From the NCBI RefSeq assembly GCF_008831545.1, contig NZ_CP044523.1, forward strand, positions 620,001 to 684,000: DNA of 64,000 nucleotides, given 5' to 3'. How positions within the stretch are numbered: position 1 is the first letter of the stretch; each line of letters starts with the position of its first letter. The notes under the pieces are model-generated. The model did not search any database. It saw nothing but the letters and a program-made list of their open reading frames with translations, and had not been told where the DNA came from. Positions 1 to 64,000 of the stretch are shown here, one piece after another. The position numbers and the translations under genes are program-made. Origin of the DNA: Halorussus halophilus (GTDB lineage Archaea > Halobacteriota > Halobacteria > Halobacteriales > Haladaptataceae).

Positions 1-267
1 GTGGACCGCCGCACCCGTGAGGAAGAACGCGAGCGCGATTGCTGGCACACTCGGGGCGACGACTGCGAGCGCGACCACAGGGAGCGCGAACGCCGAGTAG
101 TAGGTCGGATAGTGCAGCGTTCGCCGATGCCCCGAGTACAAGTCGAAGTCCGGGAAGACGCTTCCAGCGACGGCCGCTGGGAGCGCGACCGGCGTCAGTT
201 CGGGGGCGACCATCGTGGTGACGGCCGCGAGAACGACCCCGACCAGCGCGTGGGTGGTCGCCATCAT
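1..267 (-). CDS. Membrane-bound metal-dependent hydrolase, YdjM/DUF457 type (3' part outside window)
   Basis: The minus-strand reading frame is open from the ATG at 267 (a second ATG follows directly at 264) to the window edge, giving 89 residues of an incomplete protein. The start reads MMATTHALVGVVL, followed by alternating hydrophobic segments and the short polar motif FPDFDLYSGHRRTLHYP. An early His in ATTHA, then PDxD and a GHRRTLTH-like stretch, is the pattern of the YdjM/DUF457 family of membrane proteins annotated as LexA-regulated or metal-dependent hydrolases. The catalytic activity of that family is poorly established, so the name reflects family only. The first 89 residues contain about three membrane segments. 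The C-terminus is not visible. Confidence 0.75.
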   Translation of the reverse strand, partial: MMATTHALVGVVLAAVTTMVAPELTPVALPAAVAGSVFPDFDLYSGHRRTLHYPTYYSAFALPVVALAVVAPSVPAIALAFFLTGAAVH

Positions 268-570
268 GTAGCCCGCCAGTACGCATTCGAAGTATAAACG
301 CGTGCCGAGTCGTGTGAAGAAGTGTCGTAATTTCGCGGGTCCGAATTCGCGGACCAGAGTCCCGACAAATCCCTCGTCTGGTCGCTAAGAATAATCTACT
401 CCAACACGGCTATCGCCTCGAAAGCCCTCGCCCTTTCAGTCCCACCCTGTGCTTGTGTCACCGGTCGCTTCCGATGGTTGGTGTCACCGGCTGTTTCTGG
501 AATAAGTCACACCGAGCGCACGCGTGACAAGGCGTAATGTGTTTGCCCACGTACGAGAAACCGACTACCG
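268..570. other. Intergenic gap between divergent genes
   Basis: No convincing gene is seen in these 303 bases, which separate two divergently read membrane-protein genes. They hold a small perfect hairpin (GGTCCG / CGGACC around 340-355) and the short copy of repeat family C at 416-450 (listed separately). Promoters for both flanking genes should lie here, but I could not single out a clear TATA box. Confidence 0.5.
416..450 (-). repeat. Repeat family C, short 'empty' copy
   Basis: Read on the minus strand this segment begins ACAGGGTGGGACTGAAAGGG and continues directly into CGAGGGCTTTCGAGG. The same two blocks bound the long structured element at 51214-51345, where roughly 80 bases of nested hairpin separate them. 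Here the two ends are joined with no insert. The GAAAG and CTTTC halves can pair. Confidence 0.6.
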
Positions 571-1236
571 ATGACGCGTCCCGAGGTCGCCTCGCCTGAA
601 GATTCCGAAGCCCCCTCGTTCAGCCCTCGACAGCGGGCGCTCAGTCGAACTATTCAACTCGTCATCGTCGTCGTGCTCGTGCTGGGGTTGCTCAGACGGA
701 ACGTTCCGGTCGTCGTCAACGCCATCGCCGGACTCGGCGTCACGGCGCTCCCAGCCGTGTTGCAACGTGACTTCAAGTTCCCACTCGACCCCCGACTCGG
801 CCTGCTCATCACGACGGCAGTCTGTCTCCACGCAATCGGCATGCTCGGTCTGTACGAATCGACGTGGTGGTGGGACCACCTCACGCACACGCTGTCGGCG
901 ACAATCGTCGCCAGCATCGGCTACACAGTCACGCGAGCGTTCGACGTTCACTCCGACGCGGTCCACTTTCCCGAGCAGTTTCTGGTCGTGTTCGTCCTCC
1001 TCTTTACGCTCTCGCTCGGCGTGTTCTGGGAGGTGCTGGAGTTCGGGGCGCGCGGTGTCGGCGAGGCAATCGGGGCCGACCCGGTGGTCGTCCAGTACGG
1101 CATCCACGATACGATGTTCGACCTCGTGTTCGACGCGGCGGGCGCTATCGTCGTCGCACTGTTCGGGACACCGCGACTCCACGACGCAGTTGACACCTAC
1201 GCCGCGTGGTTCGACCGCCGGTTGGAGACCGACTGA
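571..1236 (+). CDS. YjdF/DUF2238-like integral membrane protein
   Basis: A 221-residue polytopic membrane protein with a soluble acidic N-terminus (about 25 residues) followed by five or six hydrophobic segments. The motifs WWWDHLTHT (near residue 98), FWEVLEFG (near 153) and DTMFDLVFDAAGA (near 180) are the conserved polar membrane motifs of the DUF2238/YjdF family, whose function is unknown. The buried Asp/His/Glu residues suggest a metal or ion site, which is an inference. The gene stands alone. The start ATG lies in front of a plausible acidic haloarchaeal N-terminus. Confidence 0.8.
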   Translation: MTRPEVASPEDSEAPSFSPRQRALSRTIQLVIVVVLVLGLLRRNVPVVVNAIAGLGVTALPAVLQRDFKFPLDPRLGLLITTAVCLHAIGMLGLYESTWWWDHLTHTLSATIVASIGYTVTRAFDVHSDAVHFPEQFLVVFVLLFTLSLGVFWEVLEFGARGVGEAIGADPVVVQYGIHDTMFDLVFDAAGAIVVALFGTPRLHDAVDTYAAWFDRRLETD

Positions 1237-1357
1237 GACGGGGCGAAACCCGAAATACCGCGCGGAAACCCGCGATTTCGGACCCTCGACGGCCGACTGA
1301 ACGGTAGTCCGGCTTTTTCTCCACGGCTGTCGGGCTATCGGTGGGGAGTGGGAATCG

Positions 1358-1954
1358 ATGACACAGAGCGGCCGTTTTTCAGTTCGAATCGTACTCGTGA
1401 CCGTCGTGGTACTGCTTTCGGTGATGGTTCCGACCGTAGCGGTCGGTGAGACCGCGAACGGGGAGACAGCAGTAGCGAGCGACACAGAACCAACAGCGAG
1501 CGACACGGGAGCGACCGACGCGACAGTCGCTCTTTGCGGCGGGCAAGTATCGGACGAGGCCGTACTCCGGGCCGAGGCCGTGCGAGCGAACGCCGCGGCG
1601 TTCGCCGGAAACGCATCGTTCGCTCAGAACGGGTCGAACTTCACCGCCGGGAGTTCGTCCATCACCACCGTCGAACTGCCGGGGTCGGTGTTGGTCGTCT
1701 ACACGCGACGACCGCCGCAGAACCAGGCGGGCCGAATCTACCGGCGCGTCATCTCCATCTCGAAGGAGAGCTTTAGCTGTCCCGCGAAGGGGAAAGTCGG
1801 CATCTGCCGCGAGGTGTTCCGGCGGCGCGAGACGGTTCGGACGGGGCGCAACCGAATCGTCACGAACTACTACGCGGTGCAGTGTCAGTGCCGGTTCAGA
1901 CCCCGCGGCCAGAGCAACGACTCGCGCGACGCGAGGCGGCCGCTCGTCGCCTAA
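1358..1954 (+). CDS. Secreted or membrane-anchored protein of unknown function
   Basis: The protein is 198 residues. It has a basic N-terminus, a single hydrophobic segment at about residues 9-28 ending in an Ala/Val-rich cleavage-like region, and a Thr/Ala/Glu-rich low-complexity linker (about 30-55). The C-terminal domain of about 140 residues contains several cysteines (LCGG, SCPAKGKVGICR, VQCQCRF), so disulfide bonds or metal binding are possible outside the cell. I recognise no family. Similar architecture is common among haloarchaeal surface proteins. The gene is 121 bases downstream of the DUF2238 gene. Confidence 0.65.
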   Translation: MTQSGRFSVRIVLVTVVVLLSVMVPTVAVGETANGETAVASDTEPTASDTGATDATVALCGGQVSDEAVLRAEAVRANAAAFAGNASFAQNGSNFTAGSSSITTVELPGSVLVVYTRRPPQNQAGRIYRRVISISKESFSCPAKGKVGICREVFRRRETVRTGRNRIVTNYYAVQCQCRFRPRGQSNDSRDARRPLVA

Positions 1955-2011
1955 TCAGTCGTCTTCGGTCGCGGACAAGGACTAAGGCGTCGTGTCCTGT
2001 CTATCGGAGGG

Positions 2012-2494
2012 ATGGTGGGGGAGCGCGAGGCGACATGGACATCGAGGCGTAGCGTGCTGAAACAGACGACTGCACTCGTGGCTGGCGGGTGTCTACTCGG
2101 TAGCGGGACCGTAGGTGCGGACCAGCGAGACGACCAGAGGGAACGAGGTGAGCTAGCAGAAAGACAAGACCAGCGAGAAGAGAGCCACGAGGGGTTCACG
2201 CTCGGAGAAGCACCGGCGGCAGACGAACTGATAACCGTCACGCCGCGCTGTGACGAGGAGTGTGACACGATTCTGCTGACCGGACTCTCCCCGGCGTGTG
2301 CGACCGATTCGTCGGAACTGTTCGTCGATTTGCACGGCACGGAGCCGCGAATCTGGATACGACCGCAGGACCCACGAAATCGGGGAATTGTGCCGGGAAC
2401 GTATCGAGTTCTCGACGTACAGCAATGCGAAGCCGACGCCCCCGAAGCGAACGGCAACGAACTGTATCGGGTTCGGTTCCGACCCGAGGGGTAA
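2012..2494 (+). CDS. Tat-exported protein of unknown function
   Basis: The protein is 160 residues. The N-terminus carries a twin-arginine motif, SRRSVLK (residues 11-17), followed by a short hydrophobic stretch ending LLGSGTVGA, which is the usual haloarchaeal Tat signal. An acidic Arg/Asp/Glu-rich region (about 40-65) follows, then a compact domain with paired cysteines (RCDEECDT, SPACATDS, VQQCEAD). No family is recognised. It may be a secreted, folded, disulfide-containing protein, since Tat export is the default for folded secreted proteins in haloarchaea. Confidence 0.7.
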   Translation: MVGEREATWTSRRSVLKQTTALVAGGCLLGSGTVGADQRDDQRERGELAERQDQREESHEGFTLGEAPAADELITVTPRCDEECDTILLTGLSPACATDSSELFVDLHGTEPRIWIRPQDPRNRGIVPGTYRVLDVQQCEADAPEANGNELYRVRFRPEG

Positions 2495-2924
2495 CCGGCA
2501 GAGGTTGCCAAGATTGCTTCCAAAAAGAGATAGTATTAAAACCCCTCCGTTCAACTTGAATCACGTGTCCGTCGGGTTTCAACAACCCGGAGGGTTGCCG
2601 GAGCTATCGGTCACGCGACGGTTCTCGGCGGACACGGGCCGCGGCCAACCGGCCCTGACAGCCGAACCTTCGGGTTGCGGCTAATTGAACCGCCGCTGGC
2701 GTCCGACCGCCGCCACGTGGGCCATTGCGGTAGTTGGCAACACCGTTTTCCGAGAACCTGACCCGCGAGAGCGACTGCGAGGTAGTGTTGCGCCGACTGT
2801 CGTTCGAGTCGCGCTCGAAATCGCATCTGCAGAGAATGTCTGTTTCGATGGACCGTTTCAGTTCGTCGTCACCACTCGGTTCGGTATCGCGGCGTTCAAG
2901 CCACTGGCACCCGCACGTCGGCAC
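2495..2924 (+). other. Long leader region upstream of deoxyhypusine synthase
   Basis: These 430 bases separate the Tat-exported protein gene from the deoxyhypusine synthase start. The frame of the synthase stays open back to 2685, but the extra 80 residues do not look like a protein domain. Small hairpins are visible (GGGTTTCAACAACCC near 2575 and CCGAACCTTCGGGTTGCGG near 2662). No other gene is supported. An unusually long 5' leader is possible but unproven. Confidence 0.4.
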
Positions 2925-3980
2925 ATGAGCGACCACGACGAGAACCACGAAGAGCAGGCCGGAGACGACCACGAGGGTCACCACGAACCCCACCGCGAGG
3001 AGTTCCACCACGACCCCATCGCCCACGCCGAAGCGCGGGCGGGCATGACCGTCGGCGAGTTAGTCGGCGAGTACGGCAACGCAGGCATCGGCGCGGCCGA
3101 CCTCCACGAGGCCGTGGACATCTACGCCGAGATGCTCGACGACGACGTGACGAACTTCTTCGGACTCGCTGGCGCGATGGTGCCGACCGGTATGCGCCGC
3201 ATCGTCGCGGACCTGATTCGAGACGGCCACATCGACGCGCTGGTGACGACCGGCGCGAACTTGACCCACGACGCCATCGAGGCGATTGGGGGTAAACATC
3301 ACCACGGCGCAGAGGAATCTGAGGGGAAGTCGATGCGCGAACACGACGAGCAACTGCGCGACGAGCAGGTAGACCGCATCTACAACGTCTATCTTCCGCA
3401 AGAACACTTCGCGCTGTTCGAGAGCCACCTGCGAGAAGAAGTCTTCACGGTCCTCGAAGAGGAAGGCGCGGTCAGCATCCAGCGCCTCACCGAGGAATTG
3501 GGTCGCGCGAACAACGAGGTCAACGCCGAGGAGGGCATCGAAGAGGGCGCGGGCATCGCGGCCGCGGCGTACGAGAACGACGTACCGGTGTACTGCCCCG
3601 CAGTGCAGGATTCGGTCCTCGGACTGCAGGCGTGGATGTACTCCCAGACGTCCGACTTCACGCTCGACGCGCTATCGGACATGACCGGCATCACCGACCT
3701 CGCGTTCGAGGCAGAGAAGTCCGGCGCGATGGTCGTCGGCGGCGGTGTCCCGAAGAACTACACGCTCCAGACGATGCTCGTCGCCCCGCAGGCGTACGAC
3801 TACGCGGTGCAACTGACCATGGACCCGCCACAGACCGGCGGTCTCTCGGGCGCGACGCTCGACGAAGCGCGCTCGTGGGGCAAACTGGAGAAAGCCGCGC
3901 GGAACGCCTCTGTGTACGCCGACGCGACGATTACCCTTCCGCTGGTCGTCGCGGCGGCCCGCGAGAAGGCCGGAGAGTAG
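2925..3980 (+). CDS. dys: Deoxyhypusine synthase
   Basis: The enzyme catalyses the NAD-dependent first step of hypusine formation on translation factor aIF5A, transferring a 4-aminobutyl group to one lysine. The 351-residue product has an acidic, His-rich N-terminal extension (MSDHDENHEEQAGDDHEGHH), the family blocks FFGLAGAMVPTGMRR, LVTTGANLTHDAIEA and VPVYCPAVQDSVLG, and the C-terminal active-site block SWGKLEKAARNASVYADAT, with the catalytic lysine at residue 320. I chose the ATG at 2925 because the family N-terminus begins there. Its protein substrate, aIF5A, lies 13 kb away at 16930-17310 next to an agmatinase-like gene. Haloarchaea lack spermidine, and agmatine has been proposed as the donor in Haloferax. 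Confidence 0.95.
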   Translation: MSDHDENHEEQAGDDHEGHHEPHREEFHHDPIAHAEARAGMTVGELVGEYGNAGIGAADLHEAVDIYAEMLDDDVTNFFGLAGAMVPTGMRRIVADLIRDGHIDALVTTGANLTHDAIEAIGGKHHHGAEESEGKSMREHDEQLRDEQVDRIYNVYLPQEHFALFESHLREEVFTVLEEEGAVSIQRLTEELGRANNEVNAEEGIEEGAGIAAAAYENDVPVYCPAVQDSVLGLQAWMYSQTSDFTLDALSDMTGITDLAFEAEKSGAMVVGGGVPKNYTLQTMLVAPQAYDYAVQLTMDPPQTGGLSGATLDEARSWGKLEKAARNASVYADATITLPLVVAAAREKAGE

Positions 3981-4082
3981 TGAATAGGTGGAGGGTAACG
4001 AACAGTCGGCGGATTCAGTACAGTCCCTCGCGGAATCTTGGCGAATTTTCACGGTTCTCCCCGCTGTTCCGGTACTCGGGAC

Positions 4083-5117
4083 ATGGCCGACTTAGACGTC
4101 GAGACCGAGGCGCGAGACACGATGTGGGGACGGGGACGAGCTAGCAAACTCAAACTCTGGTTGCTCATCAAGGCCAAACGCGGAACCGTAACTATCCTCG
4201 GGTTGGTCGGCCTGTTCGTCGGACTGGTCACAATCGAGGTGTTCGGCCCTAGCACGCTGGAGAAACTCCTCACCTCCGACGAACTCTCGACCCTGTTCGG
4301 TTCTATCGTCGGCGCGATAATCACGAGCGTTACGCTCATCCTCACTATCACGCAACTCGTCATCTCGCAGGAAATCGGGTCGCTCGGTGAACAGAGCGAC
4401 CGGATACACGAACAGAAACAGTTCCGCGAGCGCGTCGAAGACACCGTGAAGTTGGAGGTCAGTCCTTCCGAACCGGCGACGTTCTTTCGGGCGCTCGTCC
4501 AAGCGACCGAGCGAGAGGCGGCGGTGCTTCGGGACGAGACCGAAGACGCCGCCTCGGACCTCCAGCAGGTAACGGCGTTCACCGAGAGCATCATCGACGA
4601 GTGCGAACTCATCGACGAGGACCTCGCAGGCGAGGAGTTCGGCACGTTCACCGTCATCGTCGCAGTGTTGAACTTCAACTACTCGCGCAAGATCAACGAC
4701 GCGAGACGACTTCGACAGGAGTACCGGGACGAACTCTCGGAGGCCGGCGAAGCGGCGCTCGACGAACTCATGGACGTGCTGGAACTGTACGGTCCGACTC
4801 GCGGGTTCTTCAAGTCGCTGTACTTCCAGTGGGAACTCATCAACGTCTCACGGGGGATGGTCTACGCCGCTCTCCCTGGTCTCGTCGTCGCGGCCTACCT
4901 TATCCTTGCGTTCGACGCCACGGCGGTCACGGGGACGTTTTTCGGTGTTCCCCACCTGTTTCTCCTCACGAGCGCGGCGTACGCAGTGACGCTGATTCCG
5001 TTCGTTCTCCTATTGGCGTACGTCTTGCGGATACTGACCGTACTCAAACGCACACTCGCGCCCGGGTCGTTCGTCCTTCGTGGAACCAACCGGGACGAGG
5101 ACATCGACTGGCAGTGA
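4083..5117 (+). CDS. Haloarchaeal multi-span membrane protein, unknown function
   Basis: The protein is 344 residues. Two hydrophobic segments (about residues 25-45 and 65-95) are followed by a long soluble helical region of about 150 residues rich in Glu/Arg (RIHEQKQFRERVEDTVKLE and onwards). Two or three further membrane segments lie near the C-terminus (about 265-330), before a short cytoplasmic tail. I know of similar uncharacterised membrane proteins in haloarchaea but cannot assign a function. I chose the ATG at 4083 (MADLDVETE) over an in-frame ATG at 4038 because the extra 15 residues (MANFHGSPRCSGTRD) look non-coding. Confidence 0.65.
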   Translation: MADLDVETEARDTMWGRGRASKLKLWLLIKAKRGTVTILGLVGLFVGLVTIEVFGPSTLEKLLTSDELSTLFGSIVGAIITSVTLILTITQLVISQEIGSLGEQSDRIHEQKQFRERVEDTVKLEVSPSEPATFFRALVQATEREAAVLRDETEDAASDLQQVTAFTESIIDECELIDEDLAGEEFGTFTVIVAVLNFNYSRKINDARRLRQEYRDELSEAGEAALDELMDVLELYGPTRGFFKSLYFQWELINVSRGMVYAALPGLVVAAYLILAFDATAVTGTFFGVPHLFLLTSAAYAVTLIPFVLLLAYVLRILTVLKRTLAPGSFVLRGTNRDEDIDWQ

Positions 5118-5183
5118 GCGGTCCTCGACTCGCTCGGGAAAGCGTGAAGAGGGTGGCGTTCATCGCCCCGTTCAGAGACCTGC

Positions 5184-5831
5184 GTGACGACGAACGAAGC
5201 ACCTGAATCGTCCCAACCACCCAATTCACCGGAGACTCCCCAGTCGCCGACGCTGAGCGCGCTGGCGAGCGCCGGAACCCACGAGGAGCTAATTTTGGGG
5301 TCGCGGGCGTACTGTCGAGAGGCCGCTCGCGAGCGCGACCTCGACGTGGACTTCTCGCTGGTGGACTGGGAAGTCTCGACGCGGGCTAAACGGCGCGCCG
5401 CCGCGGTCAAGCGCCCGAAGATTCGGGACGCCACGGTGGGCGACCCGCTGGCGTGGGACGAACTGGACCCGCGAAAACGCGAGTGTACCGTCTCGCTGAC
5501 GTGGGCCGCGTTCGAGTCGTTCGACACTGCAGAGTGGGCTTCGACGCTCCGCCACGAGTTGATTCACGTCGAGCAGTTCCAGCGGTTCGGCACGACCGAC
5601 CACGGCGCGGCGTTCAAAGAGCGCGCTGAGACTGTCGAGGCGTCGATTCGGTGTCCGTCGTTCGCCGACGCGAAGTACGTCCTTCGGTGTGCGTCGTGTT
5701 CGGGCGTCGTCGCGCGGCGCTACCGAGAGTGCGACCTCGTGCGCGACCCGGACCAGTATCGGTCGTCCTGCTGTGAGGCGAGGTTGTCGTGCGAGTCGAA
5801 GTCTGGTCGTGACGCCGTTCGGAGGGAGTGA
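5184..5831 (+). CDS. SprT-like zinc metalloprotease with C-terminal zinc ribbon
   Basis: The 215-residue product carries HELIH at residues 124-128 and a downstream His at 140, the HExxH zinc-binding arrangement of the SprT-like family (relatives of Spartan, which cleaves DNA-protein crosslinks). A C-terminal zinc ribbon follows, with Cys169, Cys172 and the later pair Cys196-Cys197, and Cys183 between them. The N-terminal 30 residues are Pro/Ser-rich and disordered. The start codon is GTG. A role in DNA-protein crosslink repair is inferred from the family, and nothing nearby confirms it. Confidence 0.85.
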   Translation: MTTNEAPESSQPPNSPETPQSPTLSALASAGTHEELILGSRAYCREAARERDLDVDFSLVDWEVSTRAKRRAAAVKRPKIRDATVGDPLAWDELDPRKRECTVSLTWAAFESFDTAEWASTLRHELIHVEQFQRFGTTDHGAAFKERAETVEASIRCPSFADAKYVLRCASCSGVVARRYRECDLVRDPDQYRSSCCEARLSCESKSGRDAVRRE

Positions 5832-6029
5832 CTCACTCGGGGGTAAACGGACGTGAACAGAAAAATGACTCCATAACTCGCAGAGGAACGGACGTTCACG
5901 GCGATTCCGCTTTGAACCGACGTTTCCCTCGAATTTCGTACCTATCGAGTGGGACAGTGGACAACACGAACCGGAACGGTGCAACTGTCGCGGGTGGTTT
6001 ACCGCCTGCTTCCGTCTTCGAAGACGTCT

Positions 6030-6419
6030 ATGTCGCTACTGCAGCGTTTTGCCGACGATCTCACCGTCGAGGGGTACGTCGTGGAGACCGTCGCCGAAAA
6101 CCAGATCGCAGACAAACTCGGCTATCTCACAGTAAGAGTTCCCCTCGTCATCGAAGGCACCGAGTTCGACGGCGAGTTGATGGTGAACGTCTACGAGGAC
6201 CGCATCGAAGAACACGGGGTGGACATTCACTCGAAGGCTGGTCATCGGTTCTCTAACGCCAAAAAATCGCTCCTCAACGACGTCGCCAGTTCTCAGACCC
6301 ACATGGGGGAGGATTGGATAACGTGGACCTACCACTCGCAACCAACGGTCGAGGACAACATCCCGGAATTCCTCTCGACGTTCGAAGAGATATTCCAACG
6401 CGTCCGGAAAGTCGCTTGA
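6030..6419 (+). CDS. Small soluble protein of unknown function
   Basis: The protein is 129 residues, acidic and without membrane segments or a signal peptide. The ATG at 6030 gives MSLLQRFADDL. An in-frame ATG at 5949 would add 27 residues with a non-haloarchaeal, basic composition, so I rejected it. Alternating strands and helices (VVETVAENQIADKLGYLTVRV, then FDGELMVNVYEDRIEEHG) suggest a compact alpha/beta domain. No family is recognised. Confidence 0.55.
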   Translation: MSLLQRFADDLTVEGYVVETVAENQIADKLGYLTVRVPLVIEGTEFDGELMVNVYEDRIEEHGVDIHSKAGHRFSNAKKSLLNDVASSQTHMGEDWITWTYHSQPTVEDNIPEFLSTFEEIFQRVRKVA

Positions 6420-6662
6420 GTCGGTCGTTCGAGTCGGTCGTCTCGGGGGTGGAGGCGAGCAGAAAGGGTCTTTTCACTGGGGTGGGTAGCGAGGGGTGTG
6501 GCCGATGACGAGGCACCCAACCCGAACCGGACTCGGCACCCGGTGATGACGAACCCTATGAGTGCCGAGGCCGCCCTATTACCGACTCTTCGTTTCCCTC
6601 ATTCTCTGGGGAAGGATAGGTTGTAGACAGCAAACGCATACAACATCGTTGAGCTAGGACTA

Positions 6663-8363
6663 TCACCGACTATCCCGGGGTGATTCGGGGTCGTCGGTTC
6701 GTTCGTCGGCTTCCGGTATCTGCCGTGGCAAGAACGTCGATACGACGAGCAGGAGCAACACGACCAGTATAAGAAGGAGCAGGGTCGCCTGTTGAGCGTC
6801 GAACATCGCGGTCTCAAAGATATCTTCGAGCAATTGTCGTTGTGGAGGAGTGAGTTGGCGCAGGAACTGTTGTTGCGTGGCTTCGGTCGCGGTCTCTGCT
6901 GCGTCTTCGAGAGCTATCACGAGATCGTTTCGCTGCTCCACTGAAACGGTCACGTGTTCTGCTCGTAGCACCCCATCGACGACACTCCCATAGAACCGTC
7001 CGAGAAAATACGAGCCAACGACTGCTGTCCCCAGCGAAAACCCTATCGAACTGCTGACGTTCAGGACTCCGGATGCCTCGGGGGAATTCGCGGTAGGAAC
7101 AGCCGACATTGTCATGTTGCCGATCTGTGCCATTATGAGTCCGACACCGGCCCCGTAAAGCGCCACTGGGACAAGCATCCTGCCGATAGTCTGACCGGGG
7201 CCTGTCTGCTCGTACAACAGCATCAGTCCGATGCCCATACACACGATACCGATCTGAACGAGCGTCCTCGCCGAGATGAACTTATGCCAACTGGTCGTAA
7301 ACGTCGCAAAAAGGATCGACGCGATAGAGTACGGCAACAGCGCGAGGCCAGTCTCGAAGGCGGTGTATCCAAGTACTGCCTGGAGATAGACCGGGAAGAT
7401 AAACATGAAGCCAGCCGAGACTATCGAGCGGATATTGTACGTAATAACACCGGATAAAAACGAGCGGTTCGTGAGTACGTTCAACGGAACGAGCGGTGAC
7501 CTCCCAGCACGCTCCAGTCGGCGTTCGTACTGCACGAACGCGGCGAACGTGAGGAGTCCTCCCCCGAGCAACCAGATTGCTGGCGACGTCCCGAACGGAT
7601 TGAACTGTATCTCGCCGACGAAGAACGGCCGCCGTTGGACTACCCATCCGTACTTCCCACTAAGAAGGAATCCAGTGACGAGCGACGTCGCACCGACGAC
7701 GGACAGAACTGTCCCCCCTTTATCCAACGAACTGCGTGTTTCTGACAGTGGGTTCGGACTCACGTACTGAACGAAGAAGAGAATAACCCCCACACCGACG
7801 AGTTGGAGCGAAAATCCCCACCGCCAACTTGCGTACGTGGTTAGTGCGCCACCGATAATCGGTCCGAGCGTCGATCCAACCCCGTGGACGCCAGCCAACA
7901 GACCGAACGCCTTCGCCCGATCGTCGTCTTCGTAACTGACTGTCAGTACAGTGAACGTCAGGGGAAATATCACAGCGGCCGCGGAACCCTGGATGAACGA
8001 CCAGCCGAGATAGAGGATCGTCGTATTCCAGCTAATCGCCGCCACCAGCGTCCCTCCGGCATAGACGATCAGTGCGACTGCCAGTAGACGCCTACTACTA
8101 TGCCGAGTCGGCAGCGTACCGGCCGGGAGAATCAGCGCAGCTATCACCAGCGAGTATAGCGCAACCGCCCCTTGAATCACGATGACCGTGGTCTCGAACT
8201 CGTCTACCATCGTCGGAATCGCCACGTTCATCAGAGATGCGTTGACGACTACGATGAACGTCGTCAGACTCACGGCGATTGCTGGGGCCCAGTGTCGTAC
8301 TCTCGTCTGTAAGCCCGTAGAGAGACGAGAACTCCCGTGGGAACTAGACCCATCTGAGGTCAT
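6663..8363 (-). CDS. MFS transporter, DHA2 (14-span) drug/proton antiporter type
   Basis: The 566-residue protein has about 14 hydrophobic segments. The early motif VNASLMNVAIPTMVDEF matches the DHA2 signature (family consensus ldxTvvnvAlP), and VGSTLGPIIGGALTTYASWRW is the antiporter motif C region (GxxxGPxxGG). DHA2 proteins export drugs, dyes or other organic cations using the proton gradient. The substrate cannot be read from sequence. The gene and its upstream region use more A/T third positions than most neighbours, which suggests later acquisition. A palindrome sits just upstream of the start (8380-8392). The C-terminal tail is charged and Asp/Glu/Arg-rich. Confidence 0.88.
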   Translation of the reverse strand: MTSDGSSSHGSSRLSTGLQTRVRHWAPAIAVSLTTFIVVVNASLMNVAIPTMVDEFETTVIVIQGAVALYSLVIAALILPAGTLPTRHSSRRLLAVALIVYAGGTLVAAISWNTTILYLGWSFIQGSAAAVIFPLTFTVLTVSYEDDDRAKAFGLLAGVHGVGSTLGPIIGGALTTYASWRWGFSLQLVGVGVILFFVQYVSPNPLSETRSSLDKGGTVLSVVGATSLVTGFLLSGKYGWVVQRRPFFVGEIQFNPFGTSPAIWLLGGGLLTFAAFVQYERRLERAGRSPLVPLNVLTNRSFLSGVITYNIRSIVSAGFMFIFPVYLQAVLGYTAFETGLALLPYSIASILFATFTTSWHKFISARTLVQIGIVCMGIGLMLLYEQTGPGQTIGRMLVPVALYGAGVGLIMAQIGNMTMSAVPTANSPEASGVLNVSSSIGFSLGTAVVGSYFLGRFYGSVVDGVLRAEHVTVSVEQRNDLVIALEDAAETATEATQQQFLRQLTPPQRQLLEDIFETAMFDAQQATLLLLILVVLLLLVVSTFLPRQIPEADERTDDPESPRDSR

Positions 8364-8821
8364 ACAGTGGTCTAACGCTTTTGACGCTCAAATAGCATGG
8401 ACCAAGGTAGTCACCGAGAGTCAGCGTTACTGCCCCGTCCTTCGACTCAGAGATGATATCAGTTCGGTTCGTCGTCGGCCGATGGTCGCTATCTCTGCAC
8501 AGTCTGCCGATTTGGATGTGAATCAAGTTCGCTCTGTAGATAGTTTCGGAAGCCGACACTAATTGCTCGTTCGAGTGACGCGGCCAACAACTGCCGAAAG
8601 TCCCGATTAGCGGGCCTGTAAACGACTAGTCAGAAAAGGTCGAATAGACGTTCTTTTTTGTTGGACAGTTCACCAGACGACCAACCTGTCCGTCCCAATT
8701 CTTACTTGCCAAGTAGTGAAACCGGTTAGTGTCTTCCATCTAACCACCGCAACGGCACGACCTCGTGACGAAACAGGTCCACGCCAGTCTGCGGACTACT
8801 ACACATGACGGAGAATATCGC
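8364..8821. other. A+T-richer intergenic gap
   Basis: These 458 bases lie between the divergent MFS transporter and secreted-protein genes and have lower G+C than the surroundings. Short open frames on both strands have composition unlike haloarchaeal proteins and are not supported. The gap contains a T-rich tract (TTCTTTTTTGTTGG near 8650) and the 13-base palindrome at 8380-8392. Promoters of both genes must lie here. Confidence 0.45.
8380..8392. promoter_or_regulatory. Possible operator palindrome upstream of MFS transporter
   Basis: TTTGACGCTCAAA is an inverted repeat with 5-base arms (TTTGA / TCAAA) and a 3-base spacer. It lies 17-29 bases upstream of the MFS start codon. For a leaderless mRNA this would put it in the core promoter, where a repressor could act. 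No second copy was noticed in the window. Confidence 0.3.
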
Positions 8822-9448
8822 ATGAAAGGGAAGCACCGCTCCAAAACGACGCTGACAGCCCTCGTGATACTCGCGCTCGTGGCAAGCAGTGCCCTCGCGT
8901 TCGCCGGCGGCGCGTTCGCGCTCCAACCGGAGCAGAGTACCGCGACGGATAGCTCCCCCGCACCGCAGAGTTCGGACGCGACGACTGCCTGCGACGGGGA
9001 CGGAAACTATAGCCTGCCCGCGAACTGCGACGTCTCGATTACCGTCGTTCCGGAAGCCGTAGACAAAGAGGACGACCTCGCCTCGTTCATCGTCCGCAAC
9101 GAGGGCAAACAGGAGAACGTGACGGTCACGTACGAGACGAGCGAGGGTGAGACCGGCACCATCCACGTCGAAGGCCAAGAGTACGTCGTCGTCAACGCCA
9201 GCGACAACGGTTCGGTGACGTTCGACGTCTATTACGACGGCGAACTCGCCACCTCCGCGCAGAGCGACACCGACCACGAGTCGGACCTCGGTCCGTCGAA
9301 CGACGACAGTAGCGACGAGACGGACAACAGTAGTGGTGACGAGACAGACGACAGTACTGACGAGACAGACGACAGTACTGACGAGACAGACGACAGTACG
9401 CAGGACGACTCGAAGGAATCTGACGACACCGACCAGCGAGACTGCTAG
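8822..9448 (+). CDS. Secreted acidic protein with Asp/Ser/Thr repeat tail
   Basis: I place the start at the ATG at 8822 (MKGKHRSKTTLTALV), giving 208 residues. A basic N-terminus and a hydrophobic stretch ending in SSALAFAGGAFA form a Sec-type signal peptide or anchor. The central region (about 60-140) looks like a small beta-sandwich domain (VTVTYETSEGETGTIHVEGQ; GSVTFDVYYDG). The C-terminal 60 residues are a low-complexity acidic tail with tandem DETDDST units. Such tails occur on haloarchaeal surface proteins as flexible, possibly O-glycosylated linkers. No C-terminal anchor or sorting motif is visible. An upstream in-frame GTG exists but would put the signal 19 residues inside the protein. 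Confidence 0.6.
   Translation: MKGKHRSKTTLTALVILALVASSALAFAGGAFALQPEQSTATDSSPAPQSSDATTACDGDGNYSLPANCDVSITVVPEAVDKEDDLASFIVRNEGKQENVTVTYETSEGETGTIHVEGQEYVVVNASDNGSVTFDVYYDGELATSAQSDTDHESDLGPSNDDSSDETDNSSGDETDDSTDETDDSTDETDDSTQDDSKESDDTDQRDC
9338..9400 (+). repeat. Three tandem 21-base units inside a coding region
   Basis: Three near-identical copies of a 21-base unit (beginning GACGAGACAGACGACAGTAC) lie head to tail in frame, each encoding DETDDST. Near-identity at DNA level means the array is recent and probably varies in copy number among strains. Confidence 0.85.
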
Positions 9449-9624
9449 TCAGAAGTCCGGCCGACTGTCGGTGCGTCGATAGACGACGGGCCGGTCGCTG
9501 TGTTCACGATTCCTTTTTTGTCGGTGTCTCCGATACGCAGAGCAACCCACGCAGACGGACCTACCCTGGGCGTAGTATTATCGTTACAGAGGTCCTAAAC
9601 CGACAGACGACTCCGAGGAACGTC

Positions 9625-10377
9625 ATGCCAGCGAGCAAGCCAACAATCGCTATCTCCTACTACGAGGACCGAGGCAATCCCCTCAAACACCAGTTGTTCG
9701 ACCGCCTTCGGTCGTGGACCGACCTCCGAATACTCCATCCGGAGACCGAACATCCTGACCTCGCCGAGATGGGCTTCGATTTCTACCACATGGCCGCGTG
9801 GCGACACGCCGCGCTCGCTGACCTCCGGCGAGCGCGCAAAGCGGAGGTTCCGACGCTCAACAGCTACCACGGGGCCGCGACGACCGAAGACCGACTGGCG
9901 CGCTGTCGAACCCTTCGAAACGAGGGGGTTCGCGTGCCGCCGTTCGAGTTCGGCCGCGCAGAGCAAATCACGCTCGGCCCACCGGTGCTGGTCAAGCCTC
10001 GTCACGAACTCGGTGACGGCGGCCACGAGTTTCGCGTCGTCTACTCGGGGTCCCTCGAATTCGACGGCGAGCGGTTCGTGGAGCGGTACGTCGTCCCGCG
10101 GCGAAGTTACAAGATTTTCGGCGTCGGCGACCAGACGCGCGCGACGCGACACATTCCACCAGACGGAACGCCCAAGGAAGTCGAGACGCCGCGTCGGTTC
10201 CGCGAGTTGACCGCAGAGATAGCGGACCTCTTCGACCTCGGACTGTTCGAACTCGACGTAGTGGTGCACAAGGGACTGTACGTCATCGACGTGAACCCGG
10301 TCGTGAGTCTCGCGGGCGTGGACGACGCCGTCGATATCTACGAGTCACTCCTACGCGAAGCAGTACGGAGTGCCTGA
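9625..10377 (+). CDS. ATP-grasp family protein, RimK-like
   Basis: The 250-residue protein has the ATP-grasp layout: an N-terminal alpha/beta pre-grasp region (SYYEDRGNPLKHQLFDRLR), a central segment with GPPVLVKPRHELGDGGHEFRV (nucleotide-binding Lys and Gly-rich loop) and EFDGERFVERYV, and C-terminal metal-ligand residues in FELDVVVHKGLYVIDVNPVV (Glu...Asp...Asn, the usual D/E...NxxP arrangement). ATP-grasp enzymes ligate a carboxylate to an amine or thiol through an acyl phosphate. The substrate is unknown, and the gene is monocistronic, so context gives no hint. Confidence 0.75.
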   Translation: MPASKPTIAISYYEDRGNPLKHQLFDRLRSWTDLRILHPETEHPDLAEMGFDFYHMAAWRHAALADLRRARKAEVPTLNSYHGAATTEDRLARCRTLRNEGVRVPPFEFGRAEQITLGPPVLVKPRHELGDGGHEFRVVYSGSLEFDGERFVERYVVPRRSYKIFGVGDQTRATRHIPPDGTPKEVETPRRFRELTAEIADLFDLGLFELDVVVHKGLYVIDVNPVVSLAGVDDAVDIYESLLREAVRSA

Positions 10378-10622
10378 CCGGAGTATCCGTCTCCTGCACT
10401 ACGGTCGGTTGCTCCCTGAATCGTTGCACCGTTCACCCTGAACTGCGGTTTCGCACGCTCCGTGTCAGGGCTGGCAGTTCCGAGCGACCGACGCCCCACC
10501 CGTGGAACGGACTGAAACGAATATTATTTACTCACATCCGAAATCAAAAATCGGGTTACGGGGTCGGTATGCCACGGGTAAAAGGTACATAATTATCCCC
10601 TTCGGTATACTCGACACGAACG

Positions 10623-12146
10623 ATGTCAGACTCCGGGCAGACAGTCCACTCGCCGAAGACGGTACTTCCCTCTCCGGCCGACGCGGACAACGTCGAGTAC
10701 AATCCATCGTTAGAGACGCTGCGAGAGTACTCTGCGGAGTTCGAGACCACGGCAGAGTTCGGGTCGCCGTCCTACGTCAGCGACGAGCGCTCGCGCAACG
10801 CCGACAAGACCAAGAACGCCATCGACGACGAGTTCGGGCCGAGCGACTACGCGCACGTCGAGGAAGCGCTCGACCGCGCGCGCCAGAACGAGATGGTCTG
10901 TGTGGACCGACAGATGGGTCGCCACCCCGACCACTCCTATCGCTGTCGGCTCTACGTCTCGAAACGTTACTCCCGCATCGCCCTCACGTGGGCGAAACTC
11001 TTCGAACCGGCCGAGGACGACCCCGAGGCGGAACCGGACTTCCTCACGGTGCAGGTCCCCGAGAACGAGGAGATTGCAGTCCGTATTCTCCCCGACGAGG
11101 GCGTCACGACCGTCCTCGGCACCGACTACACGGGCGAAGCCAAGAAGTCGTTCCTCCGACTGTTCATGCTCCGAGCGAAAGAACAGGGCGGCCTCGGACT
11201 CCACGCCGGGAGCAAGCGCGTCACGCTCCAGACCGAGGGTGACGAAGCAGGCGACACCGAGGACGTCGGCCAACTCTTCCTCGGTCTCTCCGCGACCGGT
11301 AAGTCCACCTTGACCGCCCACGGTCTCTGGCTGGACGACGACGAGGACGCGACGATGCTACAGGACGACGTGTGTGCCCTGCTCCCCGACGGCACCGTCG
11401 CCGGGAGCGAAGGCGAAGGGCTCTACGTCAAAACTATCGGCCTCGACGCCGACGAACAGCCAGCGATGCACGCGGCTGTGACCGACGACTCGGCGGTCCT
11501 CGAAAACGTAGACGTGGCCGAGGACGGCACGGTCGATTTCGACAGCGACTACCACACCTCGAACGGCCGGGCGGTCATCCAGCGCGACAAACTCGCCTCT
11601 GCTGGCGAGGACATCGACCTGCCCGAAGTGGACCAGGTGTTCTTCATCACGCGCAACCCGACGATGCCGCCGGTTGCGAAGCTCTCGCCGGAAGAGGCCG
11701 CCGTGTCGTTCATGCTCGGCGAGTCCATCCAGACCAGCGCGGGCGACCCGTCGAAGGCTGGCGAGTCCATCCGCGTCGTCGGTACGAACCCCTTCATCAT
11801 GGGGTCGAAAGGCGAAGAGGGCAACCGCTTCCGTGACCTCATCGAAGACCTCGGCGTCGAGTGCTACGTCCTCAACACGGGCCACATCGGCGGAAAGGAC
11901 ATCGGCGTGACAGAGTCGGTGACCATCTTGCGAGAACTCGCCCGCGGTACCGTCGAGTGGACCCGCGACGACGCGACCGGCCTCACCGTGCCCAGCGACG
12001 TGCCGGGCATGGACATCGACGAGTTCGCGGTCGCGGACAACGTAGACGACTACGAACGCGCACTCGCGGACCTCCGGACCGAGCGAGAAGTTCACCTCGA
12101 TACGTTCGAGGAACTCTCCGAGGACATCCGCGACGCGGTGTACTGA
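10623..12146 (+). CDS. pckA: Phosphoenolpyruvate carboxykinase (ATP)
   Basis: The enzyme interconverts oxaloacetate + ATP with phosphoenolpyruvate + CO2 + ADP, the first committed step of gluconeogenesis. The 507-residue protein has the PEPCK P-loop GLSATGKSTLT (about residues 221-231), the metal/kinase-2 motif LQDDVCALL and the downstream GEGLYVKTIGL block. The size and P-loop are those of the ATP-dependent class rather than the GTP class (about 600 residues). The N-terminal 50 residues are poorly conserved and acidic. A TATA-like element (CATAATTAT) lies about 35 bases upstream of the ATG. The gene is single, with no obvious operon partner. Confidence 0.93.
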   Translation: MSDSGQTVHSPKTVLPSPADADNVEYNPSLETLREYSAEFETTAEFGSPSYVSDERSRNADKTKNAIDDEFGPSDYAHVEEALDRARQNEMVCVDRQMGRHPDHSYRCRLYVSKRYSRIALTWAKLFEPAEDDPEAEPDFLTVQVPENEEIAVRILPDEGVTTVLGTDYTGEAKKSFLRLFMLRAKEQGGLGLHAGSKRVTLQTEGDEAGDTEDVGQLFLGLSATGKSTLTAHGLWLDDDEDATMLQDDVCALLPDGTVAGSEGEGLYVKTIGLDADEQPAMHAAVTDDSAVLENVDVAEDGTVDFDSDYHTSNGRAVIQRDKLASAGEDIDLPEVDQVFFITRNPTMPPVAKLSPEEAAVSFMLGESIQTSAGDPSKAGESIRVVGTNPFIMGSKGEEGNRFRDLIEDLGVECYVLNTGHIGGKDIGVTESVTILRELARGTVEWTRDDATGLTVPSDVPGMDIDEFAVADNVDDYERALADLRTEREVHLDTFEELSEDIRDAVY

Positions 12147-12190
12147 GCGCCTCTGGTTTTCTCTCTACGCTTTGCTCTACCTCTCCCGTT

Positions 12191-12580
12191 TCAGGGGAGT
12201 AGGCTTCGAACGAACGACGCCATCCGATAGACCAGCGTATCGTCTTCGTAGTGTCGCCACCCCTTCATCCCGCCGCTGAGGGTCACCGAGTCGTAGCCTT
12301 CACTTTCGAGATGGTTCGTCGCGCGCTTGGCGACGACGCCCGCTTTGCAGACGGTGACGACCGTCTGGTCGGCCGGAATCTCGCTCAAGTGGTCGTCGAG
12401 GCTGTCGGTGTCGCCGCCGCGCAGGTCGTGGTAGACCGGTGCGTTGTAGCTCCCCTCGATGTGACGACTCCGATAGTTCCCTTCCGGGCGAACGTCGAGG
12501 ACGAAGATGTCGTCGTCGTTCGACTTGGGGCCGTCACTCGCCACTCGGTCACCGAGTTCCGACGGCGTAATCTTGCTCAT
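12191..12580 (-). CDS. Single-domain rhodanese-like protein
   Basis: This is a 129-residue single rhodanese domain. FVLDVRPEGNYRSRHIEGSYNAPVY is the entry motif, and the active-site loop CKAGVVA places the nucleophilic cysteine at residue 78. Such proteins carry sulfur as a persulfide in sulfurtransfer or sulfide detoxification. The ATG at 12580 (MSKITPSELGDRV) was chosen over an in-frame start at 12676 that would add 32 unlikely residues and run into the divergent gene. Confidence 0.88.
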   Translation of the reverse strand: MSKITPSELGDRVASDGPKSNDDDIFVLDVRPEGNYRSRHIEGSYNAPVYHDLRGGDTDSLDDHLSEIPADQTVVTVCKAGVVAKRATNHLESEGYDSVTLSGGMKGWRHYEDDTLVYRMASFVRSLLP

Positions 12581-12686
12581 TTGGTCCAGTATTGCACTGA
12601 ACCAATTTATGCGTGGCGTCCTCGGTATCTCCCCGCTCGAAGTGCGGGCGAAAGACCTGACCGTCGTGGCGACCAAACGTCGGGTG

Positions 12687-13907
12687 ATGGTAAACTCCCG
12701 TGCGGCGTTCGGCCCGTTCTTCAGGGGCTACACGAAGACGTGGGTCCACGCAGTCGCTACTGCGGCACTGACGGCGTTCGGGATGCTGACGTTCGTTCAC
12801 CGAGGATTTGCGATAATTGCGGTGGCGGCTTACGTCCTGCCACCGCTCGTCCTCTACTTTTCGGGGCGAGGCGTCGGCCGCGAGGCGGACGCGAGCGAGG
12901 AGCCGAGAGCAGACGACGGGGAAGCGGAACCGGAGAACGTCGATGCGGACGAGGAGACTGGGAAAACCGACGAATTTCGCGAGGATTCCGACCCCGACAC
13001 CGATTCTGATACCGGACCAGCTACCACGAACTCTGCTCGGTGGACGACCGCCGAGACGCCCACAAATTCGACGCTCTTCGACGCAGTCGTCACCGACGCA
13101 GGCGCGTACGCAGTCGGCGAAGCGGGCGTCGTCCTCACGGACGGCGGTAGCGAAGGCTGGAAAGTCGCGCTCGCCGACGGTCCCAGCGCGTCCGGTCGCA
13201 CACTTCGCGGCGTGGACGCCACCGACGACGGCAACGCGGTTTGGTTCGCTGGCGACGACGGCGCGCTCGGCCGACTCGACACCGAGACCGGCCGCCACGC
13301 CGACCACTCCGCTCCCGCCGACCGCACCGATTCGTGGGCGGACGTCGCCGTCGCGGGACAGCGTGGCGAGGAGACGTTACTGCTGGTGAACAGCTCTGGA
13401 GAGGTGCTTCGCGGGCAGTATCTCGACGGCGAATTGGCGTTGGCTTCGCCGAGTAAACCCGGTAGCGGGTCGAGCCTCGTCGCCGCGGCGTTAGTCTCGG
13501 AGACGGACGGCTACTGCTGTGACACCAACAGCGGCGTCTTTCGAACGACCGACGGAGGCGAGAACTTCGACGAAATCGGTCTCGACGGGTCGGACGGCAC
13601 GCTCACGGCACTCGCCGCGCCGGAGCGCGGCGAGTGCCTCGTCACGGACGACGGCGGCGTCTCCCACCGCTACGACGGAGCGAACTGGACGCCGACGCGA
13701 CTCGGCGACGAGTCGCTGTGGGCGGTTGGAGTCGGCGACGAACTTCGCGTCGCGTGCGGCGACGAGGGCTTCGTCTACGAGCGCGGAGAGGGCGACTGGG
13801 AACGAAAACTGACGACTGCGAGCGAGACGCTTCGTGGGGTCGCAGTCGGCGATGAACGGGCGGTAGTGGTGGGAGAGAACGGCACAGTGGTCGAGCGGAC
13901 GACCTGA
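12687..13907 (+). CDS. Membrane-tethered beta-propeller protein (Ycf48/BNR-like repeats)
   Basis: The product is about 406 residues. Two hydrophobic helices (about residues 20-60, HAVATAALTAFGMLTFV and IIAVAAYVLPPLVLYF) are followed by an acidic linker of about 70 residues. A repeat domain of about 280 residues then shows six or seven blades of the kind GAYAVGEAGVVLTDGG, NAVWFAGDDGALGRLD, YCCDTNSGVFRTTDGGENF, RVACGDEGFVYERGEGDWE and AVVVGENGTVVERT. This YxxGxxGxxxxTxDGG periodicity is that of Ycf48/BNR-type beta-propellers, which usually scaffold other proteins. The start is uncertain: ATG 12687 (MVNSRAAF) is preferred, and ATG 12609 is possible but leaves only 28 bases to the divergent rhodanese gene. 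Confidence 0.65.
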   Translation: MVNSRAAFGPFFRGYTKTWVHAVATAALTAFGMLTFVHRGFAIIAVAAYVLPPLVLYFSGRGVGREADASEEPRADDGEAEPENVDADEETGKTDEFREDSDPDTDSDTGPATTNSARWTTAETPTNSTLFDAVVTDAGAYAVGEAGVVLTDGGSEGWKVALADGPSASGRTLRGVDATDDGNAVWFAGDDGALGRLDTETGRHADHSAPADRTDSWADVAVAGQRGEETLLLVNSSGEVLRGQYLDGELALASPSKPGSGSSLVAAALVSETDGYCCDTNSGVFRTTDGGENFDEIGLDGSDGTLTALAAPERGECLVTDDGGVSHRYDGANWTPTRLGDESLWAVGVGDELRVACGDEGFVYERGEGDWERKLTTASETLRGVAVGDERAVVVGENGTVVERTT

Positions 13908-13909
13908 CG

Positions 13910-14137
13910 CTACGCTTCGATTTCTGCCTCGACTTCGGTTGGCCACTTGTCCTGTACCACGCCGCGGAGTACGAAGAACAGGAAAATCAGCCCCTCAGTC
14001 CTGACCGCGGGAATCACCCACGGCTTGATTTCGAACTCCTCGGGGGACTCGTAGGCCATCTTGGTGCCGACTTCCACGAGTTGCCGCGGGAAGAGCAGTT
14101 CGAGGACGCCGACGATAGTTAGGAGTGCGCGAAGCAT
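13910..14137 (-). CDS. Small haloarchaeal membrane protein
   Basis: The protein is 75 residues with two hydrophobic stretches (LRALLTIVGVLELLFP near the N-terminus and VRTEGLIFLFFVLRGVV in the middle) and an acidic C-terminus (VEAEIEA). The ATG at 14137 begins MLRALLTIVG. It is the last of three closely spaced minus-strand genes (15117 to 13910), which may form one transcript. Function unknown. Its 3' end nearly touches that of the convergent beta-propeller gene. Confidence 0.6.
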   Translation of the reverse strand: MLRALLTIVGVLELLFPRQLVEVGTKMAYESPEEFEIKPWVIPAVRTEGLIFLFFVLRGVVQDKWPTEVEAEIEA

Positions 14138-14188
14138 GGTGGACGAAGTACGTTCTCGACCGCAAAAGCTGTTTGGCGGGCTCACGTC

Positions 14189-14581
14189 TCAGTACGTCTG
14201 ATAGCTCGCCGACCCCACTTCGACTCGGACCAATACGTTCTCGGGATACTCGTCGGCAGTCGCCCCGTACTTGGGGTTGATGCGCTCTGCCGCCGCTTTT
14301 CTCTCCTCGTCGTCTTCGATGACGGTCGCAGTCCCGCGGAGCGTGACCATCCACTCTGCTTGGCCCGCCGTATCTTTCTGCACCGAGACCGCGACTTTCG
14401 GATTTTCGCGGACGTTCGCCAGTTTTCGGCCGCCGGTCAGCACTTCGGCGACACCCGCTCCCTCCTCGTAGTGGTACCAGACCGGCGCGACGTGCGGACG
14501 GTCGTCTGCGCAGGTGGCGAAGTGTGCCATCAACGGTTCGCTGGTGAGCAGTCGTTCGGCTTCTGGCGGAACTTCGGACAT
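14189..14581 (-). CDS. Pyridoxamine 5'-phosphate oxidase-fold protein (FMN/F420-binding split barrel)
   Basis: The 130-residue split-barrel protein opens with MSEVPPEAERLLTSEPLMAHFAT and contains DDRPHVAPVWYHYE, LTGGRKLANVRENPKVAVSVQ and VTLRGTATVIEDDEE, the standard blocks of the PPOX-like superfamily. Members bind FMN, F420 or haem and reduce small molecules. The individual activity cannot be read. The gene lies 2 bases downstream of the gene ending at 14584, so the two are almost certainly co-transcribed. Confidence 0.8.
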   Translation of the reverse strand: MSEVPPEAERLLTSEPLMAHFATCADDRPHVAPVWYHYEEGAGVAEVLTGGRKLANVRENPKVAVSVQKDTAGQAEWMVTLRGTATVIEDDEERKAAAERINPKYGATADEYPENVLVRVEVGSASYQTY

Positions 14582-14583
14582 GG

Positions 14584-15117
14584 TTACAGCAGCATGTACG
14601 CGACCAGCGCGACGATGATGATCTTCTTCACCAGAATTACCGCGATGACCAACTGCTTCGTGGACATGCTCCGGGTGACCTGCACGAGTTTCCGGAGGAC
14701 GCCCGGTGTGCGGGCCAACTCCCGGACGAGCAGGCGTAACTCGGTGCGGAACGTCTCGCTGGCCGACCCCTCACCATCGACGTAGGAGACGTGTGCCTCC
14801 GGCACCCACTCGTTCCCGGTGTAGACGACCGCCAGCGACTCGCCTTCGAGGAACGAAATCTGCTCGAACTCGAACCCCTTCGAGTCGGCCAGTGTCTCCA
14901 GCTTGAGTACGTCTCGGTCGTCTTCCAAGCAGTAGACGAACCGCTCGGTGTCGCTGGTCCACTCGAAGCCGACGGTCAGCACGACTTGGTCCTCGCCGAC
15001 GAACACGTCTGTCACCGAGGCCTGCTCGGTGTTGCCCTGCCGCTCTTTCTTCTTGGTACGGAGGCGCTCGTATTCGTTCGTCGTCGGGGCCTGCCGTTCG
15101 CTGGCGGCTTGTGCCAT
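14584..15117 (-). CDS. C-terminally anchored protein of unknown function
   Basis: The protein is 177 residues from the ATG at 15117 (MAQAASERQAPTTNEY). A charged N-terminal region is followed by an alpha/beta domain (VTDVFVGEDQVVLTVGFEW, FVYCLEDDRDVLKLETL, SLAVVYTGNEWVPEAHVSYV) and one C-terminal hydrophobic helix (LVIAVILVKKIIIVALVAYMLL) that would tail-anchor it in the membrane. No family is recognised. Spacing of 2 bases to the PPOX gene suggests a shared transcript. Confidence 0.6.
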   Translation of the reverse strand: MAQAASERQAPTTNEYERLRTKKKERQGNTEQASVTDVFVGEDQVVLTVGFEWTSDTERFVYCLEDDRDVLKLETLADSKGFEFEQISFLEGESLAVVYTGNEWVPEAHVSYVDGEGSASETFRTELRLLVRELARTPGVLRKLVQVTRSMSTKQLVIAVILVKKIIIVALVAYMLL

Positions 15118-15230
15118 GGGGACTCGTCTCGACGTTGCGTCCGTGGAATGATAAGTGTAACTCGCGTCAGGGAGGCGATATTTTGGGGAGTTCCAAACAC
15201 TTTCGACGCTTCGCACGCCTCTCGGAGACG

Positions 15231-16082
15231 ATGGACGAGTTGCCCTTCCAGTCCGAACTCGCCGACGCGCTCGACTCGTCGCCGACCGACGCCACCGAAC
15301 TCGACGGCGGCGAAATCGGCACGGTCTACCGCGTCGAACTCGCGGACGGCAGAACTGTCGTCACCAAGACTGGCGACACCCCCCTGCGCGTCGAGGCCCG
15401 GATGCTCCGCTATCTCGCGGCCGAGACCGACCTGCCTGTTCCGACGGTCTACCACGCCAACTACGACCTGCTCGTCTTGGAGTTCGTTTCGGGTGACTCG
15501 ACGTTTTCCGAGAGTGTCGAACGCGACGCCGCCGACTACCTCGCAGACCTCCATGAAGTCTCAGACTCGGCATTCGGGTTTCCGTTCGACACGCTCACTG
15601 GAAGCGTCCGCCAGCCGAATCCGTGGACAGATTCGTGGGTCGAATTCTACCGAATGCATCGGGTCGAGTACATGACCGAACTGGCTCACGAAAGTGGAGC
15701 GCTTTCAGACGCACTCGCGGAGCGCGTGGACGACTTTGCGGCCGACCTCAGCGCGATTCTCGAAGAACCAGATTCGCCGGGACTCGTCCACGGTGACGTG
15801 TGGACTCAGAACGTCCTCGCTGGCGACGACTCGGTTCGTGCGTTTCTCGACCCTGCGACCTACTTCGCACACCCCGAAATCGAACTGGCCTACGTCGATT
15901 GGACCGACACGTTCGGCGAGGCGTTCTTCGACCGGTACAGAGAGCGGCATGATATCGCGCCGGGATTCTTCGAGGAACGACGAGACGCCTACGTGGTCTA
16001 TCCGTTGTTGACCCACGTCTACTACTTCGGTGAACAGTACTGCGCAGAATTAGATCGGACGCTGAGGAGACTTACCTACTGA
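15231..16082 (+). CDS. Fructosamine/ketosamine kinase family protein
   Basis: The 283-residue kinase-like protein has the N-lobe pieces GGEIGTVYRVELADGRTVVTK and VEARMLRYLA, the catalytic segment GLVHGDVWTQNVL (HGDxWxxN) and the metal-binding FLDPATYFAHPEIELAY. These are hallmarks of the fructosamine-3-kinase/aminoglycoside phosphotransferase superfamily, and the D-x-A-x-Y-x-x-H-x-E-x-E-L block is specific to fructosamine kinases. Bacterial and archaeal members phosphorylate ketoamine adducts on proteins, starting protein deglycation. Substrate specificity here is inferred from family. The ATG at 15231 begins MDELPFQSEL. Confidence 0.82.
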   Translation: MDELPFQSELADALDSSPTDATELDGGEIGTVYRVELADGRTVVTKTGDTPLRVEARMLRYLAAETDLPVPTVYHANYDLLVLEFVSGDSTFSESVERDAADYLADLHEVSDSAFGFPFDTLTGSVRQPNPWTDSWVEFYRMHRVEYMTELAHESGALSDALAERVDDFAADLSAILEEPDSPGLVHGDVWTQNVLAGDDSVRAFLDPATYFAHPEIELAYVDWTDTFGEAFFDRYRERHDIAPGFFEERRDAYVVYPLLTHVYYFGEQYCAELDRTLRRLTY

Positions 16083-16098
16083 GTGGCGGTACTTCTGA

Positions 16099-16923
16099 TC
16101 ACTCGTCGTCTGAGATTTGCGCGTCTGCGAAGACGAACTCCCGGAGCAGTTTTCCAGCAAGCGCCGCAGACTGCCCGTCGTCGCGGTCGTTGACCTCTAC
16201 TACGTCGAACCCTTCGACTGCCTCAGTCGCCGCGACGTCCCGAACCACGTCACGCATTTCTCTTGGATGCAATCCGAACGGTTCCATCGTCCCTGTTCCG
16301 GGCGCGAAACCGGGGTCTGCGGCGTCGATGTCCACGCTCAAGTAGACTGATTGGTCCTCCCCACCGAAATCAGGTGTCCAATCGGCAACGTCCTCGGGCG
16401 CAATCACGGTCACGTCGTCCTCTTTTGCCCGCTCCCACTCGTCCTCGCTTCCTGTTCTCGCACCAAGAACGACGGCTTCGTCCGCGACTTCGAGCGCGTG
16501 ACGGGTCAGGGTCGCGTGACTCAACTCGTTGCCGTCGTACTCACTTCGTAGGTCGAGATGCGCGTCCAAGCAGACGAACACGTCCGGTTCGACGGCCCGA
16601 ACCCCCGCGAGCGTGACGGTGTGTTCACCCCCCAAAATCAGCGGCACTGCCTCGTCCCAGACTGCGTCGGTGGCGACGCCCTCCAGATACTCTAGATACT
16701 CGGCGGCGTCGTCCCACGCGCGAACGTCACCGTGGTCGTGAACCCCCAGTGTAGAGAACCGCTGGCCGGTCCGCGCGTCGTAGTCGTCGTAGGTCCGCGC
16801 GAACCGGCGAATTCGCTCCGGGCCGAAGCGCGTTCCGGGTTGGAACGTGGTAGAAACGTCGAGTGGCGCGCCCACGACCACGTAGTCGGCGTCGTCGCGG
16901 TCGGAAGTCGCGCCGGGAAACAT
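16099..16923 (-). CDS. speB: Agmatinase/ureohydrolase family protein, probable deoxyhypusination partner
   Basis: The 274-residue protein contains the ureohydrolase motifs GGEHTVT, DAHLDLRSEY and SVDIDAADPGFAPGTGT, which supply the His and Asp ligands of the two-manganese centre. Agmatinases hydrolyse agmatine to putrescine and urea. In Haloferax volcanii the equivalent gene follows the aIF5A gene, and its product was proposed to act with deoxyhypusine synthase on an agmatine-derived adduct rather than to make free putrescine. The same order is seen here: the start lies 6 bases after the aIF5A stop. The symbol is a family label. Confidence 0.88.
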   Translation of the reverse strand: MFPGATSDRDDADYVVVGAPLDVSTTFQPGTRFGPERIRRFARTYDDYDARTGQRFSTLGVHDHGDVRAWDDAAEYLEYLEGVATDAVWDEAVPLILGGEHTVTLAGVRAVEPDVFVCLDAHLDLRSEYDGNELSHATLTRHALEVADEAVVLGARTGSEDEWERAKEDDVTVIAPEDVADWTPDFGGEDQSVYLSVDIDAADPGFAPGTGTMEPFGLHPREMRDVVRDVAATEAVEGFDVVEVNDRDDGQSAALAGKLLREFVFADAQISDDE

Positions 16924-16929
16924 CTGTAA

Positions 16930-17310
16930 CTATTCGAGAATCTTTCGCTGCTCTTCCATTTCGAGGTACTCGATTTCGTCGTCGGGGGAGAGCGAAACGT
17001 CGCTCGGCGTCTTGATAGTAATCGTCTCGTAGGTTTCGAGGTCCATGACCTGCGCAACGGTGTCGCTCTCGACGGAGACGACCTGACCCTGTTTCCGGTT
17101 GACTATAGGGACCCAAATCTTCGCGTCAACAGGCTGGGAGAGACTGCGCTTCTTGTCGTCGAAGATACCTTTGGCCTCGATACGCGCCTTCGCACTGCCG
17201 TGTTTGCCGGGTTTGGCCGTGCTGTAGGAGTTGATGACACACGCGGCGTCGTCTACCATCACGTAATTTCCTTCCTGCAGGTCGCGTACTTCCTTTTGCT
17301 CTTTTGCCAT
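16930..17310 (-). CDS. eif5A: Translation initiation factor aIF5A
   Basis: The 126-residue protein helps ribosomes past stalling sequences. It needs (deoxy)hypusine on one lysine, here Lys36 in [12 protein letters not shown] (residues 30-41). An N-terminal SH3-like domain and a C-terminal OB-fold (about 70-126) are present at normal length. I chose the ATG at 17310 ([14 protein letters not shown]) because it matches the usual N-terminus, and the frame upstream is not protein-like. The gene is followed after 6 bases by the agmatinase-like gene. The modifying synthase is at 2925-3980. Confidence 0.96.
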
Positions 17311-17442
17311 ATGGCGAGGTAGCGGCCGATACCGTATAAACCGTTTGGAAACGTCCTGCGCCCCCGCGAGAGTCGCTAACCCTGTCAATCGCCCGTCACG
17401 GCCCACGCCGAGCGAGTCGTCTCAGTGGTTCGACCCCCGTTC

Positions 17443-17715
17443 TCAAGCGTGGTCGTATTCGTAGCCGTGACCGCCGAGGAGTGCGACGACGTGCAGTAGC
17501 AACAGTCCAACCAATAGCCACCCTTCGCCACGGTAGAGTAGGGGCGGATAGAAGAGCGGTGCGGCGACCGCTGTCCAGAAACTCAGTGCGCGGGCTGCCC
17601 CGACCAGCACCTCGCTTACGTTCGTTGCGGCTGTCTGCGCCCCTTCGACCCACGTCGTGGCGGAGTCGAAGGCGCGTTCGACTGACCGTGTCTGCGTTGA
17701 GGGGGAGTTGGACAT
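17443..17715 (-). CDS. Small membrane protein of unknown function
   Basis: The product is 90 residues from the ATG at 17715 (MSNSPSTQTRSVERAFD). A polar, Ser/Thr-rich first half is followed by hydrophobic stretches (LSFWTAVAAPLFYPPLLY and WLLVGLLLLHVVALLGGHG), ending in the charged YEYDHA. Two membrane spans are likely. The gene is 132 bases upstream of the aIF5A gene on the same strand, so co-transcription is possible but not evident. No family is recognised. Confidence 0.55.
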   Translation of the reverse strand: MSNSPSTQTRSVERAFDSATTWVEGAQTAATNVSEVLVGAARALSFWTAVAAPLFYPPLLYRGEGWLLVGLLLLHVVALLGGHGYEYDHA

Positions 17716-17949
17716 CGTCACGGGTTCTTCCTTACTCCAACGTAACGGTCGAACAAAGCATATAAACGGGTGAACGTTGCAGTAATTCGGACTGTTTCGA
17801 GATGCTTATCATTCTATTTATACACTCGGTGGGCGATATTACCACTTGCATTAAATTCGAGTGCCGCGCTTATGCATGCTCTAGAACGTCTTTACACGGT
17901 GTCTAAGAGGCGTCTCTCGTCTCCGACTTTCAGGGAGGGGGTCGAAGTG

Positions 17950-19080
17950 TCACCGGTGGCGCTCGATACAGTCGCCGACGCGGGCTAGTCCACCTTCTAA
18001 TTCGTCGCTGGGGAGGCCGAATCCGATTCGGAAGTAGTCGTCGTAGCCGAACAACTCGCCGGGTGCGAGGACGACACTCTCCTCTTCGGCGACTGCCCGA
18101 CAGAACTCCTCGCTCCCTGCGAAGCCGTCGGGCACCGAGACGAAGCCGTTGACGCCGACCGGGTCGCACCACGTCAGGTCGTACTCCACGACGAACTCCC
18201 TGACTCGCTCTCGATGGGTCTCGGCCAACTCGCGGTTCTCCTGCAGAATTGCGTTCTCCTGCTCACCGAGCGCCTGTCTTGCGACGTGCTGACCGATTTT
18301 CGACGGCGAGATGGTCGTGTAGTCTTTCCACTGCCACGCTCGCTCGACTACTGCTTCGGAGCCAGCGAGCCATCCGAACCGCAGTCCGGCGAGACCGTAG
18401 GCTTTCGTCAGACTCGTGGTGCTGATGCCGTACTCACCCATGCTCGCCACCGGGTCGATTGGTTCCTCGGCCAGCAGTCGGTACACTTCGTCACAGAGCA
18501 GGTACGCCCCGGCGTCCGCCGCGAGGTCGTAGAGTGCCTCGACTTTCTCCGTCGGGTGGTATCGCCCGGTCGGATTGTTCGGATTGTTCAGCACGACGAC
18601 GCTCGTCTCGGGGCGTATCGCGTCCGCGACGGCGTCCACGTTCAACTTCCAGTCCGGCGGTTCGAGCCAGACGCGCGTGACGTTACCGAGTGCGTCCGGC
18701 ACCGCGTGGAGCGCCTGATACGTCGGCGTGACGACGACGGCGTGTGGCTCTCGGGACGTACCGCTGGACGCGGAACGTGAACGGTACGCGGCGTCGCCAC
18801 CGACCGGATTCTCGTCCATCAGCGCGAGAAACGCCAGAAAGTTCGCCTCTTGGGTCCCGCAGGTGAACAGTACCTCGTCGGCACTGCGCTCGTAACGCTC
18901 GCCCACCTCCGCGCGGAAGTCGGGGTCGCCGTTCGTCGGGATGACGTAGCCCAACTTGCCGGGGTTCAACTCGAACCGAGAGGCGTCGAGGCTTCGGACG
19001 CCACTCTCGGCGAGCATGATGTCGGCCTCGTGTTCGTACTTTGCGAACCAGCGTTCGAGACCGAACGGTTCGATGTACAT
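17950..19080 (-). CDS. PLP-dependent aminotransferase, class I/II
   Basis: The 376-residue fold-type I aminotransferase contains VVLNNPNNPTGRYHPTEK (substrate/cofactor-binding NPNNPTG), LLCDEVYRLL (Asp that binds the pyridine nitrogen) and STTSLTKAYGLAGLRFGW, with the Schiff-base lysine in SLTKAYG. The C-terminal carboxylate-binding Arg is in DDYFRIGFG. The ATG at 19080 (MYIEPFGLERWFA) is preferred over an in-frame start at 19206. An insertion, AAYRSRSASSGTSREPHA, enlarges one surface loop. Substrate is not clear. The gene is divergent from the HMA-protein gene. Confidence 0.85.
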   Translation of the reverse strand: MYIEPFGLERWFAKYEHEADIMLAESGVRSLDASRFELNPGKLGYVIPTNGDPDFRAEVGERYERSADEVLFTCGTQEANFLAFLALMDENPVGGDAAYRSRSASSGTSREPHAVVVTPTYQALHAVPDALGNVTRVWLEPPDWKLNVDAVADAIRPETSVVVLNNPNNPTGRYHPTEKVEALYDLAADAGAYLLCDEVYRLLAEEPIDPVASMGEYGISTTSLTKAYGLAGLRFGWLAGSEAVVERAWQWKDYTTISPSKIGQHVARQALGEQENAILQENRELAETHRERVREFVVEYDLTWCDPVGVNGFVSVPDGFAGSEEFCRAVAEEESVVLAPGELFGYDDYFRIGFGLPSDELEGGLARVGDCIERHR

Positions 19081-19229
19081 ACCGGGAGTACGCGCCCGAG
19101 AGCGTAAAGCCACGGGAAGGGGCAGTCCTTCGAAGCGGAGCGATAATTCGAAATACCCTGAAAATCCACTGTAAATTCCTAGCCTAAAATATGAAATTAA
19201 GTCCATAGCGCCCGTCGTACCGAGTGGAC

Positions 19230-19433
19230 ATGGAGCAATACACTGTCCCCGTTACGGGCATGGTCTGCAAGAGCTGTGAGAACGTCGTCCGGCAGGAAAT
19301 CACCGCGCTCTCCGGCGTCGCGTCGGTAGACCCGGACGCGACCGGCGGCGAAGTGACGGTCCAGGGCGAACCGACCACCGAACCGCGGGTTCGGCAGGCA
19401 ATCGAAGAAATCGGCTACGCCGTCGGCGAGTAG
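19230..19433 (+). CDS. Heavy-metal-associated (HMA) domain protein, small metallochaperone-like
   Basis: The protein is 67 residues: MEQYTVPVTGMVCKSCENVV with the metal-binding CxxC (Cys-Lys-Ser-Cys) in loop 1, then a beta-alpha-beta pattern ending IEEIGYAVGE. This is the CopZ/Atx1-type fold that carries Cu(I) or similar soft metals. A GTG six bases upstream would add two residues. It lies 67 bases before a 43-residue coding region and the DUF2182 membrane protein, which suggests a small metal-handling cluster. Confidence 0.85.
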   Translation: MEQYTVPVTGMVCKSCENVVRQEITALSGVASVDPDATGGEVTVQGEPTTEPRVRQAIEEIGYAVGE

Positions 19434-19500
19434 CGACACGAGTTCGCTCGCGGTCTCCGCTGTACTTTCCGCGAACATTTCGGCGACGAGGAAACTCGGT

Positions 19501-19632
19501 ATGCACCAACGCATTCGACACCACTACGACGGGATGTACTGGCAACCAATCGTCACCAGCGGCCGGACAGTCAGCGAACTGGTACGCGAGGCACGACTCT
19601 GGTTCGACGTCGTGGGAGGCGGCCGCCGATGA
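19501..19632 (+). CDS. 43-residue microprotein translationally coupled to DUF2182 gene
   Basis: The ATG at 19501 opens a 43-residue frame starting MHQRIRHHYDGMYW and ending in GGGRR. Its stop codon overlaps the ATG of the downstream gene as ATGA (19629-19632), the usual sign of translational coupling. The N-terminus is rich in His, Arg and aromatic residues, and the middle (TVSELVREARLWFDV) looks like one amphipathic helix. No family is recognised. A role with the DUF2182 protein is inferred only from the overlap. Confidence 0.55.
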   Translation: MHQRIRHHYDGMYWQPIVTSGRTVSELVREARLWFDVVGGGRR

Positions 19633-20471
19633 GCACGTCCATCGAGTCGGTCTTCGAGACCGAGTTGTTCGACGTATCGCTCGACAGGACGACCGCCGTC
19701 GTCGTCGCGATGCTCTCGTTCGACGCGCTCTGGTGGGTCCTGCTGTTCGACGGTCACGTCCCCATGCCCGGGACGATGTGGCTGATGAACCAAGGTATCC
19801 CGATGGCCGCGCCCGGTGCGATGGAACTCGGCGTCTTCCACGTCGGAAGCCTCGGCGCGCTCGTCGGCTACACGACGATGTGGGGCGTGATGATGTGGGC
19901 GATGATGCACCCCGCGATGACGCGGTTCACGCGAGACTACGCCGCCGCCCACGAAGGCTCCGACCGAAACGCGGCAGCCGCTCTCGGGTCGTTCATGACG
20001 AGCTATCTCGGCGTCTGGGCGCTGTCAGCAGTCATTCCGCTCGCCTTCCATGCAGTGCTTCCGGGCGGCATCTACGGCGTAACGGAAGCGCACGCGCCTC
20101 TCGTCTTGGGAAGTATACTGGTGCTGACTGGCTTCTATCAACTCTCGTCGTTCAAGCAGTCGCTCTTGCGGTCGTGCTGTTCGAGAGTCGAATCGCACGC
20201 AGACACGCCGGTCGAAGCTTTCGAAGAGGGGCTTCACCACGGCGTGAAATGCATCGCCATCTGTTTCGGCGTCTTCTTCCTCGTCGTGCCGTTCTTCGGC
20301 GAGATGAACTTCTTCTGGATGGTCGCGCTGACCGGCGTCATCACCCTCGAACGCATCCCCGTCTGGGGTCGTGAAGTCGCCACTGCGACCGGTGTGGTTT
20401 CCTTGCTCGCGGGACTGTTCGTCTTGCTCGCACAGCCGAGTTTGCCGGTGTCGTTCGCGATGGCGATGTAG
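19629..20471 (+). CDS. DUF2182 predicted metal-binding membrane protein
   Basis: The 280-residue protein has about six or seven membrane segments. Family landmarks are MMWAMMHPAMTRF (Met/His-rich membrane motif), YQLSSFKQSLLRSCCS, GVKCIAICFGVFF and the late Glu in LERIPVWG. DUF2182 proteins are described as predicted metal-binding integral membrane proteins without a proven reaction. The many Met, Cys and His residues in membrane segments fit soft-metal (copper-like) handling. Context agrees: an HMA metallochaperone-like protein and a coupled microprotein lie directly upstream. Confidence 0.85.
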   Translation: MSTSIESVFETELFDVSLDRTTAVVVAMLSFDALWWVLLFDGHVPMPGTMWLMNQGIPMAAPGAMELGVFHVGSLGALVGYTTMWGVMMWAMMHPAMTRFTRDYAAAHEGSDRNAAAALGSFMTSYLGVWALSAVIPLAFHAVLPGGIYGVTEAHAPLVLGSILVLTGFYQLSSFKQSLLRSCCSRVESHADTPVEAFEEGLHHGVKCIAICFGVFFLVVPFFGEMNFFWMVALTGVITLERIPVWGREVATATGVVSLLAGLFVLLAQPSLPVSFAMAM

Positions 20472-20515
20472 CGCGGGAGTTTCTTTTCTCTCGACAGAAG
20501 GAGTCGAACGCCGAC

Positions 20516-22186
20516 TTACTCTCCGTCCCGTCGTCGCATCTCGTGGCGGGTGAACTGTGGCGTCGCCCGGATTCCACGACGCTTGCGGAAGCTCCGGTAG
20601 AGAAGCAAGCCGATAGTCGCCGAGAAGGCTCCCATGACGGCGGCCGGTTCGACGCCCGTCGTGGCGTAGAGATACGAGGTCGAGAAGATGCCCGCGGCCA
20701 TCAGCAGACCGTAGACGAGTCGCTTGGCGAGTTTGTCGAAGACGTTGTTGCCGTCCTCGATGTCGGTGCGAACGTAAAGGTCGTCGCGGTCGATTCTGTC
20801 GAGGGTGCGCTCTAACTTCGGCGGCACGCGAATCGAGGACTGAATCGACTGCTGGACCTGGTCGCCCGCTTCGCCGACGAACTGCTTGATGGACTCCTCG
20901 CGGTAGCCTTGCTCGGTCAAGTAATCGGTCGCAACCGAGATGAAGTCGAAGTCCGGGTCGAGCGTGACGCAGACGCCCTCTACGACGGTCGCCACGCGCA
21001 ACACGAGCGCGAGATTCGAGGGGAGTCGAAGCGGGAACTCGTAGATGGTGTCTTCGACCTGCGAGACGATTTGCTGGACGCGGTAGGTCTCGATGTCTTC
21101 GCCGCGGGCGTCCTCGATGGCGAGTTCCATCACTTTCCCCATCGTTGCCCGGTCGGCCTCGGGGCTCAGGGTGCCCATCTCGACCAGCGCGTCCAGAATT
21201 CCGTCGATGTCCTGATTTGCGACGGCGACGTAGAAGTCGATTATCTTGCGCTGGATGAACTCGTCCACGCGGCCGGACATCCCGAAGTCGTAGAAGACGA
21301 TGGTGCCGTCCGACTGCACTGAGAGGTTGCCCGGGTGCGGGTCGGCGTGGAAGACACCGTCCTCCAACAGCATCTGGAGGTACGCCTCCTGCAGTGTGAC
21401 GGCCAACTCGTGGCGGTCGATGTCCATAGCGTCGAGTTCCGACACGTCGTTTATCTTCGTGCCGCCGATGTACTGCATCGTCAATATCCGCGGCCCGGAG
21501 TGGGAATCGATGACCTCCGGAATCGCAACGTCCTCGTTACCCTCGAAGTTCGCCCGAATCTCTTCGAGCATCGTCGCCTCCCGACTGTAGTCCATCTCCT
21601 CGCGGATGGTCTTGGAGAACTCGTCGGCCAGATTTTCGAGCGAGAAGGCCCGACCTTGCCCGATGAACCGCATCAGAAGCGGGAGCGACCAGCGGATGAC
21701 TCGCAGGTCGGCTTCCACGAGGTCCTCGATGCCCGGCCGCCTGACCTTCACTGCGACATCTCGGCCATCGAGTTCGGCAGTGTAGACCTGCCCGAGACTC
21801 GCGCCGCTGATGGCCTCCGTGTCGAACTCGTCGAAGTACTCTTCGACGGGTCCTAACTCGGCCTCGATGACCTGCTCGGCCCTGCTCCACTCCGCGGGCG
21901 GCACCTCGTCTTGGAGTTGTGCGAGTTCGTCCACGTACTCGGGCGGCAGGATGTCGGGGCGCGTCGAGAGCAGTTGCCCGAGTTTGATGAACGTCGGACC
22001 GAGTGTCAGAAACGACTCTAGGAGCGTGTTCGCTCGTTCGACGCGCGTCTCGCTACTGACCTGCCGCGACCCGCCGAACAGCAGGAACCGGCGGCGGTCG
22101 CGGGCGTAACTCAACAGCAGCGGGAGGAAGTGGTACGCGACGACGAAGAATCGCCGGTACGCACGGAGGTTCACCAGAGTGACCAC
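20516..22186 (-). CDS. ABC1/UbiB/AarF family atypical kinase
   Basis: The 556-residue protein carries the UbiB signature GPTFIKLGQLLSTRPDILP (KxGQ motif), the Ala/Gly-rich nucleotide loop SGASLGQVYTAELDGR, the invariant lysine in VAVKVRRPG, VFHADPHPGNLSV (catalytic loop) and FYDFGM (DFG-like). Two hydrophobic helices close the C-terminus. UbiB-type proteins bind ATP and assist isoprenoid-lipid or quinone metabolism at the membrane. The archaeal role is unknown. The start codon is GTG, 8 bases after the stop of the Hsp20 gene on the same strand, so the two are probably co-transcribed. Confidence 0.88.
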   Translation of the reverse strand: MVTLVNLRAYRRFFVVAYHFLPLLLSYARDRRRFLLFGGSRQVSSETRVERANTLLESFLTLGPTFIKLGQLLSTRPDILPPEYVDELAQLQDEVPPAEWSRAEQVIEAELGPVEEYFDEFDTEAISGASLGQVYTAELDGRDVAVKVRRPGIEDLVEADLRVIRWSLPLLMRFIGQGRAFSLENLADEFSKTIREEMDYSREATMLEEIRANFEGNEDVAIPEVIDSHSGPRILTMQYIGGTKINDVSELDAMDIDRHELAVTLQEAYLQMLLEDGVFHADPHPGNLSVQSDGTIVFYDFGMSGRVDEFIQRKIIDFYVAVANQDIDGILDALVEMGTLSPEADRATMGKVMELAIEDARGEDIETYRVQQIVSQVEDTIYEFPLRLPSNLALVLRVATVVEGVCVTLDPDFDFISVATDYLTEQGYREESIKQFVGEAGDQVQQSIQSSIRVPPKLERTLDRIDRDDLYVRTDIEDGNNVFDKLAKRLVYGLLMAAGIFSTSYLYATTGVEPAAVMGAFSATIGLLLYRSFRKRRGIRATPQFTRHEMRRRDGE

Positions 22187-22194
22187 CCTCGCGG

Positions 22195-22551
22195 TCAGCG
22201 ACCCGTGATGGGAACGTCCCGGTCGGGTGCCGCTTCGCGCTTGGGGAGGCGAAGTTCGAGGACACCCCGGTCGATGACCGCTTCCGCGTCCGCCCCGGTC
22301 GCGTCCGGCGGCAGGGGCAGGTCGGCGTCGAGGAACAGCGAGCGTTCCTCTTGGAGGTAGGAGAACTCGATGGGCACGTCCTTTTCGCGGCGCGCCTCGA
22401 TTTCGAGACGGCCGTCTACGACGCTCACGTCTATCGTCTCCTCGCTGGCACCCGGCAGGTCGATGACGAGGAGGTACTCCTCCTCGCTCTCCAGCAGGTC
22501 GGCGAAGACGGCGTCGGGCAACTCGCGCATGGCCTCACGCAGCGCTGACAT
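22195..22551 (-). CDS. hsp20: Small heat-shock protein, Hsp20/alpha-crystallin family
   Basis: The 118-residue protein from the ATG at 22551 (MSALREAMRELPDAVF) contains an alpha-crystallin domain (YLLVIDLPGASEETIDVSVV, then RLEIEARRE and LFLDADLPLPPDATGADAE) and the closing GVLELRLPK. The short Arg-rich end contains PITGR, which resembles the C-terminal I-x-I/V oligomerisation tail. Such proteins hold unfolding proteins under stress. The gene precedes the UbiB-like kinase gene. Confidence 0.88.
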   Translation of the reverse strand: MSALREAMRELPDAVFADLLESEEEYLLVIDLPGASEETIDVSVVDGRLEIEARREKDVPIEFSYLQEERSLFLDADLPLPPDATGADAEAVIDRGVLELRLPKREAAPDRDVPITGR

Positions 22552-22751
22552 ACCTTCCTGTTGGGACGCAGGGGCGAAAAATGGTGTGGGTCCGGACTGG
22601 GTTGCCTCTTCGGGGTTAGACGAACAGATAGTCAGCGACTCCGAGGCGAACATAGTCGAGAGTTGTACGAAGGTTGTCAAAAGCGTTCTCGCCGACTCCG
22701 CAACGACCCCTGTCCACACGTTTTTACACGATAGCGCGCCAACGCTACCTC

Positions 22752-23987
22752 ATGAGCGACCACCAGCCGGACCGCAAACGGTCTGGCTTCAAGGACAAAA
22801 AGAGACTTGGCGAGGCTCGCGAGCGTTTCCTCTCTACGGTTTCTACGCACGACCGAACCGAGGAGATTCCACTCGAATCGGCCGACGGCCGCGCGCTCGC
22901 CGAGGAACTCGTCGCCGCGCGGAACGTCCCACACTACTCCCGAGCGGCGATGGACGGCTACGCGGTGCGCGCCGCCGACACCTTCGGGGCGAGCGACCGT
23001 TCACCCGAGATTCTGCGGGAAGTGGAGAGAGAATCTGGAGAAGTCCCTCCCAACGGAGCCATTCGCGTCCACACGGGGAGCGAACTCCCGGCAGGTGCCG
23101 ACAGCGTGGTGATGATAGAACAGGCCGACGAGTTTGGCGACGAAATCGAAATCTTCGACGCCGTTGCGGAGGGCGAGAACGTCGCGCCAATCGGCGAGGA
23201 CGTAGAGCGAGACCAGCACCTCTACGACGCGGGCCACCAGCTCCGGCCCTCCGACTTGGGGATGCTCAAGGCTGTCGGCGTCGAAACTGTCGAGGTCTAC
23301 GAAAAGCCCTCCGTATCCGTAATACCGACTGGCGAGGAACTCGTCCAGTCGGACCCCGACCCCGGCGAGGTAATCGAGACCAACGGCCTGACGATTTCGA
23401 ACTACGTCGAGAGATGGGGCGGCGACGCGGACTATCATAACGTCGTCACCGACGACGAAGACGCCCTGCGCGAAACTATCGAAGCAAACCTCGACGCAGA
23501 CGTCGTCGTCACGACCGGTGGGTCCTCTGTCGGCGAGCGAGACCTGCTTCCGGAAGTCGTCGCCGACCTCGGCGAAATAGTCTTCCACGGCGTCGCGCTG
23601 AAACCCGGCCACCCAGTCGCGGCGGGCGTCGTCGAAGACACTCCTATCGTCGTGTTGCCGGGGTACCCAGTGGCCTGCATCATCAACGCGGTACAGTTCC
23701 TTCGCCCCGTCCTGAAGCGCGTCGGTGGCCTCCCAGAGGTTGACCACCCGAGCACGGAAGCACGACTCTCGCGCAAGATTCGAAGCGAACCCGGAATCAG
23801 GACTTTCGCGCGCGTCGAGTTAGAGGAGAGCGAAGGCGACACCCTCGCAACCCCGACCCGTGCGAGCGGGTCCGGCGTCCTATCCAGCGTCGCCCTCGCA
23901 GATGGTTGGGTCGAAGTACCCGAATCTCGCGAGGGTATCCCGGAAGGTGAACAGGTCCCCGTGCAGAACTGGGAGTGGTCGGCCTAA
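22752..23987 (+). CDS. moeA: Molybdopterin molybdenumtransferase MoeA
   Basis: The enzyme inserts molybdate (or tungstate) into adenylated molybdopterin in the last step of cofactor synthesis. The 411-residue protein has SRAAMDGYAVRAADT (the MoeA DGYA motif), RVHTGSELPAGADSVVMIE, VIPTGEELV, VTTGGSSVGERDLL and the GYPVA block VLPGYPVACI, in the usual order, plus a C-terminal domain IV. The N-terminal MSDHQPDRKRSGFKDKKRL is an archaeal basic extension. Its last four bases overlap the convergent membrane-protein gene. Confidence 0.94.
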   Translation: MSDHQPDRKRSGFKDKKRLGEARERFLSTVSTHDRTEEIPLESADGRALAEELVAARNVPHYSRAAMDGYAVRAADTFGASDRSPEILREVERESGEVPPNGAIRVHTGSELPAGADSVVMIEQADEFGDEIEIFDAVAEGENVAPIGEDVERDQHLYDAGHQLRPSDLGMLKAVGVETVEVYEKPSVSVIPTGEELVQSDPDPGEVIETNGLTISNYVERWGGDADYHNVVTDDEDALRETIEANLDADVVVTTGGSSVGERDLLPEVVADLGEIVFHGVALKPGHPVAAGVVEDTPIVVLPGYPVACIINAVQFLRPVLKRVGGLPEVDHPSTEARLSRKIRSEPGIRTFARVELEESEGDTLATPTRASGSGVLSSVALADGWVEVPESREGIPEGEQVPVQNWEWSA

Positions 23988-24397
23988 CGGGTGAGAATCA
24001 GGACGCTGACCGCGGCGACGGCGAGATGCATCGCCGCGAGGGTAACCAAGACCGCTCCTGTCACGCCGGGCAGTCCCGGAGCGACCGTGACTACTGGCAC
24101 GAGCGAGACCAACAGCACGAGACCAGCAATCACGACGAAGGTCCGATTCGGTCGAGAAGCGACGCGCGTCAATACACCGTAGACGACCGTCGCGCCTACC
24201 GCACCGACGACCGAACTGGTGAGAATCGGGTCGAGTTGCATCGGGTCAGCCGTCTCGGGAACACCGAGCGAGACGGCGACGGTTCGGACGACGGCGACGG
24301 CGACCATCGCGGCGACGACAGCCACCGAACCTCGTTTCAGTAGTTGCTCTCGCGTCGGTGCCGTCACCGCCGCGGATTCGGTCGTTGCGGACGCCAT
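23984..24397 (-). CDS. Four-span membrane protein (DUF6069-like)
   Basis: The protein is 137 residues from the ATG at 24397 (MASATTESAAVTAP). A polar N-terminus is followed by four hydrophobic segments (VAVVAAMVAVAVVRTVAVSL; SSVVGAVGATVVYGVL; VVIAGLVLLVSLVPVV; AVLVTLAAMHLAVAAVSVLIL). The layout, with a conserved His in AAMHLA, resembles the DUF6069 family, whose function is unknown. The family call is from memory of its layout and less certain than the membrane topology. It ends convergently with moeA with a 4-base overlap. Confidence 0.65.
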   Translation of the reverse strand: MASATTESAAVTAPTREQLLKRGSVAVVAAMVAVAVVRTVAVSLGVPETADPMQLDPILTSSVVGAVGATVVYGVLTRVASRPNRTFVVIAGLVLLVSLVPVVTVAPGLPGVTGAVLVTLAAMHLAVAAVSVLILTR

Positions 24398-24440
24398 AGC
24401 ACCAGCCCCAACGGCGATACTCAAAGCTCTATCGTCGTCG

Positions 24441-25199
24441 CTACAATCGACGCGGCGTCCGAATCGTGAACCGGGACTGCGGCGAGTAGCGAACCAGCGG
24501 GTCTCCGTCGGGTGCTGGCAGTCCGGCCGCTTCGAAGAGCGAGTCGGCGTGCACCGAAGCTTCGACCGAGCAGAGTCGCCACGGCGCGTGTTCCACGCGA
24601 GCACACCAGGCCGACCCGCCGCGGACGACGTAGAGCCGATACCGTTCGGTCAGGAAGTCGTCCAAACTGTCCGGTTCGGCGAGCGACGGTCGGCCAATCG
24701 GTCGGTAGGTCGCCGCGAACCGAGCGGACGGCGACTCACGCGCAGACGGGGATTCACGCGCAGAGTCGTCCTCGCCGTGGTCGCGCTCGCAGACAAACCG
24801 GCAGGTCGGCGCGTCGGTAGTTTGGGACCCTTCGAGGTCGTAATCCTTCTCGAAGTCGATGTCCGCACGGTAGTACGGAAGCCCGTACAGCGAGCGCGCG
24901 ACCCGGACGCCGAGGCCGGACGAGGTGTCGAGACTCAGAAAGTAGACGCCGGGGCGACCGTCGTACTCGACGTAGGTTCGCAGGTTGACCTGCCGGAAAT
25001 CCATGCCGACCGAGTCGGGGAAGACGTGGGGGCGACTCGCCTCCACGACCGAGGGGAGCGCGGAGACCCACGCCGACCCGTCGCGGCAGTCCAAATCGAG
25101 CGCGTCGGGGACGAGCGGGCGAACGCGACTCGGGTCCATCGACCAGTGGGCGAACAACCCGTCGCGCCACGTCAACTCGATTGCCGGGAAGTCCCGCAT
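24441..25199 (-). CDS. DUF2071 family protein
   Basis: The 252-residue protein starts MRDFPAIELTWRDGLFAHW and contains WSMDPSRVRPLVPDALDLD, VNLRTYVEYDGRPGVYFLSLD and YGLPYYRADI, all DUF2071 (acetoacetate-decarboxylase-like fold) landmarks. No activity has been proven for the family. A recent in-frame duplication of an 18-base unit near 24740 gives the repeated residues RESPSARESPSA in a loop. The ATG at 25199 was chosen over one at 25223 because the family begins near MRDFPAI. Confidence 0.8.
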   Translation of the reverse strand: MRDFPAIELTWRDGLFAHWSMDPSRVRPLVPDALDLDCRDGSAWVSALPSVVEASRPHVFPDSVGMDFRQVNLRTYVEYDGRPGVYFLSLDTSSGLGVRVARSLYGLPYYRADIDFEKDYDLEGSQTTDAPTCRFVCERDHGEDDSARESPSARESPSARFAATYRPIGRPSLAEPDSLDDFLTERYRLYVVRGGSAWCARVEHAPWRLCSVEASVHADSLFEAAGLPAPDGDPLVRYSPQSRFTIRTPRRL

Positions 25200-25283
25200 G
25201 GGTGGCCGTAGGCGTTCCGACAATATAGGCGATTAGGCGGTTGCTCGCGTCGAACCGAGGTGGACACCACCGCAACCGACGAG

Positions 25284-25327
25284 CTTATTAACGATTACAC
25301 TCGAGTTAATAGCGAGATCGTTATTAA
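25284..25327. promoter_or_regulatory. Palindromic operator overlapping the ZIP transporter promoter
   Basis: Bases 25306-25327 form an imperfect palindrome of 22 bases with 18 of 22 positions symmetric (half-sites TTAATAgCGA and TCGtTATTAA). A third half-site, TTATTAACGA (25284-25293), lies upstream. The TTATTAAT at 25321-25328, about 25 bases before the ATG at 25350, is a good archaeal TATA box, so a bound protein would block transcription. A metal-responsive repressor of the DtxR/SirR type is the natural candidate for a ZIP gene, but this is inference. Confidence 0.6.
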
Positions 25328-25349
25328 TGCGCCTGAAGGAGTTAACAAC

Positions 25350-26186
25350 ATGAACGTTTCGCGGTTCGGTCTCGCGGGTGTCGTCTTGCTGGCGCTGCTG
25401 ACGCCAATCGCGCTCGTCTCGGGAGTCACCAAAGTCGTCGGCATCGCGTGGGTCGCGTTCGCGGCGATGGGCGGCGCGGCCTACCTCGGCGGCCAGTCGG
25501 GAGAATCAGCCAGTGCGAAGCATCTCGTCTGGGGCTACGGGCTAGCCAGCGGCGCGATGATAACCAGCGCGGCGGTGTTCTTGGTGCCCGGAGCCATCGA
25601 CCACCATCCAAAGTTCGGCGGCTTCGGCATCGCACTCGGCGTGCTTGTCGGCTTCTCCGCGCACACCTTGGGCCACCGGGCGAGCCACGCGGACTTCGAC
25701 TTGCCGCTCGACCACACTGCCGCAGAGCTAACCGCCCACTCGCTCGCTGCCGGAGCCATCATCGGTCTGGTCTACGGCAACATGCCCGAACTCGGTGTTC
25801 TGCTCGGACTGGCAATCGTCTCCCACAAGGGTCCGGCCGGGTACGCCGCCGCCCATCGACTCCGGCGCTCGGGCAAGACCGTCTCCGTTCTGTTGTTCCC
25901 CGCCGCGGGGGTCGGGTTGACGGCGATTCCGGCGGCGCTGCTCGAACTGCCGAGTAGTGGTCCGGTCAACGGCGTCGTCTTCGGCTTCGCGGCTGGCGTC
26001 TTTCTTCACGTCGCCATGGACTTCCTCCCGAAGTGCGAACTCGGCGGCGACGTGTACGAAGTCGCGTCGGTGTCCGACAACGCCCACGCCCTGCTCGACC
26101 AACTGCGAACGCGGGCCGTAATGAGTACCGGAATCGGCGGACTCGCGGTGTTTCTGGCGTGGCTGGTCGTCCGTCCGGGTCCCTGA
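25350..26186 (+). CDS. ZIP family metal (zinc-type) transporter
   Basis: The 278-residue protein has about eight hydrophobic segments. The transmembrane helix 4 motif HSLAAGAIIGLVYGN and helix 5 motif VSHKGPAGYAAAHRL correspond to the HSxxxG and HKxPEG metal-binding motifs of ZIP transporters. Here the HKxPEG glutamate is Ala (HKGPAG), a variation that could alter metal preference. ZIPs bring Zn2+ or other divalent cations into the cytoplasm. The ATG at 25350 follows a GAAGGAG ribosome-binding sequence. A palindromic operator overlaps its promoter. Confidence 0.85.
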   Translation: MNVSRFGLAGVVLLALLTPIALVSGVTKVVGIAWVAFAAMGGAAYLGGQSGESASAKHLVWGYGLASGAMITSAAVFLVPGAIDHHPKFGGFGIALGVLVGFSAHTLGHRASHADFDLPLDHTAAELTAHSLAAGAIIGLVYGNMPELGVLLGLAIVSHKGPAGYAAAHRLRRSGKTVSVLLFPAAGVGLTAIPAALLELPSSGPVNGVVFGFAAGVFLHVAMDFLPKCELGGDVYEVASVSDNAHALLDQLRTRAVMSTGIGGLAVFLAWLVVRPGP

Positions 26187-26410
26187 TTGGTCGCTGTTCT
26201 GACCTCCGTTCGCCGCGCGTCTGACGAATCTTGAAGGGCAGAAACGTTGTCGTCTATCGTATGGCCGCGCGTGCTGGGAACGATGCTGAGTCACTAGCAC
26301 ACTGTTACGGGAAGCGAGTACTGCCGACTAGCCTGCGACCGAGCGTCCAGTACCGGTCGCCGAGAGAACTCTTCGTCGCGTACTCGCCCGTCCACTTCGC
26401 CAACGGAGAC

Positions 26411-26716
26411 ATGCGACGAGACTACGGGTGGACCCGCGCACTGCTCACCGCGCTTGCGACCGCGGGAGTGGTGACGCTCGGTATTCGAGCGTTTGCGACG
26501 GCACTGTTCGTCGCGCTGTTCACGACCGACCTGCGCTTCGTCGTCTTCTTCAACGTCTGCGTGACGCTGCTCGTGAGCCGTCTCTTGCTGGCGACGACGA
26601 CGATTTGGGCGAGCGTTCGACCGCGGTTCGGACTCCAGCGAGGCTGGCACAGACCGATTACTGCCCCGATTCGTCGCCGGTGGAAGCAGTGGACTACTGC
26701 CGACGAACGACTCTGA
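26411..26716 (+). CDS. Small membrane protein of unknown function
   Basis: From the ATG at 26411 the product is 101 residues: MRRDYGWTRALLTALATAGV and onwards, with two or three hydrophobic segments (ALLTALATAGVVTLGIRAF; ALFVALFTTDLRFVVFF; NVCVTLLVSRLLLATTTIW) and a basic tail (PIRRRWKQW). An in-frame ATG at 26261 would add 50 residues with no clear domain, so the start is uncertain. Function unknown. It lies 75 bases before dgcN on the same strand. Confidence 0.5.
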   Translation: MRRDYGWTRALLTALATAGVVTLGIRAFATALFVALFTTDLRFVVFFNVCVTLLVSRLLLATTTIWASVRPRFGLQRGWHRPITAPIRRRWKQWTTADERL

Positions 26717-26791
26717 GCGACAGTTCAGACGACTGGCGAATCGTTTCCGCCATCGTGGCTCTTTTTACCACACTCCGACGACTGCATAGGT

Positions 26792-27805
26792 ATGAACGTC
26801 GCGGTACTCGCACACGAGAAGTTCCCGGACCGGGCGAAGACGGCCGTCGGACTGCTTCGGTACGCCGACTACGAAATCGAGGCAGTCCTCGACCGAGACA
26901 ACGCCGGAAAGAGAGTTGCTGACTTCGTCCCGGACGTGCAGGACGCTCCTATCGTCGCCGAGATGGCCGACGTTTCCGAAGTCGATGCCCTCGTCATCGG
27001 TATCGCGCCTATCGGCGGTGGTTTCGACGAGTCGTGGCGCTCGGACGTGACCAACGCGCTCGAACGCGGGTGTGACGTGATTTCGGGCCTGCACTACTTC
27101 CTCGAAGAAGACGAGGAGTTCGCGGAACTCGCTGCGGCGAACGACTGCGAACTCTGGGACGTGCGCAAGCCCCACGACGACTTGACGGTCGCCCAAGGTG
27201 TCGCCAGCGAAGTGGACGCCGAAATTATCCTCACCGTCGGCACCGACTGCTCGGTCGGGAAGATGACGGCAACGCTCGAACTGGTCGAGGCCGCCAACGA
27301 GCGAGGTGCAGACGCCGCATTCATCCCGACAGGCCAGACCGGCATCATGATTTCCGGGTGGGGCAACCCCATCGACCGCGTGGTCTCGGACTTCACCGCG
27401 GGCGCAGTCGAGGAGATGATTCTGGAGAAGGGCGACGACCACGACTACCTCTTCGTGGAGGGACAGGGGAGCATCGTTCACCCAGCCTACTCCGCGGTGA
27501 CCTGCGGCATCCTCCACGGGTCGATGGCCGACAAACTCGTCCTCTGTCACGAGGCGACCCGCGAGGCGGTTCACGGCTACGAGAGCTTCGACCTGCCGCC
27601 AATTCCGGAGTACGTCTCGCTGTACGAGGACCTCGCCGAACCAGTTCACGAGACCGAAGTCGTTGCGGGTGCGCTGAACACCATGCACGTCGAGAGCGAC
27701 GAAGCAGCAAGACGAGAGGTCGAGCAGTTCGAAGACGAACTCGGCGTGGCCGCAACTGACCCCGTTCGTTTCGACGCGGACGCCGTGTTGGAGGAGATAC
27801 TATGA
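26792..27805 (+). CDS. dgcN: DUF1611 P-loop protein, D-glutamate N-acetyltransferase DgcN
   Basis: The 337-residue protein has an N-terminal Rossmann-like half (MNVAVLAHEKFPDRAKTAVG; DALVIGIAPIGGGFD) and a C-terminal P-loop half with LTVGTDCSVGKMTATLEL (residues near 148-165) and FVEGQGSIVHPAYS. This is the DUF1611 family. In marine Proteobacteria and haloarchaea the DgcN protein of this family acetylates D-glutamate, the first step of a D-glutamate breakdown pathway, with the neighbour DgcA then racemising N-acetyl-D-glutamate. Here the stop overlaps the start of an enolase-superfamily gene by 4 bases, the expected partner order. Confidence 0.85.
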   Translation: MNVAVLAHEKFPDRAKTAVGLLRYADYEIEAVLDRDNAGKRVADFVPDVQDAPIVAEMADVSEVDALVIGIAPIGGGFDESWRSDVTNALERGCDVISGLHYFLEEDEEFAELAAANDCELWDVRKPHDDLTVAQGVASEVDAEIILTVGTDCSVGKMTATLELVEAANERGADAAFIPTGQTGIMISGWGNPIDRVVSDFTAGAVEEMILEKGDDHDYLFVEGQGSIVHPAYSAVTCGILHGSMADKLVLCHEATREAVHGYESFDLPPIPEYVSLYEDLAEPVHETEVVAGALNTMHVESDEAARREVEQFEDELGVAATDPVRFDADAVLEEIL

Positions 27806-28842
27806 GCCTCGACACGGCGTTCGAGCGTCTCAGTCTGCCGCTCGAAAACGCCTTCACTATCTCGCGCGGTACGCAAGAGACTGCGGAGAACGTCGTCGTG
27901 CGAATCAGCGACGACGAGGGCAACACGGGCGTGGGTGCGGCCGCGCCCTCTTCGCATTACGGCGAGACTGCGGCAACCGTCGAGACTGTGATGCCAGATC
28001 TTCTGAAGGTGGTCGAAGAAGTCGGCGACCCCCACCAACTCGAACGAATCGAGCGCCGAATGCACGAGACTATCGAGCGCAACCCGGCCGCAAGAACCGC
28101 GGTCAGCATCGCGCTCCACGACTTGGCCTGCAAGCAACTCGGCGTGCCGCTGTATCGCTACTGGGGACTCGACCCCGAGCAGACCCTCGAAACGTCGTTC
28201 ACTATCGGCATCGACACGAAGGAGCGAATCGCCGAGAAAACGCAGGACGCCGTTGAGGAGGGGTATGGAATCCTCAAAGTCAAGGTCGGGACCGACCGCG
28301 ACGAAGAGATAGTCGAAACAGTCCGGGAGAACGCCCCCGACGCGACGATTCGCGTGGATGCCAACGAAGCGTGGTCGCCCCGCGAAGCGGTTCGCAAAAT
28401 CGACCAGTTGGAGGAGCTGGGCGTGGAGTTCGTCGAGCAACCCGTCGAAGCCGGGAATCCGGAGGGAATGCGGTTCGTCCGCGAACGCGCCGCACTGCCG
28501 ATTGCGGCCGACGAGTCCTGCATCACACTCAGCGACATTCCGGAGGTCGCCGAAATCGCGGACATCGCTAACCTGAAACTCATGAAGTGCGGCGGTCTGC
28601 TGGAAGCCAAGCGGATGGTCCACGCCGCCCGCGCGCACGGCCTCGAAGTCATGCTCGGGTGCATGGTCGAGACGAACGCCGCCATCGCGGCGTCCGCGCA
28701 GTTCGCGCCGCTGCTCGACTACGCAGACGTGGACGGGGCGCTTCTCCTCGCCGAAGACGACTACGAGGGCGTGCCGATGCCGAACGGTGAAATCGATTTG
28801 GCGGGCATGGACCGTGCGGGGACCGGCGCTCAGAAGAAGTAA
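27802..28842 (+). CDS. dgcA: Enolase-superfamily racemase/epimerase DgcA (N-acetyl-D-glutamate racemase)
   Basis: The 346-residue member of the muconate-lactonising subgroup contains YGILKVKVGTDRDEE (KxK catalytic lysine), IRVDANEAWSP, VEFVEQPVEAGN and AADESCITLSD (the three acidic metal ligands Asp, Glu and Asp), and NLKLMKCGG (second catalytic lysine). This is the dipeptide-epimerase fold, and paired with DgcN it is expected to racemise N-acetyl-D-glutamate. The ATG overlaps the dgcN stop (ATGA), indicating translational coupling. A dipeptide epimerase function is the alternative. Confidence 0.86.
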   Translation: MSLDTAFERLSLPLENAFTISRGTQETAENVVVRISDDEGNTGVGAAAPSSHYGETAATVETVMPDLLKVVEEVGDPHQLERIERRMHETIERNPAARTAVSIALHDLACKQLGVPLYRYWGLDPEQTLETSFTIGIDTKERIAEKTQDAVEEGYGILKVKVGTDRDEEIVETVRENAPDATIRVDANEAWSPREAVRKIDQLEELGVEFVEQPVEAGNPEGMRFVRERAALPIAADESCITLSDIPEVAEIADIANLKLMKCGGLLEAKRMVHAARAHGLEVMLGCMVETNAAIAASAQFAPLLDYADVDGALLLAEDDYEGVPMPNGEIDLAGMDRAGTGAQKK

Positions 28843-28865
28843 GCCGCATTCGCTCTACTCGACTC

Positions 28866-30323
28866 TCAGTCGTCCCCGACTGTCGCATTCGCCATCTCTC
28901 CGCCAGCGGCGTCCTTCGCCGTGATACCGCGACCAGTCAGCCCCATAACGAACAGGATTGCTGGCGAGAGGAACGCGAAGAAGTAGTACGGCGCGTACTC
29001 CAGCGTCGCCACGCCGAAGACGCCGGACATGTAGACCGCGCCAGCGTGCCACGGGATGAGCGCGCCCGTCGGGGTTCCCGCGGCTTCGACGGCCCGCGAG
29101 AGGTTCGAACTATCGAGGTCGTAGTCGTCGTAGAGACTCCGGAGCGACATGCCGGGAACGACGATGCTCATGTACTGCTGAGCGGAGAACAAGTTCACGA
29201 GGAACGCCGACGCGCCGGTACTCACGACGAGACTCGACTTGCTTCGAATGCTCTTCGCGAGGCTGTGAGACAGCACTGCGAGAATGCCCATCCCTTCGAG
29301 CAAACCGCCAAGCGCGAGCGCGGCCACGACGACCGAAATCGTCCACGCGGACCCGGAGAGACCGCCGCTGGCCAGCAGGTCGGTGACCATCTGAGTGCCC
29401 GTCTCCGGCGCGGTTCCGTTCAGGAAAATCTCCCACGCGGCGGTGAAGGATTTCCCTTGCACGAGCGTCGTCGTGAACGTTCCCGCGAAGACGCCGGCGA
29501 CGAGCGTCGGAAGCGCGGGGTAGCCGTAGAGTGCGAGTCCGAAGGTGACGACCAACGGCAGGAAGACGAGCAGGCTTAGATTGTACGTGCCAGCGAGCGC
29601 GCTCTGAATCTCGGCGACTCGGCCGGTCGGCGCACCCCCCGCAACGCGCAGTCCGAGGTACCCGTACAGTACGACCGAGAGACCGAGCGCGAGAACCGTT
29701 CCGTTGCGCATCGCTCGGATGTGGTCGTAGAGGTCGGTGTTCGTGACCGCCGCCGCGAGGTTCGTGGTGTCGGAGAGCGGCGACTGCTTGTCGCCAGCGT
29801 ACGCGCCGGTCAGAATCGCGCCCGCGGTCATCGGTTCGGGTATGCCGAGACCGGACCCGATGCCGATGAAGGCGACACCGAGCGTCCCCGCCGTGGTCCA
29901 CGACGACCCGATGGAGAACGCGACTGCCGCCGCGAGCAGTGCCGTGGCTGGTAGGAACACCGAGGGAGTCAGGACTGACAGTCCGTAGTACATCAGCCCC
30001 GGTATCGTGCCCGCGCTTATCCACGTCGAGATGAGCGCGTAGATGACGAACAGGATGAGAATCGCCTGTAGACCCATCATGAGGCTGTCGGCCATCCCGT
30101 CGTACAGGTCCTCCCACGAGAGGCCGATCCAGTACTTGCCGACGATACCTGCGAGGGCGATGCTCCAGAGGAGCGGCCCGTGTGGCGCGAGTTTGAGGTA
30201 GCCGGAACCGACGCTGAGGAACGCGACGACACCGAGGAGTGGAACGAACGCCTGCCGAAGCGTCGGGCGCTTCTCCTCGGATAGTTCGCCGTAGCTAATC
30301 GGTTCGTAGTCGAGTGAAGGCAT
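28866..30323 (-). CDS. nhaC: NhaC-type Na+/H+ antiporter
   Basis: The 485-residue protein has about twelve hydrophobic segments. GSSWTTAGTLGVAFIGIG, GAYAGDKQSPLSDTTNLAA (charged D-x-x-S-P-x-S-D-T-T motif in a discontinuous helix) and the late PWHAGAVYMSGV are NhaC-family landmarks. It would export Na+ for H+ (some relatives exchange malate/lactate). TTTAATA about 30 bases upstream of the ATG is a plausible TATA box for a leaderless transcript. Its 3' end faces dgcA with 23 bases between. I see no functional link beyond this convergence. Confidence 0.88.
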   Translation of the reverse strand: MPSLDYEPISYGELSEEKRPTLRQAFVPLLGVVAFLSVGSGYLKLAPHGPLLWSIALAGIVGKYWIGLSWEDLYDGMADSLMMGLQAILILFVIYALISTWISAGTIPGLMYYGLSVLTPSVFLPATALLAAAVAFSIGSSWTTAGTLGVAFIGIGSGLGIPEPMTAGAILTGAYAGDKQSPLSDTTNLAAAVTNTDLYDHIRAMRNGTVLALGLSVVLYGYLGLRVAGGAPTGRVAEIQSALAGTYNLSLLVFLPLVVTFGLALYGYPALPTLVAGVFAGTFTTTLVQGKSFTAAWEIFLNGTAPETGTQMVTDLLASGGLSGSAWTISVVVAALALGGLLEGMGILAVLSHSLAKSIRSKSSLVVSTGASAFLVNLFSAQQYMSIVVPGMSLRSLYDDYDLDSSNLSRAVEAAGTPTGALIPWHAGAVYMSGVFGVATLEYAPYYFFAFLSPAILFVMGLTGRGITAKDAAGGEMANATVGDD

Positions 30324-30450
30324 CTACGCAGATGTATTAGTCTGAGGTATTAAACAGACACGATTTTATTCGTATAGGGAATATTCAAAGTGTGGTGTGT
30401 GGGCCTGGGCCACGGATTCGAATACGAAAGAACGAGCACTCGACCTTCGA

Positions 30451-32286
30451 CTACCGCCCAGTAAAGTGCGGATGCTTGCTCACGTACTTCGGTAGATACC
30501 GTTTCTTCTTCGGCAACTCGCCCACGTCTTCCTCGATTTCACTCTGCAAGGTATCGAGGGCCATCTCTCGCTCGTCGTCCTCACCGCGAACGTTGACCTT
30601 CAGCGTCTCTCCCTCTATTTCGCGGTCGCCGACCACCGCGTAGTAGGGCACCCAGTCGGTCTCTGCCTTGGCGATTCGCTTGCCGACCGATTCGTCGCGG
30701 TCGTCTACGTCTGCGCGAATCTCCGCCAATTCGAGTTCGGACACCAAGTCGTCGCAGAACTCGATATGCTCCTCGCCGACCGGCACGAATCGGACCTGCG
30801 TGGGCGAGAGCCACGTCGGCAGTCGGGGCGCATCTTGTTTCGCGGCTTTTTCGAGCAAGGCGGCCACGACGCGTTCGATGCCCCCCGAGGGCGAGTAGTG
30901 TAGAATCGGCGGATGGCGTTGCTCTTCTCCATCGCTGTAGGTGATATCGAATCGCTCGGCGCTCTCGACGTCGATTTGCACCGTCGGGTTCTCGATGGGG
31001 CGGCCGAGTCCGTCGATGGCGGCGAAGTCGATTTTCGCAGACCAGTAGTGGTGGCGCTCTGGGAGGATTTCGAGTAAAACTGGCACGTCGAGGTCCGAAA
31101 CGAGCGATTCTATCCAGCCTTCGTTGTCGTCGTGGAAGTTTTGGGTCACGCGGAGTGCGGGAACGTACTTGACGCCGAGATCGTCGCTCGTCTGCATCGA
31201 GAGCTTCGCTTGGCGTTCCAGTTCCTCGCGGGCCTGCGCGATGTCCTCCGTCGCGGTGTGCATGTCCGGCATCGTGAACGCCCGCTGGCGCTTGAGGCCC
31301 ATCACCTCGCCCTTCTGCTCGCGGCGGAACGAGTAGGTGGACATCTCGTAAATCCTGAGCGGCAAGTCGTTCACCGAGATGTGCATGTCCCGCATGATGG
31401 AGAACTGGCCGAAACAGGCCGCGAACCGGAGCATCATCCGGCGGTCGCCCGAGTCGAAGCGGTACTGGCGCTCGCCGAACTTCTCGCTGTGTTCCCGAAC
31501 CGCTCTGACTCCGAGGTCGTACATGATGGGCGTCTCGACGGGCATCCCGCCGTACTCGACCACGAGGTCGTTGACGTACTCCATCAAGCAGTCCCGGACG
31601 AGTTTCCCGCGGGGGTACCACCGCAGGTTCCCCACGTCGCTGAGTTGGTCGTAGCCGACGAGTTCCTTCTCCGCCATCAGTTCGACGTGCGGCGGTTCTT
31701 CGCCCTTGATCGCGGTTTCGCCCTCTACTTCGTCGGCGATGAACGCCCGCAGGTCCTCGCTCACCTCTGGCTTGGCGTCGAGAGGGTCTTTCCGGGTACC
31801 ATCGGGGAAGAGAACCTGCCAGTCGCTCGGCGCGGGTGATTCGGCTTCTCCTTCCTCCTCGCGTTCGGGCGTGACGTGCCGCGAGAGTTCCGAGAGCGGA
31901 TGGCCCTTGCAGGACACCTCGAAGGCTTTGTACCACCCGAACGGCGCGCGGAGGACTTCGAACTCCGATTCGAGCGCACTTTCGAGATTCCGGAGGACGG
32001 TCTTCGCGCTGTCGGGGCCGGCGAGGTCTTCGCTCAGGTGCGCGTACGGGTAGAGGACGACGTTCCGGGTGTTGAGTTGGTCGGCCACGTCCCGCAGTTC
32101 GTCGGTAGCGTTCTCCACCACGGCGTCGAGGTCCGACTCGTCCTCGCGCTCGACGCTGACGAAGACGGTGACGCAGTCTTCCATCCGACCCTCCATCGGG
32201 ACGCCCTCGGTCTCGGCGAGGTCCTCACCCGCCTCCGTGGTCGTCTCGAATTCGAGGTAGTCGGAGTGGATGAACAACAATCGCAT
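30451..32286 (-). CDS. thrS: Threonyl-tRNA synthetase, archaeal type
   Basis: The 611-residue enzyme charges tRNA-Thr. MRLLFIHSDYLEFETT opens the archaeal N-terminal editing domain (related to D-aminoacyl-tRNA deacylase), which removes mis-charged serine (about residues 1-145). The class II catalytic core follows, with motif 1 around YGGMPVETPIMYDL, LRFAACFGQFSIMRDMH, motif 2 TYSFRREQKGEVMGLKRQR and motif 3 HYSPSGGIERVVAALL. The C-terminal anticodon-binding domain starts at TQVRFVPVGEEHIEF. The ATG at 32286 matches the conserved start. A longer frame back to 32577 translates repeat DNA and is rejected. Confidence 0.96.
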   Translation of the reverse strand: MRLLFIHSDYLEFETTTEAGEDLAETEGVPMEGRMEDCVTVFVSVEREDESDLDAVVENATDELRDVADQLNTRNVVLYPYAHLSEDLAGPDSAKTVLRNLESALESEFEVLRAPFGWYKAFEVSCKGHPLSELSRHVTPEREEEGEAESPAPSDWQVLFPDGTRKDPLDAKPEVSEDLRAFIADEVEGETAIKGEEPPHVELMAEKELVGYDQLSDVGNLRWYPRGKLVRDCLMEYVNDLVVEYGGMPVETPIMYDLGVRAVREHSEKFGERQYRFDSGDRRMMLRFAACFGQFSIMRDMHISVNDLPLRIYEMSTYSFRREQKGEVMGLKRQRAFTMPDMHTATEDIAQAREELERQAKLSMQTSDDLGVKYVPALRVTQNFHDDNEGWIESLVSDLDVPVLLEILPERHHYWSAKIDFAAIDGLGRPIENPTVQIDVESAERFDITYSDGEEQRHPPILHYSPSGGIERVVAALLEKAAKQDAPRLPTWLSPTQVRFVPVGEEHIEFCDDLVSELELAEIRADVDDRDESVGKRIAKAETDWVPYYAVVGDREIEGETLKVNVRGEDDEREMALDTLQSEIEEDVGELPKKKRYLPKYVSKHPHFTGR

Positions 32287-32337
32287 ACGAGGTAGGGCGG
32301 TGGCGGCGGGCAAAAGCGTGCCGGGAGTGTGAGACCA

Positions 32338-32405
32338 CCTTTTTTCTCGTCGGGTGGCTGTGCGCGCTTCGCGCGCTTTGCCACCTCTCCTCCAAAAAAT
32401 CTGGA
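32338..32405 (-). repeat. Repeat family B module
   Basis: On the minus strand this reads ATTTTTTGGAGGAGAGGTGG, then a hairpin whose arms are GCGCGC either side of GAA, then CCACCCGACGAG and AAAAAAGG. It aligns with 44700-44766, which has the same outer blocks (TTTTTTGGACGAGTGGTG ... CACC ... AAAAAGG) but an unrelated hairpin between them. Confidence 0.65.
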
Positions 32406-32415
32406 CCAAAAAACC

Positions 32416-32459
32416 GACGCAGAAAAATCTGGGCGCAATGCGCCCAGATTTACTGCGTC
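32416..32459. repeat. Repeat family D: near-perfect 44-base palindrome
   Basis: GACGCAG (32416-32422) pairs with CTGCGTC (32453-32459). AAATCTGGGCGCA (32425-32437) pairs perfectly with TGCGCCCAGATTT (32439-32451) around one central base. A related palindrome lies at 44645-44689. Confidence 0.85.
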
Positions 32460-32480
32460 TCTGTACGTTAGTGCGATTTC

Positions 32481-32622
32481 CGCACAGCACCGCACGGGCC
32501 ACATCCCTCCCCACCCGACTGCGTTTCTCGGTACGAAAGACGCGACTCGTCGCGTCTTTCGGGCCTGCGATACTCATCCCTCGCGCGGACTGGTCGCATC
32601 ACGAGGATGCGACCGCGCGCCG
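32481..32622 (+). repeat. Repeat family A, copy 1
   Basis: The head block is CGCACAGCACCGCAC followed by GCCACATCCCTCCCCA and CCGACT. Next comes a perfect hairpin GAAAGACGCGAC / GTCGCGTCTTTC (32535-32546 and 32549-32560), the block CCCTCGCGCGG (32578-32588), a second hairpin GGTCGCATC / GATGCGACC (32592-32600 and 32606-32614) and the tail CCGCGCGCCGG. The same order of blocks with different hairpin sequences occurs at 51497-51604. Confidence 0.75.
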
Positions 32623-32884
32623 GTTCCTCGTCGAAATTCACGACACTGACAATGTTCAATCCGCACTTAACAATCTCGCTCAAGTCAATTCCGAAGCAGA
32701 ACGTCTAGCCAAAACGTATAATTGCAACACCAAACGGCTTTGTAGCGCGAGTCCGTATGCAAATCCATAGCATGCGCTCATCGGTGACGACGCAGTCTGC
32801 CGGTTCGGGAGTCGAAACCCCCGGTAGCAAAGAACTTATCCCGCGTGGGCGCGCACCGACAACCAATCCCCGTATCCCCTAATC

Positions 32885-35110
32885 ATGAACGAAGTTCAAC
32901 TAGAGGTGGCCAAGGCGTACCCGAACGACTCGGGACGCGGTATCGCACGCCTCGACCCCGACACGTTGCTTCATCTGAAGCTCAGTCCGGGCGACATCAT
33001 CGAGATAGAAGGCAGTGACACGACCGCCGCGAAGGTGTGGCGCGCAGACCGCCAAGACTGGAACACCGACACGGTCCGCATCGACGGCTTCACGCGCCAG
33101 AACGCCGACGTGGGCATCGGCGAGCGCGTCGAAATCCGGAAGGCAGAGGCCGAGAAGGCAGACAAACTAGTCCTCGCGCCACCGGAGGAAGCAAGCGTCC
33201 AGTTCGGTTCGGACGCCGCGGGCATGGTCAAACGCCAGATTCTCAAGCGCCCCGTGGTCGAGCGCGACATCGTGCCGGTGATGTCCAGCACGAACCACCC
33301 GTTCATGCGCTCGCCGGGACAGGCGATTCCGCTCATCGCAGTCGAGACCGAACCGGAAGGCGTCTGTCTCATCACCGAGGACACCGAAGTCGAACTGCGC
33401 GAAGAGCCGATTTCGGGCTACGAGAAGACCGGCGGCGGCATCACCTACGAGGACATCGGCGGTCTCGAAAGCGAGATTCAGCGCGTCCGCGAGATGGTCG
33501 AGTTGCCGATGAAGCATCCCCAGATTTTCAAGAAACTGGGTATCGAACCGCCGCAAGGGGTTCTGCTTCACGGCCCGCCCGGTACGGGTAAGACCTTGCT
33601 CGCCAAGGCAGTCGCCAACGAAACTTCTGCCAGTTTCTTCTCTATCGCTGGCCCGGAGATTATCTCGAAGTACTACGGCGAGTCCGAACAACAGCTCAGA
33701 GAAATCTTCGAAGACGCGACCGAAGAGTCGCCCTCCATCATCTTCATCGACGAACTGGACTCCATCGCGCCCAAGCGTGAGGACGTGACCGGCGAAGTCG
33801 AACGCCGCGTCGTCGCCCAGTTGCTGACGATGATGGACGGCCTCGAATCGCGCGGGCAGGTCATCGTCATCGCGGCGACGAACCGCGTCGATTCGGTGGA
33901 CCCCGCGCTCCGGCGTCCCGGCCGCTTCGACCGCGAAATCGAAATCGGCGTCCCCGACGAGAAGGGCCGCGAGGAGATTCTCCAGATTCACACCCGTGGC
34001 ATGCCGCTGTCGGACGACGTGGCGCTCGACTCGCTGGCAAACGACACCCACGGCTTCGTCGGTGCCGACATCGAGAGCCTGACGAAGGAAGCCGCGATGA
34101 AGGCATTGCGGCGTTACCTCCCGGAAATCGACTTGGACGAGGAGGACATCCCGCCGAGCCTCATCGACCGGATGATAGTCAAGCGCCAGGACTTCAACGG
34201 CGCGCTCAACGAGGTCGAACCCTCCGCGATGCGGGAGGTCTTGGTCGAGTTACCAAAGATTTCGTGGGACGACGTGGGCGGTCTCGAACAGGCCCAACAG
34301 GAGGTCAAAGAGAGCGTCGAGTGGCCGCTGTCTGACCCTCAGAAGTTCAAGCGGATGGGTATCAACCCACCGAGCGGCGTCCTGCTCTACGGCCCGCCCG
34401 GCACGGGGAAGACCCTGATGGCGAAAGCCGTCGCCAACGAGACGAACGCCAACTTCATCTCGGTCAGAGGCCCGCAACTCCTCAGCAAGTGGGTCGGCGA
34501 GTCCGAGAAGGCCATCCGCCAGACGTTCCGCAAGGCGCGACAGGTCTCCCCGACCGTCATCTTCTTCGACGAGTTGGACAGCCTCGCGCCCTCGCGGAGT
34601 CAGGAAGTCGGCTCCAACGTCAGCGAGCGCGTGGTCAACCAACTCCTGACGGAACTCGACGGCCTAGAAGAGAAGGGCGACGTGATGGTCATCGGCGCGA
34701 CCAACCGCCCGGACATGATAGACCCCGCACTGATTCGCTCGGGTCGCTTCGACCGACTGGTCATGATCGGCCAACCTGACGAAGAAGGCCGCGAGCAGAT
34801 CCTGAAGATTCATACCGACGACACGCCGCTCTCGGCGGACGTGAGCCTCCGCGAACTCGCCGAGATCTCGGACGGCTACGTCGGCAGCGACCTCGAATCC
34901 ATCGCCCGCGAGGCGGCAATCGAGGCGCTCCGCGAAGACGACGAAGCCACGGAAGTCGAGATGCGTCACTTCCGCTCGGCGATGGAGAACGTCCGGCCGA
35001 CGATTACGGAAGACCTGCTCGACTACTACGAGCAAATCGAGGAAGACTTCAAGGGCGGCGGCTCCGAACCTCAGCAGGGTCGGCGCGGCGGTCGGATTGG
35101 CTTCCAATGA
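32885..35110 (+). CDS. cdc48: Cdc48/VAT-type AAA+ ATPase (double AAA)
   Basis: The 741-residue protein unfolds substrates for the proteasome or for complex disassembly. The N-terminal double-psi-barrel substrate domain (about 1-180) is followed by two AAA modules. D1 has Walker A GPPGTGKT (residues 230-237) and Walker [14 protein letters not shown]2 has Walker A at 503-510 and Walker [13 protein letters not shown]. Arg-finger regions ([21 protein letters not shown]) are in place. The C-terminal tail ([18 protein letters not shown]) is Gly/Arg-rich. The start [19 protein letters not shown] is the typical archaeal one. Haloarchaea often carry several Cdc48 paralogues, so the exact role is not fixed. 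Confidence 0.95.
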
Positions 35111-35277
35111 AACTTTTGCTGCGGTCGTGAGCGCCGAAGGCGCTCACTCCCTGGCAAAACTTTCATGAAAATCACGTCGTCACCCTCTCCGTCGCGCCAA
35201 AGGCGCTCCTCCGAGGGTTCCTCGGACGCGCTCACTTCGACGGCGCGCTCTGCGCGCCGCCTTCGTTCGCGGTAGAA
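35111..35277 (-). repeat. Repeat family B, copy abutting the Cdc48 stop
   Basis: Read on the minus strand this gives ACCGCGAACGAAG, a hairpin (GGCGCGC / GCGCGCC), AGGAACCCTCGGAGGAG, then GGGTGACGACGTGATTTTCA, a GTTTTGC box, a perfect 9-base hairpin (arms GTGAGCGCC 35127-35135 and GGCGCTCAC 35139-35147 on the plus strand) and GCAAAAGTTT. These blocks match 63021-63160 in order. The element begins directly after the Cdc48 stop codon. Confidence 0.72.
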
Positions 35278-35365
35278 TAACTAGTTTTCCGCCACCACTA
35301 CAGCACGGCGAACCGCACCGCAACCCCAACCGTACAGCGACCGCTACCGCCTCCGCAAACCACCG

Positions 35366-35794
35366 CTACCGCACGACAGTGACGGGGATTGGCGAGCGCC
35401 GGACCACCTTCTCGGCGACGCTACCGAGCAGGATTCGGGACATGCCCGACCGGCCGTGGCTTCCCATCACGATTTGGTCGAAGCCGTGTTCCTCGGCGTA
35501 CTCCACGATTGTGCGAGACGGTTGGCCGACTTCCGTGGCCGTATCGAACTCGACGCCGTACTCGTCGGCCTCTGCTTGGGCGTCCTCGAACAGTGCTTCC
35601 GACTCGTCTTTGGCACCTTCGTACCACTCCTCGGAACCGCCGGGCATCCCGACAGACGTACTGTATCCCGCGTCGGACGGGTCGATGACGTGGAGCAGCG
35701 TGAGGTCGTCGTCCGCGAACTCCTCCAACGCGTAGTCGAGCGCGTCGTCAGATTGGGGCGACCCGTCGATAGGAACGAGGATCTGTTTGGTCAT
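35366..35794 (-). CDS. Universal stress protein, UspA family
   Basis: The 142-residue single-domain Usp opens with MTKQILVPIDGSPQSDDALDYAL and carries the ATP-binding C-terminal motif GSHGRSGMSRILLGSVAEKVV (G-2x-G-9x-G(S/T)), so it is probably of the ATP-binding subgroup. The loop STSVGMPGGSEEWYEGAKDE is typical of haloarchaeal Usps. The ATG at 35794 was chosen because an earlier in-frame ATG adds only MLPPR. Single gene. Confidence 0.92.
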   Translation of the reverse strand: MTKQILVPIDGSPQSDDALDYALEEFADDDLTLLHVIDPSDAGYSTSVGMPGGSEEWYEGAKDESEALFEDAQAEADEYGVEFDTATEVGQPSRTIVEYAEEHGFDQIVMGSHGRSGMSRILLGSVAEKVVRRSPIPVTVVR

Positions 35795-35926
35795 ACGCGG
35801 AGGTAGCACACCAGCTCTTATAAGGATTCAGGGAAATTCGAGGTTGTTTCGAAGGGACGGCCCTGCTCGCGGGTCGTTTCCCCGCTCGATTTTGGAGGTT
35901 CTGTCCACTGCGTCCCGAGAACCTCC

Positions 35927-37807
35927 CTACTCCCGCCCGTGTTTCGTCACGCACTTCGGCAGGCCGACGACTTCGACCGGTTCTGAGTTGTCTGGCGAGT
36001 AGACGACCATCTGGCCCTTCTCCATGTAAGGCACCTTCCCCTCAAGTTCCGAGGGGATGTTGACGCTCTTGATGGCGTCCTCGTCGCCCAGATTCAGGAC
36101 GACTGTCGTGTTCACCTGCTTGAAGACTGGGTCGGCGATGTCCTGTGGGTCCTGCGTGATGAGGAAGAGGCCGAGTCGCTCTTTGCGGCCCTGTTTGGCG
36201 GCCTCCGTAAACTTCGAGATGACCTTGCGCGCCTGCACGTTGTCGGCGTCCGTGAGGAAGTTGTGCGCCTCGTCCATCCCGACGACGAGCGGCGTCTCCT
36301 TGATGCGGTCGTACGTCGAATTGTTCGACAGTTTCTCGTCCACGAGCAGGGTGGCGAGCGCCAGCACGACCACTTCTGTCGCCCGCGAGTCGTTGATGTG
36401 GTACGTCGGCACGACAGTGAGTCCGCCCGCGCGAACGAACTGCTTGATTTGGTCGGTAATCGGCCGGGCGTCTTGGTCGAAGACGCCGCGTGGCATCGAT
36501 AGCACGCGGCGCTTCACGGCGTCGAAGGTGGCTTCGTGGACGCGCCCGGACTCGTCTAACTCCTCGCGGAGCGCCGGGTCGTCGAGGAACGATTTGAACT
36601 GCTCGTACGTCCCCGAGTTTCCGCGTTGGTCGAAGAATCTGCGGAGAAGGAAGGTCAACGCGCCGTACTGGTTGTCGTTCAGACTCGACCCCGCGACGAG
36701 CCACGGCTTGCCCCGAACCATCGAAAACGAGATGGTGAACTCGACCTGCTGGGCGCGGTGGTGGTCCGCGCCGTAGGAGCTATCCCCGACTTTCGGGACG
36801 AACGCAATGGTGTCCTCGTGGCCCCCGTGGGCGACGCCTTCGCGCTCCCAGCGTCGCTCGTCGTCCGCCCCGACGTCCGGGTTGTCGTCGTGCATCTGGG
36901 CGTACTCGTCCTGCGGGTCGAACTGGACGACGGCGGCGCGTCGCTCCGCACCGCCTTCCATCTCGTAGCGCCGTTCCTCACCCAAGAACTGCCGGAGGAT
37001 GTTCTTCGCGCCGTGGGTCTTCCCCGAGCCAGTGCCACCCGCCACGAGCGTGTGCCGGAAGACGAGCGGGTCGCCGTCGGTGTAGTCGTCTTTGAGTCGA
37101 TAGTCGATAGTGGGCGGTTTGGCGGCGGTCTTGACCTTCTCGCCACCGACAGCGAGGTGGCCGAGGAACACGCCGTCGCTCGGCATCTTGAGTCCAGTTT
37201 TGATCTCTTCCTTGTCGTCGGCCGCGCGAACGACCGCCTTCGGTTTCGGCACCCGGTCGGTCATCCGACGCTTGAGTTCGCCGTCGTCCTCGTACAGCAC
37301 GGCGACGGGTTCCAGCGTCGCCATGAACTTGTAGTCCCGTTCGTCGATGCCGTCGCTCCGCATCGCCTGTCGGGAGTGAATCTCGGTGGCGTCGTCGGTG
37401 TGGAATTCGGGGACGTACTCTAGCGCGGCGATTCGGCAGAACAGTTTCTCGCCGTCGGGGTAGGGCACGAGCAGGTACTTCCCGAGGCGGATGCCGTCGC
37501 GGTTGGCGACGGTGACGTACGCTTGGAGGTGCGCTTCTTCCGATTCCTCGCAGATTCGCAGGCCGTCGAGGGCGGTCAGGGTGCCGACGCCGCGGTCGGT
37601 GCCGACCGGTTCGGCGTCCATCGAGTCGAATCGGTCGTCGTCGGAGCTACTGGCACCCGACGCGCCGGTTTCGAAGTCACCGACTTCGTTCCTTTCGGTT
37701 GTTTCGGAGTCAGGGGATCCGGTCTCAGTGGCGGCCGTCTCAGACCCAGCAGAATCGTTCGGGTCGCCGTCCCCGCCGGAACCGGTGAAATCGCCGAGAT
37801 CACTCAT
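35927..37807 (-). CDS. herA: HerA-type DNA translocase/helicase ATPase
   Basis: The 626-residue hexameric ATPase works with NurA nuclease in DNA end resection. An acidic, disordered N-terminus (about 85 residues) is followed by a HAS-barrel-like domain (LQAYVTVANRDGIRLGKYLLV) and a FtsK/HerA motor with Walker A in HTLVAGGTGSGKTHGAKNIL, Walker B in PLVVGMDEAHNFL and a downstream FLITQDPQDIADPVFKQ block. The ATG at 37807 (MSDLGDFTGSG) is the usual start. A NurA gene lies on the same strand at 39071-40330, separated by two opposite-strand genes. Confidence 0.92.
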   Translation of the reverse strand: MSDLGDFTGSGGDGDPNDSAGSETAATETGSPDSETTERNEVGDFETGASGASSSDDDRFDSMDAEPVGTDRGVGTLTALDGLRICEESEEAHLQAYVTVANRDGIRLGKYLLVPYPDGEKLFCRIAALEYVPEFHTDDATEIHSRQAMRSDGIDERDYKFMATLEPVAVLYEDDGELKRRMTDRVPKPKAVVRAADDKEEIKTGLKMPSDGVFLGHLAVGGEKVKTAAKPPTIDYRLKDDYTDGDPLVFRHTLVAGGTGSGKTHGAKNILRQFLGEERRYEMEGGAERRAAVVQFDPQDEYAQMHDDNPDVGADDERRWEREGVAHGGHEDTIAFVPKVGDSSYGADHHRAQQVEFTISFSMVRGKPWLVAGSSLNDNQYGALTFLLRRFFDQRGNSGTYEQFKSFLDDPALREELDESGRVHEATFDAVKRRVLSMPRGVFDQDARPITDQIKQFVRAGGLTVVPTYHINDSRATEVVVLALATLLVDEKLSNNSTYDRIKETPLVVGMDEAHNFLTDADNVQARKVISKFTEAAKQGRKERLGLFLITQDPQDIADPVFKQVNTTVVLNLGDEDAIKSVNIPSELEGKVPYMEKGQMVVYSPDNSEPVEVVGLPKCVTKHGRE

Positions 37808-37894
37808 TGTTTTCGCCCATTGTGAGGGTCCTTTGTCAGTCTTCCTCCTCGCGTTCCGACACCTAAATGGCAAGTTGGCGAGAAGATTCGTCCG

Positions 37895-38668
37895 ATGACC
37901 GACCTCGACCACGTCGAGAACGCCGCCGTGAAGGCGTGCCGAGATGGTGGTGCGTACCTTAGAGAGGCGTTTCGGGCAGACGACCGCGACGGCGAGTACA
38001 CGGCACACGACGTGAAGGCCCGCGCGGACCGGGAGTCCGAGCGACGCATGCTCGACACCGTCCTGGACGCGTTTCCGGACCACCACGTCTACGCCGAGGA
38101 GTCGGGCGACCATCCGGGCGACAGTTCCTATCGGTGGATAATCGACCCGCTCGACGGGACGAACAACTTCACCGCTGGAATATCGTCGTTCGCAACCGCC
38201 GCGACCGTACTCGAAGACGACGACCCGATACTCGCAGTCACGTACGTTCCGATGCTCGACGACCTCTACGTCGCCCGGCGTGACGAGGGCGTTCGATACG
38301 ATGGAGAACCGGTGGTCGCAGAGACCGGCCACTCAGTCGAGCAATCGACCGTCGGGTTCGTCATCGGACACGACGTGAAACGAGACGAGAACCGACTGGC
38401 TACGTCGAAAGCGATTCGAACCGAACTCGAATCACAGTGCAAACGCGTCGTCGAGAGTTGGTCTCCGTGCGTCCATTGGGGGCTTCTGTCGCGGGGACTC
38501 CTCGACGGAATGGTAACATTCTACCCAGACCCCGAAGAACAGCGAGCGGGCGAGTTGTTCGCTACGGAGGCCGACGTCGCCATCGAGTCGTGGGACGAGT
38601 GTTTCGTCGGGACGGCAGCGGAGTCATCGTGTCCGGTGCTTCTCGATGCAGTCGAATCGGCACTGTAG
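37895..38668 (+). CDS. Inositol monophosphatase family protein with altered metal motif
   Basis: The 257-residue sugar-phosphatase-fold protein has the Glu ligand motif VYAEESGD and the phosphatase motif WIIDPLDGTNNF. The usual third motif, WDxAAG, is missing: the corresponding region reads DPEEQRAGELFATEA, so the metal-ligand Asp is apparently Glu and the Trp is gone. The preceding block (ESWSPCVHWGLLSRGLLDGM) is also divergent. Family members hydrolyse inositol phosphates, fructose-1,6-bisphosphate or PAP. Activity and substrate here are open. It lies between herA and nurA on the opposite strand. Confidence 0.82.
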   Translation: MTDLDHVENAAVKACRDGGAYLREAFRADDRDGEYTAHDVKARADRESERRMLDTVLDAFPDHHVYAEESGDHPGDSSYRWIIDPLDGTNNFTAGISSFATAATVLEDDDPILAVTYVPMLDDLYVARRDEGVRYDGEPVVAETGHSVEQSTVGFVIGHDVKRDENRLATSKAIRTELESQCKRVVESWSPCVHWGLLSRGLLDGMVTFYPDPEEQRAGELFATEADVAIESWDECFVGTAAESSCPVLLDAVESAL

Positions 38669-38710
38669 TCAGACACTCCCCTTTTACGCGCCCGCGTCGT
38701 ACCTCGTGCT

Positions 38711-39061
38711 ATGCTACTCATCCGTGGCGAAGCAGGGGGAACCGCGTTGACGGGGACGCTGTACGAGCGTGGGGAGCGCGCGCCACGATTCAAGGGCGCA
38801 CCCGACGAGGACGCGCCGTACGTCTGGGTCTGCGACGAATTCTACGCGGTCGAGAGTGGCGGCACGGTCCAGAACGTGGACGGCGAGGAGGTCAACGTCG
38901 CCTTCGAGTCGCCGATGCCCCGCGGGTTCGACACCCGCGAACAGGCCGAGACGGCCGCCCGCGAACACATTCGCACGCAGTTCGCCCGCATCGGCATCGA
39001 CGCCGACGACGTGGAGATAACCGTCGAGAAAGAGGAACTGGAAGCCGCCGAATCGCAGTAG
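38711..39061 (+). CDS. Conserved-looking small haloarchaeal protein of unknown function
   Basis: The 116-residue soluble acidic protein opens MLLIRGEAGGTALTGTLYERG, continues with APYVWVCDEFYAVESGGTV, then EVNVAFESPMPRGFDTREQA, and ends in a charged helix region. Proteins with this start are familiar as uncharacterised haloarchaeal proteins, but I cannot assign a function. It lies 42 bases after the IMPase-like gene and 10 bases short of the convergent nurA end. Confidence 0.65.
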   Translation: MLLIRGEAGGTALTGTLYERGERAPRFKGAPDEDAPYVWVCDEFYAVESGGTVQNVDGEEVNVAFESPMPRGFDTREQAETAAREHIRTQFARIGIDADDVEITVEKEELEAAESQ

Positions 39062-39070
39062 GGGTTTCGG

Positions 39071-40330
39071 TCAGTAGCCGCGACCCCACCGAACCGTGTC
39101 GTAGTTCTCGTCCAGTTCGGTATCCAGCGAGTCTTCGAAGGCTTTGATGAGCGAGTCACCGCTCCCGCGGTCGATTGCAGCGAGACTGTCGGCCTTCGAG
39201 ATGGAGAGCGGCGGCCCGCGCCGCGCCGCGACTTCCTTGCAGAGTTGGCGCTCGATTTTCCGCCGGGTTTCTTCGTCGTCGGTTACCGCGTAGGGGGCTT
39301 CGATTTTGAAAATGAGGTCCCGACGCGGGTCGTAGACGAAGCAGAACGTCACGCGATACTGCTCCGTTTCGAGTTCCAAATCCACGTAGTCCTCGCCCTC
39401 GTCCACGAAGAAGGTGTCCGCGCCAGCGCGCGAAACGAACCAGTTCGTCAGCGTGAGTTTGTCGGTCAGTCGGTCGTAGCCACCGTTGCCGTCGTCCTCG
39501 CGACGTTCGAGAACCTGGGAGAACAGTGCTGCGTCGTGGGCCCACGGCACCGGCCCGAAGTCGCCTTTCTGCTTGAGCGTGCGAACGACCGACTTCGTGG
39601 AGACGTTCTTGACGAATCCGGCCATCGGGACCTCCCGCTCGTGGAATCGCTCGACCAGTTCGACGTAGTTCTCCAAGATTCGGTTGACGTGGGGCGACTC
39701 CTCGAAGAGGTCCGCGAGCGCGGAACTCCGGTAGTTCCAGCGCAGGACGCCTTTCGGGTAAATCGGGCCGTCGAGCAAGAGGAAGTCAGACACCCTGTCG
39801 GCGTTCTCCAGTGCGTGGTGACTCTCCGCGAGGTAGAGCGCGAGGGCGTGAACCGCGTCCTCCTCGTACTGACTTCGTGGGAGGTCGGTGTGGACGATGC
39901 GGCGCTCGCTCCCTTCGTTGTACGGTTCCCATGGAGTCTGGAACTTCTCGCTGTTGTCGTTGGAGTGGACCGCCTTCACCACGGTCCGGCAGTCGTGCAG
40001 GCTGAGGTCAGACGGAGAGGCACTCATCGCGGCGTGGGCAACGTCCAGGACGAGGCCGTTCTTGAACACCTTCGGGTTGAGCGTCCCGGAGTCGAGACCG
40101 TGCGTGACCGAGAACTCGTCTTCCACGAGCGCGATGTCTTCGACGCCGACACAGCGTCGTCCCAACTCGTCTATCGGTTCGAGAACGGTTTCGTTGTCCG
40201 CGTTCCACAGCGGGTCCAGTCGCTCCCACGCCTCCTCGGCCAACTCCCGGTGGTCGCGGTCCTCGGCGTCGTAGTCGATGTGGTCTGCCAGTCCGGCGAT
40301 GCCGTCGAAGTGGACCGGGTCGAGAGTCAT
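39071..40330 (-). CDS. nurA: NurA-family nuclease
   Basis: The 419-residue protein starts at the ATG at 40330 (MTLDPVHFDGIAGLADHI). NurA nucleases are 5'-3' Mn-dependent exonucleases acting with HerA. The family motif with the metal-binding Asp is visible as DFLLLDGPIYPKGVLRW (near residue 195), with later blocks GFVKNVSTKSVVR and IFKIEAPYAVTDD typical of the C-terminal part. Two plus-strand genes separate it from herA on the same strand. A longer frame upstream to 40633 crosses the divergent zinc-finger gene and is rejected. Confidence 0.85.
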   Translation of the reverse strand: MTLDPVHFDGIAGLADHIDYDAEDRDHRELAEEAWERLDPLWNADNETVLEPIDELGRRCVGVEDIALVEDEFSVTHGLDSGTLNPKVFKNGLVLDVAHAAMSASPSDLSLHDCRTVVKAVHSNDNSEKFQTPWEPYNEGSERRIVHTDLPRSQYEEDAVHALALYLAESHHALENADRVSDFLLLDGPIYPKGVLRWNYRSSALADLFEESPHVNRILENYVELVERFHEREVPMAGFVKNVSTKSVVRTLKQKGDFGPVPWAHDAALFSQVLERREDDGNGGYDRLTDKLTLTNWFVSRAGADTFFVDEGEDYVDLELETEQYRVTFCFVYDPRRDLIFKIEAPYAVTDDEETRRKIERQLCKEVAARRGPPLSISKADSLAAIDRGSGDSLIKAFEDSLDTELDENYDTVRWGRGY

Positions 40331-40459
40331 TAGAAGTGGGGTTTTCTCGAATCGGGAAAAAGGGATGGGGTTCTGGAAGGGGTGCACGGGGACGACGGGT
40401 GAGAACGAACTCGTGTAGTCCACAGAGTAAAGCACGTCCGGCCCGTACTTTCTGTACCT

Positions 40460-40666
40460 ATGAGCGTCACTGGTCTCTGCCAAATCTGTGAACAGCGAGA
40501 AGCAAAACACTCCTGTCCGAACTGTGGGACGCTCGCCTGCGAGCGACACTGGAACGAGGAGACAGACCTTTGCGAGCAGTGTGCGTCCACGATTCAGGGC
40601 GGCCAGCGCCCGCAGACGGACCAACCCACGCAACCGGACCTCGACGACGAGGACGTACTGCGCTGA
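40460..40666 (+). CDS. Small zinc-finger protein, HIT-type
   Basis: The 68-residue protein has regularly spaced cysteines: LCQICEQREAKHSCPNCGTL, then ACERHW and LCEQCAS. This CxxC...CxxC...CxxxH...CxxC arrangement is that of HIT-type zinc fingers binding two zinc ions. The last 20 residues are a Pro/Gln/Asp-rich disordered tail. Function unknown. Divergent from nurA across 129 bases. Confidence 0.78.
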   Translation: MSVTGLCQICEQREAKHSCPNCGTLACERHWNEETDLCEQCASTIQGGQRPQTDQPTQPDLDDEDVLR

Positions 40667-40678
40667 CGACGCGACTCG

Positions 40679-41500
40679 CTACCGATACCGGTTCAGTTGG
40701 CGCTTGAGTCGCCGAGCGGCCTGCCGGGCGGGGGCCGCGAAGGCGTCGTCGTCGCGGCTGTAACCACGGTTCGCACCGACACTCTCGCTGGCGTAGATGA
40801 CTTCCCGACTCGCATCGACTAAGCCGACCCCGTCGGCCAGTGCGTATTCGGCCACTTCGGGGTCGTTGCGCGCGCCGCCGACCACGAGGAATGGGAGTTC
40901 GACTTGTTCGCGGAGTATTTCGACCGTCTCGCTGTCTCCTCCGACGAGCAGGCCCACGTCGGCCGCGGCGTCGTCCGCCCACTTCTCGACCATCTCCGCC
41001 ACTCGCTCGGCCACAGTCTCTCCGGACGCGAGTTCGCGCCCCTGAATATTTCTCGCGCCCGAGTTCGGCGTCCGACAGGTGACGAAGACGCCTCGCTCCT
41101 CGCGGTCGAAGAACGGCGCGAGTGCGTCTTCGCCTAAGTAGGGGTTCACCGTCACCGCATCTGCGGAATCGAGTGCTTTCGCGTACTGTTCCGAGGTGTT
41201 ACCGATGTCCGCCCGCTTGCCGTCAAGCACGACAGGAACGCCCTTGCCCTCGGCGTAGGCGACTGTCTCCGCGAGCGAAATCCACCCCGCAGAATCCTCG
41301 TAGCTCGCCAGATTCGCGGTGTAGGCCGCAACGTGGTCGTGGGTCGCGTCGATGATGCGGCGGTTGAACGCTCGTCTCGGATAGTCATAATCGGCGACGG
41401 CGTCGGGTAGACGACCGAGGTCGGGGGAGAGTCCGACCGAGAGAACGCTGTCGGCCGAGCGGATGCGCTCGCCCAACCGGTCGAAGAAGGTCGCGGTCAT
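40679..41500 (-). CDS. pyrF: Orotidine 5'-phosphate decarboxylase (type 2)
   Basis: The enzyme makes UMP from OMP in pyrimidine synthesis. The 273-residue TIM-barrel protein has SVGLSPDLGRLP at the start and the catalytic signature VVLDGKRADIGNTSEQYAKA (the Lys and Asp of the DxKxxD tetrad). CRTPNSGARNIQG and VVGGARNDPE follow as the phosphate-binding loops. The length and GNTSEQYAKA mark it as the type-2 family common in haloarchaea and some bacteria. Its promoter region is shared with the divergent HAD gene. Confidence 0.93.
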   Translation of the reverse strand: MTATFFDRLGERIRSADSVLSVGLSPDLGRLPDAVADYDYPRRAFNRRIIDATHDHVAAYTANLASYEDSAGWISLAETVAYAEGKGVPVVLDGKRADIGNTSEQYAKALDSADAVTVNPYLGEDALAPFFDREERGVFVTCRTPNSGARNIQGRELASGETVAERVAEMVEKWADDAAADVGLLVGGDSETVEILREQVELPFLVVGGARNDPEVAEYALADGVGLVDASREVIYASESVGANRGYSRDDDAFAAPARQAARRLKRQLNRYR

Positions 41501-41580
41501 ACCGGCAGTTCCCGACGAGGTGGCAAGGATGTTTTCTTTGCCGTCGGTTTCAAGGTCTCGCTCTGCGAAGATTGAGTCGA

Positions 41581-42240
41581 ATGCCCGTCAGCGCAGTCGT
41601 CTTCGACTTCGACAACACGCTCGCCGTGCCGGACCGTCCCCGCGAGGAACTGCTCGCGGACGCCACCGAGACGGTCGGCGGCGTCCAAGGTCTCACGTTG
41701 GAGGCCTACCGCGATGCTCATCGGAGCACGCACACCGACGAGACGCGCGGGCCGCTGTTCGCCCAAGCACTTCCGGAGGACGACGACACCGACCCGGAGG
41801 AACTCGCCACGGCGTACAGAGAGACCATCGTAGACGCGCTCTTCGCCGTCGAGGGTGTCCCGAAACTCCTCACCGAACTCCGCGAAGAGTACCGAATCGG
41901 CCTACTGACCAACGGCCCACGACTCGCCCAGCGGAGCAAACTCGAAGTGTTCGATTGGGTCGAGCAGTTCCACGTGGCCGCAGTGACCGGCGAACTTCCG
42001 GCCGCGAAGCCAGACGAGCGCGCGTTCGGAGCGGTCCTCTCGGACCTCGGCGTCGCTCCGGAGCGAGCGGTCTACGTCGGCGACGACCCGGAGATGGACG
42101 TAGCCGGCGGGAACGCCGCAGGACTCAGAACGGTGCAGGTCCTCTTCGACGGGGGTCCGGACCCCGTTTCGAGCGCCGACGCGCACGTCCAGCGCGAGAC
42201 GCTCCGTGCAGACCTACCGCGCGTCGTCGCCGACTTCTAA
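41581..42240 (+). CDS. HAD-superfamily hydrolase
   Basis: The 219-residue HAD phosphatase has motif I VVFDFDNTLAVPD (nucleophile Asp), motif II LLTNGP, a motif III Lys in PAAKPDERAF and motif IV YVGDDPEMDVAGGNAAGLRT. The cap domain is helical (C1 type). Substrate unknown; small phosphorylated metabolites are usual. The ATG at 41581 (MPVSAVVFDF) is preferred over an upstream TTG. Its 3' end overlaps the convergent gene by 27 bases. Confidence 0.87.
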   Translation: MPVSAVVFDFDNTLAVPDRPREELLADATETVGGVQGLTLEAYRDAHRSTHTDETRGPLFAQALPEDDDTDPEELATAYRETIVDALFAVEGVPKLLTELREEYRIGLLTNGPRLAQRSKLEVFDWVEQFHVAAVTGELPAAKPDERAFGAVLSDLGVAPERAVYVGDDPEMDVAGGNAAGLRTVQVLFDGGPDPVSSADAHVQRETLRADLPRVVADF

Positions 42241-42609
42241 GGCGGCCACGAGAGCATCGACGGCGCGCTTGACTTCGCCGCCGTCTTCTACGAAGACCAG
42301 TGTTCTCGGTGGTTCGACTGCTTTCGGTCTGACGCGCAGGTCGCCCTCACTGGCAGTTTCGGCCGCCGCGTCGATTCCCTCGCGGAACTCGATGCGGACG
42401 CGCTCGTCGTGGACGAACACGTCTGCGAGAACGTCGTCGCTATCTACGTAGGTGATTCTGTACGCCAACTCTCCGTCCGCGCTCGGCTCCACGTCCGGGT
42501 CGGCGTCGGTGACGGCCAGCGCGGCGAGTCCGGAGTCCTCGCGGCCGTCCACCTCCGAGGAGAGCAGTTGCGCGATTCGCTTTCCGTCGGTGGTTCGATT
42601 CTCGACCAT
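42214..42609 (-). CDS. Haloarchaeal protein of unknown function
   Basis: The 131-residue acidic soluble protein opens MVENRTTDGKRIAQLLSSEV and has strands in AYRITYVDSDDVLADVFVHD and VRIEFREGIDAAAE, ending in a helix (VKRAVDALVAALEVGDDAR). I recognise no domain. The frame has strong haloarchaeal codon bias and lies 24 bases before the DUF2240 gene read the same way (its start at 42609, the other's stop at 42634), so the two may share a transcript. It overlaps the convergent HAD gene by 27 bases. Confidence 0.6.
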   Translation of the reverse strand: MVENRTTDGKRIAQLLSSEVDGREDSGLAALAVTDADPDVEPSADGELAYRITYVDSDDVLADVFVHDERVRIEFREGIDAAAETASEGDLRVRPKAVEPPRTLVFVEDGGEVKRAVDALVAALEVGDDAR

Positions 42610-42633
42610 ACCCCAAGTATGGAGGGAGGGGGA

Positions 42634-43086
42634 TTAGCTCTGGTCTTTCAGTTCCTCGCGGGCCTCGGCGGCCTCCGCGCTCACGTCGATGTCGTCTCTG
42701 CGGGCGTAGACCACTGCGGCGGCCTCGATAGTGACGCCGAGTCGGTTCTGCAAGTCGTTGATTTCGGCGACTGCGGTCTGTTTCTCGGTGCCCGCAGAGA
42801 CCACCTTGTCCAGCACCTTCTCGAAGGTCGATTGCTCCTGCAAGATGGTCTCGTCCGGGACGAACTCCTCGGGAATCTCTACTTCGCCGGGGTCGAACGT
42901 CGTCACCACGTCGCCGTCCTCGTGGTCCAGCAGGCCTTGGCCGCTCGCCACGTCGATGAGCCGTTCGGCTTGGTCGGGCGAGAACCAGTCGCGGTCCAGC
43001 GAGAGCGCGACGACGTACTCGCTCTTGGGCATCCGCTCTTTGCCCTTCTGCTGGAACGGGGCGGCCACCGCGCTTCGTAAACTCAT
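42634..43086 (-). CDS. DUF2240 family protein
   Basis: The 150-residue protein with start MSLRSAVAAPFQQKGKERMP and the block YVVALSLDRDWFSPDQAERL is a DUF2240 protein, a euryarchaeal family of unknown function. The C-terminal half (STFEKVLDKVVSAGTEKQTA, then NDLQNRLGVTIEAAAVVYAR) is helical. The N-terminal half resembles a small winged-helix unit (RLIDVASGQGLLDHEDGDVVTTF), which would fit nucleic-acid binding, but that is only an impression. Confidence 0.82.
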   Translation of the reverse strand: MSLRSAVAAPFQQKGKERMPKSEYVVALSLDRDWFSPDQAERLIDVASGQGLLDHEDGDVVTTFDPGEVEIPEEFVPDETILQEQSTFEKVLDKVVSAGTEKQTAVAEINDLQNRLGVTIEAAAVVYARRDDIDVSAEAAEAREELKDQS

Positions 43087-43141
43087 CTGTCGAATGGCCT
43101 CGGTTGGACCGCCTAAATCTGGCGGTTCTCACTGGCTCCGT

Positions 43142-44491
43142 TCACCCCGCTGGCTTGAGCACGCGCCACGCGATGCCGGGCCGAAACAGCGAGGTTGGCG
43201 GTCGCTCCATCGTCATCACGCGGACGAACGCGTCGGAGAGTGCCCCGTCGGTGTGTGCCTTGTGGGTCAACCGAGAGAGATACCGACCGACGAGGTCAGT
43301 GCCACGAGGTTTGGGACCGGTCGTCTGCGGGAATCTGAAGTCACTGCCGACTGCCAACAACCACGCTTCGTCCACGACCGCTCCGGCGCGGTCGAAGAAG
43401 CGAAGCGCGAAGTTCTCGCTGCCGTCCTCGGCCAGCGTCTGATGGAGTACGAGGGCTTCGAGTGCGGCCACTGAGATGCCCTGCGCGTACACCGGATTGT
43501 AGCTAGCGATGGCGTCGCCGACGACGAGTAGGCCGTCTGGAAATCGGTCGAGACCCTCGTAGCGGTTCCGTCGATTCGACGGGAACGGGTAGTGTTCGAT
43601 GTCTGCCGCGGCGAACGGGTGCCCGTCGAGTAGGCGTTTCACCTCGGGTGTCGGTAAGGTGCCCGCGAACTCCGAGAAGCCAGCAAAGTCCGTCGGCGGG
43701 TCGTCGCCGTGGATTCCATTCATGTTCACGACCCAGCGATTGCCTTCGACAGGCGCGACCATGCCGCCGCGGGTGATAGGTGGCGACGGCGGCACCAGAA
43801 ACGTCCGTCGGTCGTCGGGTGGTCGCTCGATGTACGTGGTGCTGTAGGCGACGTCGATGTGAACCTCCTCGACTTCTGGCGGGGTGTAACCGTGGTTCGA
43901 GAGCCACTTCGGAGTCCGACTAGCCCGGCCGGTCGCATCGACCACTAACTCGGCGGGAAGTTCGGTCGCTGTCCCGTTCTCGCGGATTCGTACGCCTTCG
44001 ACCGTCGTCCCAGCGTCGTCGAGCAGGTAGTCGGTGAACTGGCAGTCGTCGCGCGTCTCGACGGCGTCGAGTTTCGAGAGGTGTTCCCGTGTCACCTGTT
44101 CGATGAGGGGCCGAGTCGCAGAGGGTGTCTCCATTCGAACTGGCCCGTGAGCGAGAAATGCTCCGTCGGCGTAGAACTGCACGTCGCTCGCGAAGTCGGT
44201 GACGACCGCACCAGCCGAGACGAGGTCTTCGACGTAGCCCGGAAACAAGTCTGCCAACGTCGCTCGCCCGGCTTCGAGGAGCGCGTGTGGATGGTGGCTC
44301 TGTGGCACGCCACATCGCGCAATTGGCTCGTCGGGCAGTGAGTCTTTCTCGACAATTGTCACCGCCTCGAACCAGTCGGCGAGGACGCGGGCCGCGAGCA
44401 GTCCGGCCATGCTCGCGCCGACCACCACCGCGTGACCGCTCTGCTCAGAAGCCAAGTCGCTGTCGTACCGCGGAAGAGTTGTGAGGCTCAC
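43142..44491 (-). CDS. FAD-dependent monooxygenase/oxidoreductase
   Basis: The roughly 449-residue flavoprotein has the FAD-binding GxGxxG-like motif AVVVGASMAGLLAARVLADW close to the N-terminus, LVVDATGRASRTPKWL (D-A-T-G) and DGLLVVGDAIASYNPVYAQG (GD motif) near residue 330. This layout is that of p-hydroxybenzoate-hydroxylase-like or geranylgeranyl-reductase-like enzymes. The substrate is unknown. The start is uncertain: GTG 44491 (VSLTTLPRYDSDLAS) is used here, and a TTG at 44524 would add 11 residues. Confidence 0.8.
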   Translation of the reverse strand: MSLTTLPRYDSDLASEQSGHAVVVGASMAGLLAARVLADWFEAVTIVEKDSLPDEPIARCGVPQSHHPHALLEAGRATLADLFPGYVEDLVSAGAVVTDFASDVQFYADGAFLAHGPVRMETPSATRPLIEQVTREHLSKLDAVETRDDCQFTDYLLDDAGTTVEGVRIRENGTATELPAELVVDATGRASRTPKWLSNHGYTPPEVEEVHIDVAYSTTYIERPPDDRRTFLVPPSPPITRGGMVAPVEGNRWVVNMNGIHGDDPPTDFAGFSEFAGTLPTPEVKRLLDGHPFAAADIEHYPFPSNRRNRYEGLDRFPDGLLVVGDAIASYNPVYAQGISVAALEALVLHQTLAEDGSENFALRFFDRAGAVVDEAWLLAVGSDFRFPQTTGPKPRGTDLVGRYLSRLTHKAHTDGALSDAFVRVMTMERPPTSLFRPGIAWRVLKPAG

Positions 44492-44644
44492 GTCGGACAC
44501 GCTCCATGTCGCAGGGTTCGCCAAGTTACGAGTTATCTTTTACCACACTTGCGCCCGAGCAGACAGATGGCCGGGTCCACGCCAAAGCCGACCTTTCACC
44601 TGCGGTCGTCGTACCAGCGTGCAGTAGACGTACCAGCGTCCACA

Positions 44645-44689
44645 GACGCGGAGAGATCTGTGCGCGGTGCGCGCAGATTTCTCCGTGTC
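44645..44689. repeat. Repeat family D, second palindrome
   Basis: GACGCGGAGA (44645-44654) pairs with TCTCCGTGTC (44680-44689) with one mismatch, and ATCTGTGCGC (44656-44665) with GCGCGCAGAT (44669-44678) with one mismatch. Its base order matches the palindrome at 32416-32459 at most positions. It lies directly before the family B module here. Confidence 0.75.
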
Positions 44690-44766
44690 CCTTTTTTCAT
44701 CGACGTTTTTTGGACGAGTGGTGCGCGAGGGCCTCTGGCCCTCAGCGCACCCGAGTCTAAAAAGGG
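44690..44766 (+). repeat. Repeat family B, copy abutting the KaiC-like gene stop
   Basis: It reads TTTTTTCATCGACGTTTTTT, GGACGAGTGGTGCGC, a hairpin (GAGGGCC / GGCCCTC), GCGCACC, and ends in TAAAAAGG a few bases from the stop of the convergent KaiC-like gene. TTTTCATCGACGTTTTT also occurs in the copy at 63105-63119. The outer blocks match 32338-32405. Confidence 0.7.
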
Positions 44767-44771
44767 TCGGT

Positions 44772-46103
44772 TCAGAAGATATTCGCCTGCCGGTAGACGC
44801 TGATGCCCTCGTTCGTAATCGAATAGGGCTTTATCTCCCGCGAGTGGTTCGCGTCCCGAATCTTCTGAATCTCGACGGCCAATCGGGTCTCCCGGAAGTC
44901 GTCGCTAGACCGGATGTACCGCAGGACGAACACCGCGTCCACGAGGTACTCGATGATGCCGTGACGGGAGGCGTATGGGTTGCCCTCGCTGGCTTCGCTG
45001 GTGAGCATCGTCGTCACGCCCGCTTCCTTCAGACTCTTCGTAAAGTCGTACACCTCGTTCCGGCGCACGGCTTGGTTGTCGTACATCATCTCCAACAGCG
45101 ACACGGAGTCCAGCACGAGGCGAGTGGCACCGAAATCCTCCACGAGTCGCGGCAGGTCGTTGCGAATCGAGGTGAGACTGTTCGCCATCTCGATGGGGTC
45201 CAAGTCGATGATGGCGAGTTGGTCGTTCTCCTCGTACTCGTCGAACTCCCAGCCCTTCTCTGTCGCGGAGTTGAGGATGCGGTCGTGACTCTCTTCGAGC
45301 GTGATGTACACCGCGCTCTCGCCCCGTTCGAGTGCTTCGTGGAGAAACTGTAGTCCGAAGGTGGTCTTCCCCGTCCCCGCAGAGCCGATGGTAGTCATCA
45401 GCGTTCGCTCGGGAACGCCACCTTGAATCATACTGTCGAGGCCCTCGATGCCGACGTCGATACGCGGGATGGACGACTCGAACTCCTCGTCCTCGGCGAA
45501 CTCCTCTTGGAATGGCGCACCGCCGTCACCGCCGCGGTCGCCGAAACCGCCACCCATACCGAACTCCGCGCCGCCGTCGCCGCCACCCATGCCGAAGTCG
45601 TCGCCCGAATCGCCGCCGAATCCGCCGCCGTCGGTGCCTCCGCCACCACCGAACCCGCCACCGCCGCCGGGGGCGTTCTCGAACGCGCTAGCGAAGTCGT
45701 CTTCGAAGAGGTCGTCGTCCTCGTCGGGACCCTCGTACGGGTCTGCGTCGGCGAACCCGCCCGCGGCGTCCTCCGAGTCGGACTGGTCAAGACCCGCGAA
45801 CTCCTCGGCCGCCGCGTCGTGATCGAACCCTGCGTCCGGGTCGGGAGCGGGGTCCGAGTTGGTATTGGGACTCGCGTCGGCGTCTGCGAAGTCGGGCGAC
45901 TCGTCTTCGTCGGCGTCGTCGCTCGTCACGTCTGCGTCCGCTGACGCGTCGTCTTGGTCCGCGACGTTCGCCGTCTCTTCGTCGTTCGCCGCCTCCTCGT
46001 CTTCGTTGAGCGCGCGCTCGAACCAATCGTCGTCGTCCGTCACGGGGGCCACCTCCTCGGCCGAGCGCAACTGGTCATGTGCAACGTCTCGAAGGGCCGC
46101 CAT
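44772..46103 (-). CDS. KaiC/Rad55-like RecA-fold ATPase with long acidic and Gly-rich N-terminus
   Basis: The protein is 443 residues. The N-terminal half (about 1-200) is disordered: Asp/Glu-rich, then a Gly-rich tract ([19 protein letters not shown] and onwards with FGMGGGxG repeats). The C-terminal 240 residues are a single KaiC-type domain: [19 protein letters not shown], Walker [32 protein letters not shown] (catalytic Glu pair) and [13 protein letters not shown] (Walker B). Single KaiC-domain proteins in haloarchaea are probably signalling or regulatory ATPases. The start at 46103 is 50 bases from the divergent NAD kinase gene. Confidence 0.85.
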
Positions 46104-46153
46104 TTGAATGTTACTCGCTGGGTTTTTTGCCCAGCGGGCGAGAACGAGGAACG
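46104..46153. promoter_or_regulatory. Palindrome in the short divergent promoter region
   Basis: Only 50 bases separate the divergent KaiC-like and NAD kinase starts. They contain CGCTGGG and CCCAGCG (about 46117-46136) separated by TTTTTTG, extendable to CTCGC on one side and GCGAG on the other. Since no gene ends here it is not a terminator. It could be a shared operator or a transcript leader hairpin. Confidence 0.35.
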
Positions 46154-46999
46154 ATGAGAGTCGGCATCGTCGCCCAGAAGGGGAACGCCAAGGCCGCCGA
46201 ACTGGCCGCACAGATTCGGGAGACGCTCCCGGAGTCGGTCGAACTGCGTCTGGACACGGCGACCGCCGAGTCGCTGGCGAACGGCGCGGAACTCGACCCA
46301 GAAGTCGAAGGGATTCCGGTCGGCGAGATGCACACTTGCGACCTCGTCGTCTCTATCGGCGGCGACGGCACTTTCCTCTTCGCGGCCCGCGGCGCGGGCG
46401 CGACGCCGATACTCGGCGTGAATCTCGGCGAAGTCGGCTTCCTGAACGGCGTAAGGCCAGAAGACGCGGTCGAGACGGTCGAAGCGGTCGTCGATTACTT
46501 CGGAAACACGGGCGACATCCTCGCCCGCGAGGTTCCCCGACTGCGCGCCGCGGGCGACGGCGACTGGACGATGCCCCCGGCACTGAACGAAGTCGTCGTC
46601 CAAGGTGCCCAGCGCGGCCACGGCAACGGTATCGACTACGAAGTATTCGTGGACGGTCACTGCTACGCCGACGGGCACGCCGACGGCGTCCTCGTCTCGA
46701 CGCCGACCGGGAGCACCGCCTACAATCTCAGCGAGGGCGGGCCACTGGTACACCCCGAAACCGACACGTTCGTCGTGACGGAGATGTGTGCGGCCGAGTC
46801 GATGCCGCCGCTGGTCGTCTCCGCAGACAGCACCGTCGAGATTCGGGCCGAGGGCGCGGACCACGGCTTCGTCAGCGCCGACAGCACCCGCGAGCGATTC
46901 GAGACGCCAGAGACCGTCACCGTCGAACCGACCGACGACCCCGCGCGTGTCGCAGAGCCGTCGAGCGACTTCTTCCAAGCGCTCGGAAAACTGGATTGA
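46154..46999 (+). CDS. nadK: NAD kinase
   Basis: The enzyme phosphorylates NAD to NADP. The 281-residue protein has the diagnostic GGDGTFL at residues 69-75 (in [18 protein letters not shown]), the NE motif in [11 protein letters not shown] and the Gly-rich [20 protein letters not shown]. The ATG at 46154 ([17 protein letters not shown]) is the usual start. An in-frame ATG at 46079 lies inside the divergent KaiC-like gene and is rejected. The nadABC operon lies 6-9 kb downstream. Confidence 0.94.
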
Positions 47000-47080
47000 C
47001 GAGCGACAGACCTCGACTGAGCGTCGCCGTCGTTGCCGAAACCGAAGGCACTAATCCTGCGGACTTGCTACGAACCGATA

Positions 47081-48016
47081 ATGGATGGACAACTGCCGGA
47101 CGTACAGGCTTCCGAACCCGACGTGACGGTGGGCCTGAATCGCGTCGGTGTGACCGGCGTGACGAAACTGGTCGAAATCGCACGACCTGAGAAGCGACCT
47201 ATCGTGTTGACCGCGGAGTTCGACGTGCTAGTAGACCTCCCGAGTTGGCGCAAGGGCGCGGACATGAGCCGAAACATGGAGGTCGTAGACGAGACGCTGG
47301 AAGACGCAGTGTCGGAACCGACCTACCGCGTCGAGGACGTGTGTGGCGAGGTTGCCGAGCGACTGCTGGAGAAACACGAGTACACCTCTAAGGCGGAGGT
47401 CAGCATGGAAGCGGAGTACATGCTGAAAGACGAGACGCCCGAGAGCGAGCGCCCGACGCAGGCGACCGTAGACATCGTCGCAGGGGCGACGGCCACCGAC
47501 GATGGCACCCGCGAGGAGTTGGGCGTGAAAGTTACGGGCATGACGGTCTGTCCCTGCTCGCAGGGCATGATGAGCCAGACGGCCCGCGACAAACTGGAAG
47601 AGTTAGGCGTCGGCGACGCCGAAGTCTCGGAATTCCTGCGGGAAGTTCCGCAGGCGGGCCACTCCCAGCGCGGCCACGCCACCCTTACCGTCGAGAGCAA
47701 GGGCGCGCCGGAAGTCGATTTGCGAGACCTCATCGAAGTCGCCCGCGACTCGATGAGCGCGCGCATCTACAACCTCGCCAAGCGCCCCGACGAGGACCAC
47801 ATGACCTTCGAGGCGCACGCGAACGCGAAGTTCGTCGAAGACTGCGTGCGCGACATGGCCGAGGGCGTCGTCACCGAGTTCCCGGACCTGCCGGACGACG
47901 CAGTCGTGACGATGAAACAGAGCAACGACGAGTCGATTCACCAACACAACGCCCACGCCGAGCGCGTCGCGGAGATGCTGACTTTGCGAGAGGAAGTCGC
48001 CGAGCAGGACGCCTAA
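47081..48016 (+). CDS. mptA: GTP cyclohydrolase MptA (FolE2 family)
   Basis: The enzyme opens GTP to a (cyclic) dihydroneopterin phosphate, the first step of archaeal pterin/folate synthesis. In Haloferax it also supplies precursors of the tRNA base archaeosine. The 311-residue protein has [13 protein letters not shown] at the start and the metal-site block [14 protein letters not shown] (Cys ligand), followed by [12 protein letters not shown] and [14 protein letters not shown]. The ATG at 47081 ([15 protein letters not shown]) is preferred over an in-frame ATG at 47033, which overlaps non-coding sequence after nadK. Confidence 0.93.
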
Positions 48017-48039
48017 GCGGGTTTTTATTCACTTCCCAC

Positions 48040-49539
48040 TCAACACGACCAGTTTCCTAACTTCTCCTTGCGAATTGGTTCCGGCCCGTCCAGACGCGTC
48101 GGTTGTGCCATGAAGTACACCGTCACCGATTCGAGGTCGTCGTCGTGGTTGCTGTTCCAGCGCCGACAGAGATAGCCAGCGAAGCGGTCGTGCTGTTGGG
48201 AGTCGCGCCACCGGAGGTTCGTCAAGTACTTTCGCCAGCGGGCGTTGGGGTACTCCGCTGAGATGTCGTCAGGTTGGTCCCACGAAACGGGTTCGCGGTC
48301 GAAGGCATCGACTCGCTCGCCCGATTCGAGTTGGCCGGGGACGACGTACCAACCGTCGGTCCGGGGCGGACTGGGCGCGAACATGTCCCAGCGATGCTCG
48401 ACTGGATTGACCACCGCGTCCTCGCCGCCGGGGGCGTCCACGTATCCGAGCGCAACCGAGTTCCAGAGAAGGAGTCCCACCAGCAAGCCGGTCGTGACGA
48501 CCGACGCGAAACGCCCTTTCCACTGCCAGAGAGCGGGTGGAACGTTCGGCCCTCGTCCTCGCAGGTCGGGAAGCATCCCGTTGAGTCTGTCGCGGCCTGC
48601 CGCGAGTCGCCGCCGGAGACCATCCGGTGCGTGCGACTCCAGCGCGTCCCAGAAGACGGGCGGCATGAAGGGAAGGATGCTCGCAATCGAAATCAGTGGG
48701 AAGAGACCCAGTCGCATTGTGAGGAGCATGCCGAAGTGCATCCCGACGAACAGCGAGGCGTACGCTGCCCGTGCCCATCCCGTCAGCGCAATCAGGAGGA
48801 ACGACGAGACGAGCAACCCGAGCCAGATGCGGTCGAACAGTTCGAGCAGTTGCGGATAGTTCGCCAGATAGTCGCCGAGGAACACCGTAAACTGGCCGAG
48901 GCTGAACACGTACCGAATTGCCTCGCCGTTCACCCAGAGGTCGCCGCGGAGTTTGACGACGGCGTTGGTCGCGTAGACCGCCAGCACCTGCAAGAGGAGG
49001 ATTGCGGTCGCCGCGTTCGACACTCGCGCTCTGGGTTCGTCGTCACCGTCCTCGACCGCTCGGAGCGCGTCCACCGACCATCGCTCGCCGAGCGGCAGGA
49101 GGATACTCCAGAAGAGGAGTCGCCGGAGGAGGAGGTCGCCACCGTTCAGCACGAGCGGATTGCGAGCGTGGAGCGAGACGAGCAGGAGCGCCGAGACGAG
49201 TGTGGCGAGTCTCGTCCGGTAGCCGACTGTCAGCGCGGCCGCGACGAGGCCCGCGAGAACGAAGAGGAGCGCCTGTACCCACGCCTCGCCCGAAATTGCG
49301 TGAACCGAGAGGTTCTGCAAGTGTTGGCTGAGCGCGGTTCGCGGCAGGACCCCGAAGTCGGTGTAGTGGGCGCGCAGGTCCCGCGAACGGAGGAGCAGGT
49401 CGATAATCAGGAGGAGTCCGAGCGCGATTCGGTAGGCGGCGAGCGCGCGCGTGTCGATGCCGAATCGACGAGCGAGCGCGCTTCGGAGGCGCTCGCTCGC
49501 GGTGGGCGTGTCGCTACTGTCGCTCGAACTCCTCGTCAC
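48040..49539 (-). CDS. HTTM-domain membrane protein (gamma-carboxylase-like)
   Basis: The protein is 499 residues with a GTG start. About eight membrane segments follow a short polar N-terminus. LARRFGIDTRALAAYRIALGLLLIIDLLLRSRDL opens with the HTTM pattern of relatives of vitamin-K-dependent carboxylase, and PLVLNGGDLLLRRLLFWSILLPLGERWS holds the family's conserved loop. The C-terminal 120 residues are soluble and Trp-rich (RWDMFAPSPPRTDGWYVVPG), typical of the lumenal part. The reaction in archaea is unknown; the family name does not prove carboxylation. Confidence 0.82.
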   Translation of the reverse strand: MTRSSSDSSDTPTASERLRSALARRFGIDTRALAAYRIALGLLLIIDLLLRSRDLRAHYTDFGVLPRTALSQHLQNLSVHAISGEAWVQALLFVLAGLVAAALTVGYRTRLATLVSALLLVSLHARNPLVLNGGDLLLRRLLFWSILLPLGERWSVDALRAVEDGDDEPRARVSNAATAILLLQVLAVYATNAVVKLRGDLWVNGEAIRYVFSLGQFTVFLGDYLANYPQLLELFDRIWLGLLVSSFLLIALTGWARAAYASLFVGMHFGMLLTMRLGLFPLISIASILPFMPPVFWDALESHAPDGLRRRLAAGRDRLNGMLPDLRGRGPNVPPALWQWKGRFASVVTTGLLVGLLLWNSVALGYVDAPGGEDAVVNPVEHRWDMFAPSPPRTDGWYVVPGQLESGERVDAFDREPVSWDQPDDISAEYPNARWRKYLTNLRWRDSQQHDRFAGYLCRRWNSNHDDDLESVTVYFMAQPTRLDGPEPIRKEKLGNWSC

Positions 49540-49582
49540 GGCTACATTCTCGACAGAATACGAGTATAGGTCTTGTGGAACG

Positions 49583-51100
<1,518 letters not shown>

Positions 51101-51213
51101 GGATGGGATGTGGAGCGGGCGTGATAACTACTCTTTGGCTTGTAGGTCAGGGGAGCCAGGAAACAGCGTAGCGGTGACGGAGCATACAACAGGAGACGCC
51201 AGGCTGAACAAAC

Positions 51214-51345
51214 ACAGGGTGGACTGAAAGGGGTCGTCCGCTCGCGTTTATGTAGTCGTCTCAGTGACCCCTATCCGAGTCGGGCCGTGCGGAGAGACTC
51301 GGATATGTCACTGAGCGACCCGCGAGCGGACGAGGGCTTTCGAAG
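51214..51345 (+). repeat. Repeat family C: long nested-hairpin element
   Basis: Between ACAGGGTGGACTGAAAGGGG and GAGGGCTTTCGAAG lie three nested perfect stems: CGTCCGCTCGCG (51235-51246) with CGCGAGCGGACG (51321-51332), TCAGTGAC (51261-51268) with GTCACTGA (51307-51314), and TATCCGAGTC (51272-51281) with GACTCGGATA (51296-51305). The outer GAAAG (51225-51229) can also pair with CTTTC. The ends match the short element at 416-450. Confidence 0.85.
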
Positions 51346-51496
51346 AAGAAGTATCCGTTGTTTCGATTGCATCGGAGCAACGACGAATGCAGTGAAGTTT
51401 GCTGTTTCCAATACGTTCCGTAGTCGCACGAGTCACATCTGAGCCTCCCTGAACGCAGTGACGCTAGTTACTCCCGAAACCGATGAGAAACCGCCC

Positions 51497-51604
51497 CGCA
51501 CAGCACCGCACCAGCCACACCCTCCCCAACCGACTCGTTCGCTGACGCTCACTCGTCCCTCGCGCGGCATTTGGCGTGACACGAAGTCACGCCGACGCGC
51601 GCCG
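51497..51604 (+). repeat. Repeat family A, copy 2
   Basis: The blocks are CGCACAGCACCGCACCAGCC, ACACCCTCCCCAACCGACT, a short variable part, CCCTCGCGCGG (51557-51567), a hairpin GGCGTGAC / GTCACGCC (51573-51580 and 51586-51593) with loop ACGAA, and CGCGCGCCG. The order and spacing follow copy 1 at 32481, whose second hairpin has unrelated arms but a loop ACGAG. It ends 31 bases from the nadC stop. Confidence 0.75.
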
Positions 51605-51635
51605 TTATCTTTGAAACCAAAATTCGCCCAAAAAC

Positions 51636-52451
51636 TCACTCGCCAGTTCTGAACGACAGGTCCAGACTCGGAGCCGAGTGCGTCAGCGATCCCATCGAAA
51701 TCACGTCCACGCCAGTTGCGGCGTAGTCCGGCACGTCACCGACCGTAATCCCGCCACTGGCTTCTGCCAGTACGTCGTCGGGGAGCGACTCGACGCCAGA
51801 TTGCACTTCCTCCGGCGAGAGGTTGTCGAACAGCACGATGTCCGCTCCGGCGTCTGCCGCCCGAGCGCCGTCCTCTGGCGCCTCGACTTCGACCTCCAGT
51901 TTCGTGGCGAAGGACTTGCGCTCGCGGAAGTGTTCGATGGCGCCCTCCAGTCCCATCTCGGCGACGTGGTTGTCCTTGACCATGACCATGCCGGAGAGAT
52001 TGAGTCGGTGGGTGTCCCCGCCACCAGCGGCAACTGCACGCTTCTCGACGCCGCGCAGGCCGGGTGTCGTCTTTCGGGTGCCCGCGACCGCGACCGAGTC
52101 GTCTACCTCGTGGGCCGCCGCGACCGCTCTCCGGGTTTCTGTCGCTACGCCAGAGGCGTGCGCCGCGACGTTGACTGCGACGCGCTCGCCCCTGAGAACC
52201 GACTCCGCAGGGCCGTTCACTTCCAGAATGGTCTCGCCAGTGGAGACCCGGTCTCCTCCCTCTACGGGGGTATCGCCGGTCGAAACGTCCAGATAGTCGA
52301 AGACAGCTTTCGCGGCGTCGAGTCCCGCGACGACGCCCGACTCCTTGGCGACGAGTCGCCCCGTCGTCCACCCCGGAACGTGGTTAGTCACGTCGCGATG
52401 GCCCACGTCCTCGGCCAGCCACTGCTCGACTTGGCCATTAGTCACTGGCAT
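51636..52451 (-). CDS. nadC: Nicotinate-nucleotide pyrophosphorylase (quinolinate phosphoribosyltransferase)
   Basis: The enzyme converts quinolinate + PRPP to nicotinate mononucleotide. The 271-residue protein has AEDVGHRDVTNHV at the start, AGTRKTTPGLRGVEKRAV (the conserved R-K-T-x-P-G-x-R), MVMVKDNHVAEMG (KDNH) and ADIVLFDNLSPEEV, EASGGITV and VDVISMGSLTHSAP (barrel phosphate loops). The start overlaps the end of nadB by 14 bases, so it is the last gene of a nadABC operon. Confidence 0.96.
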   Translation of the reverse strand: MPVTNGQVEQWLAEDVGHRDVTNHVPGWTTGRLVAKESGVVAGLDAAKAVFDYLDVSTGDTPVEGGDRVSTGETILEVNGPAESVLRGERVAVNVAAHASGVATETRRAVAAAHEVDDSVAVAGTRKTTPGLRGVEKRAVAAGGGDTHRLNLSGMVMVKDNHVAEMGLEGAIEHFRERKSFATKLEVEVEAPEDGARAADAGADIVLFDNLSPEEVQSGVESLPDDVLAEASGGITVGDVPDYAATGVDVISMGSLTHSAPSLDLSFRTGE

Positions 52452-54000
52452 TGGGGACCTCCGTCTCGGTGCCGTCGGTTTCGTTCGGGGCGTCGGTTTC
52501 GTCGGGGTCTCCTGCGAGCGCGTGACAGCCGACCGGTTCTGCTTCGATTGCGTCGCGCACGACCAGCAGGGACACGACCGTCGCGTTCCGCAGTTCGTAG
52601 AGGTCTCGCGCGGTTCGAGTACGGGCGTAGGCGTCCACCTCGCCCTTGAGTCGCCGGAGGACCGCGGCCGCTCGTTGAAGGCCGTCGGGCGTTCGTCGGA
52701 TGCCGACCTGCTCGTCCATCACGCGGCGGAGTCGGACGAACTTCTCGCTGGCGAACCCGGACGGAAGGTCGGGGTCGCTGTCCCGCAGGTCCGGAGCCTC
52801 CACGACTTCGGGGTTGTAGCCGCTCGCAGATTCGCCTGCGCGAAGTCCCCAGACGAGTCCTTCAAGCAGACTCGTACTCGCCAGACGGTTCGCGCCGTGG
52901 ACACCAGTGCAAGCGCACTCGCCGACCGCGAAGAGTCGGTCGAGGCTCGTCTGCCCTTCGTCGTCCACCGCGAGGCCGCCACAGAGGAAGTGTTCGCTGG
53001 GTTCGACTGGAATTCCCTCGTCCCACTCGACGCCGCGCTGTTCGCACTCCGACGCGAGGTCCGGGAACTCCGATTCGAAGTCGATGGGACTCACGTCCAG
53101 CAGGACTTTGCCAGTCGCCTCGCGTTCGTCGGCGACCGCACGGGCGACCACGTCGCGTGGCGCGAGTTCGGCGTCCGGATGGTAGTCGGGCATGAACCGT
53201 TCGCCGTCCGCGTTGCGCAGGAGCGCGCCTTCCCCCCGAACTGCCTCGCTGAGCAGGAAAGGATTTTCACCAGCGTACGCGGTCGGGTGGAACTGCACGT
53301 AGGCCATGTCGTCTACGTCGGCGCCCGCGAGGGCAGCCATCGCAACGCCGTCGCCGGTCGCCGTCTCCGGGTTCGTAGAGGTGCCGTACAGCGCGCCGAT
53401 GCCGCCCGTGGCGAGGACGGTGGTGCCTGCGAAGACTGGCTCGAATTGGTTGTCCGACCCGTTCTCGCTCTCGTCTCCACAATCGACCATCGCGCCGTGA
53501 ACCCGGCCCTCGTGGGTAATCAGGTCCAGCGCGGCGGTGTCCGTTCTGACCGTCACTTGTTCGTGGTCGTCCAAGTGCGAGAGGAACGGCCCGAGGACGT
53601 GTCTGCCAGTACTGGCGTCCACGTGCAGGATTCGACTCTCGGAGTGGGCGGCCTCCCGGCCGTAGTCGAAGTGGTCGCCGTCGCGGTCGAACTCGACCCC
53701 GAGCGTGTCCACGATAACGTCGTCTACGGCTTCGCGGGCGTTTTCGACGAGAACAGACACGGCCTCAGGGTTAGCAGTGCCGTCGCTCGCGTCGAGTACG
53801 TCCTGCTCGAAGGCGTCGGGGTCACTCCGCGTCGTGGCGATGCCACCCTGCGCCCAGTGAGAGGTGGTCTCTTCGGGGCGCGTGGCCTTGGTGACGACGA
53901 GTACTTCCGCACCCTCGCGGGCCGCACCGAGCGCGGCCGCACAACCAGCGATTCCACTGCCGACGACGAGTACGTCTGCGGTGGTTTGATTTGTCGTCAT
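52438..54000 (-). CDS. nadB: L-aspartate oxidase
   Basis: The FAD enzyme oxidises L-aspartate to iminoaspartate, the substrate of NadA. The 520-residue protein has the dinucleotide motif VLVVGSGIAGCAAALGA, SHWAQGGIATT, FHPTAYAG, EAVRGEGALLRN (active-site Arg), FLCGGLAVDDEGQTSL and GECACTGVHGANRLASTSLL, as in succinate dehydrogenase/fumarate reductase relatives. The C-terminal 20 residues are acidic. It starts 6 bases after nadA and overlaps nadC. Confidence 0.96.
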   Translation of the reverse strand: MTTNQTTADVLVVGSGIAGCAAALGAAREGAEVLVVTKATRPEETTSHWAQGGIATTRSDPDAFEQDVLDASDGTANPEAVSVLVENAREAVDDVIVDTLGVEFDRDGDHFDYGREAAHSESRILHVDASTGRHVLGPFLSHLDDHEQVTVRTDTAALDLITHEGRVHGAMVDCGDESENGSDNQFEPVFAGTTVLATGGIGALYGTSTNPETATGDGVAMAALAGADVDDMAYVQFHPTAYAGENPFLLSEAVRGEGALLRNADGERFMPDYHPDAELAPRDVVARAVADEREATGKVLLDVSPIDFESEFPDLASECEQRGVEWDEGIPVEPSEHFLCGGLAVDDEGQTSLDRLFAVGECACTGVHGANRLASTSLLEGLVWGLRAGESASGYNPEVVEAPDLRDSDPDLPSGFASEKFVRLRRVMDEQVGIRRTPDGLQRAAAVLRRLKGEVDAYARTRTARDLYELRNATVVSLLVVRDAIEAEPVGCHALAGDPDETDAPNETDGTETEVPNASD

Positions 54001-54006
54001 CGTCGT

Positions 54007-55131
54007 CTAAATCTCCAACATTCGTTCGAGCGCAACGTTGGCTAGCTCTGCTTCCTTGGGCGCGACCGAAATCACGTTCTGCTCGCGGCCCGCGACCAGT
54101 TCCTCTAGCACCCACGTCAGGTAGTTCGGATCCACCTGTCGCATCGCGTTGCAGTCCATACACGCGTCACCACAGAGTGGCAGGACGTTCACTTCGGGGT
54201 GCCACCGCTGGAGGTGGTTCGTGAGGTGGATTTCCGTTCCGATGGCCCACGTGTCGCCGGGGTCGGCATTTTCGATGGTCTCGCAGATGGTCGCCGTGCT
54301 TCCCGCGATGTCCGCGGCTTCCACGACTTCGCGGCGACATTCGGGGTGGACGACGACGTTCGCGTCGGGGTACTCGTCTCGAATCGCCGCGACATGGTCA
54401 GTGCGGAAGCGTTCGTGGACCTGACAGTAGCCGTCCCAGAGGATGATGTCGGAGTCGGCCACTTCGTCGGCATCCTTGCCTTCGGGGTCCCACGGATCCC
54501 ACGAAGCCATCTCATCCTCCATCCCGAGTCGGTAAGCGGTGTTCTCGCCGAGGTGCTTGTCGGGGAGGAACAGTACCTTGTCGCCTTGTTCGAAGGCCCA
54601 CTTAAACACGTCGTGGGCGTTCGAAGAGGTACAGACCGCGCCGCCCTGCTGGGAGCAGAACGCCTTCAGGTCGGCGTAGGAGTTCATGTAGGTGATGGGG
54701 ATGATGTCGGCGTCGGGGGCCGCGTTCGTAATCTCCTCCCACGCGGCGTCAACTTGGAGTGCTTCGGCCATCCCGGCCATCGGACAGGACGCCTCCATCG
54801 AGGGGAGAACGACCGTCTGGTCGTCGTCGGTGATGATGTCGGCCGACTCGGCCATGAACGTCACGCCGCAGAAGACGACGTACTGAGCGTCCGCTTCGGC
54901 CGCCTCGACGCTCAACTGATACGAGTCGCCCACGAAGTCGGCGTGTTCGACGATTTCTCTCCGCTGGTAGTTGTGGCCTAAGACGACGAGGTCGTCGCCC
55001 AACTCCGCTTTCGCGGCCTCGATTCGGTCTGTTCGCTCGTCTTCGCTCAGTCCCCGATACGCTTCGGGCAACTGCTCTAGATTGTCGTACTTGAAGAGGC
55101 TGAGGTCCGTCTCGAAGCCTGCTGATTTCAT
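54007..55131 (-). CDS. nadA: Quinolinate synthase A
   Basis: The enzyme condenses iminoaspartate with dihydroxyacetone phosphate to quinolinate and needs a [4Fe-4S] cluster. The 374-residue protein has VVLGHNYQRREIVEHADFVG, VVFCGVTFMAESADI, CTSSNAHDVFKWA, VVVHPECRREVVEAAD, EIHLTNHL and LCGDACMDCNAM. Conserved cysteines in FCGV, AVCTSS and the C-terminal ACMDC region supply the cluster ligands. The start is the ATG at 55131 (MKSAGFETDL); a GTG at 55140 would add three residues. It is the first gene of the nadABC operon. About 20 bases upstream, GTTAG and CTAAC half-sites flank a possible operator. Confidence 0.95.
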   Translation of the reverse strand: MKSAGFETDLSLFKYDNLEQLPEAYRGLSEDERTDRIEAAKAELGDDLVVLGHNYQRREIVEHADFVGDSYQLSVEAAEADAQYVVFCGVTFMAESADIITDDDQTVVLPSMEASCPMAGMAEALQVDAAWEEITNAAPDADIIPITYMNSYADLKAFCSQQGGAVCTSSNAHDVFKWAFEQGDKVLFLPDKHLGENTAYRLGMEDEMASWDPWDPEGKDADEVADSDIILWDGYCQVHERFRTDHVAAIRDEYPDANVVVHPECRREVVEAADIAGSTATICETIENADPGDTWAIGTEIHLTNHLQRWHPEVNVLPLCGDACMDCNAMRQVDPNYLTWVLEELVAGREQNVISVAPKEAELANVALERMLEI

Positions 55132-55377
55132 TTCCGGCACGGTTAGACACCACTGAGTAATCTAGCTAACACGGGTCTCTATTGAAAATGTTTTCTCTTC
55201 ATACACAGGCTGTGCATTCCCACCGGCTCCATTACAACGAAAATAGTAAAATTGTTCGTCGGAGTCGCGTCTCGAACTCTCGAATCTGCTGGTTACGCCC
55301 GCAATAAACGTTGACTTCTACGAACACGTCTCGTTATTCGCCGAGTAGGAAAGAGGCCGGAGGTTGGACAGGGCGGC

Positions 55378-55800
55378 ATGGAACGTTTTCAGCGACTGCT
55401 CGCCGCGGCGGGAGTCGTATTCCTCCTGACCGGCGTCGGCGTGGCGGTACTCGCACCGCACGCGCCGAGTAGTCAGTCGCAGACGAACGCCGTGAGCGAG
55501 GCAAACGGTACAGCGGCCGACAATAGGGGCGCGGGGGCCGCGGGGACCACGACCGAGCGCGCGGAAACGACGACGACAGCGGTTTCTGACGATGCTCCGA
55601 CGGACTCGCCGGAGAGCGACGCCGAAGACGACGAACAGACTGAGAACGAGCAGGCCGAGGAAGACGACGAAGAAGAGAAGAACGACCCACCGGGGAAAGC
55701 GAAGGGTCACGACAAGAAAGAAAAGAAGGACAAGCACGACGGGGACGACGAAACGGAGGAAGACGACGATGACGAAGCAGACGACGACGAGGACGACTAA
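55378..55800 (+). CDS. Membrane-anchored or secreted acidic low-complexity protein
   Basis: The 140-residue protein has one N-terminal hydrophobic segment (LLAAAGVVFLLTGVGVAVLA, residues 7-26), a Ser/Thr/Ala/Asn region and then an extremely acidic tail with a Lys-rich island (KAKGHDKKEKKDKHDG) ending in DDDEADDDEDD. There is no folded domain. Such polyelectrolyte proteins at the haloarchaeal surface have no assigned role. Its stop is adjacent to the convergent amidohydrolase stop. Confidence 0.6.
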   Translation: MERFQRLLAAAGVVFLLTGVGVAVLAPHAPSSQSQTNAVSEANGTAADNRGAGAAGTTTERAETTTTAVSDDAPTDSPESDAEDDEQTENEQAEEDDEEEKNDPPGKAKGHDKKEKKDKHDGDDETEEDDDDEADDDEDD

Positions 55801-57384
55801 TCAGTTCTCGCGGCCGTCGTAGACGACTTCGCCATCGACCACCGTCATCGCAACGTCGATGTTCTGGATGTCTTCCGGATGGTTCCACGGCGACCGCTCC
55901 AAGGCGACGAAGTCTGCTTTCTTGCCTACCTCGATAGTGCCGAGTCGTTCTTCGGCGAATCCGGCGTACGCGGCTCCTTCGGTGTACGCTCGCAGGGCCT
56001 GAGTCACCGAGAGTCGCTGTGGCTCCGCAGGCGCGTTGACTGCTTGATGAATTCCGAACAGAGGGTCCAGCGGCATGCAGTCGCTCCCGAACGCGAGGTG
56101 CGCGCCAGCGTTCAGCAGGTCCGCGAAGCGGTTGGAGTTCTCACGGCGTTCGGTGCCGAGTCGGTCCTCGTACAGTCCGTCTTCGCGCGCCCACTTCAGG
56201 AAGTTCGGCTGTACCGACGCAATCACGCCGCTCTCTGCGAATCGTTCGACTGACTCGTCGTCGGTCAGTTCCGCGTGTTCCACGCGGTGGCGGGCTTCTC
56301 CGGGATTCTCAGTTTTCTCGTAGGCCGAGAGGACCGCATCGACTGCTTCGTCGCCGATAGCGTGGGCCGTAAACTGGAGGCCAGCCTCGTCGGCTCTCTG
56401 GACGAACTCCTCCAATTCGTCCGGCGAGACGACCCACTGGCCGGTTTCACCGTCCGCGTCGGCGTACGGTTCCGATAGCTTCGCGGTGCGACCGCCGAGA
56501 CTCCCGTCGGTAAAGCTCTTGATTGCGCCGACCTCCACGAATTCGCTCCCGTGGTTGGTGACGAGGCCGGTTTCGACGAGGGCGTCGAGGTGGTCGGTCC
56601 AGTAGTTCAGTCGCACCCGGAGCGCGAGGTCGCCCGATAGTTCCATCTGGCGGTACACCTCGGGAGCGCGCGAGTCCCGAACCATGTCGTGGACGGCGGT
56701 GACGCCCTTGCTGTGGGCGTTTTCTTGGGCAGCAGCGAGGAGTTTCCGCATCTCTGCTCGGCCCGGTTCGATTGCTTCGTAGATGACGTCCACGGCTTCC
56801 TCGACGATGACGCCCGTGGGTTCGTTCTGCTCGCGTTTCACGTCCGCCGCGGGCATCTCGTCTTCGTGTCGCTCCAAGGCGGCGGAGTTGACCGCCGCGA
56901 TGTGCATGTCCTCTCGGAACGCCGCGACGGGTCGGTCCTCGCTCACCTGGTCTAAGTCTTCGCGGGTGAGATACCGCGACTCGGTCCACGTACTCTCGTC
57001 GTAGCTGAAGCCGAGAATCCAGTCGGATTCTGTCTGTCTGTTTTCTGCGAGCAGTTCGACGCAGTCGCCCGGCGAGTCCGCCGCGGAGAGGTCTGCGTAG
57101 ACGAGCGAGCGACCGAGGTGCTGGAGATGGGTGTGCGCGTCGATGAACCCCGGTAAGAGAACGCGTCCGTCGAGACTGACGACTTCTGTCTCGACGCCTT
57201 CGAGGAACCGAATTTCGTCGTCGCTGTCGATACGGACGATTTCGCCGTCTCGGACCGCGACCGCTTCTGCGGTTGGTTCGCCGTCGGCTGTCGTGCCGTT
57301 GGCTGTCGTTGTCCCGTCTTCTGTGGTGTCGGCTAACGTGTGGACTGCCGCGTCGGTGAAGATGAGGTCTGCCGCCGCTGTCAT
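55801..57384 (-). CDS. Amidohydrolase family protein, YtcJ type
   Basis: The 527-residue metal-dependent hydrolase has the beta-strand 1 HxH motif in LPGFIDAHTHLQHLG, TAHAIGDEAVDAVLSAYE (His), HRVEHAEL and LAFGSDCMPLDPLFGI (catalytic Asp), and the closing block KKADFVALERSPW. This is the Amidohydro_3/YtcJ group, which includes N-substituted formamide deformylase and exoenzyme regulators. The substrate is unknown. The N-terminus carries a low-complexity Thr/Gly/Asp insertion (TTEDGTTTANGTTADGE). Confidence 0.86.
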   Translation of the reverse strand: MTAAADLIFTDAAVHTLADTTEDGTTTANGTTADGEPTAEAVAVRDGEIVRIDSDDEIRFLEGVETEVVSLDGRVLLPGFIDAHTHLQHLGRSLVYADLSAADSPGDCVELLAENRQTESDWILGFSYDESTWTESRYLTREDLDQVSEDRPVAAFREDMHIAAVNSAALERHEDEMPAADVKREQNEPTGVIVEEAVDVIYEAIEPGRAEMRKLLAAAQENAHSKGVTAVHDMVRDSRAPEVYRQMELSGDLALRVRLNYWTDHLDALVETGLVTNHGSEFVEVGAIKSFTDGSLGGRTAKLSEPYADADGETGQWVVSPDELEEFVQRADEAGLQFTAHAIGDEAVDAVLSAYEKTENPGEARHRVEHAELTDDESVERFAESGVIASVQPNFLKWAREDGLYEDRLGTERRENSNRFADLLNAGAHLAFGSDCMPLDPLFGIHQAVNAPAEPQRLSVTQALRAYTEGAAYAGFAEERLGTIEVGKKADFVALERSPWNHPEDIQNIDVAMTVVDGEVVYDGREN

Positions 57385-57435
57385 ATCGAAACGGTTCGGG
57401 GGAGAGGCGTTAACCGTTGGGGAAGCGGCCGTACG

Positions 57436-57732
57436 CTACTCGTCTGGGCCGAGGACGGTAACGACGCCGTCACCTGTGACAGTGACTTCGTAGCCCGAGA
57501 AGGGGAACGAGACGGTGCCACCCATTCGCTTCGTGCCGTCGTGCTGGTCGGCGAAGAGAGCGTCGAGTGCTTCCGGGTCGATCTGTTTCGCGAGCGGTTC
57601 TATCTGTAACGGATCTGCGTTCGAGGCCGCCGCCACAGCCGCCACGACGCCCGAACTCACCCGTTCCGAGGGGTCTACTTCGTACGTTAGTTCCATCCCA
57701 CAGTCACTGGCCTCTGAATCTGTTCCAATCAT
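57436..57732 (-). CDS. HalOD1 output-domain protein
   Basis: The 98-residue protein, with VSSGVVAAVAAASNADPLQI, PLAKQIDPEALDALFADQHD and GTVSFPFSGYEVTVTGDGVV, is a stand-alone HalOD1 domain, an output domain confined to haloarchaea and predicted to work in signal transduction. Its partners are unknown. It lies 113 bases downstream of the BAT-type regulator gene on the same strand. Confidence 0.85.
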   Translation of the reverse strand: MIGTDSEASDCGMELTYEVDPSERVSSGVVAAVAAASNADPLQIEPLAKQIDPEALDALFADQHDGTKRMGGTVSFPFSGYEVTVTGDGVVTVLGPDE

Positions 57733-57845
57733 ACGTGCTCGATATTCGCCACTAGTTGGGTCTTCGATGAGAGTCCCACCTCCACTGTTTGGTCAGCGAC
57801 GGGCCTACGTTCGCTGGTTCGCCACTGAACGGATTTAAGTAGTCG

Positions 57846-58490
57846 TCACCGCTCGACGAAGAGCGTCGATTCCACGAGATTCCGGAGACCACGTCGGAGT
57901 CGTTTCGAGACGGCCCGCGAGGAGATGTCGAACTCCTCGGAGAGGTCTTCGAGGGTCACGTCTCGCGGCTCGTCGAAGTACCCCGACTCGTAGGCGGCCA
58001 CGATAGTCTCGCGCTGACTGTCGGTCAGGCCGTACCGCGCTCCCGCCTCGACGGCTTCGAGGGTGTGAATCCAGTTCAGTCGCAAGTCGATGTCGTTGTC
58101 CACGCAGTACTGTTGGAGCGTGGCGACGCCCGCGCGGTCCGGGGAGCGGATTCGAAGGAGCCAGATGCTCTCTTGGCTTCGCACTTCGAGTAGCGTCGCT
58201 TTCGATTCGAGGACGCCGACGACGAGACTCGGCTGTTCGGTCCACACCGCACGGACCAGCGCGCCGTCTTCGAACTGGTCGAGGACAGTCACTTCCTCGA
58301 TACCACGCTGGTCGTTTAATGCCGAGACGAACGTTTCGACGTCGTCGCCCCACACCCAGAAGAACGGCAGTGCGTTGTCTCCGGTCGGAACGACGCGTTC
58401 GAGTTCGACCTGCATGTCGGGCGTCGCCGACAGGGCTCGGCCGAGTGGGAAGTCACCGACGGGAACTGACAACTCCGCGATGACGCTCAT
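57846..58490 (-). CDS. Bacterio-opsin activator (BAT)-type HTH transcriptional regulator
   Basis: The 214-residue protein has an N-terminal sensory part (VPVGDFPLGRALSATPDMQVELERVVP and an alpha/beta region up to about 155). The HTH_10 domain is at the C-terminus: YGLTDSQRETIVAAYESGYFDEPRDVTLEDLSEEFDISSRAVSKRLRRGLRNLV, positions about 155-208. This is the typical haloarchaeal Bat-like one-domain regulator. The regulated genes are unknown. Adjacent HalOD1 and amidohydrolase genes on the same strand are possible targets only by position. Confidence 0.85.
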   Translation of the reverse strand: MSVIAELSVPVGDFPLGRALSATPDMQVELERVVPTGDNALPFFWVWGDDVETFVSALNDQRGIEEVTVLDQFEDGALVRAVWTEQPSLVVGVLESKATLLEVRSQESIWLLRIRSPDRAGVATLQQYCVDNDIDLRLNWIHTLEAVEAGARYGLTDSQRETIVAAYESGYFDEPRDVTLEDLSEEFDISSRAVSKRLRRGLRNLVESTLFVER

Positions 58491-58628
58491 AGATTCGGTA
58501 CGCTAGCATCCGACAAGTAGTTGTGGCCGCTCTAGTCAAGCCGCCGTCGCCAACTTCGAGGAGTCGTCGCGGTCCGCTCGCAAGCGTTTCCGGAACCACT
58601 AAGCGAGACGCCAAAATACTCCCCGCGC

Positions 58629-59705
58629 ATGAACCGCATCATCGGCGAGCGCGACCTCTCCGAGACGCCGTTTTCAGCCGAGGACGCGCGAGACGTGTAC
58701 CGTGACGTGGTCCGAGCGCGAGCGTTTGACGAGCGGGCGCTGGCGCTCCAGCGTCGCGGGTGGATGAGCAGTTGGCCGCCGTACAAGGGACAGGAAGGCT
58801 CGCAGGTGGGTGCGGCCGCCGCACTGGCGGACGAGGACTGGCTCTTCCCGACCTACCGCTCGAACGCGATGCAGGTGGCTCGGGACGTGCCGATAAGCGA
58901 CATCTTGCTGTTCCGTCGCGGTCGCCCGGAGTACGCCTCCGACCACGACGTGCCGAACTTCCCTCAAGCGGTTCCGATTGCGACTCAGATTCCCCACGCC
59001 GCTGGCGCGGGGATGGCGATGAACTACGAGCGCGACGTGAAAGGAGACGGAGAGGGAGACGCCGCCGACGGGGCCGCACTCTGCTATTTCGGTGACGGCG
59101 CGACCAGCGAGGGCGACTTCCACGAAGGACTGAACTTCGCGGGCGTCTTCGACGCGCCGGTCGTCTTCTTCTGCGAGAACAACGAGTGGGCCATCAGTCT
59201 GCCGCGACACAAACAGACGGCCGCCGACAGTATCGCACAGAAGGCAGAAGCCTACGGCTTCGAGGGCGTACAGGTGGACGGCAACGACCCGCTGGCAGTT
59301 CGAGAGACGGTTTCCGAAGCCTTGGAGAGCGCACGCGACGGCGACCCTGTGCTGGTCGAGAGTCTGACTTACCGACAGGGTGCCCACACGACCAGTGACG
59401 ACCCGAGCGAGTACGAGGAGACCAGAAACGAACTGCCCGATTGGCGGACTGCCGACCCGCTCGAACGCTACGAAGCCTACCTGCGAGAGCAGGGCGTCTT
59501 GGACGACGAGTTCGTCGCGGAAGTCGAAGCCGAAGCAGACGCGGAGCTAGACGAAGCCGTCGAGCGTGCCGAATCGGTCGAAGAAGCAGACCCTCACGAC
59601 GTGTTCGACAGAGTGTACGCGGACCTGCCGCCGCGTCTGCGCGACCAACGCGACTGGCTGGACTCGTTCCTCAAAGGCCACGACGTGCAAGAAGTGGACC
59701 ACTAG
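58629..59705 (+). CDS. Thiamine-dependent 2-oxoacid dehydrogenase E1 component, alpha subunit (orphan)
   Basis: The 358-residue protein has the E1-alpha start (SAEDARDVYRDVVRARAFDE), PPYKGQEGSQVGAAAAL, DWLFPTYRSNAMQVARDV and the thiamine-diphosphate motif GDGATSEGDFHEGLNFAGVF ... NN (GDG to ENNEWAIS). Such subunits normally pair with E1-beta, E2 and E3 genes. None is near, so the subunit is either an orphan or partnered with a distant operon. The C-terminal region (TADPLERYEAYLREQG) is normal. Substrate (pyruvate or branched-chain oxoacids) is not clear. Confidence 0.9.
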   Translation: MNRIIGERDLSETPFSAEDARDVYRDVVRARAFDERALALQRRGWMSSWPPYKGQEGSQVGAAAALADEDWLFPTYRSNAMQVARDVPISDILLFRRGRPEYASDHDVPNFPQAVPIATQIPHAAGAGMAMNYERDVKGDGEGDAADGAALCYFGDGATSEGDFHEGLNFAGVFDAPVVFFCENNEWAISLPRHKQTAADSIAQKAEAYGFEGVQVDGNDPLAVRETVSEALESARDGDPVLVESLTYRQGAHTTSDDPSEYEETRNELPDWRTADPLERYEAYLREQGVLDDEFVAEVEAEADAELDEAVERAESVEEADPHDVFDRVYADLPPRLRDQRDWLDSFLKGHDVQEVDH

Positions 59706-59804
59706 ACGGACGTCGTCACCAGTTTCAGACGAACGCCGTCGGTTCTGTAGGACGCTTTTCAGTGCTCCCCTAGATTTACCATCTCCTGATATATTGGTAG
59801 TCGC

Positions 59805-59993
59805 ATGTCGAATCAAGACGTGCAAAAAGACGTCGCTGGGTGGGTGCTGCTGGTCGCGGGAATCGTTCTCCTCGCTAGCACTTCGAGTACAGGTCAGTTG
59901 AGCGGGAACTTCGCGGAGACCGTCGTTCCGCTGTTGCTCGGGGGAATGCTTCTCGTCGGCGGTTCTGTCGCCTTCGTCTACTGGCAACGGTAG
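59805..59993 (+). CDS. Small two-span membrane protein
   Basis: The protein is 62 residues: MSNQDVQKDVAGWVLLVAGIVLLAS, then a short polar turn and VPLLLGGMLLVGGSVAFVYWQR. Two hydrophobic helices and a short polar N-terminus are all that can be seen. No function is known. Confidence 0.6.
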   Translation: MSNQDVQKDVAGWVLLVAGIVLLASTSSTGQLSGNFAETVVPLLLGGMLLVGGSVAFVYWQR

Positions 59994-60060
59994 CGGTTCG
60001 AGCGATTTCCAGCAAACGAGCGGAGGGCACACTCGCCAACAGTCAATCGAGAGCAGTGAG

Positions 60061-60291
60061 TCAGTCTAACGCCATGTACGTCTTGGTGTCGGCCACACCG
60101 TCCATGCCGGAGATGTCCGAGGAGGCGGCGTGAAGTACGTCGTACACCTCTCCGGCGTCTGCTTCCACGATGATGTCGAAGTCGCCAGCGACGACGTGGG
60201 CTTCAGAGATGCCGTCGAGTTCGCGGACGGACTCGATGAGTTCTTCGGAACGTCCGGCGGCAGTCTTCACCATGATAAACGCGTGAACCAT
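60061..60291 (-). CDS. Stand-alone Lrp/AsnC RAM (ligand-binding) domain protein
   Basis: The protein is 76 residues, MVHAFIMVKTAAGRSEELIE, a beta-alpha-beta-beta-alpha-beta RAM domain ending GVADTKTYMALD with AHVVAGDFDIIVE in the middle. It has no DNA-binding HTH. RAM domains oligomerise and bind amino acids or other effectors. It lies divergent from trkA, and a paralogue lies just after trkA. The ATG at 60291 is preferred over a start 21 bases upstream. Confidence 0.87.
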   Translation of the reverse strand: MVHAFIMVKTAAGRSEELIESVRELDGISEAHVVAGDFDIIVEADAGEVYDVLHAASSDISGMDGVADTKTYMALD

Positions 60292-60371
60292 CACCGTGGC
60301 ATTCACTACCACGCGAGAAAAGCCTTTGGGGTGGAGAAAAGTTATTCAACCAGTCGGGCGTAAGGAGTACC

Positions 60372-61067
60372 ATGCGATTCGTTATCATTGGTGCAGGTCG
60401 CGTCGGGTTGCGGACCGCACGTGTCCTTCGGGAGGAAGGACACGATGTGACCATCATCGAGCGCGATGCCAACAAGGCCGAGCGCGCCCGCAACGACGAC
60501 TTCGAAGTCATCGAAGGCGACGGGTCGCTTGAGGCGACGTTGACGCAAGCGGACCTCGAATCGGCCGACGCAGTCGGGGCGCTCACTGGCGATTTGAACA
60601 CCAACTTCGCGGCCTGCATGGTCGGCAGGCACTACGGCTGTCGGACGGTCCTGCGAATCGACGAGGACTACCGCGAAGACATCTACCGAAAGTTCGCCAG
60701 CGACGTGGACGAAGTGGTCTACCCCGAGCGACTAGGAGCCATCGGCGCGAAGAACGCCCTGCTCGGTGGCAATATCCGCGCCATCGCCGACATCGCTCAG
60801 AGCTTGCAAGTCGTGGAACTGACGATTACCGACGACTCGCCAGTGAAGGGCTACTCCATCAGCGAACTGTCGCTCCCGGCGAACGCCCGAATACTCGCGT
60901 TCGGGAAGAAAGACAGGGCGATGGACATCCCACTCCCGGACGACTCCTTGGAGACTGGCGACAGACTCGCCGTCCTCGCGGACTTCAAAGTGTTAGAAGA
61001 CGTGCGCCAGATTCTCGTCGGCGAGAGCGGTCGCGCCACTGCAGAAGCACTCTCTGGAGGCAACTGA
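60372..61067 (+). CDS. trkA: TrkA family potassium-uptake regulatory protein
   Basis: The 231-residue protein has an N-terminal RCK domain with the NAD(H)-binding motif GAGRVG (residues 7-12) and the acidic Asp/Glu downstream (IIERD), and a C-terminal RCK_C domain (LQVVELTITDDSPVKGYSIS...). It gates a Trk/Ktr potassium channel according to nucleotide binding. No trkH channel gene is visible in the window. It is followed after 2 bases by a RAM-domain gene, which is probably co-transcribed. Confidence 0.93.
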   Translation: MRFVIIGAGRVGLRTARVLREEGHDVTIIERDANKAERARNDDFEVIEGDGSLEATLTQADLESADAVGALTGDLNTNFAACMVGRHYGCRTVLRIDEDYREDIYRKFASDVDEVVYPERLGAIGAKNALLGGNIRAIADIAQSLQVVELTITDDSPVKGYSISELSLPANARILAFGKKDRAMDIPLPDDSLETGDRLAVLADFKVLEDVRQILVGESGRATAEALSGGN

Positions 61068-61069
61068 CA

Positions 61070-61300
61070 ATGGTCACAGCATACGTCATGGTCAAGGCGA
61101 ACACGGGCGAGGCGGACCGACTCAAGAATGCAATCCTCGACATCGACGGCGTGGACGACGCCCACATCGTCGCTGGCGACGTAGACATCATCGCCAAACT
61201 CCGCGTCGAGTCCCCGGCGGAGGTGAAGGACATCGCGGCCGACGGCATTCAGGGCATTCAGGGCGTCGAGGACACGCAGACGTACATCGCGATGGACTGA
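61070..61300 (+). CDS. Stand-alone Lrp/AsnC RAM domain protein, linked to trkA
   Basis: The protein is 76 residues, MVTAYVMVKANTGEADRLKN, with DAHIVAGDVDIIAKLRVE and the end GVEDTQTYIAMD. It is a paralogue of the protein at 60061-60291 (same length and layout, DxxIVAGDxDII motif). It starts 2 bases after the trkA stop, so an operon is clear. It may be the sensory partner of the potassium system, but that link is positional inference. Confidence 0.87.
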   Translation: MVTAYVMVKANTGEADRLKNAILDIDGVDDAHIVAGDVDIIAKLRVESPAEVKDIAADGIQGIQGVEDTQTYIAMD

Positions 61301-61316
61301 GTACCGAACAGATTTT

Positions 61317-61847
61317 CTACATCGGTGGGCTTCCCGACGGCCCACCTGCACCACCCGATTTCTGGCCCGAGCCACCGTCGTCGTAGTTCTGCGTCGCCTG
61401 CTCGACCAGTTCCGAGGCCGGTTCTCCATACTCGTAGCCGGGGATGATGCCCTGCACCCACGTCCCCTCGATATACTCTACGATGGCTAGCGCGTCGTCC
61501 GCGGCCACCTCGGGATTCGACTGCTCGAACTCCACGGAGACGACGACTTCGTTGCCAATTCGCGCGATTTCTGGTGGGGTCGCGTCGTCGCTCTGCGCGA
61601 CTGTGTGGGTGTCTTCGAGACGCAACTCCAGCGTCTCGAACCATCCGGTTTCGACCACGTCCGCGACCTCTTCGCCTTCGACCACTGCGTCGAGCATCGG
61701 TGCTCTGACCTCGACGTTGTACCCGGAGTTTTCATCCGCGATGGTGGTGTTCTCGAAGGGCGTCGAAGTGGACTCGAACTCTGCTCCGTCTCGCGTCTCG
61801 AAGTTAGGATGCTGGCGGAACGCGCGCTCGACTTCCTCGTCGGTCAT
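61317..61847 (-). CDS. DUF5813-like haloarchaeal protein
   Basis: The 176-residue protein opens MTDEEVERAFRQHPNFETRD, with DNA-coded blocks ADENSGYNVEVRAPMLDAVV, VVSVEFEQSNPEVAADDA and WVQGIIPGYEYGEPA, and a Gly/Ser-rich end. I recall this as the haloarchaeal DUF5813 family, with no known function. Soluble and acidic. Its 3' end faces the RAM gene with 16 bases between. Confidence 0.72.
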   Translation of the reverse strand: MTDEEVERAFRQHPNFETRDGAEFESTSTPFENTTIADENSGYNVEVRAPMLDAVVEGEEVADVVETGWFETLELRLEDTHTVAQSDDATPPEIARIGNEVVVSVEFEQSNPEVAADDALAIVEYIEGTWVQGIIPGYEYGEPASELVEQATQNYDDGGSGQKSGGAGGPSGSPPM

Positions 61848-61925
61848 TAGCGGGGTGGTAGGGGACAGGGCGGAATGTGGGTTTCGACTGCGAGATGGGG
61901 TGGTGAAGTCAGAACAGGACTCTTG

Positions 61926-62360
61926 CTACTGTGGAGATTGCCGTAGTCGAGACCCGACGATATCTCCACCGAGTGCCCCGAGCGCGGCGACGCCGACGAA
62001 GACGACGGGATACCACGCGAACTCACGGACGATTCCAAACGAGGGCCGAGTCACGACCCAGTGGGCACCGACGATTCCAGCACCGAACAGCAGTCCGCCG
62101 AGGGCGAACCCTGCGACGACTGCACTGACCGGCCGTTCGTCGGTGGTGGTGAGGTAGAACGCGCCGATCGCGGCCAGCAGATTCGGAGCGATTAGCGTCG
62201 AGAAGATAGTCGTCCAGACGGCGAAGCTACTCCACGTCTCGAAGAGCGGAACGGTCGATGTAGAGTCGAACCGCAACGCGGAAAATCCGACGACGGCCCC
62301 CAGTGTGGCAAGTGCCCCGATTACGGTACTCAGTTTCGTCGCTGACCTGTTGACGAGCAT
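61926..62360 (-). CDS. Four-span membrane protein of unknown function
   Basis: The 144-residue protein has four hydrophobic segments (LSTVIGALATLGAVVGFSAL; WTTIFSTLIAPNLLAAIGAF; SAVVAGFALGGLLFGAGIVG; YPVVFVGVAALGALGGDIVG) and short loops. No motif ties it to a known transporter. It lies 78 bases upstream of the DUF5813-like gene on the same strand. Confidence 0.6.
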   Translation of the reverse strand: MLVNRSATKLSTVIGALATLGAVVGFSALRFDSTSTVPLFETWSSFAVWTTIFSTLIAPNLLAAIGAFYLTTTDERPVSAVVAGFALGGLLFGAGIVGAHWVVTRPSFGIVREFAWYPVVFVGVAALGALGGDIVGSRLRQSPQ

Positions 62361-62480
62361 ATATTTGACTGAGTTACGGCAGGCAAAAATGTTTGGGTGG
62401 ACTGGGCTGTGCTGAGACGGTCTGTGGTCAACGGCTATATCCCCACAAAGAACTCGTAATACTCGACATATTTCCGAGCC

Positions 62481-62876
62481 ATGCGACTTCGAATCGGCCT
62501 CCTGTTCGTTCTGGTTCTCAGTAGTGTGGTACTCGCGGGATGCGCAGGTAGCCAGAGCGGAACGACCACGACGGCTTCTACGACTGCATCGACCACGACC
62601 GAAACGACTGCGACAGCGACGACGAGCGACGAACCAGAGACGGGGGACAACTTACTCTCGGTCAGCCAGGCCGAAGACTCGACCGCGATGAAAGTCAACG
62701 AGAGCAAGCGGGCGAACTTCTCGGACCTCGACGAAGACCAACGAGTCGTTTTCCGAAAGGCGCACAACTGCTCGTGTAACGTTCAACAGGACGTGTTCGT
62801 GTTCAACGACAAGGACCGAATCGAATACGTGAAATACGACGGTCAGTGGTACTTCGTCCGCGTGTCTGCGGTCTAA
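62481..62876 (+). CDS. Putative lipoprotein
   Basis: The 131-residue protein has a signal peptide ending in a lipobox, SVVLAGC, with the lipidated cysteine at residue 21. A Thr/Ser/Ala-rich linker (about 25-55) follows, then a small domain of 70 residues (AMKVNESKRANFSDLDEDQR; VFNDKDRIEYVKYDGQWYFV) with a CSC motif. Function unknown. Confidence 0.72.
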   Translation: MRLRIGLLFVLVLSSVVLAGCAGSQSGTTTTASTTASTTTETTATATTSDEPETGDNLLSVSQAEDSTAMKVNESKRANFSDLDEDQRVVFRKAHNCSCNVQQDVFVFNDKDRIEYVKYDGQWYFVRVSAV

Positions 62877-63020
62877 TCGGTTATCAACTCCTCTTGACAC
62901 GAACTAGTCGGTGACGTCGGAGTAGCCGGGCCTGAAAACGCTGGAACTCGGGAGAGAAGAGATTGGGAGTTCTCCATGTTCACTACGTGTCGCGCTCGAC
63001 TACACTCGTGGGGTCGAAGT

Positions 63021-63160
63021 TTTTCACCGCGAGCGAAGCGAGCGGGCCAAGGAACCCTCGGAGGAGGGCGCTTTGTGGCCTCCGTAGGGGGTGACGATGT
63101 GATTTTCATCGACGTTTTTATCGAGCGGCCGCACTGCGACCGCTCGCAATAAAAAGGTCG
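63021..63160 (+). repeat. Repeat family B, copy abutting the tRNA-Leu fragment
   Basis: The blocks in order are TTCACCGCGAGCGAAGCGAG, AGGAACCCTCGGAGGAGG, GGGGTGACGATGTGATTTTC, ATCGACGTTTTTATCGAGCG, the hairpin CGAGCGG / CCGCTCG (63122-63146) and AATAAAAAGG. The same blocks occur in the same order in the element after the Cdc48 gene (35111-35277, opposite strand), with a different hairpin. The end lies 2 bases from the tRNA-Leu 3' end. Confidence 0.72.
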
Positions 63161-63162
63161 TA

Positions 63163-63217
63163 TGCGAGGGATGGGATTCGAACCCATGGACGTCTACACG
63201 AGCGGGTCTTAAGCCCG
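63163..63217 (-). tRNA. 3' part of tRNA-Leu(UAA), probable attachment-site remnant
   Basis: Read on the minus strand, 63217 to 63163 gives the anticodon loop CTTAAGA (anticodon UAA), most of its 3' stem, a class II variable arm, the T-arm ATGGG TTCGAAT CCCAT and the acceptor strand CCCTCGCA. The matching 5' acceptor (GCGAGGG) and D-arm are absent upstream: the sequence before 63217 pairs in the anticodon stem for only four of five bases and not at all in the acceptor stem. So only the 3' part is conserved. A truncated tRNA 3' end is what integrase-type elements leave at the far end of an insertion. Confidence 0.72.
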
Positions 63218-63530
63218 GCAGCCATATCCGCAGAGCTGACATGACGCCCAACGTCATGGGCGTCCTAGTGCTATCACTTTCCCGGTGAGCACCCATATTC
63301 ACGGTATTTCTTGGCCTTACTTGGTCGAATGTGCCCCAACTATATCAAATCCCTTCTAACGCGGGTGTGAGCCACTAACGATTCTCTTTATGCCGAGACT
63401 CCCGATCTGGGAACTCTTTTCTTGTCAGAGAAAATGTTGACCACCGTCTAATCGACCCTTCTCATTTATCGGTTTCCGCTCATATGTAGTAGGTGAAAAA
63501 ACATTTGTCTTTTGAACCATTCTTTCCATT
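63218..63530. other. Gap between tRNA fragment and first island gene
   Basis: This 313-base A+T-richer stretch has no supported gene. It contains overlapping inverted repeats next to the tRNA fragment: GACGCCCA / TGGGCGTC (63243-63250 and 63257-63264) and CATGACG / CGTCATG (63240-63246 and 63252-63258). GTGAAAAAACA near 63494-63504 could be part of the promoter of the following gene. Confidence 0.45.
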
Positions 63531-64000
63531 ATGGTGATTCCCAATATCACAACGGAAACTGCTACTCTTATTTCTGGATTAATCGGCGGAATTGTAGGTT
63601 CCTTAGGGAATTACCTCGTGCAGATTTTAGTGGACAACAAAAGGAGGGAAAGGAGTTCTGATGACCTTCGAGCGTCACTTATTTCTGAAATAGAAAGCAT
63701 GAGAAGTATTGACACCTTTGACCCTAGTTCTCTCGGAGTCCCATCAACAGGATTTGTTCGGAAAAACCTATATGAGAATAGTAGCGATCAAATTGGGCAG
63801 CTGTCACGCTCTGAAGCAGTAGCTGTGATAAACTTCTATGGGGGACTATCTAATCTCCAGTCTCAAGTTGAGGATTTTAAAGACATGAATACATCGGCGG
63901 GTAGATCTTCAAAAAAAGGAAAGAAGAATCAAATGGGAGACATAATTAACCAGCAAATGGCGGACTTAAAAAAAGCCCGTATAGCAGCCCTACAATTACT
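63531..64000 (+). CDS. N-terminal membrane-anchored protein in A+T-rich region (3' end outside window)
   Basis: An open frame from the ATG at 63531 runs unbroken past the window end (156 complete codons). It begins MVIPNITTETATLISGLIGG and has one hydrophobic helix (ATLISGLIGGIVGSLGNYLV, about residues 11-30) followed by a basic stop-transfer stretch (VDNKRRERSS) and a soluble helical region with many Ser, Gln and Lys (NLQSQVEDFKDMNTSAGRSS, KKGKKNQMGDIINQQM). It is less acidic than chromosomal neighbours and uses A/T-ending codons, so it was probably acquired with an integrated element. No family is recognised. Confidence 0.6.
   Translation, partial: MVIPNITTETATLISGLIGGIVGSLGNYLVQILVDNKRRERSSDDLRASLISEIESMRSIDTFDPSSLGVPSTGFVRKNLYENSSDQIGQLSRSEAVAVINFYGGLSNLQSQVEDFKDMNTSAGRSSKKGKKNQMGDIINQQMADLKKARIAALQL

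Follow-up and report, generated by a model that had tools for sequence, protein, structure and literature searches.

What is the repeat that ends beside genes in the window (the whole stretch of 64,000 nucleotides analysed here), and what does it do at these positions? The original prediction had recognised three copies of a repeat family B, each ending within a few bases of the 3' end of a neighbouring gene. All three copies were confirmed with refined coordinates, and so was their position. The copy at 35108-35274 (-) is of type B1 (R1, the covariance model of the repeat B core, E 5.9e-15; fold z -6.6), and its covarying core, the R1 match, is at 35155-35223 (-). It is composed of hairpin 1 (hp1), an AGGAACC/GGTGACG core with hairpin 2 (hp2), a U-tract TTTTC and hairpin 3 (hp3). 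The arms of hp3 are CATGAAAGTTTTGC and GCAAAAGTTTCA, and the TGA stop of the Cdc48-type AAA ATPase gene (32885-35110, +) lies inside the 3' arm, so that the stop is overlapped by the element. The copy at 63026-63160 (+) (R1 E 6.2e-18; fold z -5.0; covarying core 63049-63119, +) ends 2 nt from a tRNA-Leu(UAA) at 63163-63247 (-). The neighbour had been described as a tRNA-Leu 3' end; this end is indeed adjoined, but only the 3' half of the tRNA is present. The third copy, at 44650-44769 (+) (fold z -10.2), contains a hairpin, T6C and a stem-loop between T6 and A5, and a gap of 3 nt separates its end from the stop of a gene at 44772-46103 (-) that is KaiC-like, a name taken from the first sequence-only reading. 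The grouping of the three copies in one family held for their shared 3' module, but this third copy represents a sister subtype, B2, without the AGGAACC core. An additional B2 copy of the same type, absent from the first reading, was found at 32335-32460 (-). It adjoins no gene 3' end; from its own 3' end there are 49 nt to the start codon of the gene at 30451-32286 (-), which is co-directional.

Repeat B has a size of about 130-170 nt and, in B1, possesses three hairpins and a conserved RNA internal loop. From 5' to 3', B1 is composed of ACCGCGAGCG, hairpin 1, GCGAGCGGRCC (or GAGCGAGCGCGTCC), RAGGAACC NNC, hairpin 2, GNN GGTGACGNNGTGN, TTTTC(T/R)T, NNNN[G]TTTTG, hairpin 3 between CCAGCG and CGCAG, CAAAAGG and NNNN. 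The core is RAGGAACC-stem-GGUGACG followed by a tract of U4-5. In B2 the 5' hairpin is different and the AGGAACC core is missing; one long AT/GC hairpin and T6C precede the same 3' module as in B1. Both strands of the copies examined carry tracts of T4-T6: the element's own strand has T4-5C behind the core, and the other strand has CCTTTT at the border. In the window, TTTT begins at just 0.5% of intergenic positions per strand. The examined copies of repeat B possess the mark of archaeal T-stretch terminators, a tract of T4 or more that closes with C and follows a gene. The hairpin cassettes are mosaic: hp3 is identical (66/66) in the copies at 906232 and 3476754, while their hp2 segments are only 21% alike. 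In six home-genome copies the core and the U-tract are separated by an optional cassette of 54 nt. In this cassette (for example at G000:C1 1207931 and 3168487) three mutually complementary segments, GTCTTCC, GGAAGAC and GTCTTCC, follow each other in a layout that recalls alternative hairpins, and relatives show an equal layout with other letters. A variant core in which the internal-loop strands are exchanged (AAGYGACGACC...GGGAGGAACGCC) was observed at L105, L139, L184 and L190, hinting that the loop motif may be the recognised part. As a second widespread form the swapped-strand core was rejected, its exact pattern being found at only 3 places in 18 Halorussus genomes.

The home genome, of 4.45 Mb, possesses about 33 B1 copies and 6 of the sister type. 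A BLAST search with one copy gave 35 genome matches, every one on contig C1, and the gapped 3' stem pattern gave 24 exact matches against none for a reversed control. The repeat family is far above chance expectation. R1 found 40 matches in the home genome at E <=0.1, several of which are second halves of insert-bearing copies; the best matches reach E 8e-19. All 18 Halorussus genomes contain R1 matches, as do 42 of the 117 genomes of the order (14 of 48 genera sampled), and a phylum-wide draw of 148 genomes gave no R1 match outside the order. A DNA pattern was found in Halorussus, Haloprofundus, Halobaculum, Natrinema, Halomarina, Natronorubrum, Halegenticoccus, Haloterrigena, Halobellus, Halobacterium, Halococcus and Halostagnicola. 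A match on a Dermabacteraceae contig (L163) is a chance hit, as the remainder of the element is missing there. Rfam gave nothing at the element, neither in the window at gathering thresholds nor when four of the copy loci were scanned permissively, to E 5. A known Rfam RNA was rejected, since the scans returned just sR-tMet, SRP RNA and one chance-level lncRNA match. No description of repeat B was found in a search of the open literature in which several queries were unspecific. Repeat B therefore appears to be undescribed; by kind it is a dispersed structured repeat or terminator, and there is a real chance that it represents a new class of insulator.

In the seed alignment 98% of cells were paired, with a covariation score of 0.527 against 0.162 after shuffling, and the core covariation of alignment A2 was reached by none of 500 shuffles. 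In alignment A3, which holds 102 sequences from many families and was fitted to the R1 model and hence is biased towards it, core covariation was 0.445 against 0.117 shuffled (0/500), with slid controls at 0.044-0.091; 96.7% of its cells were paired, and both sides had changed in 179 cells against 39 shuffled. Helix 1, beside the invariant GGAACC/GGUGAC, varies among C-G, G-C, U-A and A-U. Of the 102 sequences, 72 have U-G as the middle pair of this helix, where the complement strand would read A-C; an earlier count gave 56 G-U against 2 A-C. The fixed U-G indicates that the element's own strand is the functional RNA, running towards the neighbouring gene. The core thus shows both marks of a structured RNA, covariation above the shuffled control and strand asymmetry. 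Its invariant letters would permit a putative tandem sheared G-A motif (G4A5 with G45A46). The 3' terminal stem covaries too: at position 3 the paired fraction is 0.86 against 0.60 shuffled, with 9 G-U against 1 A-C, and at position 4 it is 0.84 against 0.53. The folds of all three window copies are much better than those of shuffled sequences, with z from -5.0 to -10.2, and the predicted fold on the complement is less stable by 8-18 kcal/mol than on the element strand. Watson-Crick pairs make up nearly all of the hp2 and hp3 stems, where isolated mismatches lack strand bias; isolated mismatches were counted since G-U against A-C counts over whole hairpins are misleading owing to internal loops. 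This symmetry fits a need for the hairpins on both strands or an exchange of whole palindromes as DNA, and it speaks against a purely one-strand RNA, which would not require it.

To analyse placement, genes were called by a codon-usage finder and tRNAs by ARAGORN on stretches of the genome. The 3' end of 20 of the 39 home copies is situated -1 to +8 nt from an opposite-strand stop or tRNA 3' end, against a random intergenic expectation of 1.15% (p 8.7e-29). The genome-wide preference for 3' ends, which had been proposed as a check on the original prediction, is thus borne out. One further copy adjoins the SRP RNA at its 3' end, and in three more the neighbour is a repeated tRNA 3' end (tRNA fragments). 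Almost all other home copies end upstream of a co-directional gene, with NAC- and IscU-like genes as examples; eight listed copies of this class are 33-61 nt before the start codon and others up to 155 nt. About one third of copies are flush with sequences such as TTCGAAATCCTTTTA that resemble BRE/TATA. The original rule, placement at 3' ends of opposite-strand genes, consequently describes one class of copies but not the promoter class. The orientation of the upstream neighbour is about even (towards the element 20, away 19), so the neighbour at the element's 3' end is what counts, and a terminator serving the upstream gene alone was rejected on this basis. Some intergenic regions carry back-to-back copies at both ends (1207931/1208376, 2882839/2883258, 1824097/1824498). 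As both the 3'-end and the promoter class occur, the rule is that the element points its 3' end at a transcription unit, and does so at either border of that unit.

On balance, we consider it probable that repeat B is a modular RNA-structured transcription barrier or terminator at the borders of transcription units, a reading built on four observed features: the structure, its strand, the T-tracts on both strands and the border placement. Archaeal termination is known mainly in the form of bare T-tracts plus aCPSF1. A polymerase travelling on the element strand would form the core hairpin, meet the T4-5C U-tract and stop before the neighbouring unit, and this stop would spare the neighbouring gene antisense entry or promoter run-through. 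The model assumes a source of RNA on the element strand, and it counts against the model that for half of the copies no gene on this strand reads into the element and that no promoter was found upstream. On the other strand, the T-run right past the stop codon or tRNA end would end the gene's own transcript, and at promoter copies it would end upstream-antisense transcripts leaving the promoter. Hairpins hp1, hp2, hp3 and the optional 54-nt cassette would be interchangeable parts, swapped between copies. The role in termination or mRNA 3'-end formation suggested earlier is retained in so far as termination is still the best reading, but in the 3'-end class the covarying core is antisense to the neighbour, so the element is more than the 3' end of that gene's mRNA. 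In Haloferax volcanii, a T-stretch followed by C is a proven terminator, T5C giving 95% termination, and hairpins occur <=10 nt upstream of 503 termination sites (PMC7237163). Repeat B resembles these terminators in having T4-T6 then C or G right after genes and hairpins close upstream. The H. volcanii T5C terminators form no homologous repeat family and possess no conserved structured core, whereas repeat B is a covarying element of 130-170 nt found at both ends of units.

A mobile element had also been offered as an alternative, and a non-autonomous mobile or gene-converted repeat (of MITE, REP or BOX kind) that lands or survives at unit borders and is merely tolerated there is a partial rival, though we regard it as unlikely. 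The turnover of copies among species speaks for it. Copy number ranged from 1 to 35 among congeners in one search, contigs C2-C4 of the home genome had no R1 matches among the matches listed, and the hairpin cassettes are mosaic between copies. At DP2, Cdc48 and SRP RNA, the element is present in about half of Halorussus species and missing in others, with insertion flush past the stop. The 3' end of DP2 (PolD large subunit) carries the standard core in seven Halorussus genomes, the variant core in two and no element in others (such as G004, G007, G014 and G006). As orthologous DP2 sites occur empty, the element is dispensable at any single gene, a point that also counts against the barrier reading. 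Where DP2 is followed by its conserved next gene (MSGHGE...), the intergenic region measures 221-373 nt when filled and 70-140 nt when empty; the element begins 0-4 nt past the stop, and conservation extends to the promoter that lies downstream. The Cdc48 and SRP RNA loci show the same filled and empty pattern. TGA stops lie inside the element arm (TTCCA-ATGAAACTTTTGC, against TTCCAGTAG at empty sites). The recurrence of the element at the same housekeeping genes in several species, on the other hand, speaks for the barrier reading. Against mobility, no transposase gene was noted beside the copies whose neighbours were examined, and no full-length near-identical pair was seen. No target duplication was seen at the congener sites, where the empty loci have diverged so far that an alignment does not reach the junction. 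Stop codons, tRNA ends, SRP RNA and BRE/TATA have no evident common target sequence. The core covariation across haloarchaeal families, the fixed U-G and the invariant GGAACC/GGUGAC imply selection on RNA. Mobility accounts for turnover and mosaicism, but not for RNA covariation or flush placement at unlike borders. Both readings may be combined in a once-mobile element retained where it insulates.

Like MITEs, repeat B is short, non-coding, multi-copy and present or absent by species, but no transposon partner was noted beside the copies examined, and it shows strong RNA covariation and keeps a fixed border placement; terminal inverted repeats are lacking, as the 5' end ACCGCGAGCG differs from the hp3 stem at the 3' end. 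BOX elements of Streptococcus are modular dispersed repeats with a conserved frame and exchangeable hairpin modules. Repeat B is like them in modularity, and differs in sequence, domain of life and placement rule. With bacterial REP/BIME sequences it shares a dispersed, extragenic, palindromic nature and frequent proximity to stop codons. REPs are DNA palindromes of 20-40 nt (PMC3733652), and no palindromic unit of this kind constitutes repeat B. It is longer and oriented, contains several hairpins and an invariant internal loop of RNA, lies flush with borders and occurs also at promoters, tRNAs and SRP RNA.

A 3'-UTR element of the opposite-strand gene, whose hairpin from the stop codon would end the mRNA, protect it, or slow ribosomes as E. 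coli REPs near stop codons do, is improbable. In its favour, several copies have a 3' arm that overlaps the TGA stop, the T-run comes 3-12 nt past the stop, and REPs with a stop codon <=15 nt away are reported to affect translation (PMC12306157). Yet tRNA and SRP RNA ends and the promoter copies (about one third) have no stop codon, and on the gene strand the fixed U-G and G-A core would be broken and the predicted fold is 8-18 kcal/mol weaker. An antisense or stand-alone small RNA family acting in trans is very improbable: the conserved RNA core with its invariant internal-loop motif would suit it, but hairpin sequences are exchanged freely, position is bound to borders, and no promoter signal was found upstream, AT content being flat from -90 to the 5' boundary, on which ground an own promoter or sRNA gene was rejected.

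If the barrier reading is true, archaeal genomes would possess a new kind of punctuation, in the form of a repeated RNA-structured border element common to many haloarchaeal genera, and haloarchaeal genetics would gain insulator parts ready for use. Such an element would also raise the questions of what reads GGAACC/GGUGAC, where antisense transcripts stop, and by which route the element is seated exactly at stops, tRNA ends and promoters. More tentatively, such elements could be oriented RNA insulators throughout the haloarchaea, with a tandem G-A, GGAACC/GGUGAC loop motif possibly bound by a dedicated protein or by aCPSF1/FttA, isolating units both ways and spreading by hairpin-cassette swaps and exact re-seating at stop codons, tRNA ends and core promoters; this broader proposal is doubtful at present.

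Some loci show further features beside tRNAs. From G000:C1 915602, 2192059 and 3115607 onwards (L017, L084, L085), repeat B and an intact tRNA-Val, -Ala or -Pro have between them a repeated 3' end of that very tRNA, along with a shared module carrying AGTCGCATGC and GACGTCT and then a further hairpin. The repeated tRNA end and the shared module possibly represent a tRNA-targeting miniature element. In the window, the region 63163-64000 contains only the 3' half of tRNA-Leu(UAA) and then AT-rich DNA, while congeners L076 and L082 have an intact tRNA-Leu beside the corresponding element. The 3' half (63163-63247, -) is probably an attachment-site remnant, and together with the AT-rich DNA it probably marks the scar of an integrated mobile element extending past the window. 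Elsewhere in the window, positions 6500-6572 (+) match the sR-tMet C/D box RNA, a guide of the tRNA-Met intron type.

Follow-up and report, generated by a model that had tools for sequence, protein, structure and literature searches.

A dispersed haloarchaeal hairpin element and its probable counterpart beside an RPA-like gene on plasmids

The hairpin at positions 51214-51345 of the window (the whole stretch of 64,000 nucleotides of Halorussus halophilus DNA analyzed here) belongs, in the interpretation to which we lend somewhat better than even confidence, to a family of dispersed hairpin elements of REP/MITE-like character, and a structured noncoding locus linked to an RPA-like gene has the same core. 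The plasmid locus would yield a structured RNA or present a folded single DNA strand, the former being the more likely, and the folded strand may cooperate with the single-strand-binding protein encoded next to it, serving to maintain the plasmid or to regulate its maintenance. The chromosomal copies, including that of the window, would be non-autonomous satellites of the plasmid module, probably spread by transposases acting in trans, of the IS6 type where inverted ends exist. The fixed, conserved place of the hairpin beside the RPA-like gene provides a first testable clue to the role of the element and connects three things that appeared unlinked in the literature searched: haloarchaeal intergenic hairpins, an IS6 MITE vehicle, and a conserved noncoding region of plasmids.

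In the window copy, the stems lie between ACAGGGTGGACTGAAAGGGG on the left and GAGGGCTTTCGAAG on the right (Table 1). The first-pass annotation had described three perfect nested stems of 12, 8, and 10 bp; the stems are real, with lengths that had been given slightly too short (13, 9+4, and 10 bp). Across copies, both sides have changed in 8 of the 13 pairs of stem 1, and stem 3 surrounds a conserved apical motif, GGCGGTGCGGAGAG, which in the window reads GGCCGTGCGGAGAG. Relative to dinucleotide shuffles, folding of the window copy gave z values of -5.2 as RNA and -6.1 as DNA. The flanking genes, gpmI (49583-51100, minus strand) and nadC (51636-52451, minus strand), were named from their translations. 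Past the hairpin, at 51451-51604, a second dispersed repeat, GCTAGTTACTCCCGAAACCGATGAG...CACACCCTCCCCAACCGACTCG, has many genome matches on its own, and its reverse complement stands before the hairpin in some other genera. Elsewhere in the window, the C/D box sRNA sR-tMet (RF02163) at 6500-6572 is the sole Rfam match at the gathering threshold.

Table 1. Positions of the element and its parts in the window
Feature	Position	Strand	Description
Filled type I hairpin copy	51214..51345	+	Nested stems between the left and right end blocks; covariance model R1, 134.7 bits at 51220-51343
Left flank of the filled copy	51190..51213	+	Putative degenerate remnant of the 26-bp iteron region
Closing stem GAAAG/CTTTC	51226..51341 (51226-51230 / 51337-51341)	+	Family sequence nearly invariant
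Internal loop adjoining the closing stem		+	GGG / GGG in the family; GGG/AGG in the window copy
Stem 1, TCGTCCGCTCGCG	51234..51333 (51234-51246 / 51321-51333)	+	13 bp, perfect, covarying
Stem 2	51255..51319	+	4+9 bp, covarying: GTCG 51255-51258 / CGAC 51316-51319, CTCAGTGAC 51260-51268 / 51307-51315
Stem 3, TATCCGAGTC	51272..51305 (51272-51281 / 51296-51305)	+	10 bp, covarying
Empty copy of the hairpin element	417..450	-	Frame without stems; weak R1 match at 418-443
Two 26-bp iteron units, CCGGTGACACCAACCATCGGAAGCGA / CCGGTGACACAAGCACAG	451..502	-	Upstream of the empty copy; family spacing

With up to two mismatches allowed, the end-block sequence GGTGGGACTGAAAGGG occurred at 64 places in the 4.45-Mb genome versus 2 for the reversed control; two of the 64 fall inside genes and look like chance matches. 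The covariance model R1, built on type I copies, recognized 57 distinct places at a cut-off of E<=0.001, while a weak match at 12009-12081 of the window was rejected, as it apparently lies inside coding sequence. Enrichment of the end blocks above chance and, as detailed below, conserved pairing between them thus bear out the family that the first-pass annotation had proposed. Its impression that similar sequences exist in other haloarchaea could likewise be substantiated: 83 of 292 Halobacteria genomes, belonging to 39 of 77 genera, carry the exact 20-mer of the element (control, 0), with Halorussus, Haladaptatus, Haloarcula, Halonotius, Halopiger, and Natronorubrum among the named carriers. 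No Rfam family matches the element at gathering or relaxed thresholds, no match was found in the viral contigs searched, and the literature search returned no description matching it, the string GACTGAAAGGG leading to unrelated papers only. A chance palindrome or an ordinary intrinsic terminator might be suspected in haloarchaeal intergenic DNA, which is rich in GC and palindromes, but this explanation is refuted by genome-wide enrichment, covariation, and conservation of the frame across 39 genera, leaving it with practically no probability.

The near-invariant frame, GGTGGGACTGAAAGGGG ... GGGGGCTTTC, holds a type I or type II hairpin, a shortened one, or none. Type I, to which the window copy belongs, is found mainly in Halorussus and also in Haladaptatus and Haloarcula, and type II in most genera; the named Halorussus loci share the hairpin class and the iterons (see below) of the window genome. 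Both types contain conserved unpaired blocks, and the hairpin classes are more than interchangeable inserts because each has its own conserved internal-loop sequence. The stems alter their sequence yet retain pairing across copies: changes on both sides were seen in 25 of 41 pairs of type I and 24 of 33 pairs of type II, none of 500 shuffles attained the real covariation, and the signal collapsed when partners were slid against each other. For mismatch counting, pairs had been picked by Watson-Crick frequency alone, blind to G.U; an earlier count, distorted by a mismatch that is fixed within type II hairpins, had been separated by position. Within the hairpin, 69 G.U versus 19 A.C mismatch cells were counted, numbers that overstate independence because copies within one genome are related; by column, the ratios were 25 to 8 (type I) and 13 to 6 (type II). 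Since G.U and A.C should arise equally in double-stranded DNA, the G.U excess indicates that the GACTGAAAGGGG strand is selected to fold single-stranded, which is compatible with RNA or single-stranded DNA; of the two, we lean slightly towards RNA. The suggestion of a structured RNA with a dispensable stem, raised by the first-pass annotation, may hold in part: covarying stems and strand-specific wobble tolerance agree with it, but folding of single-stranded DNA fits as well.

Strand-specific G.U tolerance, the heavy compensatory change, and the conservation of internal-loop sequence in both hairpin classes would also suit an interpretation in which every copy is a functional structured RNA (sRNA gene or UTR element) engaged in local regulation, its dispersal being incidental. 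We consider this unlikely. The copies sit between genes and vary from species to species, and their gene contexts correspond to chance expectation by intergenic length; beyond a weak codirectional excess of 19 to 8, a gene-context preference found no support. At the gpmI locus, the element comes, goes, and flips: among 17 congeners, it is absent in most, lies in opposite orientation in two, and may have left just a right-end remnant in another two. The lack of an Rfam match argues in the same direction, as does inspection by eye, which revealed no conserved promoter upstream of the dispersed copies; the latter observation counts against our preferred interpretation as well.

Upstream of the hairpin, 43 of 61 copies in this genome have direct iterons at 26-bp spacing, with 72 iteron matches there versus 5.4 in shuffles and 5 downstream; the copy L005 has 4.9 units. 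These left-flank iterons look like a DNA-level feature and to this extent also weigh against the interpretation that we prefer. Adjoining the hairpin as they do, they would be at home in a REP/BIME-like element or a substrate of single-stranded DNA transposition, with the hairpin recognized by a Y1/HUH-type or other protein, a model that could likewise accommodate the head-to-head pairs of other genera, the strand-specific folding, and the two PF01797 (Y1) proteins of this genome. Both Y1 transposases are, however, encoded on contig C3, where the genome-wide searches listed no element place and none is recorded beside them, and the terminal inverted repeats (TIRs) and 8-bp duplications that other genera show suggest a DDE transposase instead, so that we judge this model improbable, too. 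As a description, the comparison with bacterial REP/BIME sequences is apt, given 57 intergenic palindromic copies, some of them in inverted pairs: REP and BIME are also dispersed intergenic hairpins with head-to-head pairs and many copies, and are likely non-autonomous. The haloarchaeal stems, in contrast, are far longer and covarying, have an RPA-like partner on plasmids, and no RAYT was found beside the copies listed. BIME-like, head-to-head element pairs with about 25-36 bases between their left ends were observed at L112, L116, L130, L134, and L139 and in the own genome at C1:2258603/2258654.

The first-pass annotation had also noted that the bare ends recur, joined without insert, at 416-450 on the minus strand. 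A stemless unit does exist there, though the left ends of the two window copies are not identical (ACAGGGTGGACTG versus ACAGGGTGGGACTG), and many species have both empty and filled forms. Counted from the final G of GAAAG up to CTTTC, tail lengths in the family are graded, mostly about 95-115 in full copies, followed by 57-59, 46-51, 42, 27-30, and 14-16, and ‘empty’ copies are one end of this series. In the short form L038, as we interpret its sequence, the stretch between two CCGC repeats of the complete hairpin may have been lost; such a junction, coinciding with a short direct repeat present in the full form, points to internal deletion, and palindrome loss by slippage would fit better here than insertion. 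Empty copies may thus for the most part be internal deletions of the palindrome. The idea of a hairpin cassette entering between fixed ends, raised as one possibility by the first-pass annotation, is not supported, given the graded series and the L038 junction. Its model would be the SMR-A elements of Haloquadratum walsbyi, for which PMC3119063 describes insertion into palindromes without target duplication, and it can draw on this precedent, on the exact palindromic center CCGG of some empty forms, and on the fact that the same frame may enclose either of two unrelated hairpin classes or be empty. Yet deletion accounts for the graded partial forms, of which at least one has its junction at a direct repeat, empty and filled frames both occur inside TIR elements, and no close empty/filled orthologue pair was found. 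We therefore regard insertion of hairpins into near-terminal palindromes, as in SMR-A, as quite improbable. As far as their description in PMC3119063 allows a comparison, SMR-A and PATE elements resemble the present family in being haloarchaeal, about 110 bp long, and present in tens of copies, with prominent inverted repeats and an association with palindromes; PATEs are assigned there to IS605-type transposons, and SMR-A (HqIRS42, 43, 55) are set apart through the lack of target duplication.

How the whole unit might move is seen outside Halorussus. MITEs of the ISH15/ISH29 (IS6) type enclose the core in Halonotius and in two uncultured genomes, with 15-bp inverted ends (GGNNGTGTTCAGATA / TATCTGAACACTACC) and 8-bp target duplications, perfect examples being GTCCGGCC, AGTCGACC, and GTGACGCC. 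A single 2.0-Mb genome contains 76 instances of the TIR 11-mer GTGTTCAGATA (control, 0), and target duplications matching in at least 7 of 8 bases were detected in 12 of 52 TIR elements versus 1 of 312 shifted controls. Hairpin-bearing and empty or near-empty forms are both found within such ends. They also flank a 689-bp element that carries a decayed transposase, one 97-residue piece of which matches annotated IS6-family proteins of ISH15/ISH29 at 76-88%, its pieces not being recognized by Pfam. Mobility, as suggested by the first-pass annotation, is accordingly upheld for the unit as a whole, through target duplications and inverted ends elsewhere and the polymorphism at gpmI, but not for a hairpin cassette. 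Among 140 copies of other genomes, 30 had both IS6-type ends, which were present in none of 55 own and none of 22 congener copies in Halorussus, which counts against our preferred interpretation. The family shares 15-bp TIRs and 8-bp target duplications with IS6 MITEs in Halonotius and the two uncultured genomes, and differs from them in its Halorussus copies lacking such ends and in its core, a long covarying hairpin that is common to a plasmid locus without TIRs.

On plasmids, the same hairpin is kept at a fixed place. The type II consensus matches 101 haloarchaeal plasmids, most of them with one or two hits, and the hairpin lies about 440-650 bp upstream of an RPA-like OB-fold gene, in divergent orientation, where it stands at the distal end of a noncoding region. 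In the regions inspected, the neighbour is annotated as a DNA-binding protein or as replication factor A or SOSS-B like, and adjacency is direct in most of them, with another gene in between in PHS2. Among the best 60 records of each list (hairpin and RPA-like), 19 plasmids were common to both, and 15 of these had a divergent pair less than 1 kb apart, with 0.05 expected. Of 43 loci anchored on the RPA gene, 27 contained the hairpin according to a second model, R2, and type I hairpins, too, occur at the RPA-linked locus, namely on pNG500 and in one congener. The protein itself shows a weak C-terminal OB-fold match and an NCBIfam match to a replication factor A subfamily under its cut-off; Pfam and PHROGs otherwise say little. 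By genome, the association is less clear, as the RPA family is present in 60 of 83 element-positive and 116 of 209 element-negative genomes; the link is thus firm by element but loose by genome, the latter counting against our preferred interpretation.

The noncoding region between the two is conserved above the gene. Two noncoding blocks are 91-93% identical where the DNA of the RPA gene is at 70%, although the figure for a 40-base block is raised by the shared 20-mer anchor, and the 28-mer GGAATGGTCGGTCGCGAGCGACGCGGAG, with 3 mismatches allowed, was found, often exactly, in 129 of 292 genomes (control, 0). The region, which extends about 450-550 bp upstream of the plasmid RPA-like gene (L249, L250, L295, L296, and about 129 of 292 Halobacteria genomes), may in its own right be a new large element, of RNA or of DNA. 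A function at the plasmid locus is suggested by its fixed position and strong constraint. Going further, the hairpin could be the terminal domain of a large (~550 nt) ncRNA of archaeal plasmids that represents a new class and acts with the RPA-like protein, with the dispersed chromosomal hairpins as its mobile satellites, a tentative proposal that we think has some, if limited, probability. GOLLD and ROOL are large structured ncRNAs of bacterial mobile elements, and the haloarchaeal region resembles them as a long, plasmid-borne noncoding region conserved above neighbouring genes; it differs in being a candidate RNA, and no sequence relation between them is known. Folding of the RPA-linked region gave similar energies on both strands, which again counts against our preferred interpretation, and fold-based G.U/A.C counts over the whole region were discarded, as G.U was favored on both strands, a bias of the method. 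At the better RPA-like locus of the own genome (L287, C1:419636), the noncoding blocks are kept in diverged form with a palindrome added, and a terminal hairpin was not detectable, a further point on the negative side.

Two laboratory organisms, Halobacterium salinarum NRC-1 and Haloarcula marismortui (pHMA155, 101645-102233), have the region on their plasmids, making its nature as an RNA, origin, or regulator directly testable. On pNRC100 (L295, 146371-147098), several perfect short palindromes stand in the noncoding region where other plasmids have none, indicating that hairpins have been gained or lost inside this region as well. In L249, L250, L295, and L296, the plasmid block with the RPA-like gene recurs, accompanied by a gene of 96 aa and one of the DUF7558 type, often with a TFB gene on its other side.
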